Assembly: GCF_010672385.1 (NCBI RefSeq)
Contig: NZ_JAAHGT010000029.1
Location: forward strand, 1 to 32,926
Source of the DNA: Okeania sp. SIO2F4
GTDB taxonomy: Bacteria > Cyanobacteriota > Cyanobacteriia > Cyanobacteriales > Microcoleaceae
Reading direction: 5' to 3'
Length of the DNA: 32,926 nt
This document shows positions 1 to 32,926 of the stretch, one piece after another; within the stretch, counting starts at the first letter, position 1, and the number at the start of each line of letters is the position of its first letter. The position numbers and the translations under genes are program-made. The notes below the pieces were generated by a model. The model had not been told where the DNA came from and ran no database searches. It saw only the letters and a program-made list of their open reading frames with translations.

Positions 1-737
1 TGAATACGATTACTCTTTAAGCAAATCCTTTCTACTTCTTGAGCTATTCGCATAGCTACAGTTTGAGCTTTTGCCGGCTTAGTTTTGGCAGCAGTTTGCA
101 ATTCTTGTAAAACCACAGCAGCTAAAGTTTCTGTATTTATTTCAACAGCAGCTAAAGGTTCAGTATTTATCCGATCGTGATTTATTTTAACAGCAACTAA
201 AGTTTCAGTATTCATTCCAACAGCAACTACAGTTTCAGCATTCTTTTTAACTGGATTAGTAGCAACTTCAGTCTCAAATTCAAATGATTGTAGTGATGGA
301 GTGCTTTTTAAAGTAACCTTAAATGCAGATGCAGCAACAACTGATTGTTTCTCTGTAACAACAGCCACATCTTCCAAACACAAGGTTTTTAAATGTACGC
401 CCCAACCATTAACTAAAGTTACTCTAATCTCTCCTTTCATCTCCTTCTGAGCAGCAGTTAATAAAAATTTTGCTGCACCGTAAGTTCCCCCAAACCGATG
501 TAAAACTACTGCGGGTTCGCCGATAGTTTTAATCTTAAACAATGGAGTATTATCCCCTTCACAATAAGTATCTACCCGACAATAAATGGGATATTCTTCT
601 TCCTCATAATTCCATTTTTCAAAATCCCCCGTTTGTTTAATATCAATTTCCATCAAATATTTTTTACCCACTTCTGCTGCACGGGGATAGTTAATTATGG
701 GTTGAATTGATATAGGTAATTGTTGAGTGTCGTTCAT
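1..737 (-). CDS. Conserved conflict-system protein, N-terminal part (runs off the left edge)
   Basis: The reading frame opens with ATG at 737 and stays open for 245 codons to the window edge, so the C-terminus is missing. Residues about 10-125 form a compact domain with motifs YPRAAEVGKKYLM, EEEEYPIYC, GEPAVVLHRFGGTYGAAKF and TLVNGWGV. From memory, this domain precedes AAA/STAND, WD40 or caspase-like modules in many filamentous cyanobacterial proteins; I have no formal family name for it. After it comes a low-complexity stretch with imperfect repeats of the type NTETLVAV (residues about 165-210), probably a linker. The gene is the last of five minus-strand genes, 361 bp after the CHAT gene. 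I infer that it is the VMAP-like adaptor or effector-carrying member of the ternary system, but the diagnostic part lies outside the window. Confidence 0.72.
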   Translation of the reverse strand, partial: MNDTQQLPISIQPIINYPRAAEVGKKYLMEIDIKQTGDFEKWNYEEEEYPIYCRVDTYCEGDNTPLFKIKTIGEPAVVLHRFGGTYGAAKFLLTAAQKEMKGEIRVTLVNGWGVHLKTLCLEDVAVVTEKQSVVAASAFKVTLKSTPSLQSFEFETEVATNPVKKNAETVVAVGMNTETLVAVKINHDRINTEPLAAVEINTETLAAVVLQELQTAAKTKPAKAQTVAMRIAQEVERICLKSNRI

Positions 738-840
738 CTTTTTATTAGGGAATAGGGAGTAGGAATTAGGAGGAAAATATAATTTGAAATTGCTAGGTTT
801 AAATTACTTCAGACATATCATTCTATGGAACTATTATACT

Positions 841-1000
841 TGTCATTGCGTTTCGGCTGTCGCCGACATGAAAAGCGCAGCTTTGCGATAGCAAACGACA
901 GTGTTTGCGAAGCAGTCCGTAAGGATAGCAATCTCTCTAGGGTGTTAGTTTAGATTGTAGGGAGATTGCCACGCTCCACTCCGTTCCACTCGCAATGACA
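841..1000. repeat. 160-bp palindromic repeat with 10-bp perfect terminal inverted repeats
   Basis: The element starts TGTCATTGCG (841-850) and ends CGCAATGACA (991-1000), which are exact inverted copies. Inner arms GCAATCTCTC and GGGAGATTGC also pair. A related right half lies at 1041-1070 and a shorter complete relative at 5585-5660. The 361-bp gap (738-1098) between the partial gene and the CHAT gene contains little else: a GGGAATAGGGAGTAGG-type run at 748-765, and a TTTCGGCTGTCGCCGACATGAAAA palindrome at 851-875 nested inside this element. The structure is that of a non-coding MITE-like or small dispersed repeat. Confidence 0.75.
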
Positions 1001-1098
1001 TTTTCACCATAGGGAAAAATTATTAAACGATAACTGAAACAAGATTGCCACGTTCCACTCGCAATGACATCTTTAATTATTCAGACATAATATTTACC

Positions 1099-2394
1099 TT
1101 ATTTTTTTATCAGCTCTAATTTAGTCAAGGGGTTGCCATAATAAATATACATGAAAGTAAAAAGAAATAAATATCTATTCTCATCATTACCTTTCTGACA
1201 CTGATATTCATTAGCCGCTTTTTGCCGGATATTTTTTAATATTGTAGCCACAGAAAGATGGGGATATTTTTGATGTTCTTCAAAGAACTTGTGAGAAATT
1301 TTGGCTGCATATTTATCTGCAACTTTACATAAGGTTCCTATCACTCCTTTAGCTCCTTTTTCTAAGAAAAATGTAGAAAAACCTGCGGGATAATATTGCC
1401 CGGTTTGAGGGTTAGGGTCGATAATTTTTAAAGTATCATCTTGTTGTAAACGTCCAGAGTGACAGGTATTCATAAAAACAATGCTAGAACCGTTTGCTAA
1501 AAAATCAAAATCGTATTCATATAACTGAGTTAAAGATATTTGTTGTCTCTTGTCTTCTTCTCCTAATGTGCTTTGAGATAAATTCTCTCCAAAAAAGCCA
1601 TGACTGGCAATAAAAACTAAACTAACCTCTGAATTAACTGCATCTAAATCATTAAAAAAATCTCGTACATTGTCATAAATAGTCGGATTGAACTTTTCTA
1701 GAAACTTCTTTTCTTCCTTTACGCTCGGTAAATCTTTGGTATTTAGATAAGCCACCATTTTTCCAGAACATTTTTTTTCTGCAACTTCTAAATTGATTAA
1801 GCTATTAACATCGTCTAAATCTTCTGGATTGGTAATATCTTGCCATCTTACTGTAACAATGTTAGCTCCTAAATAATTATTCTTTTTCAGTTCCAACATT
1901 TCCCAAGGAATTTCAAAATCTGTACGGTCATTAATAATTAAATAAGATAAATTATTTTGGTAATTCTGCTCTAGTCTTTCTTGTAATTTGACCAACCATC
2001 CCCTCAATTTCTTAGCCTGAGAATTTTTTTGAGAAAACATCCGCATTGTACCGATAGTTTTTTCCATCATTTTCACAAAAGATATTTCTGGGGCTTCAAT
2101 CGGGTCAGTCTTTAATTGTTCGTGTAGTTTTAACAATTGATTATGGCAGCGAATAACTATATGATTATTACCAGGCGATTCTACTTCTAAAATAGCAATT
2201 TCCTTGGGAAACTTGCCGTCTAATTTTATGCCAAAACTCATCAATTCAAAGCTTTGATTTTGCTCAGTTAACTCTTCTATTTTTTCCAGCTCTAAATTTT
2301 TTTCCTGGAGTAATTTATCCGGCGATTCTCCTTGGGAAAATAATTTATTTGGGTAAGAGCTTTGTTGATTTTTTAGTTGTTGAATTGGATTCAT
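1099..2394 (-). CDS. CHAT-domain caspase-like cysteine protease (putative effector)
   Basis: This 431-aa protein has a C-terminal CHAT peptidase domain at residues about 145-425. The predicted catalytic dyad is visible: His265 in FIASHGFFG and Cys311 in VFMNTCHSGRL. The segment FEIPWEMLEL (160-169) is the usual CHAT-family strand ahead of the core. Residues 1-140 are charged and predicted helical with no recognised domain, and could be an effector-associated or partner-binding region. There is no signal peptide or membrane segment, so it should be cytosolic. It lies downstream of the vWA and MoxR genes on the same strand. In VMAP-type ternary systems such peptidases are the presumed toxic effector released by ATPase/vWA signalling; substrate and trigger are unknown. 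CHAT proteins also activate gasdermins, but I see no gasdermin-like gene here. Confidence 0.92.
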   Translation of the reverse strand: MNPIQQLKNQQSSYPNKLFSQGESPDKLLQEKNLELEKIEELTEQNQSFELMSFGIKLDGKFPKEIAILEVESPGNNHIVIRCHNQLLKLHEQLKTDPIEAPEISFVKMMEKTIGTMRMFSQKNSQAKKLRGWLVKLQERLEQNYQNNLSYLIINDRTDFEIPWEMLELKKNNYLGANIVTVRWQDITNPEDLDDVNSLINLEVAEKKCSGKMVAYLNTKDLPSVKEEKKFLEKFNPTIYDNVRDFFNDLDAVNSEVSLVFIASHGFFGENLSQSTLGEEDKRQQISLTQLYEYDFDFLANGSSIVFMNTCHSGRLQQDDTLKIIDPNPQTGQYYPAGFSTFFLEKGAKGVIGTLCKVADKYAAKISHKFFEEHQKYPHLSVATILKNIRQKAANEYQCQKGNDENRYLFLFTFMYIYYGNPLTKLELIKK

Positions 2395-2416
2395 TAAACT
2401 AATAATAGGGCTACTT

Positions 2417-2457
2417 GAATAGGGAATAGGGAATAGGGAATAGGGAATAGGGAATAG
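2417..2457. repeat. Tandem 7-bp repeat (GGGAATA)n
   Basis: Six near-perfect copies of GGGAATA sit immediately upstream of the CHAT start codon. The same unit recurs in shorter runs at about 748 and 5172. It is a short tandem repeat of the kind common in filamentous cyanobacterial intergenic DNA, and no regulatory role is visible. Confidence 0.85.
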
Positions 2458-2648
2458 CAGATTGTGAAAAGGTTTTTCCTGCGGAAATGCTCCGCAAACA
2501 GGATTTAGAAATGTCCTAACCTTAATGCGTAATGCTATAACTGAAGAAGCTGATAACTAATAGAGCGTCCAATCAATCGCGGGCAAGATGCCCGCACTAG
2601 GAAGATTTAATTGTTAATATCTGTACTTCATATAATTGAAATCTGGTG

Positions 2649-2846
2649 TAATATCAGTTTGATAAATATTTGCTACAAATATATACGTTTTTTTAGGAGT
2701 CAGGAGTCAGAAGTCAGGAGTCATAATAAATAACTTTGATGCCATTATTAGTTCATAAATTATTGAATTCGTCAAATATACATCTCCTGTAAAGTATTTT
2801 TATCGCTTTTATTATTTGTAACATTCTTTTTTAAAATTGGTGTAAC
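2649..2846. mobile_element. MITE-like element, about 200 bp (ATACCAATTTG family, copy I)
   Basis: The left end (2649) reads TAATATCAGTTTGATAAATA and the right end (2846) reads, reversed, GTTACACCAATTTTAAAA, so the termini are imperfect inverted repeats. The interior carries GGAGTCAGGAGTCAGAAGTC and AGTCATAATAAATAACTTTG, closely matching the interior of the element at 29618-29815. No coding capacity is seen. With the tandem repeats on either side it fills the 555-bp gap (2395-2949) between the CHAT and vWA genes. Confidence 0.65.
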
Positions 2847-2947
2847 TAAGAAAACTAATAACTAATAACTGAAAAAACTAATAACTGATAACTGAAAAAG
2901 CTGATAACTGATAACTGATAACTGATAACTGAAAAAGCTGATAACTG
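2841..2947. repeat. Tandem ACTGATA / ACTAATA heptanucleotide repeats
   Basis: About a dozen copies of the heptamer ACTGATA or ACTAATA are interrupted by AAAAAGCTG. The array abuts the 3' end of the vWA gene. The same heptamers recur at 7649-7708 and at about 6955 within this window. Confidence 0.85.
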
Positions 2948-2949
2948 TA

Positions 2950-4893
2950 TTAATCCCATTCTTCCGTTGCCCAATTTTCCACAGGTGGAATAGATACAAC
3001 TTTTGCCCCTAATTCTTTCGCTAATAACAATGGTAATTCGGGATATTGTTTAGATTGGGGATTAAGAAAAATGGTTTCAACATTGCCTAAGTTACTAATT
3101 TTTCGAGCAACTTCCAAAGCATCTTCTACTCCTTTTCGCCCCACAGGAGGATTAATTTTCCCTACATGACTTGCTTCTAAAGGAACATTACCTCTACCAT
3201 CACTAATTACTACTAAAACTGCTTTTTGTATAGTATTTTTTCCATGCTGTAGAGCATGACGGAGAGTTTTTAAGGCTAAATCAAGACCATGTGCTAAAGG
3301 TGTAGCTTTACCTTTTTTAGTTTTTTCTAAGTCAAGTCCCATACTAATTGTCGGTACAAGAATATTTTGGGCAGATATTTTTTTAGCCCGTAATTCTTCT
3401 GGATTAATATTAACATTTGAATCCTGATTTTCTACTACTATAGAATCTGGAGCAATACCAACTTGAATTAAACCCACACTTGCCCTTTGGGTGTAAGCCC
3501 AACTAATATAGGGAAATAATTTTTCTTGCCATTGACAATATTCTAAACAAGTGTAATCTAGCAAAAGCATGAACATTTGTTCGGCAACAGGGGCGCGACG
3601 ATAACGATATAAATCAGAGGGCAATATTTTTAATTTCTGATAATTATTACCCTGGTTTTTCTGACGAATTTTCTGAAATTTAGCTGCTTCTAATAGCGTC
3701 CTAACGATAGCTAAGTCATGGGCTTTAGTAGTCTTTTCTACCCCAATAATTGTGCCATGAGGAATAGTTTTGGATTTAAAACGACGGGTAGGTAGTTTAA
3801 GGGAAGCTATTTCTCTTTCTACTGGAGCAATATCTTCTATATAAGGATTTTCTAAAGGTGCAATTTCAATATCTGCAAAAGAGTTAGATTTCTGTGTTTG
3901 ATAAACAGGAATTTCTGGTAGATTGTTTGATAAATTTTTGTCTTTTCTTTCTGGTAATTCAGGTAATATTAGTGTCTCTAAATCTGGGCGTTGTGTATCT
4001 GTTTTTCGATTAACTTGATTAGGATTACTTGAAGTACCAATATCATTTTTTTCTAACTTCAACCCCATAATTTTAGCTACCTCCTCCACATGACTAACTG
4101 TAACTAACTTTGCTGCTTCTAATTGAGCATAGGTACTCGAAAAACGAGCTAAAGTAATTTCTCGCCGATGATAAACCGTCGCCTCAGAAGTGTAATCTAA
4201 AATTCTCTCTAAAGCTTCCTTTGTCATATCTGGTGGAGAGGAACGAATTTGTTTCAACAATTCTTCTTGCAATTCTGGCTCAATTTCCTTTTCCTCAAAC
4301 AATAATTGTTGTGGTTTTTCCTCACCATTTAATAACTTTTGAATCTGAGTTACTCTATTGTGATTATTCTTAATTTGCCCATTGAGACGTAGAGCAAACC
4401 TATCTAATAAATGAGGCGAAATCTTACCAATTTCCTCCTTCTGACTCGAACAACCAACTAACCAAAAGAGATTAGGTTGCCAATATTTCTGTTGTCCGTG
4501 ACGCTCTAAATGTGCGACATCTGCTCCCATCAATACGACGCAAGTTCTCATAGCTGCTAAACTTAATTTAGTCAGATCGGGAATAATGACTAACCTAATT
4601 TCATTAGTATTGTCTGCTGCACCCAATAACCCAGACTGCCACTTAAAGGCTTGTTTTCTCAACTCATCCCCGAACCCAACTTGCCCCCACAAATCATCCT
4701 CTGATTCAAAAGTTCCTAACTTTAATGGAACAACTCTTTCACATCCTGTTGTTATTTTAAGTAGAGACGCTAAAATACCTGCAACCTGCTGCAAACCATT
4801 AATCGAACTATCAAACAGTAAAATACTGCCTAACTTTGGATTAAGTGCCACACAACAAAGGGATTTCATTAAAAGACTTTGAATGTTTGCCAT
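2950..4893 (-). CDS. vWA-domain protein, ChlD/BchD-like (ternary-system partner of MoxR)
   Basis: This 647-aa protein has the architecture of a magnesium-chelatase D subunit. Residues 1-280 are a degenerate AAA+ module: the Walker A position reads LLFDSSINGLQQ, with no GKS/T, while the lid motif HLLDRFALRL (161-170) is kept. An acidic, proline-containing linker (about 285-370) follows, then a C-terminal von Willebrand A domain (about 435-640). The MIDAS is partly changed: D446-Y-T448-C-L450 replaces DxSxS, while Thr531 and the SDGRGN loop (Asp565) remain. It probably binds the neighbouring ATPase as ChlD binds ChlI. Position between MoxR, Trypco1 and CHAT genes argues against a chlorophyll role and for a vWA-MoxR conflict module; that function is inference from context. 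Confidence 0.88.
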   Translation of the reverse strand: MANIQSLLMKSLCCVALNPKLGSILLFDSSINGLQQVAGILASLLKITTGCERVVPLKLGTFESEDDLWGQVGFGDELRKQAFKWQSGLLGAADNTNEIRLVIIPDLTKLSLAAMRTCVVLMGADVAHLERHGQQKYWQPNLFWLVGCSSQKEEIGKISPHLLDRFALRLNGQIKNNHNRVTQIQKLLNGEEKPQQLLFEEKEIEPELQEELLKQIRSSPPDMTKEALERILDYTSEATVYHRREITLARFSSTYAQLEAAKLVTVSHVEEVAKIMGLKLEKNDIGTSSNPNQVNRKTDTQRPDLETLILPELPERKDKNLSNNLPEIPVYQTQKSNSFADIEIAPLENPYIEDIAPVEREIASLKLPTRRFKSKTIPHGTIIGVEKTTKAHDLAIVRTLLEAAKFQKIRQKNQGNNYQKLKILPSDLYRYRRAPVAEQMFMLLLDYTCLEYCQWQEKLFPYISWAYTQRASVGLIQVGIAPDSIVVENQDSNVNINPEELRAKKISAQNILVPTISMGLDLEKTKKGKATPLAHGLDLALKTLRHALQHGKNTIQKAVLVVISDGRGNVPLEASHVGKINPPVGRKGVEDALEVARKISNLGNVETIFLNPQSKQYPELPLLLAKELGAKVVSIPPVENWATEEWD

Positions 4894-5179
4894 GATGTAA
4901 TTCAGCTTTTTCAGTTTTTTTAGTGATTTTTACCCATAATTTGGCTTTGTTCCATGAAAGTAGCGATAGAACATCCGTTCCGCTTTTCGGTTGTCCCCGA
5001 CATGAAAGGTGAACCTAGTGGCAGCTATATCACCCTCTTTCGATTATTGATGCTTTATTCATTTATTGGCCAATAGTTAAAGCGCTCAAAGCCTTTACAG
5101 GTAAAAGTTTCAGCCTTTTTTTATCAAAGATTGATGTTTGATTTATTTATTAGACTTCTTGCAGAAGTCAGGGAATAGG

Positions 5180-5290
5180 GAATAGCGGTGCGACCCCGCG
5201 ACGACGAAAGTCGCAAGCGGTCAGACCCCGCGTCGCCGACAGCTCGCTTGCGGAATGCTGACCAAGAGAGGGAACGCGCACTCCTGTGAG
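5180..5290. repeat. GC-rich cluster of small dispersed repeats
   Basis: A 110-bp GC-rich island stands out in an AT-rich gap. It contains overlapping palindromic units such as GACGACGAAAGTCG and GCGTCGCCGACAGC. It lies in the 796-bp gap (4894-5689) between the vWA and MoxR genes, which also holds a TTCGGTTGTCCCCGACATGAAA unit at 4987-5008, the 71-bp direct repeat and the palindrome at 5585. I see no gene in this gap. Confidence 0.6.
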
Positions 5291-5375
5291 GGAATAGGTA
5301 TGGAGGGAATGAAATTGTTGATTTGAGCTCTTGAATTGATTTCATTTTTGATTTTTGGAGATGTTTATTGGACAA

Positions 5376-5537
5376 TAGTTGTAGAAGTATGAAGTACAGA
5401 TGCTTGGATCTTGTGCGGAATCCATAAGTTTTCATACAACAAAGCCATTCTAAATTCTAAATTCATTAGTTGTAGAAGTATGAAGTACAGATGCTTGGAT
5501 CTTGTGCGGAATCCATAAGTTTTCATACAACAAAGCC
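5376..5537. repeat. Perfect 71-bp direct repeat (5376-5446 and 5467-5537)
   Basis: Two identical 71-bp copies are separated by 20 bp. Each copy starts TAGTTGTAGAAGTATGAA and ends TTCATACAACAAAGCC, with an inner GGATC...GGAATCC hairpin, so a single copy can fold into a stem-loop. Perfect identity implies a recent duplication. It lies in the gap upstream (on the minus strand) of the vWA gene. Confidence 0.88.
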
Positions 5538-5584
5538 CCATAATTTACTAATTATATCAAATCAGGATAATTACTATAGCCTGC

Positions 5585-5660
5585 GTCATTGCGCCTTACA
5601 CTCCGTGGAAGGAAGCAATCTCAGAGATGCGCGGAGATTGCTTCCTATCGTCGCAATGAT
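5585..5660. repeat. 76-bp palindromic repeat related to 841-1000
   Basis: The arms GTCATTGCG and CGCAATGATC, with inner arms GAAGCAATCTC and GAGATTGCTTC around an 11-nt loop, give a near-perfect long hairpin. It ends 30 bp before the MoxR stop codon, so it could also act as a 3'-end structure on the MoxR transcript; that is inference. Confidence 0.8.
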
Positions 5661-5689
5661 CACTTTTAAAACACTCTTCTAACTTCACT

Positions 5690-6667
5690 TCAAACTTCTG
5701 ACTTCTGACTTTTGACTTCATTAAGTATCTCCTCAACCTTATTATCATCTTCTTCAGTCCAAGGAAGTTGGGTACTTTGAATAAATTCAGGGCGACGGTG
5801 TTGTAGCACTAATTGAGCTACTGCTTGAATATGCTCCATATTTACCTGTTTGGCACCATACAAGGCAGCATAAGCACGGGAAGCTAGAGCAATTACATAA
5901 TCTCCTCGATTTCCTTCTGCTTGAAAAGCTGCTGTCAATTCTACACAAAGTTCGATCGCGCGTTCTGATATTTCTATCTGACGAAAATCTGCCCGTGCTT
6001 TGTTTAACTTTTGTTTATGTGTCTCATCTTCTTGCCTAGCTTTATCAATATATTCAGAAGAGTTGCCTTGAGCTAGATCGAACATTGCCTTATCCCATTC
6101 CATCACCGTTTGTAAAATTTTCATCCGCTCTTGCTTACCAGTTTGTGCTTTAATTTCCACCATCAACCCAAACCTATCTAATAACTGAGGACGTAAACCC
6201 CCCTCTTCAGGATTCATGGTACTTACCAAAGTAAATGATACTGCTTCTTCTATTCGTTTCCCTTCTCGCTGCACCACTAAAACTCCTGTGGAGGTAACAT
6301 CAAGAATAATATTGACAACATGATCGTCGAGTAGATTGACTTCATCAATATAAAGTAACTTATCCTTAGCTTCTTTGAGCAAACCATCTTGCCATTTTGC
6401 CTTACTCTCCATTAGCTGGCTAATTTCCCAACCTCCCATCACTCTGTCTTCTGTCGCATTAATTGGTAAAGTTACGGGCAATTTTTGTTCCATCATTACC
6501 GAAAACGCTCTTACCGCAGTTGACTTACCCGTTCCTCGCTGTCCGCTTAACAAGACTCCCCCAATACGAGGGGCAATATAAACTAATTCTAATGCTAGTT
6601 TTAACTTTTCCTGGCCAACAAGCAAAGTGTAAGGTAATATTTTTTGTACTATAGATGTTTCATTCAT
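5690..6667 (-). CDS. MoxR/ChlI-type AAA+ ATPase
   Basis: This 325-aa AAA+ ATPase of the ChlI/MoxR helix-2-insert clade has all key motifs: Walker A GQRGTGKST (42-50), Walker B LLYIDEVN (104-111), sensor 1 VSTMNPEEGG (148-157) and the arginine-bearing LLDRFG (162-167). The C-terminal lid (about 230-310) has the ASRAYAALYG and LQHRRPEF segments typical of ChlI lids. It is the probable motor of the ternary system, coupling ATP hydrolysis to the vWA partner encoded downstream. The last residues, KSQKSEV, and the stop codon are encoded by the AGTCAGAAGTCAGAAG repeat that also fills neighbouring gaps, so a repeat has extended or replaced the native C-terminus. Alternative: magnesium-chelatase subunit I, unlikely in this context. 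Confidence 0.93.
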   Translation of the reverse strand: MNETSIVQKILPYTLLVGQEKLKLALELVYIAPRIGGVLLSGQRGTGKSTAVRAFSVMMEQKLPVTLPINATEDRVMGGWEISQLMESKAKWQDGLLKEAKDKLLYIDEVNLLDDHVVNIILDVTSTGVLVVQREGKRIEEAVSFTLVSTMNPEEGGLRPQLLDRFGLMVEIKAQTGKQERMKILQTVMEWDKAMFDLAQGNSSEYIDKARQEDETHKQKLNKARADFRQIEISERAIELCVELTAAFQAEGNRGDYVIALASRAYAALYGAKQVNMEHIQAVAQLVLQHRRPEFIQSTQLPWTEEDDNKVEEILNEVKSQKSEV

Positions 6668-6686
6668 TGGGGAAAGGGAATTATTT

Positions 6687-6760
6687 AGAAGTCAGAAGCC
6701 TTTATGAAGTCAGAAGTTAGAAGTTAGAAGTCAGAAGTTAGAAGTTAGAAGTTAGAAGTT
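6687..6760. repeat. Tandem GAAGTCA / GAAGTTA repeats
   Basis: About nine 7-bp units of the GAAGTTA/GAAGTCA type lie between the Trypco1 stop and the MoxR start. The rest of the 304-bp gap (6668-6971) has an AGGAGTCAGGAGTCAG unit at 6801-6816 and no gene. Confidence 0.85.
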
Positions 6761-6971
6761 ATATAATATCCGGTAGCATTGGTACAATTAGATAGTTAAC
6801 TAGGAGTCAGGAGTCAGAATAATTAGTAGTATAGTCATTTAATTTAAGAATGAAACACTTTTTCGGCTGAAATCCTTTTATAGCAAAAAACACTTGTGTC
6901 AATCTAAAGTGAAACGACTATATATCTATATCCTTCATAAAGTTACAGAAAAAGCTGATAACTGAATAATG

Positions 6972-7334
6972 CTACTCTTTTAACTTCCATTTCATAGTGA
7001 CTTCCATTTGAGCTTCTGCACCTGTTTTTGCCAACATTGGTACGCCAGCTTCAGAATCTAAAGTAATTGACAGTTTCATTTCAAATTCATTGGGTTTAAT
7101 ATTATCCCCCATTTTATTCACACTTTCTATGACTTTAGCTGCACAATGACGGGTTAAGGCTAAACCATCCCCAAATAAATCTTTTGTTGCTTTAATAATT
7201 TTTTTTCCCGAACTATCTCGACTATCTTGAAATATAGGATCAGTATCATCTTCAGCTTTAAAATCATCATTAACCTGAATATAAATTTCTACTTCTTCAT
7301 CGCCAATTTTGCTAATAGTTTTTGCAATTGCCAC
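6972..7334 (-). CDS. Trypco1 (CU044_2847-type) domain protein
   Basis: This 120-aa single-domain protein matches the trypsin-co-occurring domain 1 pattern. An N-terminal strand pair (KIGDEEVEIYIQVND) is followed by a helical middle (about 55-80) and the C-terminal signature EFEMKLSITLDSEAG ... AEAQMEVTMKWKL. Proteins of this family accompany trypsin-like or CHAT peptidases in VMAP-type ternary systems and are proposed to regulate or couple the effector. The start is GTG at 7334, with GGAGG nine bases upstream. It is the first gene of the five-gene minus-strand set, so it probably heads the transcript. Its biochemical role is not established. Confidence 0.85.
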   Translation of the reverse strand: MAIAKTISKIGDEEVEIYIQVNDDFKAEDDTDPIFQDSRDSSGKKIIKATKDLFGDGLALTRHCAAKVIESVNKMGDNIKPNEFEMKLSITLDSEAGVPMLAKTGAEAQMEVTMKWKLKE

Positions 7335-7348
7335 AGATTATATCCTCC
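7332..7348 (-). promoter_or_regulatory. Strong ribosome binding site fixing the GTG start of the Trypco1 gene
   Basis: On the minus strand GGAGG (7348-7344) precedes GTG (7334-7332) by nine bases. The site sits inside a direct repeat: AATCTGTGG occurs once ending in the Shine-Dalgarno and again ending in the start codon. This supports GTG as the start. Confidence 0.7.
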
Positions 7349-7709
7349 ACAGATTAACTATAATAATTATCATAATTTATTTTCTGCCATACCCTTACAT
7401 AAGTTTAATCTGGAAAATTTATGGTATTTATCACTCTAAATCAAACTATTATTAATTTTTTATCTTATCTTTAGGATTGAAGGTTAAACTCAACAAAATG
7501 TCTCTATAAATATCCAGCGACTTTAAACCTTGGTTCCTTGAATTAAGCGATCGCGAAGCGTTGCGTCAGCAGTATCGCCTCCTGTTTCTGACGCTCTGAA
7601 ATTGTTGGAGGTGTTTGGCTCTGCTACACTAAATGCGTAGTGCTATAATTAATAACTAATAACTAATAACTAATAACTGATAACTGATAACTAACAACTG
7701 ATAACTGAA
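7349..7709. other. Intergenic region upstream of the ternary operon
   Basis: There is no intact gene. The first 120 bp are AT-rich and should contain the operon promoter; I cannot place -35/-10 boxes with confidence. A GCGATCGCGAAGCGTTGCGT small dispersed repeat lies at 7547-7566. The segment 7594-7619 (CTGAAATTGTTGGAGG) matches the 3' end of the Uma2 gene at 8740-8757, hinting at a decayed second Uma2 copy. ACTAATA/ACTGATA heptamers fill 7649-7708, right up to the Uma2 start. Confidence 0.5.
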
Positions 7710-7892
7710 ATGACTCTTCTGCCACATGAATATCCAGATACCAGTAATATGATTCTGGAGGATGACACTCCCTTGGATAGTTTTATTAATGAAAAACAAC
7801 AACGTCTCCTCACAACTGTATTTTATAGTGGTGCGCAAATACCTATAAATTCTCCTTTTATCCTTGCTGCTAATGTGGGTTTATTTTCTTAT

Positions 7893-8073
7893 CTGGACTT
7901 TATGAAAAAACAGGTTAAAAATAAGGTCAAACTTTTATACAGTAATGTTTTTACCTGAAATCAAACGTGTTCTTGATATATTTAGGTTTCAGCCATTTTA
8001 AGCAAGTTCAGGTATTTTCCTTGCTAGTACTGGGTTTGAAGCCATTTTCAGTGTAAAAAATCTAAAAGTCCAG
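7893..8073. mobile_element. 181-bp MITE inserted in the Uma2 gene
   Basis: The 9-bp terminal inverted repeats CTGGACTTT (7893-7901) and AAAGTCCAG (8065-8073) are perfect. They are flanked by a 4-bp direct repeat TTAT (7889-7892 and 8074-8077), the target duplication. Precise removal restores the Uma2 reading frame. There is no transposase gene, so it must have been moved in trans; the parent family is not recognised. Confidence 0.9.
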
Positions 8074-8513
8074 TTATGTCGGAGATTCAGGAATTGTACC
8101 TGATGTGTTTTTAAGTTTGAATATTCCTGGTGGCGAACAATGGTGGAAACGTAATGTTCGTTCTTATTTATTCTGGGAATTTGGCAAATCTCCGGATATA
8201 GTAATTGAAATTGTTTCTCCCACTCCAGGCAATGAATTAGGAAGTAAATTGACAAAGTATGCACAATTACGAATTCCTTATTATGTTGTCTACAATCCAT
8301 TCCAACAACTAAGTAAAACTTTTCTCCAAGTATTTCAACTTCATGGTAGTTCTTATATTCCGAAAAATGATGCTTGGTTTGCTGATGTTAATTTAGGATT
8401 AACTCTTTGGGATGGTGTATTTGAAAATCTGAATGGTACTTGGTTACGTTGGTGTGATGAGTCCGGAAATATAATTAAAACAGGAGATGAAATAGCAGCA
8501 GAAAAAAATCTGG

Positions 8514-8649
8514 AGATATCTCAAAAGGATACTCAGATATCTCAAAAAGATGCTGAAATATCTCAAAAGAATACTCAGATATCCCAAAAAGATGCTGAAA
8601 TATCTCAAAAGAATACTCAGATATCCCAAAAAGATGTTCAAATTAAACA
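8514..8649 (+). repeat. 42-bp coding tandem repeat giving perfect protein heptads
   Basis: The repeat encodes alternating heptads ISQKDAE and ISQKNTQ, with Ile at every seventh residue, predicting a coiled coil in the Uma2 tail. Units differ by one or two bases. Length variation by replication slippage would stay in frame. Confidence 0.85.
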
Positions 8650-8924
8650 GGCGTTATTATTGGCAATTGAAATGGGATTGAAACTCAAGTTTGGTGATGA
8701 ATATGTGGGGATATTATCTGATATTTCCCAAATAGAGAATCTGAAATTGTTGGAGGGGTTAGCGGAGCTTTGCGTCAGCAATCGCTTCTCAAATTCCTCA
8801 AATTTCCTCAACAGATGAGTAGCAAAAACTATTTTCTGAATAGCTCAAAAATAGGAACAAGGAATGCCTAGTATGAGAGCAAGATGCTCCCACTGCAATC
8901 ACTCGAACACTAAAGCGATCGCCT

Positions 8925-9478
8925 GGTTCTCCACTATAAACTATTTGGAAAAGGTGAAAAAATCGCTACTTTTGCGCCTGATGAAACCCGTTTAGGACTA
9001 AAAACAATTCCTGGTAAAAGGATAACTTTAAAGGGAGTAAAACCATGAGGATGTACCCAGTGGCAACGAAAAAAATTCTATCTCTACGGGGCAATAGAGG
9101 TAAAAACTGGAGAGAGCTATTTTTATGAATTTTCTCCAATACGATGGTCAATGTTTTCAGAGATTTATTAACCAATTATCTCAGGAATTTAGTGATAGTA
9201 TAAACTTTCTGCAGCTTGACAATGGGAGTTTTCACAAAAACGTAGATTTAAAGGAATTCATAATACCAATATTCCCACCTCCCCACAGTCGTGAACTTAA
9301 TCCTATTGAAAGTTTTTTGCAACAATTGAAGCGGGAGTTACAGTGGGAAAATTTCCAAAATCTTCAACAATTACAGCAAAAAGTTTCAGAAATTCTCCTG
9401 AAAACTGACGAGTTAGCTTTGGCATCTTTGACTAAATGGGATTATCTAATAGAAGCAATATTAAGCGCAACTTCATAG
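8925..9478 (+). pseudogene. IS630-family transposase remnant
   Basis: Fragments of a DDE transposase are readable: APDETRLGLKTIPGKR (8972-9019, first acidic residue), a stop codon at 9047-9049, then GCTQWQRKKFYLYGA. A frameshift follows near 9130-9140, and the last part continues as FLQLDNGSFHKN (second Asp) and SRELNPIESF (third acid, Glu) to a stop at 9476-9478. The N-terminal helix-turn-helix half is missing. A TAG(T)...GAGCAAGATGCTC small dispersed repeat lies just before, at 8868-8898. The gene is dead, and no element ends were found. Confidence 0.82.
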
Positions 9479-9724
9479 AGTATTTATCGATGGCGTTCGC
9501 GGAGCGTGGCGTCAGCCGTATCGCTCTATGATTTTCTTTATAGGTTTGAGCAAATACGATTACCTAGATATCTAAATAAGGAGGGTTATTTGCCTTTAAT
9601 AATACCCCGAATTAAGGTAAAAGATGGATATTTCAATATCCCAATGTCTAGGAAATTTAAAGCTGAATATGGTGCAGTAAAAATCCCTTTTCCTCAAAGA
9701 TTAGTTGATAAGAATCTCAAGAAA

Positions 9725-9749
9725 TTTTCGGCTAAGAGCCGACATGAAA
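9725..9749. repeat. 25-bp palindromic small dispersed repeat inserted in tnpB
   Basis: TTTTCGGCTAAGAGCCGACATGAAA interrupts a codon run. Without it the host reads LKEIRIIPRF-like sequence. Relatives lie at 851-875, 4987-5008 and 12168-12191. It shows that this palindrome inserts as a unit. Confidence 0.75.
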
Positions 9750-10239
9750 AGGATAATTCCTAGATTTAATGCGCTTGTTTTTGAAGTAGAATTTATTACA
9801 GAAGAGGAACCACGGCCAGTAGTAAAATCTGACAATGCACGCTTCTATAGACCTTGGTTTAGACAATAAGTGCAACTTGTGTATCAAATACTGGGTCATC
9901 ATTTATTTTGGACGGTAGAAAGCTTAAATCAATCAACCAGTGGTACAACACGCGAAAATGCTAGATTAAAATCTATAAAGGATAAACAAGGTATTAAAAC
10001 TTTAACCAAAAAGCAAGGCGCGCATTACAGTAAATCGAAACAATAAAGTTAGAGATTACTTGAAATTTAGCTGCTAGATATTTAATCAACTGGTGCATAG
10101 ATAACAATATATCCGATATTGTTGTAGGTGTTAATCCGGGCATGAAAAAAATATCAACTTAGGCAAAAAAACTAACCATAAATTTGTACAAATACCACAC
10201 AATGTCTTTAAGTTCAAACTAAAAGCTATGTTTCATTAA

Positions 10240-10397
10240 TGGATAATGAATAATGGATAATTACCTCTCCATAAAAGGTAGATGATTGACTAAAAGGAAA
10301 AAAATTATTTGTTTCTCCTTTAAAGGGGAGACCAATAAAACTGAATTATTTAATTAATAATTAATAATTATTAATTATTCAGAGGAATCTTATAGGT
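10240..10397. repeat. AT-rich inserted repeat in tnpB
   Basis: About 158 bp beginning AATGGATAATGAATAATGG and ending in TTAATTATTCAGAGGAATC separates KFKLKAM from SKASF of the TnpB relic. The arms are rich in TTAATAATTAA. A related sequence with ATAATTACCTCTTC lies at 27350-27395, and a reversed one at 17692-17720. Confidence 0.6.
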
Positions 10398-10684
10398 CTA
10401 AAGCGAGTTTTCTAGACAACGATGAGATGCCTGTTTACAATGCTGATAATCCAACAGAATATAGTTTTAGTGGCAAACGAATTAAGCGATGCAGCGCCTT
10501 CATGCGGGGGTTTCCCCCATGAGCGACTGCCTGTACGACAGGGTGGCTTGTACAAAACTAAGCAAGGAAAATTGATAAATGCTGATGCTAACGGTGCGGC
10601 AAATATTGGAGTCAAAAGCAACCTGAATGGGTTTATTCCGGACAGACGCTTAGGCATCTTTGGCTATGCCATTAAGGGTAAAAT

Positions 10685-11191
10685 TTGACGGACTTTCCTC
10701 ACGTCAAATCTATGACCCTTAAGAATCCACGCGACTTTAGTCCGTCGAGTGTCAACCATCAACAAATCCAAAACTATCTCCAAAATCAACCTATATCCTG
10801 TCCCTCCACTATCGAAACATATTGGGATAAAATTTTACCTTTCTTAGAAAACATTCACAAAATTAAACTCCTAGAAGGCCATTTTTTCCATTACTATGAA
10901 GGTTATTCCGGTAGGGTGGACTGTGTTGCCAGTTTCTACAATATCCCGTGCATTATTGAATTCAAATCTGCTAATCGAATCAAACCTTTTGCTGACGAAC
11001 CGTTACAACTGGCAGCTTATTGTGGGGTAATTAATCGTCAATATGGCCTGAGACTCAACAACGTTTTACTCATAGTTACCACTCCCCAAGAAGCTAACGC
11101 CACTTGGTTTGAACCAGATGAAGTTATGAAATATTGGCATCAGTGGCAAAAACGAGTAGCGGATTTTTGGCAATTACAGGGTGTAGCATGA
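10685..11191 (+). CDS. PD-(D/E)XK nuclease, MGME1/RecB-like, 5'-truncated by an IS605 end
   Basis: The open frame has 168 codons, but only residues from about 24 onward look native. Residues about 70-145 carry a PD-(D/E)XK core: GRVDCVASFYNIPCIIEFKS has the Asp and the E-x-K pair, followed by the helix QLAAYCGVINRQYGL and LLIVTTPQEANATWF. The pattern resembles the MGME1-like exonuclease group seen in cyanobacteria, usually longer at the N-terminus, where a helical segment precedes IQNYLQ. The first 23 residues are translated from the IS605 right end, and homology begins exactly where the mobile sequence stops (10756). So the insertion removed the native start, and expression is doubtful. A weak hairpin TGACCA...TGGTCA follows at 11193-11216. 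Confidence 0.8.
   Translation: MTDFPHVKSMTLKNPRDFSPSSVNHQQIQNYLQNQPISCPSTIETYWDKILPFLENIHKIKLLEGHFFHYYEGYSGRVDCVASFYNIPCIIEFKSANRIKPFADEPLQLAAYCGVINRQYGLRLNNVLLIVTTPQEANATWFEPDEVMKYWHQWQKRVADFWQLQGVA
10691..10755 (+). mobile_element. IS605-type right end and probable omega-RNA 3' end
   Basis: Just after the TnpB stop, AGAATCCACGCGACTTTAGT...GTCGAGTGTCAA matches the pattern of cyanobacterial IS605 right ends (imperfect stem, TTTA loop, ending GTCAA). In TnpB systems the guide RNA scaffold ends here and the next about 16 nt act as guide; here those bases (10756-10771) are nuclease-gene sequence. The element is inactive, so this is a fossil. Confidence 0.6.
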
Positions 11192-11529
11192 TTGACCACT
11201 TTTGTATCCTTTGGTCATCTTTGTTAAGCTGGATTTAATACTCTAAGTATTTCTGAAGAAAAATGAATTAATCTTTTGCCCATTCAAGGATAAAAAAAGT
11301 CTATTTATTCTGTCTGTGGGTTTTATCAGGATTTATTTTTCACCCCTCAGAAAATTTATTTAGAACATTATCAGGAACAGTTACCTCTGCCTCTAGAGAT
11401 TTTAATAAGCTGTTCCATCTATTGTGTGTTTTTTGCGGAAAAATTAGTCTATTTCTAGACGCCAATTAAATTCAACCATGGTTAAATTTTTGCTTGTGAT
11501 TTTCTTAGTAAATTTACTGAACAAGGATA
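11192..11529. other. Gene-free gap between the nuclease and DUF4258 genes
   Basis: 338 bp with a possible short hairpin at the start and no recognisable gene. The stretch 11318-11390 can be read as QDLFFTPQKIYLEHYQEQLP, possibly the start of a decayed coding region, but I cannot name it. Confidence 0.3.
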
Positions 11530-11883
11530 ATGAATATGAATCACCAACTCAGTCTAGTGCTTCAAAATGACCTAAACATTGAAAAATTAGGTTCTATTTC
11601 CGCAGTACATAATCCTAAAGATACTAATCATTTAGAACGCCGACAACAACAACGTGCTATTAGTTTACCCATGATTAAAGTTGCTATAGTTTATGGAAGT
11701 AGACAATTTAGTTATGGAGCTGTGACTTATACTTTGACGGATAAAAATTTACGCAGAACTCCTTATAGCAGGTTTATAGATGTACTGCGGGGATTGCGAG
11801 TTGTCTGTGTTAATGGGTTGCCAAATCCTAAAATTATGACTGCTTATTGGCATAATAAAACTAAGCGGAAAGTTCATAGATAG
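11530..11883 (+). CDS. DUF4258-family protein
   Basis: This 117-aa protein has a DUF4258 pattern: HLERRQQQRAISLPMIKVAI (residues about 34-53), then YGSRQFSYGAVTYTLTD and a C-terminal strand run RGLRVVCVNGLPNPKIMTAYW. The family is small, often sits beside antitoxin-like genes and is thought to share the compact nuclease-like fold of RelE/BECR toxins; no catalytic activity is proven for this group. ATG at 11530 is preceded by AAGGATA. No antitoxin-sized partner is found next to it. The flanks are mobile-element debris, consistent with an accessory or orphan gene. Confidence 0.75.
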   Translation: MNMNHQLSLVLQNDLNIEKLGSISAVHNPKDTNHLERRQQQRAISLPMIKVAIVYGSRQFSYGAVTYTLTDKNLRRTPYSRFIDVLRGLRVVCVNGLPNPKIMTAYWHNKTKRKVHR

Positions 11884-12594
11884 CTGTCTATACTGTAATT
11901 TATTGAGTAAAAAATTGGGGAAATTTAATGATTTGGTAAAACTCGCTTAAATGGTGTTGGTTAAAAATATTTGGAAAAATACAAATTCTACTATGTACCA
12001 CTTTTGCGAGTGCTATATTATCATATTTTATTGGTGAATTTGCGGTATAATACTAAATCTTCCACAATATTTGCTACATATCCTGAAAAAAGCTTTTAGG
12101 TGTTAGGTATTAGAGTTGGAGGAAAAATAGACTCTCAAATTTAAGATATTTCAATAATTAATAATTTTCATGTCGGCGACAGCTGAAACAATTAATAATT
12201 AATAATTATTGAACAGGATTTTATATAAGAATATGTTAGGATTTTCTAGTATGGGCGATCTAAATTTATTACAACCGATTTATACTAATTACCAGAAACA
12301 TTGCTATAGTTGAATTTTCTATTTCTAAATATGATTTGTTGGAGTGAATGCTCGATATTTGGTAACTTCTGTTATAAACGAACGTTATTTTTTTGATATT
12401 TTAAATCTGGCAAGATTTTTAATTAGTATTAGTTATGATAAAAATTCGTTCCCTGGTGCTACCAGAGAACGAAAAATAGTTATCCAGTTGGAGGAAAGAT
12501 TTAAAAACTGCTTTATAAAACCGACATAAAACGTCATAAGCGCGACATTTTAATGTTTACGGACGCCCTTATGCAACGTCCCTACCGTCGGCGG
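11884..12594. other. Repeat-bearing gap
   Basis: There is no convincing gene. It contains TTAATAATTA-type AT repeats (12150-12212) interrupted by TTTTCATGTCGGCGACAGCTGAAA (12168-12191), a copy of the dispersed palindrome. A GGACGCCCTTATGCAACGTCCCTACC repeat at 12560-12585 is related to 27481-27510. A 61-codon open frame at 12344-12529 has no recognisable similarity. Confidence 0.5.
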
Positions 12595-13762
12595 TTACTC
12601 ATCCACAGGCATTGACGGGTCTTGCCCGACCGCATCTGTTGAGTGCGTCTTACATTCTATTCGCGAAGCGTTTCCGCAGGAAATGGAGACCTCACCAATT
12701 AGCACTCGCTTTCTTAAATTTATACTTGCGTTTAAATCTCGATCTATTGACAAGCCACAGTCAGAGCAATCATAAGTTCTCAGACTTAATGGCATATCTT
12801 GAACATGGCCACACCTGCAGCAAGTCTTTGACGATGGAAAAAATCTATCTACTATTGCTAACTCAGAACCGTACCACTGAGTTTTATATTCAAGTTGTCG
12901 TCGAAACTCATAAAACCACTATCTACTAATTGACGCAAGCTAGCTTATGGTTAGCCAACATTCCAGTCACGTTCAAATCCTCAATAACAACAATGCCGTG
13001 GTTCTTGGCGCTTATTGTTGTCAATTTATGAAGTGCATCTTTGCGGATATCAGCTACAGGTCTATGCTGTTTAGCTAGCTTGATTACAGCTTTGTACCAA
13101 TTATTTGAATGCTTGACTTTTCTGCTAACTTGGCGTTGTAATCGGGCTAGTTTGTTTTGAGCTTTACGGTAAGGTTTAACACTTGGGAAAACTTCACCAG
13201 TGCTTAGTGTTGCTAGTGTCTTAATTCCTAAATCAACACCTACAACTTCAGTAGTTTTTTGTGTTGAAGTCGGAGTGAATTCATAACTACAGCTAAGATA
13301 CCAATCATCAGCCTGTTTGTTAATAGTTATCTTTTGAGTGGTTGCTTCGATTGGCTCATAAATTTTTACAATACCGATAACAGGTAATTTGTGACACTAA
13401 CCATTTAGTTCTATTGGTTTTCCACAATTATTAATTGTGAAAGAGTCATGTTTACCTTTCTTCTTAAATCTTGGATGTTTAGCTAGACCTTGAAAAAACC
13501 TTTTAAATCCTTCATTCAAGTTAATAAAAGCATACTGATAAACTTTAGATGATCAGCTCTTCATCCATAGATAAAGTGGTTTTGTGTGGTTGGTAAAAAC
13601 TTCTCTAAGTTTACGAGTATTAGGCTTGTAACCATCTTTATAGGCTCTTATCCACAAATTTAACCCCCAGTTCTAACGCCAGCGTGAGTAGCCCGCGTGT
13701 TGAGCCATCAGAGTTTTTTACTTATTATTTAATTTAAGTTTTCTTTTGATTGACTTGTACAT
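12595..13762 (-). pseudogene. tnpB: tnpB of an IS607-type element, degenerate
   Basis: Starting at ATG 13762 (MYKSIKRKLKLNNK), the frame is soon broken by stops, but the whole protein can be traced. AQHAGYSRW is followed by HPRFKKKGKHDSFTIN, then RuvC-I VVGVDLGIKTLATLS, RuvC-II IVVIEDLNVTGM, the zinc ribbon CCRCGHVQDM ... YDCSDCGL, and RuvC-III IDRDLNASINL. Stops occur near 13710, 13552 and 13397, and a frameshift near 12900-12950. A CGCGAAGCGTTTCCGCAGG small dispersed repeat (12661-12679) has been added to the C-terminal tail. It lies 15 bp downstream of the serine-recombinase gene, as in IS607 elements. It is inactive as nuclease, though most catalytic motifs are still readable. Confidence 0.88.
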
Positions 13763-13777
13763 ATTATCGGATCTTGT

Positions 13778-14336
13778 TCAATAGATTCGAGTGTATTTTC
13801 TCAAGCCATAAAGCCTGCTAGAAAAATAATGCAATATAGCTAATATATCTTCAACCATTTCTGCTTCTGGCGACAAATCTTTGCTATTTAAAACCATTAA
13901 CTGGCAGTCCTGTTTGTTCGCAAATCTAATTAAACAAGTCAAAACCAAATAAGCGCTAATCTATCCTTATGAGCAACTATAACCCGTTGGATTTCACCTG
14001 CAAATATTTGAGACAATAATTTTAACAGTTTTTTACGTTTAAAGTTGAAGCCACCACCTATTTCTTTAATGGTTTCAGCATGATAGATATAAACTTTGCA
14101 GTTCTGTTACTTGCCTATTCAAATCTGGTTTTTGAGCATTGCTGGACACACGACAATACAAAACAGTTTTTCTGGTGGTTGTAAGTGCACCTTGAATATA
14201 GGAGTCAATATCATAACGCCTTTGTCCTGATGGAGTTTTAATAGCATTGATTTTCCCATTTTCTTCCCATCTAACCAAAGTGCGGACATCAACTCCTAAT
14301 GTTTCAGCAGCTTAAGAGCGGTTTAACAAATTTCAC
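13778..14336 (-). pseudogene. tnpA: IS607-type serine recombinase tnpA, frameshifted
   Basis: From GTG 14336 (VKFVKP) a frameshift leads into AAETLGVDVRTLVRWEENGK, a MerR-like helix-turn-helix. It continues IKTPSGQRRYDID, then the serine recombinase core VLYCRVSSNAQKPDLNRQV with the nucleophile Ser in CRVSS. A second frameshift near 14085 restores HAETIKEIGGGFNFKRKK, then VIVAHKDRL; a third precedes EAEMVEDILAILHYFSSRLYG and the stop at 13778-13780. About 185 residues are recoverable, normal for IS607 TnpA. Three frameshifts mean it is dead. Confidence 0.88.
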
Positions 14337-14434
14337 GCTCGTTACTATTTGAGAGAATTATCGTACAATAACGCTTTATTACATAATTTGTCAACTAAGT
14401 AATTACTCCACACTTAAGAGCGAGTTTTGATTTA

Positions 14435-16228
14435 CTATTTTCCTTTATTACCAAAATAGGTATCAAAAATTGCTTTAGCAATAGGAGCAGCTCCTACCGA
14501 ACCGTAACCACCACCTTCAACTGCAACCGCTACAGCAATTTCAGGATTATAAGCAGGTGCAAAACCTATATACATTGCATTATCAGGTTGCCCTGGAAGT
14601 TCCACTGTACCTGTCTTACCCCCAGATAATGGAATAGTACCATCATTCAACCACCGAGCAGTACCCTTCCTGACTACATCAATTAATCCTTCTCGCACTG
14701 TATTAATAGTTGAAGGTTTTAGCCCTGTTTTGATTGATTTAGTAGCAGCAGTATCAGTTTGAGAAGCCAATAAATGAGGCTGCACTCGATACCCACCATT
14801 AGCGATCGTACTTACCATCACTGAAGATTCTAAAGGTGTGACTAATACCAAACCCTGACCTATTCCCATGGTAACAATATCAGCAATATGCCAAGCTTCC
14901 CCATACATTTCTTCTTTTTCCTTGGGAGTAGGGATTTGACCATGATTACCATCTAGTCCGAATAGTTTTAAGTCAATACTGCCACCAATACCTAACTCTC
15001 GCCCCCACTTAGAAATTTGTTCAGGACCAGTTTTCACACCCACTTGATAGTAAAATGTATTGCTACTGTAAGCTAAAGCATCCCGAAAACCAATTACTCC
15101 ATAACCGCCACTATGTTCGTTAAAGGTGATACCACCAATAGTCACAGCATCGTAAGTTCCCACTTTAGAGTTAGGAGAATACTTGCCAGACTGGAGTGCT
15201 GCCACAGAAGTAACAGCTTTGAAAGTGCTTCCTGGTGGATAACCCTGGAGGGCACGATTCAAAAAAGGTTTGCTTGCACCTTGGAGACGTTGCCATTTTT
15301 CGCTTGTTATTTTGCCTGCGAATATACTGGGGTTAAATGTAGGTCCGCTTGCCATTGCTAATACTTCTCCTGTTTTAGGGTTAATGGCAACTGCAGCACC
15401 CAGGCGATTTCCCAGTGCTTTTTCTGCAGCTTTTTGGATATCAATATCGATGGTTAATTTTACTGGTTTCCCTGGAGTGGGGTTTTCTACTCCCAACTCT
15501 TGAATTTCCTTACCTTTAGCATCAACTTCAATCAAACGATTACCCCAAACCCCTTCCAATGCAGAATTTGCTAAACGTTCGATTCCCATTTTTCCCACGA
15601 TCATTCCCATTGGATATTTGGGGTTAGCGATCAATTCTTCTTTGGTTGCTTCACCAGTGTATCCAAGCAAATGAGCTGCTAAACTTCCATTAGGATAGTG
15701 ACGAATGTTTTCGGTACGAACTTCTACCCCTCTTGTTTCACCAGTTTTTTCTGCTAATGCTACGAAAGTAGAGCGATCGATATTTGAGGTAATTCTGACT
15801 GGTAAGGGGGAGTTATAGCCAGTTGCTTCTAATTTGTTGATAATATCAGTAGCTGGAATATCTAAAATTGGACTAAGTTCCGTTGCTACCTCCAACCATT
15901 TTGTCGCTGAGTATTCTTGAGGCCATAAATATACAGAGCGAGAGAGACGGTTACTTGCTAATATTCTGCCTTTGCGATCGTAAATTGTACCACGACTTGC
16001 TGCTACTGGCATTAAGCGAATGCGGTTGTTTTCTGCACGTTCCCGGTTATATTCTCCCTGAACTAATTGTAATTGCACTATACGATAAGCATTGATTCCA
16101 ATCAAGTTAGTAATCACTAGCATCATTATGAATGCTTGTACCAAGCGATGACGTTTCGAGCTAGTTTGTTGCCCAGGGGTTCTGGCAACAGGGGGAAATT
16201 TAGAATATAAACCAAAATCTTGAGCCAT
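14435..16228 (-). CDS. mrdA: Penicillin-binding protein 2 (peptidoglycan D,D-transpeptidase)
   Basis: This 597-aa class B PBP cross-links peptidoglycan during side-wall growth with the elongasome. There is a short cytoplasmic N-terminus, one membrane segment at residues about 31-52, a PBP dimerisation (pedestal) domain about 65-230 starting at RGTIYDRKGRILA, and a transpeptidase domain about 270-590. The active-site motifs are complete: S334-TF-K337 in PPGSTFKAV, S388-S-N390 in AYSSNTF, and K538-T-G540 in GGKTGTVEL. Length and motif order fit PBP2 rather than FtsI. ATG at 16228 gives a sensible membrane-anchored start. No neighbour on the same strand is close; the decayed IS607 element ends shortly beyond the 3' end. 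Confidence 0.95.
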   Translation of the reverse strand: MAQDFGLYSKFPPVARTPGQQTSSKRHRLVQAFIMMLVITNLIGINAYRIVQLQLVQGEYNRERAENNRIRLMPVAASRGTIYDRKGRILASNRLSRSVYLWPQEYSATKWLEVATELSPILDIPATDIINKLEATGYNSPLPVRITSNIDRSTFVALAEKTGETRGVEVRTENIRHYPNGSLAAHLLGYTGEATKEELIANPKYPMGMIVGKMGIERLANSALEGVWGNRLIEVDAKGKEIQELGVENPTPGKPVKLTIDIDIQKAAEKALGNRLGAAVAINPKTGEVLAMASGPTFNPSIFAGKITSEKWQRLQGASKPFLNRALQGYPPGSTFKAVTSVAALQSGKYSPNSKVGTYDAVTIGGITFNEHSGGYGVIGFRDALAYSSNTFYYQVGVKTGPEQISKWGRELGIGGSIDLKLFGLDGNHGQIPTPKEKEEMYGEAWHIADIVTMGIGQGLVLVTPLESSVMVSTIANGGYRVQPHLLASQTDTAATKSIKTGLKPSTINTVREGLIDVVRKGTARWLNDGTIPLSGGKTGTVELPGQPDNAMYIGFAPAYNPEIAVAVAVEGGGYGSVGAAPIAKAIFDTYFGNKGK

Positions 16229-16634
16229 TGTTACTGCATGAGTGTTTTATCTTTATTTTTCTTTGCACTCTGCTTTTCCTCCGGAAGATTAACCACTTTT
16301 TGTGTGTATTTTTTTTGTGATGAATTACCAATTATTTAATTATATATTTTTGGCTTATAGTTCGTAGTATATATCACGACATTTTTACATTAACAAAAAG
16401 TGAAAATTTACTAAATATTTTAACAAAAATAAACTTTTTATGATGGCAATTTTTACAGCAAATAAAATTTCTTCAATTACTATCGAATCATTAGAGCAAG
16501 ATTGAAAAAAGAATATGATAAATAAGCTTAAGTGAAAATGGTTTGATTTTAATATTTATTTGACTGAAAATAGAGGATGAACACAAAAAAATGCTTAAAT
16601 TTTATTTCTCCTAACTCCTAAGCAGTCCCCTAAC
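16229..16634. other. AT-rich leader region upstream of PBP2
   Basis: About 400 bp, very AT-rich, without a gene or a clear repeat. It presumably holds the PBP2 promoter; no boxes are assigned. Confidence 0.4.
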
Positions 16635-17499
16635 TATTTGTAGAAAAAATTTATCAACTCTGGTATTAGACATATACAAAAAATAAATAAGTTTTTTCTC
16701 AAAGTACCTCAGAGACATTGCACCTAAATTAGAGCTGTTGCTAAAGTCACCCTCTCAATCTTTTTTCATGTCTAATACCAATTCTGTGAAAATATAGCAG
16801 TCGCCATTACTATTAGGAAATTCTCGCTTCTCTCAAATTTATTCCGTCCTGGGAATTTAACTTCTAACTTCAGCTACATCTTGCCTACAACTACGGCTAT
16901 ATTCTTTTTCACTTATGGTCTATTAGTTCTCGAAAAATTTTAGAGCTGTTGCTAAAGTCAGCCTCTCAATCTTTTTTCATGTCTAATACCAATTCTGTGA
17001 AAATATAGCAGTCGCCATTACTATTAGGAAATTCTTGCTTCTCTCAAATTTATTCCGTCCTGGGAATTTAACTTCTAACTTCAGCTATATCTTGCCTACA
17101 ACTACGGCTATATTCTTTTTCACTTATGGTCTATTAGTTCTCGAAAAATTAAGGTATAAAGCCAATTACCATTTGTAGAAAAAATTTATCAATTCTGGTA
17201 TTAGACATATACAGAAAATAAATAAGTTTTTTCTCAAAGTACCTCAGAAACATTGCACCTAAATTAGAGCTGTTGCTAAAGTCAGCCTCTCAATCTTTTT
17301 TCATGTCTAATACCAATTCTGTGAAAATATAGCAGTCGCCATTACTATTAGGAAATTCTTGCTTCTCTCAAATTTATTCCGTCCTGGGAATTTAACTTCT
17401 AACTTCAGCTATATCTTCCCTACAACTGCGGCAAAGTATATTCTTTTTCACTCTTATATCTATTAGTTCTCGAAAAATTAAGGTATAAAGCAAATTACC
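16635..17499. repeat. Three-copy long repeat (324-bp unit; middle copy shortened to about 211 bp)
   Basis: The core starting AGAGCTGTTGCTAAAGTCA occurs at 16731, 16942 and 17266. The first and third copies also carry a preceding segment of about 95 bp (starting ATTTGTAGAAAAAATTTATC at 16635 and 17171), which the middle copy lacks. Copies differ at only a few positions, for example CTCGCTTC versus CTTGCTTC. The preceding segment and core each contain an end of the ATACCAATTTG MITE family in opposite directions (GGTATTAGACAT and ATGTCTAATACC). No open frame spans the array. Confidence 0.88.
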
Positions 17500-18410
17500 A
17501 AAAGCAATGCTTAGATGATACTTAAATTATTAAGTAATTAACACAAACAGAATGACTTTTTCGATAATTATTAGCCAGTTCGTATTAATTATTATCATCT
17601 TTACCTCTCTGTACTGACGTTGCACTTACGTCCCTACATATTCCCCTGCAATGCGAAAATGTAGAGAAGTTTTTGATAAGTAGGTAGGCATTTACAGAAA
17701 AGGTAATAATTAATTATTAATTGTTGAAAGCATTTTTCATTTAAGTATGGCATAAAAATCTTATGGGGTAATACAAATTTGAAAAAAGAATGCTACAAAA
17801 AGGTGCATTTTGGAATGGGTACTTAACTGGAATTCATTTTACCGAATCATTAATAATTAATAATTATTAATTAAATAATTCAGGTTCAAAGCCGACCCTT
17901 TCAAGGGAAAAAAAAGTGCTCTTGAATTTCCTTATATTCAATTCCGTAACGGTTTTAACCTTCTTGTAATTATCAATTATCCATTATCCATTAATAAAAA
18001 AGCTATCCATTTTTCGCTTTTTTCAATATTTAGAGCTTGCTGATTAATTTTTAAAACCTTGATCTGTAAATATTTTAGCCTTTTTAAATTTAAAAAAAGT
18101 GCAATATTTTAGGTCTAGGGAGCTAAAAAAGTTAGGGTTTTGAGTAGATAAGGATAGAAAAATCAAGGGATATTTATGCCTCCTAATTCCTCTGAATTCT
18201 GAATTATACCCTCAACAATAAGACTTTTTCAGCAAACCCTATTTATTAGTTCTTCCTTGTTTCTTATTCCCTCTTGTCTCTTCTTGACTTCTACCATTTG
18301 TAACAAACATTTATCATGTTTGGTATAAGGAATATGAAATATGGAGATGCTTTAAAATTTCGGATACCCACTGTTGTCTATCTATGTGAAAATCGCTATA
18401 AATATACCTT
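17500..18410. other. Gene-free AT-rich region with a long MITE-like element at 17769-18328
   Basis: TAATACAAATTTGAAAAAAG (17769) matches the right terminus of the element at 27451-27652. At the other end, CCATTTGTAACAAACATTTATCATG...GGTATA (to 18328) matches its left terminus reversed. The whole is therefore a reversed copy of about 560 bp, enlarged by inserted AT-rich repeats (17850-17880). No gene is seen. Confidence 0.55.
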
Positions 18411-19097
18411 TTAAGAGGTTATCTGCATTTTGTAGGCTTTAACTTTACTATCAATTCCTGTAATATCAGTTCCTACAACAACAGCATAAGCTCCTAAATT
18501 CATAGCTTTTTTTGCCATTGTTGTAGAAGCAATACCCCCTTCACAAATTACTGGCATTGCTAAATTTTCTACCATCTTTTTTAATAGTAGAAAACCAGGG
18601 GGAAATTCTGTTTTTGTTAGCTCAGTATAACCATACAGAGTAGTCGCAACAAAATCCGCACCTGTTGCTGCTGCTAGTTGTGCTGCTTCTATAGTATCTA
18701 CATCTGCCATTACAGCTTTTCCTAACTCTTGATGAATTTGGGTAATTAATGTGGCTAAAGTTTCTCCCCCTGGTCGTTCTCTGAGAGTAGCATCAATAGC
18801 AATAATATCTGCTCCAGCTTCGGCGATCGCTACTGCATCGGAAAAACGAGGGGTAATATAAACTTCATATCCTGGTATTTGTTGCTTCCACAAACCAATA
18901 ATGGGCTGAGTAATTCTCTGTCGCACTGCCCGAATATGGGATGGGGTATCTATTCTAACTCCCACCGCACCTTGATTTATAGATGCTTGTGCCATTGCAG
19001 CAATAACTTCTGGATGATGTAAAGGGGAGTCAGTGGGAGCTTGACAAGAAACTATTAAACCTTTTGGTAATAGTAGATTAGGAGTTTTATTAGTCAT
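18411..19097 (-). CDS. nanE: N-acetylmannosamine-6-phosphate 2-epimerase
   Basis: This 228-aa TIM-barrel enzyme converts ManNAc-6-phosphate to GlcNAc-6-phosphate, usually in sialic-acid or amino-sugar catabolism. The barrel is recognised by LIVSCQAPTDSPLHHPE (N-terminus), GAVGVRIDT, PIIGLWKQQ with the catalytic Lys71, ADIIAIDAT (101-103), VMADVDTIEAA, and VICEGGIAS with Glu186, the second catalytic residue by analogy with characterised NanE. YAVVVGTDITGI closes the phosphate-binding end. Length is normal. No sialic-acid lyase, ManNAc kinase or transporter is adjacent, so the pathway context is missing here, and cell-wall amino-sugar recycling is another possible role. Confidence 0.93.
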   Translation of the reverse strand: MTNKTPNLLLPKGLIVSCQAPTDSPLHHPEVIAAMAQASINQGAVGVRIDTPSHIRAVRQRITQPIIGLWKQQIPGYEVYITPRFSDAVAIAEAGADIIAIDATLRERPGGETLATLITQIHQELGKAVMADVDTIEAAQLAAATGADFVATTLYGYTELTKTEFPPGFLLLKKMVENLAMPVICEGGIASTTMAKKAMNLGAYAVVVGTDITGIDSKVKAYKMQITS

Positions 19098-19359
19098 AAT
19101 TAAAGAATTATTTTGTCGTAATTAATATTCATAATTTTAGAGCTATTTTATTGTACTTCAAATATCTTTTAGTCTTTTTTTTATCTTTGCTTTCTGGCTT
19201 CTATTAATTTACCATTAATCAGTAGTAATCTATATATCAAAACAGTTTTCCATTTCTTGGCATCCGCTTAATTATACAAATTACTATATAGCAATCCTAT
19301 TTGATATCAAATCCGCTTAATTTGGTACAAAAAAATTTTCATTGCCATACCATTTACAT
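19098..19359. other. Gap upstream of nanE
   Basis: AT-rich, 262 bp, with no gene. It should contain the nanE promoter, with no clear boxes. Confidence 0.35.
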
Positions 19360-19877
19360 TTGTATCAGATTCGCTTCTGGCTCCCAATTGTATGTAAATA
19401 TGTAAAGCTGATATACCAATTATTTGCCCGTTTAGATCTTCTCACATTTTTGACTGGCATAGAGGGTAATATTTCATAGGTTTTTACTATTCCTACCCTG
19501 GGTAATTTGATATAATTTCCTTGCATAATATTAATGCTGTATTCTAAATATAAACTGTCTTTTTTACCCTTTTTTTTTAACTTAGGAAACCCACGTTTAG
19601 GAATAGTTAAAAAGTTTTTAAATGTCCTTTATAAATTTCTTAATGCTTGCTGAGGGGCACACTTTTATACTTCATAATACCAGGGATTTTGACTTTTAAT
19701 TTTAGCAACTAAACGTTTATGCAAAGTAATTCCACTAGGGCGTTTTTTTGTTAATTCATATTCAGTAATGCAAGTAGCTAATCCCCAGTTATAAGCATGA
19801 CTACCTACACCTGCGTGTTTGGCAAGTAGATTTTTTTGATAATTGTTAACTTTTAATTTGGTCTTGATTGATTCCAT
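19360..19877 (-). pseudogene. TnpB N-terminal fragment
   Basis: Starting at ATG 19877, MESIKTKLKVNNYQKNLL is followed by AKHAGVGSHAYNWGLATC and LHKRLVAKIKSQNPWYYEV, then a stop. Beyond a gap the sequence continues as PKRGFPKLKKKGKKDSLYLE (about 19600-19541), GNYIKLPRVGIVKTYE and NNWYIS. This is the N-terminal half of an OrfB/TnpB protein of the IS607-associated type, similar to the start of the copy at 13762. The RuvC domain is absent, so it is a truncated relic. Confidence 0.8.
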
Positions 19878-20015
19878 TTGAACACGCACACCATGAAAAA
19901 AAGTCTTTAATATTATAGGATTAATTAATGATAGGAAATAATCTTCATATTTTCAAGATTTACTAATATTTGTCCAATTTTGTAAATTATTCAGCTTCAG
20001 TAATTAGCCCCTGTT

Positions 20016-22637
20016 TTAATTAGTTAGTAATGCTATTATTTTACTCAATAAATATTCGAGATTAATTGGTTTAGTCAAACATTCATCCACACCAGCAGCA
20101 TAATAATATTCTCGATTTATTTCTGTATTAAAATTAGTTAATGCCAAAATTTTAATATTTTTAGTGCTGCTTGTTGTGCATAACTGCTGAATAATATCTA
20201 CACTATCAATTCCTGGCAAGTGCATATCTAAAATTACAGCAACAGGCTGCAATAAAATAATTTGCTCCACAGCAGTAGAACCTTCTATTATCCACACAAC
20301 TTTTAATCCTGCTGCTGTCAAAATATCACAAATGATTGTGGCAATATCTTCTTCTTGTTCAATCAATACTACTGTACCTTGTAAAGATAAAATATTTGAT
20401 GTACTTTCTCCTTTTTGTTTTAGTTTTTCATTTGGTGATTTAAGTTGTTGTGCTGGGAGTTTGACTGTAAAAGTAGAGCCGATATTTACAGTAGATTCTA
20501 CTTCAATAATTCCACTATGAAGTTCAATTAATTGCTTGGTTAAAGCTAAACCTAAACCAGTACCACCTTGTTGACGATTATAAGGAGAATCTAGTTGTTG
20601 AAATTTCTTAAATAATAGTGGTTTTTGCTCTTGAGAAATTCCCATACCAGTATCTTCTACTTGAAAAATTGCTGTATGTCGATCTCTCATCACTTTAAGT
20701 CTAACATTTCCCCCACTAGGAGTAAATTTAATTGCATTGCTGAGAAGATTAAATAGAATTTGTTTAACTCTTCTTTGGTCAGCCGTAAATCGATCTAACT
20801 CTGGAGTTACATTCTGTTCAAAAATTAGTTTTACTTCATTTTGTTTAGCCTTTTCTCTAAAATTTTGCCAAATTTCATAACTGAGTTTAGATAAAGAAAA
20901 TTCACTAATTTTCAATACGGTTTTGCCTGCTTCTGCTTGAGATAAATCTAGAATATCATTGATTAATTCCAGGAGATGTTCGCCACTATCATGGATTGTT
21001 TGTAAATAAGCTCTTTGCTTTTGTATTGGCATGATTTTTGCTCCTCTATTACCATAAGACCACTGCAAAAGAGTTGAAGAAATACCAATAACACAGGTAA
21101 GAGGGGTGCGTAATTCATGGCTCATTGTTGCTAAAAATTCACTCTTAGCACGATTAGCTGATTCTGCACTTTGAAGTGCATCATAAAGGTCTTGGGTTCG
21201 CTCAACTACCCGCTTTTCTAAAGTTTGTTTTTGCTTTTGCAATTCTGCATATAATTGAACTTGATAAATAGCGATCGCTAGATGTTCTGCAATTTCTTTG
21301 AGAAATCTCTTTTCATTGTCTTGCCATTCTCGCTCAGAGCATTGATGGGCAATTAATAATCCCCACAATCTTTCATCAACTATAATGGGTACTACTAATT
21401 TTGCTTTGATTTGATGTTGTCGCATCAATTCTAATAGACAAGGAAATTTACTATAAGCTATTTCTACATCAGCTATGGCATGAACAGAGCTTTTACTATA
21501 TTCAATAGGAGGAAAAAAGCAGTTTTCGGTCTCACTTAAACCTAATACAGAAGAAATTAGATCGGATGCCAAAGCTTCATACTTCACCGACCCTTTTTGT
21601 TGATTTACTACCGTAATATTATTTGTTAATAATAAGGGATGATTGAATTGATAAATCAATAATCTCTCTACTTTGAGGAACTTTCTCACCTGTTCCACAG
21701 CAGTTAATAAAATTTCTGGTAATTCTAAAGTTTGGCGAATTTGAGTTGTGACTTGATTCAGGAGTCTCTCTTGTTCTATTTGTTGGTTTAGAGCCGTCTC
21801 AATAGGTTTACATACTAATGGATAATGTTGATTATTCAGCCCTGAATCTGATGATGATAATTGATTATTTTGTGGCAAATTAGTTTTTGTTATTAATTCA
21901 GGATTAGGAGTAGATATGCCATGAATATTAACTGTTGAATCATTTATTGATAGTAAATTTGATAGATCGGGATAATCTCTTTTTTGCTTAGTTTTTTGAG
22001 GATTTTCTAGCTGTAAAATAGAATCTATATTTTCGCTAGAAGTCAAGAGTTTGAGTAATTTCAAAGTGAATTCGCTCTGGAGATTAGCATTATTCACTTT
22101 GAGGTTATTTATTCTAGATTTAAGTTGAGATATAATTATTGATTGACTTTTGTCTTTCTCTAGTCGATTAATAATTTGGTATACAAAAACTTGAATTGCT
22201 TTTGGGTCAAAAGTTAAACCCACATTAAATTTTAAATTTTCCACATTTACCCTTTTCAAGGGTAAGCTAAAAGAGTTAGATTGAGAATTATAATTTTGTT
22301 GTTGTCCTGCTCTTCTCTGGCTTTGATTGTTTGATAAATCCTTAACTGCTTTGCCCCACAAAAGTCCATTAAACTCCTTTGAAATAACTGCTGTGAACTT
22401 TATCCCTGGGAACATAAGGTATTGAGTGGTGGCAAATATATCTTCTGTAATGACTATCGTTTCTAGACCTTGAGATGTCTGTTGTAATAACTGACTTAAT
22501 AGCTCAAGTGTATTTAAAGGCAAAGTTAAGCTTGGTTTTGCAGGTGGAAAACTGGGCATTTCCCTAGTTGTCTTGTATGAAATGGCCATAATACTATTCC
22601 GGAGCAGGACAAAGAGTATTGTTTGTGCAATCATCAA
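20016..22637 (-). CDS. Hybrid histidine kinase: DICT-GAF-HisKA-HATPase-REC
   Basis: This 873-aa cytosolic sensor kinase has a DICT-like sensory domain at residues about 42-160 (FTAVISKEFNGLLWGK, FNVGLTFDPKAIQVF), then a polar Asn/Gln/Ser-rich linker to about 285. A GAF domain of the cyanobacteriochrome lineage follows (about 295-462; RLLIYQFN, KLVVPIIVDERLWGLLIAHQC). HisKA has phospho-acceptor His507 in MSHELRTPL. The ATPase has N634 (LLSNAIKF), G1 DTGMGI and G2 GGTGLGLA. The C-terminal receiver has Asp804 (VILDMHLPG) and Lys856. In the GAF the usual bilin-anchoring Cys-His pair reads Cys400-Leu401, so chromophore binding is uncertain. The true start may be Met17 rather than Met1, as the first 16 residues look non-conserved. 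It is divergent from the CBS-type gene, 102 bp apart; output partner unknown. Confidence 0.92.
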   Translation of the reverse strand: MMIAQTILFVLLRNSIMAISYKTTREMPSFPPAKPSLTLPLNTLELLSQLLQQTSQGLETIVITEDIFATTQYLMFPGIKFTAVISKEFNGLLWGKAVKDLSNNQSQRRAGQQQNYNSQSNSFSLPLKRVNVENLKFNVGLTFDPKAIQVFVYQIINRLEKDKSQSIIISQLKSRINNLKVNNANLQSEFTLKLLKLLTSSENIDSILQLENPQKTKQKRDYPDLSNLLSINDSTVNIHGISTPNPELITKTNLPQNNQLSSSDSGLNNQHYPLVCKPIETALNQQIEQERLLNQVTTQIRQTLELPEILLTAVEQVRKFLKVERLLIYQFNHPLLLTNNITVVNQQKGSVKYEALASDLISSVLGLSETENCFFPPIEYSKSSVHAIADVEIAYSKFPCLLELMRQHQIKAKLVVPIIVDERLWGLLIAHQCSEREWQDNEKRFLKEIAEHLAIAIYQVQLYAELQKQKQTLEKRVVERTQDLYDALQSAESANRAKSEFLATMSHELRTPLTCVIGISSTLLQWSYGNRGAKIMPIQKQRAYLQTIHDSGEHLLELINDILDLSQAEAGKTVLKISEFSLSKLSYEIWQNFREKAKQNEVKLIFEQNVTPELDRFTADQRRVKQILFNLLSNAIKFTPSGGNVRLKVMRDRHTAIFQVEDTGMGISQEQKPLLFKKFQQLDSPYNRQQGGTGLGLALTKQLIELHSGIIEVESTVNIGSTFTVKLPAQQLKSPNEKLKQKGESTSNILSLQGTVVLIEQEEDIATIICDILTAAGLKVVWIIEGSTAVEQIILLQPVAVILDMHLPGIDSVDIIQQLCTTSSTKNIKILALTNFNTEINREYYYAAGVDECLTKPINLEYLLSKIIALLTN

Positions 22638-22739
22638 ACACCGATTAGATTTTAGATTGTTGAATCTAACCGTAAATTAATCCAAGCTAACATATCCTCA
22701 TAAAATATTTTTTATATAGCTCATTCCTGATTAGTTTCA
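22638..22739. promoter_or_regulatory. Shared divergent promoter region
   Basis: 102 bp separate the start codons of the histidine kinase (minus) and the CBS-type protein (plus). It is AT-rich, with AAAATATTTTTTATATAGCTC near the plus-strand start. Both genes must initiate here unless promoters lie inside coding DNA; boxes cannot be assigned confidently. Confidence 0.45.
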
Positions 22740-23354
22740 ATGATTAACTTAACTCAGCTTACACTCAATTCTACTATCGGAAACTTGCCTTCCCACGATT
22801 TCCAAGTTAATTCTGCTACTTTAGGACAGATAGTAGCTGAAAAATTTAGACTACAACCAGAATTACCGGGAGTTATTATTACTCAAAGTACCCAAATGTT
22901 GGGTATGATTTCCCAAATCAGATTCCTGGAATATATAAAATTACCTGAAAAGAAAAAAATTTATTATAGATGTCCTGTGCGTGAATTGTTAGATTTTCTC
23001 AACACTCCTCCTCTAGTTCTTTCTGAAAATTTTCAAATTAATGCAGCAGCTCTCACGGCACTGAATAGGCCAAAACAGTATGTTTATGAACCTATAATTA
23101 TAGTTTTATCTAATGGCAGCTTGAGATTGATAGATTTACATGATTTACTATTAGCACAATCGGAAATTTTACTAAACTTAGATAAAAAGCTGCAAGAGCA
23201 AACGGATAAATCTCAATCAGAAACCCTAGAATTATATCTAGAGGAAAATGATGATGATGAACCCACTGGTTTTCTCTTAGAGTCAAAACCCCTGATCAAA
23301 AAAATTGAAAAGAAACTCAAACAGCATAAAAAAAAATCAAACAAGCAACTCTAA
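22740..23354 (+). CDS. CBS-domain-like signalling protein
   Basis: This 204-aa protein has residues about 20-155 resembling the paired CBS-like sensor found at the N-terminus of many cyanobacterial sensor kinases and cyclases: DFQVNSATLGQIVAEKF, PGVIITQSTQMLGMISQIRF, CPVRELLDFL, YEPIIIVLSNGSLRLIDLHD. Here the output domain is absent. The chain ends in an acidic patch (EENDDDE, about 177-183) and a Lys-rich tail. It may be a stand-alone partner of the divergent kinase; that is inference from adjacency. CBS domains usually bind adenosyl nucleotides, but no ligand residues can be assigned. Confidence 0.75.
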   Translation: MINLTQLTLNSTIGNLPSHDFQVNSATLGQIVAEKFRLQPELPGVIITQSTQMLGMISQIRFLEYIKLPEKKKIYYRCPVRELLDFLNTPPLVLSENFQINAAALTALNRPKQYVYEPIIIVLSNGSLRLIDLHDLLLAQSEILLNLDKKLQEQTDKSQSETLELYLEENDDDEPTGFLLESKPLIKKIEKKLKQHKKKSNKQL

Positions 23355-23601
23355 AAATAGTTCATTTATAGCCTCTAATTTATTTTTTTTATGAGATATT
23401 TATTTTCAATAAACTTCGGAATTACTTGAAATTAAGCAATAGTTATAAATTGCCCAGATGCAACCTGTATCTAAAATTTGTCAAAAATCCCCAAATACAT
23501 CAAAACTCTGAAATTATTATGGTTGCTTCCTAATTCCAAGAGATTTTATTCACCGAAAAAGTGGGTCCTCTCCTGCCTTATAGGGCGACTTTAATTCTGG
23601 A

Positions 23602-23727
23602 TTAGGTTAAATCATCAATCATTTCTTCTACTATTTGTGTCATATTTTTTTTCCTTATTAAAGCATATGATTTTAACTGATCTAATCTCTTACTTGATAG
23701 CCTAAATTTTAATGTTTTATATTTCAT
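23602..23727 (-). CDS. Small ribbon-helix-helix (CopG/MetJ-like) protein
   Basis: This 41-aa protein starts at ATG 23727: a basic strand TLKFRLSSKRLDQLKSYA, a turn, and a helix KNMTQIVEEMIDDLT fit the ribbon-helix-helix DNA-binding fold (strand residues Lys-Lys-Phe-Arg; hydrophobic spacing in both helices). The longer reading frame to 23832 adds a hydrophobic non-conserved stretch and is less likely. It is divergent from tnpB, occupying the place of tnpA in IS605 elements. Probable role: repressor of itself and tnpB. It could alternatively be an orphan antitoxin. Confidence 0.65.
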   Translation of the reverse strand: MKYKTLKFRLSSKRLDQLKSYALIRKKNMTQIVEEMIDDLT

Positions 23728-23822
23728 AAAACCCCACAATGTACGCACAAATATATTATAATAGAGATATAGAAAAAACCCTACGATATTAATTTTTAGT
23801 GCAGTAATTAAGGTCGAAAACA

Positions 23823-25082
23823 TTGAAAGCAAGATATAAATATAGATGCTATCAAAACCTTATACAACAAATTAATTTAGCTAAATTATTTGGATGTACA
23901 AGAGTAGTTTGGAACGATGCTTTAGCTCATTGTATTCAAGAGTTTAAATCATCAAAGAAAAAGCCAAGTAATGCTGAACTACAAAAAGTATTTATTACTC
24001 AAGCTAAGAAGACAATTGAAAGAAGTTGGTTAACCGAAGTATCAGTAGTTCCATTACAACAATCATTAAACGATTTGCACCAAGCTTATCAAAACTTTTT
24101 CAATTCAGTTATAGGTAAGCGTAAAGGAGTAAAAGTTAAACCTCCAAAATTCAAGAAGCGTAATTCAAAACAGACAGCTATATTTAGTTTGAGAGGATTT
24201 AAGTTAGGTCAAGATAAGGTATATTTAGCCAAGATTGGAAACCTTAAAGTACATTGGTCAAGACCGTTACCATCACCTCCATCATCAGTAACAATAATCA
24301 AGGATTGTAGGGGCGATTCGCATAGATGCCCCTACTAGATATTTTCTGAGTTTTGTTGTAGAAAAATCAGCAGATGTTTCACCTAAAACTGAAAGTTATA
24401 TTGGTATAGATTTAGGGATAAGCACATTTGCCACATTGAGCAATGGCGATAAAATTAATGCACCAAAACCATTAAAGAAAAATCTTAAGAAATTAGCCAA
24501 ATTTCAACGCAGGCTTGCCAAGAAAATACCAGGTAGTAAACGTAGAGAAAAAGCTAAGTTAAGGGTGGCTAAATTACACGCCAGAATTAAAGATATTCGT
24601 AAAGATTTTCTGCATAAATTGTCAACTAAACTAACTCGTGAATATGACACAATAATATTAGAAGACCTTAATGTTTCTGGAATGATTAAAAACCGTAAGG
24701 AGCGCTAAAGCAATCAGTGACTTAGGATGGAGGCAATTCAGGACTTTAACTGAGGCTAAATGCCAAAAATATAGTAGGGAATTTAGAGTTATTTCTAGGT
24801 GGGAGCCAACAAGCCAAAAGTTTTCTCCGATACGGTTTCCGTGGTGGTAAGAAAGAATTAGATGTAAGAGAATGGACTTGTTTGAACTGTGGGATGCACC
24901 ACGATAGAGATGTCAATGCTGCTATCAATATTCTTAATGTTGTAGAAACAGTAACTCAACCAAAAACCAAGGTTGAAATTGTTGAAGCTGAAATATTGGA
25001 ACCTGTGCAGTTATCTCTTTTCAATACAGTCGCCGACGGACAGCGGTCGATTATATTAAAAACGAGCATCGAGCAAATGTAA
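23823..25082 (+). pseudogene. tnpB: tnpB, broken by a small palindrome and frameshifts
   Basis: It begins at TTG 23823 (MKARYKYRCYQNLIQQINL), preceded by AAGG, and is intact through GNLKVHWSRPLPSPPSSVTI. A 29-bp palindrome at 24307-24335 then shifts the frame. The RuvC domain continues: YIGIDLGISTFATLS (RuvC-I), IILEDLNVSGM (RuvC-II), a frameshift at about 24700, [20 protein letters not shown], a second frameshift with loss of the first zinc-ribbon Cys pair (about 24815), then [20 protein letters not shown] (second Cys pair and RuvC-III) and a stop at 25080-25082. Catalytic acids are still readable, so the decay looks recent, but the chain cannot be made in one piece. Confidence 0.88.
24307..24335. 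repeat. 29-bp palindromic small dispersed repeat inserted in tnpB
   Basis: GTAGGGGCGA...ATGCCCCTAC has 8-bp arms GTAGGGGC/GCCCCTAC. The sister tnpB at 25770-25785 reads SANRYFLSF at this point with no palindrome, showing that it is an insertion. It causes the frame change that kills the gene. Confidence 0.82.
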
Positions 25083-25172
25083 GACTCGCCGTAAAAAGCA
25101 AGCTGATTGCAATGAAATGCTAACCCACTCTGAGTCTTTTAAACAGCTTAGTTTGTTTGATTGATAGATGGG

Positions 25173-25207
25173 AATCTCCGCGCCTAACCGCCGGAGAGGA
25201 TGTCAAA
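25173..25207 (+). mobile_element. IS605-type right-end hairpin / omega-RNA 3' end
   Basis: AATCTCCGCG and GCCGGAGAGG can pair around CCTAACC, followed by ATGTCAA. This resembles the right end at 10720-10755. Under the TnpB model the guide would be the bases directly after 25207. Confidence 0.6.
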
Positions 25208-25354
25208 ACCAAAATATGACTACTACTATATATAGTCATAACTAAGGTATTTACCAAAAAATTGGGGTATGCGCCTCGTCCTTATAGGGCGACTTTTTAG
25301 TTGATGAGCGTTTCAATAAATATGTTATAATTTTGCTAGTTTTAAACTCAGACT

Positions 25355-25809
25355 ATGAAATCTAAATTTAAGTACCGTATATATCCAACGCCGGGACAAA
25401 AAACCAGATTAGCAAAGCTATTTGGTTGTGTTTGCTGCGCAACGCTGCGCGAACGTGTTGTCTGGAACGATAGTCTAGCTTGCTACCTGTGAAAAGTATG
25501 CTCTTAGAGAAAAGAAACCAAGTAATTCAGAACTACAAAAACAGTTTATTACTCAGGTTAAAAAGACTGAGGATAGAGAATGGCTATCAGAAGTTTCTGC
25601 TATACCATTGCAGCAATCAAGGAAGTCACGCGCAAACTGCTAGATTTACAAAAGGTGGCTTTAAAGTTGGTGAGCATAAAGTCTCTAGCAACGCAAAGAT
25701 TGGAAAGCTGAAAATTGTTTGGTCAAGGGAACTACCTACTGTTCCATCATCAGTAACAATAATCAAAGATTCAGCCAATAGATATTTTCTGAGTTTCGTA
25801 AGTGCCTGA
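25355..25809 (+). pseudogene. Second tnpB, internally deleted and 3'-truncated
   Basis: From ATG 25355, MKSKFKYRIYPTPGQKTRLA and KLFGCV are followed by seven extra codons (25433-25453, TGCTGCGCAACGCTGCGCGAA, a GC-rich small dispersed repeat), then VVWNDSLA and a stop. In other frames come KPSNSELQKQFITQ, WLSEVSAIPLQQS, then a jump of about 40 codons to GGFKVGEHKVS and KIGKLKIVWSRELP, ending at RYFLSFV. The RuvC domain is absent. It is similar to the preceding tnpB over the shared part and has the same left-end motif at 25280. The next 265 bp (25810-26074) hold nothing recognisable. Confidence 0.85.
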
Positions 25810-26074
25810 AACGAAAATTAAAGAAGTTAAAAAATACAGAACGTTTACACATTTGTTTTGGTTCTCAGAAATTATTTAAGGACTCAACTTTTTCAAGGTC
25901 GGAAAGCCCTTGAGGGAATCCGCTCCCCATAGTTTGTGGGCTGAACATCAACTTTCTGTGCAAGTACCCATTGAAACGGGTAAGCAATGAATCATTTGCA
26001 CCTCACCGATGGCAAATGTCTAGCGCATGTCTAGTTTTCAAGAAGGTGAATCAGTTAAACTTAGGAGAAATATA

Positions 26075-26965
26075 ATGAAGTTACCAACTTTTTTAGTTGT
26101 AGGCATAGAGAAAGCAGGAACTACATCAATTTATCAATATTTAAACCAACATCCCCAAGTTTATATGAGTCCTGTCAAAGAAACAAACTTTTTGGAGAGA
26201 GATTGGGAAAATTTTCAAGGGAAACCAAATTCAAAAAGAATTGATACTTGGGAAAAATACTCCAATCTTTTTAGCAATGTCCAGGATGAAATTGCTATTG
26301 GTGAAGTATCTCCTAATTATCTTTTTCATTATAAATCTTCATCTGAAAGGATTATTAAATACGTTCCTGATGTCAAAATAATAGCTATACTTAGAAATCC
26401 AGTAGATAGAGCTTATTCTGACTATCTAATGCACCTTCGTGATTCAATAAATGTAGAAAAAGTTCGTTCTTTAACCGAACAAGTTCAATTTCGTGCTGAT
26501 ACTTCTTTCACTCTTAAAAAAGGATTTTACTATACTCCAGTCAAGTATTATTTTGATACTTTTGGCAAAGAAAGAGTAAAAATTTATCTGTATAATGACT
26601 TGTCTGAAAATTCCTCGGCAATGATGCAGGATATGTATCAATTTATTGGAGTAAATAGTGACTTTACTCCAGATACCTCAGAGCGTCAACAAGTTGCTGC
26701 AGTTCCCAAGAATCAATCTCTGAATAATTTAATGAAAACTAAAAATCCTGTAAGAGCAGCAGTTTCATCTGTTTTAAAGGTGGTAATGCCTCTGGAAATG
26801 CGACAAAAATTACGCTCTAGCTTAGTCAATTTAAATTCAGGAGGAAAAGAACTCAAACCTCTTTCTTCAGAAGAACGTCAACTATTAATTGACTTCTACC
26901 GTGAAGATATTCTCAAGCTACAAGATTTGATTCAAAGAGACCTTTCATCTTGGTTAGTAATTTAA
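26075..26965 (+). CDS. Sulfotransferase (PAPS-dependent, heparan-type fold)
   Basis: This 296-aa enzyme transfers sulfate from PAPS to a hydroxyl or amino group, probably on a polysaccharide or lipid; the acceptor is unknown. The 5'-phosphosulfate loop is at the N-terminus: VVGIEKAGTTSIYQYL, with Lys13. The 3'-phosphate motif is LRNPVDRAYSDYLMH, with Arg107 and Ser115. IGEVSPNYLFH lies between, as in the Sulfotransfer_1 family. I chose ATG 26075 rather than the in-frame ATG at 26027, because AGGAG lies eight bases upstream of it and the family motif starts at once. No glycan-synthesis genes are adjacent. Debris of tnpB elements lies upstream. Confidence 0.9.
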   Translation: MKLPTFLVVGIEKAGTTSIYQYLNQHPQVYMSPVKETNFLERDWENFQGKPNSKRIDTWEKYSNLFSNVQDEIAIGEVSPNYLFHYKSSSERIIKYVPDVKIIAILRNPVDRAYSDYLMHLRDSINVEKVRSLTEQVQFRADTSFTLKKGFYYTPVKYYFDTFGKERVKIYLYNDLSENSSAMMQDMYQFIGVNSDFTPDTSERQQVAAVPKNQSLNNLMKTKNPVRAAVSSVLKVVMPLEMRQKLRSSLVNLNSGGKELKPLSSEERQLLIDFYREDILKLQDLIQRDLSSWLVI

Positions 26966-27155
26966 ATATTAAACTATAGCAATTCCCAGACTTGTAAGGT
27001 AAAAAATTCGTTTTTTTTAGGGAACAGAGAATAGAATAAAAATAAATATTAGGTGTACCTCATTAGTCTGAAAAAAGCTATATTATATATACATCAAAGT
27101 AGATTAATCCCAGTGGAATTAACTGCAGATAAATATAATAGATAGAGTGGTATAG

Positions 27156-27186
27156 ATATAGGAAATTAATGAATAATTTCCTATAT
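27156..27186. terminator. Perfect 13-bp stem-loop followed by TTTTA
   Basis: ATATAGGAAATTA and TAATTTCCTATAT pair perfectly around ATGAA and are followed by TTTTA. It is AT-rich for an intrinsic terminator and 190 bp past the sulfotransferase stop, so terminator is the simplest reading but not certain. Confidence 0.5.
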
Positions 27187-27450
27187 TTTAACTTCTAATA
27201 AATTAGAATTTTATATTTAATTTTTGCCTCCCAGTTATTATATAGTTTTTCGAGATTGGAAGAGTTGAAAAATTTGGGGTTAATGGCAAAACTTAACTAC
27301 AAATAGAGAGAGTAAATCACCCGATCAATTAAGGCATCATTTCAATAATTAATAATTAACAATTAATAATTAATAATTACCTCTTCTTAAAAACAGATAG
27401 GATTGGTTAAAAGTAATTTTTTTCTTTTTTTATCCTATGGGTAGAGGTTT

Positions 27451-27652
27451 TATACCAATTTGATAAATGTTTGTTACAAATGGTAGGGACGTTGCATGCA
27501 ACGTCCGTACGGAAGAAGGAAGAAGGAGAAAATCTTGAAAAAAAGGGAAAAATGATAGATATAACTATCTAAAATGAATTGGAGGAGCTATTTTTCAGCA
27601 CATCCGATAGGGAGCTACCTTTTCGTAACATTCTTTTTTCAAATTGGTATTA
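27451..27652. mobile_element. MITE, 202 bp (ATACCAATTTG family, copy II)
   Basis: Left end TATACCAATTTGATAAATGT and right end, reversed, TAATACCAATTTGAAAAAAG share about 20 of 27 terminal positions as inverted repeats, including TGTTAC. The interior carries a perfect GGACGTTGCATGCAACGTCC palindrome (27486-27505), itself a dispersed repeat. No coding capacity is seen. Confidence 0.78.
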
Positions 27653-28055
27653 AACCTTGATTTTTAGGTAAAAATTAAGTTCTACAAATTTTATCTGAAA
27701 TAGATTGTGAAATCTAGCTTCCATCAAAAAAACTGTTCAGGTTATTCTTACACAACTCTTAAGTCTCTCAGTATTTTTGTAAGCATTTCCTGCGGAATGC
27801 TACGCAAACAGCTATTAGCGTTAAGCAATCAGCAATTAATAATGAATAATTCCTTATATGCTTAAAGGATTATACTTTAATTATAACTTTTAATTTTCCT
27901 TGGAGACTAATTTCTCCTTTATATGAGTAAGATAATAAGCTGCGGGACTTATAGCTGACGGCTGAATGCTTACCTATTTTTAGTAATTGGCATAAATGCT
28001 TTTACTTTTGTACTAACCAAATGTTCTTGTCTAACATTCTTTGATTAAATTGGTA

Positions 28056-28901
28056 TTAGACCTTCTGAGTAACCTGAAGCGCAGATAAGTAAGAAAGGTT
28101 AATAGTATCTCCATAATAATTGTGCAAACTTGTCGTCAAATTTGCAAATAAAGTCTGACGTTGTTCTGAGTATATTGCGATGTAGGGTGATAAGGTGCTT
28201 AAAAGTGCTATATAATCATCAACTTTATAAGTTACTTCACAGATTAATTCTTCCGAAACTAAGTTTTGAAACTTACCAGAGTCGGTAACTTTATTTCCCA
28301 GACCGCTAATATTTTTTTGATGAGTGGCGATCGCTTCATATCCTTTTATATCTGGTGCGTAGGTTTGATAAATTGGGTCTAATAGTTTCTGATAAATTTC
28401 TTGAGTTGGTTGGGGTGGAGTATTCCAGAGCAATATTAAATATCCATCAGTTTTTAATGCTTCAGCAGTTTTGAGAGAAGCAACTTCGGAGGATATCCAG
28501 TGAAAAGAAGTAGCAGCAAGTACCGCATCAAACTGATTTTTTTCTAATTCCCATTCCTCAAAGGTAGTGTTGATGATTTTCACTTTTTCATAAGGAGCGC
28601 AGTTTTTCACAAGTATTTGACAAAATTCTGCATTGGGTTCGACGCACACTAGAGAAAAACCTAGTTCGGCAAAGGTGGTTGTAGCTGTTCCCGTAGCAGA
28701 ACCTATTTCTAAAATTTTGGCATCGGTAGAAAGTTGAGCTATTTCTACGGCACGTTTGACTAAATTTTTGGGATAACGAGGTCTAGTTCTGTTGTAAGCA
28801 TCTGCTATTTGACCGTACCATTTAGATTTTTGTTCTAGATTTAGGTCTTGGTACCAATTATTTTTAGGCAGGCGATGGAGCATAATTGTTTTGTATTTCA
28901 T
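28056..28901 (-). CDS. Class I SAM-dependent methyltransferase
   Basis: This 281-aa protein has a Rossmann-type methyltransferase core (about 60-165). Motif I ILEIGSATG (63-71) binds SAM, followed by VCVEPN (85-90, acidic ribose-binding Glu), FDAVLAATSFHW (motif IV) and LKTDGYLILLWN (motif V). The N-terminal YGQIADAYNRTRPRYP is typical of the group around the Methyltransf_11/25 families, whose substrates vary. The C-terminal 100 residues are unassigned and may bind substrate. ATG 28901 and Met7 are both possible starts; neither has a good Shine-Dalgarno. The 3' end overlaps a MITE end, so the last residues may be non-native. A seven-copy hairpin array begins 13 bp upstream of the start. Confidence 0.88.
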   Translation of the reverse strand: MKYKTIMLHRLPKNNWYQDLNLEQKSKWYGQIADAYNRTRPRYPKNLVKRAVEIAQLSTDAKILEIGSATGTATTTFAELGFSLVCVEPNAEFCQILVKNCAPYEKVKIINTTFEEWELEKNQFDAVLAATSFHWISSEVASLKTAEALKTDGYLILLWNTPPQPTQEIYQKLLDPIYQTYAPDIKGYEAIATHQKNISGLGNKVTDSGKFQNLVSEELICEVTYKVDDYIALLSTLSPYIAIYSEQRQTLFANLTTSLHNYYGDTINLSYLSALQVTQKV

Positions 28902-28913
28902 ATTAATTAATTA

Positions 28914-29480
28914 GACTATTGTGAAATAGTTTTTAGATAAAGTGGCAAAGGTCATACTTGCCTAACTTTAATTTCCGTCAATAATTCATTTAACTATTGC
29001 GAAATAGTTTTTAGATAAAGTAGGAAAAGTGGCGATAGTGCTACGCACCGCTACGCGATCGCCCTATTGCAAGTTGATAATTAATTAAACTATTGCGTTA
29101 TAGTTTTTAGATTTTAGATTAAGTGGGAATGGTGATACTTGCCTAACTTTAATTTTCGTCGATCATTCATTTAACTATTGCGAAATAGTTTTTAGATAAA
29201 GTAGGAAAAGTGGCGATAGTGCTACGCACCGCTACGCGATCGCCCTATTGTAGGTTGATAATTCATTTAACTATTACGCAACAGTTTTTAGATTTTAGAT
29301 AAAGTGGTAAGAATGGCATCGCCCTATTGTAGGTTGATAATTCATTTAACTATTACGCAACAGTTTTTAGATTTTAGATAAAGTGGTAAGAATGGCATCG
29401 CCCTATTGCAGGTTGATAATTCATTTAACTATTACGCAACAGTTTTTAGATTTTAGATAAAGTGGCAAAGAAACTGACAA
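28914..29480. repeat. Seven-copy hairpin repeat array upstream of the methyltransferase
   Basis: The core AACTATTGCGAAATAGTTTTTAGA, or a variant with ACGCAACAGTT, begins near 28914, 28992, 29088, 29173, 29269, 29348 and 29427. AACTATT and AATAGTT can pair. The last three copies are 79-bp perfect tandem units, while 28992 and 29173 belong to a duplicated 181-bp block that also carries GTGCTACGCACCGCTACGCG. Spacer lengths vary and are themselves repeated, so it is not a CRISPR. Confidence 0.88.
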
Positions 29481-29617
29481 CTGAAATGATATAGAATTCA
29501 AAAAAATAAGATATCATGGCATACAAGACTTACGCATAAACCGGGTTTATGAACTAAAATTTACAATATCAAATGTTAAGTTAGGGTAATAAACCTGGTT
29601 TCTTAGTTGGGATGTTT

Positions 29618-29815
29618 AATACCGAATTGATAAATGTTGGCTACAAATGATTGGGATATTTTTTAGAATTCAGGAGTCAGGAAACAGGAGTCATAATGAA
29701 TAGTTTTGATATCATTTTTTATGTCGTAATTTCTATTTTTAGTCAAATAGGCATTTTCGATAAAGTCTTTTGATACTGCTTATTATTCGTAAAATTATTT
29801 TTTCAAAATGGTGTA
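29618..29815. mobile_element. MITE-like element, about 200 bp (ATACCAATTTG family, copy III)
   Basis: Left end TAATACCGAATTGATAAATG; right end, reversed, TTACACCATTTTGAAAAAAT. The interior, with CAGGAGTCAGGAAACAGGAG and AGTCATAATGAATAGTTTTG, matches copy I at 2649-2846. Upstream at 29541-29602 a pair AACCGGGTTT / AAACCTGGTTT flanks a short spacer. Confidence 0.65.
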
Positions 29816-29847
29816 AGCTCTAATTATTTCAAACGCCAAATAGAATC

Positions 29848-29970
29848 TTAAAAGTAATGATAAAAATCATCAAAATCAAAATAAAAGTTTTCTTCTAGCT
29901 GATTATTGATGTGTTCTAAAATATTTTTGTAAAATACTTCATTAATAGGGGAAAAAGGTAGAAAAATACT
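29848..29970 (-). pseudogene. Short 3' fragment of an unknown coding sequence
   Basis: On the minus strand, about 40 codons read INEVFYKNILEHINNQLEEN, then FYFDFDDFYHYF and a stop at 29848-29850. Composition looks protein-like, but there is no start, and the upstream end merges into GGGAGTAGGGGAGATAGG repeats. It is probably the tail of a gene whose front was lost. No family is recognised. Confidence 0.3.
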
Positions 29971-29991
29971 CCTATCTCCCCTACTCCCTAA

Positions 29992-32721
29992 TTACTGAGG
30001 ATAATATTGAGCTAAAAATTTCTCAGCCTCAGAGCGATCGCTGACTTTCCCATCCAAAGTAGCAGCTAAAATATCGTCTAACATCAACTTAAACTGTCGC
30101 CCCGGTTTATAACCCATCTCTTTCAAATCTTTGCCATTCAAAATAGGTTTAACATTCGACCACTGAGTCAAATATTGCCAAACCTGACGTCGCATCCAAC
30201 GCTCGCATTGCACAATAATCAAAATCAACATCGGTAAATCATACTCCCTCAACAACCACACCACCTGACTCGGAGTCTCACATTTTGGCAAATTCTTCAT
30301 AACCATAACTTTTGCCAACTCCAACTCTTCCAATCTCTTAATACTATCCACAGGTAACTGTAAATTTTTCCCTACTAAACTGCGATACTCAGATTCCAAA
30401 CCAGCAATCAAAACCTCTAACCGCATTTGCCAATGAGATAAATTTTTCTCAGGGTCAAAACGTTGTAAACACCTATCCAGCAAACACACCTGTTGCCACA
30501 ACCTCTTGTCTAACTCCAAGGTGCGATGAATACAACGCAACGCTCCCAGATTTCCCAATAACTTTAAAGCAGGTTTCCAGTAGTGAGCTTGTAAAATATA
30601 TTTCAACTCACTTTTGAGTCGAGTTTCTAAAGCAGGTGCTCTTCTATTTTTTTCTACCTTCCCAACAGCTTCGCGGTCATATACCCCACTATTAATCGCA
30701 TAACGAATATATTCCTCTGTTTTCTGTTCAATATCAAATCCCAATCTCACCGCAAACCGAACCCCCCGATAAATGCGAGTCGGGTCTTCAATAAAACTAT
30801 TAGCGTGTAACACCCGAATTTTTTGGTCTTGCAAATCTGACAACCCACCAAAAAAATCAAGCAACTCTCCCACACGAGGTTTCGTCAGTCGCACTGCCAA
30901 AGCATTAATAGTAAAATCCCGCCGATACAAATCTTGGCGAATCGAACTTACTTCTACTTCTGGGTTAGCTGCTGGATAGGGATAAAATTCTGTACGAGCA
31001 GTGGCAATATCTATCCAAAGGGAGTCTAACACTAGATCGTTGTGCCAAAGTAGAGCAGCAGTTTGAAATTGACCGTGAACTTCCAAACGTGCTGTTGGAT
31101 AAATTTTTTGTAGTGCTTCTGCTAACTCTACTGCTGGAGCTTTTTCTGCTGAGTCGGAGTGACAACCATCTACAACTAAATCTATATCTGTTAATAATAG
31201 AGTCTCATTGAATTTTGATAACAGTAAGTCTCTTACTCCTCCCCCAATTAGATATAGTTGCCAACCTCGTTTTTCTGCCAACTCAGCAACAGAGGTAAGT
31301 AGTTGCCATAGTTGGGGTGCGAGACGTTGTTGTAAAAGTTCGGTAATTGATTTACAAGTTTCACCGGGAATGCAACCTGGTTGTTGATTTTGGGGGCGTT
31401 GTTGTTGGTGTAATTCTCGTAAAACGTCGGTGCGGGTGACTATTCCGACTAAGGAATTATTTTCTAATACAGGCAACCGACCAATATCGTAAGTAACCAT
31501 CAACTCTTCGATTTCTGGGAGAGTTGTTTCTGGGGAAATAGTTTTAAGTTGGGGTGTCATGTAACCTTTGACTGGAGCATGACTAAAACCATGATGCAGA
31601 GCAATGTCAATATCTCGCCGAGAAATAATTCCTACTAATTCTCTAGATGAGTCTACTACTGATAAACCTGAATGATTATAACGTAATAGTATGCGGTGAG
31701 CTTCTTCTATGGATGTGTCAGGAGGAATGGTGCGAACTGGAGATGACATTAAGTCTCTAGCGGTGGGAGGTTGAGGAATTTGATTTTTGAGTTGGTCTAA
31801 CAGTTTTTCTAATGTTGTTTGGGGGTTGTTGTCTCGGCAACTAACTGCTGCTGCTCGGTGATGACCTCCTCCACCTAGAGGTTGAAATATTTGGTTGAGG
31901 TTTGTGTCTGGGATGCGCGATCTTCCGATAATATTTAAGCTTTTTTCTGTTGTGTTTTTGAGGGAGTGGGTATGAGCTAGTAGGAGGGCGTCTATTTCTG
32001 TGAGGTCGATTAAACTGGAAGCTAAACTGGATAAACCAGGAATATATTCATCTGTGTGTAACAGTATTGAGCCTATTTGATAATTTCTCACGGTGGAGCG
32101 TTGCAAATTTTCGAGAGCTGTTTTTAATAATTCTTGCAGTTGTGGTGACAAACCGGGTTGAATATATTCGCCTATGACTGGTAAACTTGCTCCTTGCTGC
32201 ATTAACCATGCTAAAGCTGTTGCGTCTCGTGGGGTTGTGTGGTGGAAAGTCAGGGAACCAGTATCAGCGTGGATGCCTAACGCCATAATTGTTGCTTCTG
32301 CTGGAGTTAAGATAGGGGTAGCTTTATTTTGGAGAGTCTGGAGTTTTTCTGCGATTAGAGTTGTGGTTGCTCCGACTGCTTCTATATAAGTGTGGGTAGC
32401 TGGAATATCGGTTTGAATTTCACAGTGATGGTCGTAGATGATAATTTCTGATAGGTGGGGTAAGTCTAACCATTCGGCAGTTTTTCCGAGTCGGGAGCGT
32501 GTTTGAACATCTACTATATATATGGAGCGAATTTGTTTTGGGTTGAGGGAGCGACGTTCGATGATGGGAAATTCGTCTCGATGGAGGGCGAGGAATTGTT
32601 TGACAGTGGGGTGACAACCGCCAGTTAGTACGAGGCGACTACCTGGGTGGAGGTGGGTTAGTCCGACGGCGGCGCCGAGAGCGTCGAAGTCTGCGGTTGT
32701 GTGGCATAAGATTATGTTCAT
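29992..32721 (-). CDS. Fused DHH phosphoesterase - two CBS - tRNA nucleotidyltransferase (CCA/A-adding type)
   Basis: 909 aa from ATG 32721. DHH domain (about 1-225): ADFDALGAA, IVDVQTR, YDHHCE (97-99) and HADTG. DHHA1 follows to about 310 with GGGGHHRAAA (283-290). Two CBS repeats occupy about 321-441. The polymerase-beta-type head (about 485-615) has YLIGGGVRDLLL and the metal-binding LTDIDLVVDG (Asp512, Asp514). RRDFTINALA and EDPTRIYRGVRFAVRLGF precede the RNA-binding tail. This fusion is known in cyanobacteria and some other bacteria, where the nucleotidyltransferase part adds CCA or only A to tRNA 3' ends. The upstream in-frame ATG at 32793 is unlikely: the extra 24 residues include KLLTSDFPE, encoded by the dispersed GAAGTTAGAAGTCAGAAG repeat. 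Confidence 0.92.
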   Translation of the reverse strand: MNIILCHTTADFDALGAAVGLTHLHPGSRLVLTGGCHPTVKQFLALHRDEFPIIERRSLNPKQIRSIYIVDVQTRSRLGKTAEWLDLPHLSEIIIYDHHCEIQTDIPATHTYIEAVGATTTLIAEKLQTLQNKATPILTPAEATIMALGIHADTGSLTFHHTTPRDATALAWLMQQGASLPVIGEYIQPGLSPQLQELLKTALENLQRSTVRNYQIGSILLHTDEYIPGLSSLASSLIDLTEIDALLLAHTHSLKNTTEKSLNIIGRSRIPDTNLNQIFQPLGGGGHHRAAAVSCRDNNPQTTLEKLLDQLKNQIPQPPTARDLMSSPVRTIPPDTSIEEAHRILLRYNHSGLSVVDSSRELVGIISRRDIDIALHHGFSHAPVKGYMTPQLKTISPETTLPEIEELMVTYDIGRLPVLENNSLVGIVTRTDVLRELHQQQRPQNQQPGCIPGETCKSITELLQQRLAPQLWQLLTSVAELAEKRGWQLYLIGGGVRDLLLSKFNETLLLTDIDLVVDGCHSDSAEKAPAVELAEALQKIYPTARLEVHGQFQTAALLWHNDLVLDSLWIDIATARTEFYPYPAANPEVEVSSIRQDLYRRDFTINALAVRLTKPRVGELLDFFGGLSDLQDQKIRVLHANSFIEDPTRIYRGVRFAVRLGFDIEQKTEEYIRYAINSGVYDREAVGKVEKNRRAPALETRLKSELKYILQAHYWKPALKLLGNLGALRCIHRTLELDKRLWQQVCLLDRCLQRFDPEKNLSHWQMRLEVLIAGLESEYRSLVGKNLQLPVDSIKRLEELELAKVMVMKNLPKCETPSQVVWLLREYDLPMLILIIVQCERWMRRQVWQYLTQWSNVKPILNGKDLKEMGYKPGRQFKLMLDDILAATLDGKVSDRSEAEKFLAQYYPQ

Positions 32722-32790
32722 TTCTGGGAAGTCAGAAGTTAGAAGTTTTAATTTAATATTACAGCGGTTTTTAGGTAAATGAAGTACATT

Positions 32791-32926
32791 CATTTGCTGA
32801 AGCTCCCGGAGGTAGGGTGATGAAATTTTTCTCTATCTATGTGCCTAGAGAGCAATAGTTATTTCATTTGCTGAAGCTCCCGGAGGTAGGGTGATGAAAT
32901 TTTTCTCTATCTATGTGCCTAGAGAG
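32791..32926. repeat. 62-bp direct repeat, two copies, reaching the window end
   Basis: Copies at 32791-32852 and 32865-32926 appear identical (CATTTGCTGAAGCTCCCGGA ... GTGCCTAGAGAG), separated by AGCAATAGTTATTT minus the shared edge. TTTCAT and ATGAAA inside each copy can pair. Further copies may follow beyond the window. Confidence 0.85.

Follow-up and report, generated by a model that had tools for sequence, protein, structure and literature searches.

Two Decayed tnpB Units Lie Side by Side

The window analyzed here is a stretch of 32,926 nucleotides from Okeania sp. SIO2F4, and it carries two adjacent tnpB units on the forward strand (Table 1). The initial annotation, made from the sequence alone, had noted an exact 17-bp motif to the left of both units and a 41-aa ribbon-helix-helix (RHH) gene lying divergently between the motif and the first tnpB, with no Y1 transposase present. 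These points are borne out: the motif copies start at positions 23576 and 25280, the RHH frame is open on the reverse strand, the tnpB frame starts near 23823, 95 bp from the divergent RHH gene, and no Y1 match is listed on the window contig or on any of the five contigs of the genome that carry RHH genes. One correction concerns the tnpBs, both of which are broken: the first is split into four frame pieces between 23823 and 25073, and the second survives as pieces from 25355 to 25800. Because both tnpBs are pseudogenes, the window copy is best described as a relic that has an open RHH gene.

The first tnpB can still be recognized by PF12323 and PF01385, which exceed the Pfam cutoff, with PF07282 slightly under it. 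Pieces of similarity to the copy on C1070 span 23550 to 25185 and include the RHH gene. The flank of the first element reads TTCAC, and TTTAC or TTCAC is also found ahead of several other copies. Comparison of copies places hairpins, identified by eye, in a subterminal position at both ends; in the window, the 5′ arm of the left hairpin is decayed.

One of the breaks in the first tnpB is an inserted palindromic repeat near 24305−24340. This short palindrome, GTAGGGGCGATTCG..CGCCCCTAC, and its variants also lie inside tnpB or RHH genes at loci L003, L004, and L044, the last of which is a repeat inside the RHH region of C655; such insertions break or shift the host tnpB and RHH genes. A second dispersed palindrome, of the GGACGTTGCATGCAACGTCC type, is present at 27480−27510 of the window and at L004. 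Further TnpB helix-turn-helix (HTH) matches are found in the window at 13631−13762 and 19743−19871, both on the reverse strand.

Table 1. Features of the two adjacent tnpB units, with positions counted from the first nucleotide of the window
Feature	Position	Strand	Basis or remark
First element: left end, RHH gene, tnpB pseudogene, right end	23554..25206	+	ends set by eye
Left-end subterminal hairpin, 5′ arm decayed; contains the 17-bp motif (23576−23592)	23570..23592	+	
RHH gene, 41 aa, open frame	23602..23727	−	ORF and AlphaFold2 model
Operator-like direct repeat CCCACAA / CGCACAA, period 11 bp (starts 23733, 23744)	23733..23750	.	
TATTATAAT, −10-like box toward tnpB	23754..23762	+	by-eye reading
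tnpB pseudogene, four frame pieces	about 23823..25082	+	Pfam and tblastn frames
Right-end hairpin and terminus GGGAATCTCC..GGAGAGGATGTCAA	25170..25206	+	last block conserved with C1070
Second element, truncated, without RHH gene: left end (motif 25280−25296) and tnpB pieces (25355−25800)	25255..25809	+	

One Left End with Three Fillings

The motif, CCTTATAGGGCGACTTT, has no other match in the window at up to three mismatches (chance mean 0.10), so as a mark of these two units it holds within the window, but not across the genome, where it is dispersed: four copies are exact and 32 are found at up to two mismatches, against one for the reversed control. A general dispersed repeat had been named as an outcome that would undo the original reading. 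The motif is dispersed as a transposon left end, and the reading was not refuted on this count. Other left ends in the genome read TCGCCC-TTATA-GGGCGA or a near variant, followed by CTTT, and by this comparison the 17-bp motif makes up the loop and the 3′ arm in a predicted subterminal left-end hairpin. A same-strand tnpB match lies 56−234 bp downstream of the motif in at least 13 of the 32 copies, which is a lower bound because 150 of the 288 tnpB candidates in the genome were scored. Eleven of these copies have tnpB at 56−70 bp, and the two that contain an RHH gene, C725 and C1070, have it at 234 and 199 bp, respectively. In C827, what comes after this left end is a broken, reversed Y1 gene and then tnpB. 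As tnpB alone, an RHH gene (C725, C1070), or tnpA (C827) can follow the same left end, we regard these copies as one family with three fillings of a single slot.

Cas12 descends from TnpB, and tnpB elements without a transposase are numerous. IS605 elements consist of a divergent tnpA and tnpB, while those of the IS1341 type contain tnpB only. The elements described here resemble IS200/IS605 elements in their TnpB, in their subterminal end hairpins, and in a left end held in common with a relative that has a broken tnpA; they differ in that an RHH gene stands in place of tnpA. Judged from the shared left end, the RHH gene sits literally in the tnpA slot of IS605-type elements. There are 22 Y1 matches in the genome, seven of them in the same divergent slot and none on the five RHH contigs. 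The tnpB-only elements that share the left end are present in several copies without an RHH gene.

The RHH Gene Accompanies tnpB across Cyanobacteria

A protein search of the same genome returned six RHH matches at five places, each of which has a tnpB match in divergent orientation 67−99 bp away. One weak additional match, C595, appeared with a later profile (E = 2.5 × 10−6) and lacks a tnpB in the divergent position. With this genome counted in both cases, the RHH profile matches 33 of 98 related genomes and at least 41 of 386 genomes from the phylum, at most 17 candidates per genome having been scored in the phylum search. A scan of a collection of bacterial and archaeal genome contigs, in which one short conserved peptide pattern was used, gave 79 loci, every one of which has a cyanobacterial title; a divergent tnpB is present at 46 of these named loci and absent at 32, and one locus is at a contig end. 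For loci L041−L243, 213 RHH matches (E ≤ 10−4) were reduced to 206 by joining split genes and to 179 distinct places by merging identical ones. A divergent tnpB lies within 300 bp at 124 of the 179 places (48 are without one, and seven are at contig ends), with a gap between the two matches of −31 to 197 bp and a median of 37 bp. For a small control, we took the three RHH matches to PF01402 in this genome, which are on contigs without a listed tnpB. Chance adjacency was rejected on the strength of the five own-genome places, the 124 of 179 cyanobacterial places, and the PF01402 control. The search of cyanobacterial genomes called for by the initial annotation thus returns the arrangement in many genomes besides this one, where an RHH gene unlinked to tnpB elsewhere would have spoken against it. 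Within reach of these searches, the RHH-bearing form of the TnpB element appears to be widespread in cyanobacteria and restricted to them. At the same time, the 48 places without a divergent tnpB indicate that the RHH protein does not serve TnpB alone.

In two public plasmid records, the RHH gene is either labeled as a hypothetical protein or left unannotated beside an annotated tnpB, and we found no description of an RHH gene beside tnpB in open-license full texts. Nine RHH relatives are on putative viral contigs (L352−L360).

The RHH Gene Belongs to the Mobile Unit

That the RHH gene lies within a repeated mobile unit is seen by comparing the C667 and C645 copies, which have 90% identity over 1663 bp, RHH gene and tnpB included, and unrelated flanks. 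Most RHH places belong to mobile repeats. Mapping of the boundaries by empty sites, which had also been proposed, succeeded in part: the C645 copy sits in a gene whose frame is open in the relatives G003, G013, and G018, where the site is unoccupied, and has a stop in G002, but 136 nt of that gene beside the insert are missing in G000, so that the junction is not clean.

Intact relatives of TnpB/OrfB are found beside RHH genes, and a full-length tnpB frame is present at 80 of the 124 RHH-tnpB places. An alignment shows D, E, and D in the catalytic columns of 66 of the 79 distinct full-length TnpBs. In the remaining 13, which form one group, the E column has W within a different local sequence. 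Counting the catalytic residues with a fixed text pattern found all three in 25 of 81 proteins, which was too strict, and the alignment was used instead. The RHH-side TnpBs with an FGWxxG-type sequence for the catalytic Glu motif (L082, L114, L116−L120, L123, L126, L149, L163, L164, and L198) possibly have a rearranged active site. RHH genes accompany TnpBs of two quite dissimilar groups. The distances between RHH proteins correlate with those between TnpBs at r = 0.40 overall (none of 999 permutations reached this value) and at r = 0.08 for pairs under 70% TnpB identity; the weak correlation among distant pairs indicates that partners have been exchanged over time.

A Short RHH Protein under Purifying Selection

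AlphaFold2 models the 41-aa window protein, as a single chain, with helices at residues 12−25 and 29−40 (mean pLDDT 86.1, pTM 0.53); the RHH strand forms only in the dimer, and the model is of one chain. The top Foldseek matches in the PDB are RHH proteins, mostly with query TM scores of 0.7−0.86, although none reaches E ≤ 0.001, the chain being very short. The best solved structural matches include ParG, CopASO, Arc, PutA, and CopG. The protein is assigned to the ribbon-helix-helix superfamily on its predicted strand-helix-helix fold. No Pfam or NCBIfam match was found for it at the thresholds used, and there is no credible solved relative by sequence. Among the relatives that were scanned, L061 just passes the DUF6364 cutoff (27.5 versus 27.3 bits). 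The nearest Pfam profiles to the RHH family are DUF6364 and, more weakly, RHH families of the antitoxin type. Members of the family are about 41−60 aa long and contain little besides the RHH fold. Pooled dN/dS is 0.12 over 186 pairs for RHH genes beside tnpB and 0.09 over 124 pairs for those without it, for pairs that were picked by similarity and are non-independent; on these ratios, the gene is evidently under purifying selection.

The Pfam neighborhood raises the question of an addiction module, in which the RHH protein would be the antitoxin-like half and TnpB with its guide RNA would be toxic, to be unleashed when the RHH protein is lost. RHH antitoxins do act as repressors of their own operons, which would agree with such a role. 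However, a protein of about 41−60 aa leaves little outside the RHH fold for binding a partner, many tnpB units are without an RHH gene, and the RHH gene persists where tnpB is absent, so we consider an addiction module highly improbable.

A Candidate Operator with an 11-bp Period

Between the RHH gene and tnpB, the window interval carries a direct repeat with a lag of 11 bp. Repeats of this kind were sought in the 45 bp by the RHH start of nonredundant intervals, at least six of seven positions having to match at a given lag. With this test, which is motif-free but was run after the repeat had been seen and a half-site chosen by eye, 40 of 87 RHH-tnpB intervals contain a lag-11 repeat (60 shuffles: mean 3.9, maximum 9) and 47 fail; the window interval is separate from the 87. 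No lag other than 11 gives a comparable excess in these intervals. The repeat is also present at 11 of 34 RHH places that have no divergent tnpB, three contig-end places included (shuffles: mean 1.4, maximum 4), and in one of 60 control windows upstream of 30 own-genome tnpBs that have no RHH gene. A palindromic operator was considered as well, but inverted repeats are barely enriched (13/118 and 7/48 versus 9/150 control windows). The direct-repeat test was used in its place, and the operator claim rests on the direct repeats. A box resembling TATTATAAT was seen by eye 3′ of the repeat in many relatives.

Arc binds two half-sites that are one turn apart. The likeness of our system to Arc, CopG, ParG, and the antitoxin RHH repressors is in the predicted fold and in two half-sites spaced by one turn; the difference is that Pfam and NCBIfam return no match for the window protein at the thresholds applied. 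The 11-bp-period repeat between the RHH gene and tnpB is a plausible operator composed of two tandem half-sites.

The repeat also bears on another account of the RHH gene, that it was captured by a transposon and is copied along with the element as a hitchhiker with no job. Most of the places are indeed in mobile repeats, and related copies are non-independent. Neutral carriage is nevertheless at odds with a dN/dS of about 0.1, with a lag-11 repeat that recurs across nonredundant intervals, and with RHH genes beside two quite different TnpB groups. This account is disfavored, and we give it very little credence.

A Structured RNA Replaces tnpB in Sister Elements

A second partner, a structured RNA of ∼350 nt, is found at 26 of the 48 RHH places that lack a divergent tnpB, with some copies partial; L209, L145, and L053 are examples in which the RNA lies opposite the RHH gene. 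In complete copies, similarity covers ∼265 bp to one side of the RHH start and ∼400 bp to the other. In 18 of 20 aligned copies, as read by eye, TTAAC stands before the left end; the right end closes with GTACTTCAC, and the flanks are unrelated. These RHH-RNA elements have clear ends, are present in several copies, and contain no nuclease gene. The remaining 22 of the 48 places have no match to the RNA profile, and L218 and L219 are among them; these two, at separate places of one genome, are 97% identical over 736 bp and align with the class while falling outside the profile.

RNAalifold, applied to a sequence-only alignment of 20 copies, predicts 33 pairs over the 300−400 nt opposite the RHH gene. 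In this alignment, 97.2% of the cells are paired and 19 pairs are changed on both sides, and the covariation score is 0.458, compared with 0.157 ± 0.013 for shuffled and at most 0.112 for slid alignments, the structure having been predicted on the same alignment that was scored. U-G pairs favor the strand read from the RHH promoter toward the right end. Single-sequence folding is uninformative (z = −1.37 for the proposed strand and −3.74 for the opposite one), so the assignment of strand rests on the G-U pairs in the alignment.

The RNA profile matches 27 loci at 26 places, always at an RHH gene that lacks a divergent tnpB, and the profile search finds no such RNA beside RHH-tnpB units. A DNA search for the RNA matched at least 22 of 386 genomes, two candidates per genome being scored; of 30 RNA loci obtained this way, 12 have an RHH match (two of them weak) and none has a TnpB match. 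A known Rfam family was rejected as the identity of the RNA, as the gathering score was never reached, in 15 RHH-RNA loci or in the window; at a lax threshold, L209 gave three matches far under the gathering scores. Outside the RHH loci, the profile matches over its last 48 positions only, at the right end of another tnpB of this genome, L035. As the right end of the RHH-RNA elements resembles that of an ordinary tnpB element, we infer that the ∼350-nt RNA derives from a guide RNA. Stand-alone omega RNAs without a nuclease exist among IscB elements, and the likeness would be a guide-type RNA element minus its nuclease; what differs here is an RHH gene alongside the RNA, a TnpB-like right end, and no Rfam family at gathering score.

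We tentatively propose, at somewhat less than even odds, that the RHH-RNA elements form an undescribed class of ∼700-bp mobile elements in cyanobacteria, composed solely of an RHH repressor gene and a divergent ∼350-nt TnpB guide RNA. The nuclease would be supplied in trans, and the RHH protein would be a common regulator of guide RNA dosage with or without a nuclease.

Retention of the RHH gene in tnpB-less elements that have clear ends and several copies, together with its place in the tnpA slot beside the left-end hairpin, is what would be expected of a mobility factor, which would bind the element and aid its excision or recruit a transposase in trans, with repression secondary. Against this, the direct repeat is at the divergent promoter region, away from the left-end hairpin, and tnpB-only elements with the same left end are likewise present in several copies without an RHH gene. 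We regard a role mainly in mobility as unlikely.

A Proposed Repressor in Place of a Transposase

Association with tnpB, a place inside the element, purifying selection, a predicted RHH fold, and the repeat are observed. The interpretation that we prefer, with a probability of roughly three in four, is that the window contains the decayed remnant of an IS200/IS605-type element in which a divergent RHH gene of 41−60 aa stands in for the Y1 gene, and that a pair of RHH dimers on the 11-bp repeat represses both the RHH gene and tnpB with its guide RNA. Two RHH dimers would bind the direct repeat one DNA turn apart. Once bound, they would repress two promoters, that of the RHH gene and the divergent one that serves tnpB and the accompanying guide RNA, by which an element without a transposase would keep its nuclease and guide RNA at a low level that limits itself. 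We infer, along with binding and repression, that the RHH-tnpB element moves in trans, by Y1 enzymes made elsewhere. The original suggestion of a non-autonomous TnpB element controlled by its own small repressor is partly supported, the RHH-tnpB association and the operator-like repeat being in keeping with it. The window tnpB is broken, and RHH genes are kept with an RNA where there is no tnpB, which makes a repressor of TnpB only too narrow a description.

For type V-K CASTs of cyanobacteria, small RHH genes named Arc_1 and Arc_2 are reported to lie upstream of cas12k in the opposite orientation (PMC9938897), and the term TnpB does not occur in that paper. In both systems, the gene of a cyanobacterial RNA-guided effector has a small RHH gene upstream of it that points the opposite way; the difference is that the Arc genes belong to Tn7-like CASTs. 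When small upstream ORFs at 30 cas12k loci, Arc_1-like ones included, were compared with our RHH profile, no match was obtained (best E = 0.82), and there is no Cas12k match in G000 at E = 10−60. By this comparison, no homology of the TnpB-side RHH genes to the CAST Arc genes was found.

The RHH-TnpB layout thus parallels that of the CAST Arc regulators by way of a different RHH family. A candidate TnpB repressor with a readable operator bears on how a DNA-cutting enzyme may be restrained in elements that have no transposase. The RHH-RNA elements, in turn, offer a candidate new RNA family and possible guide RNAs that live without a nuclease.
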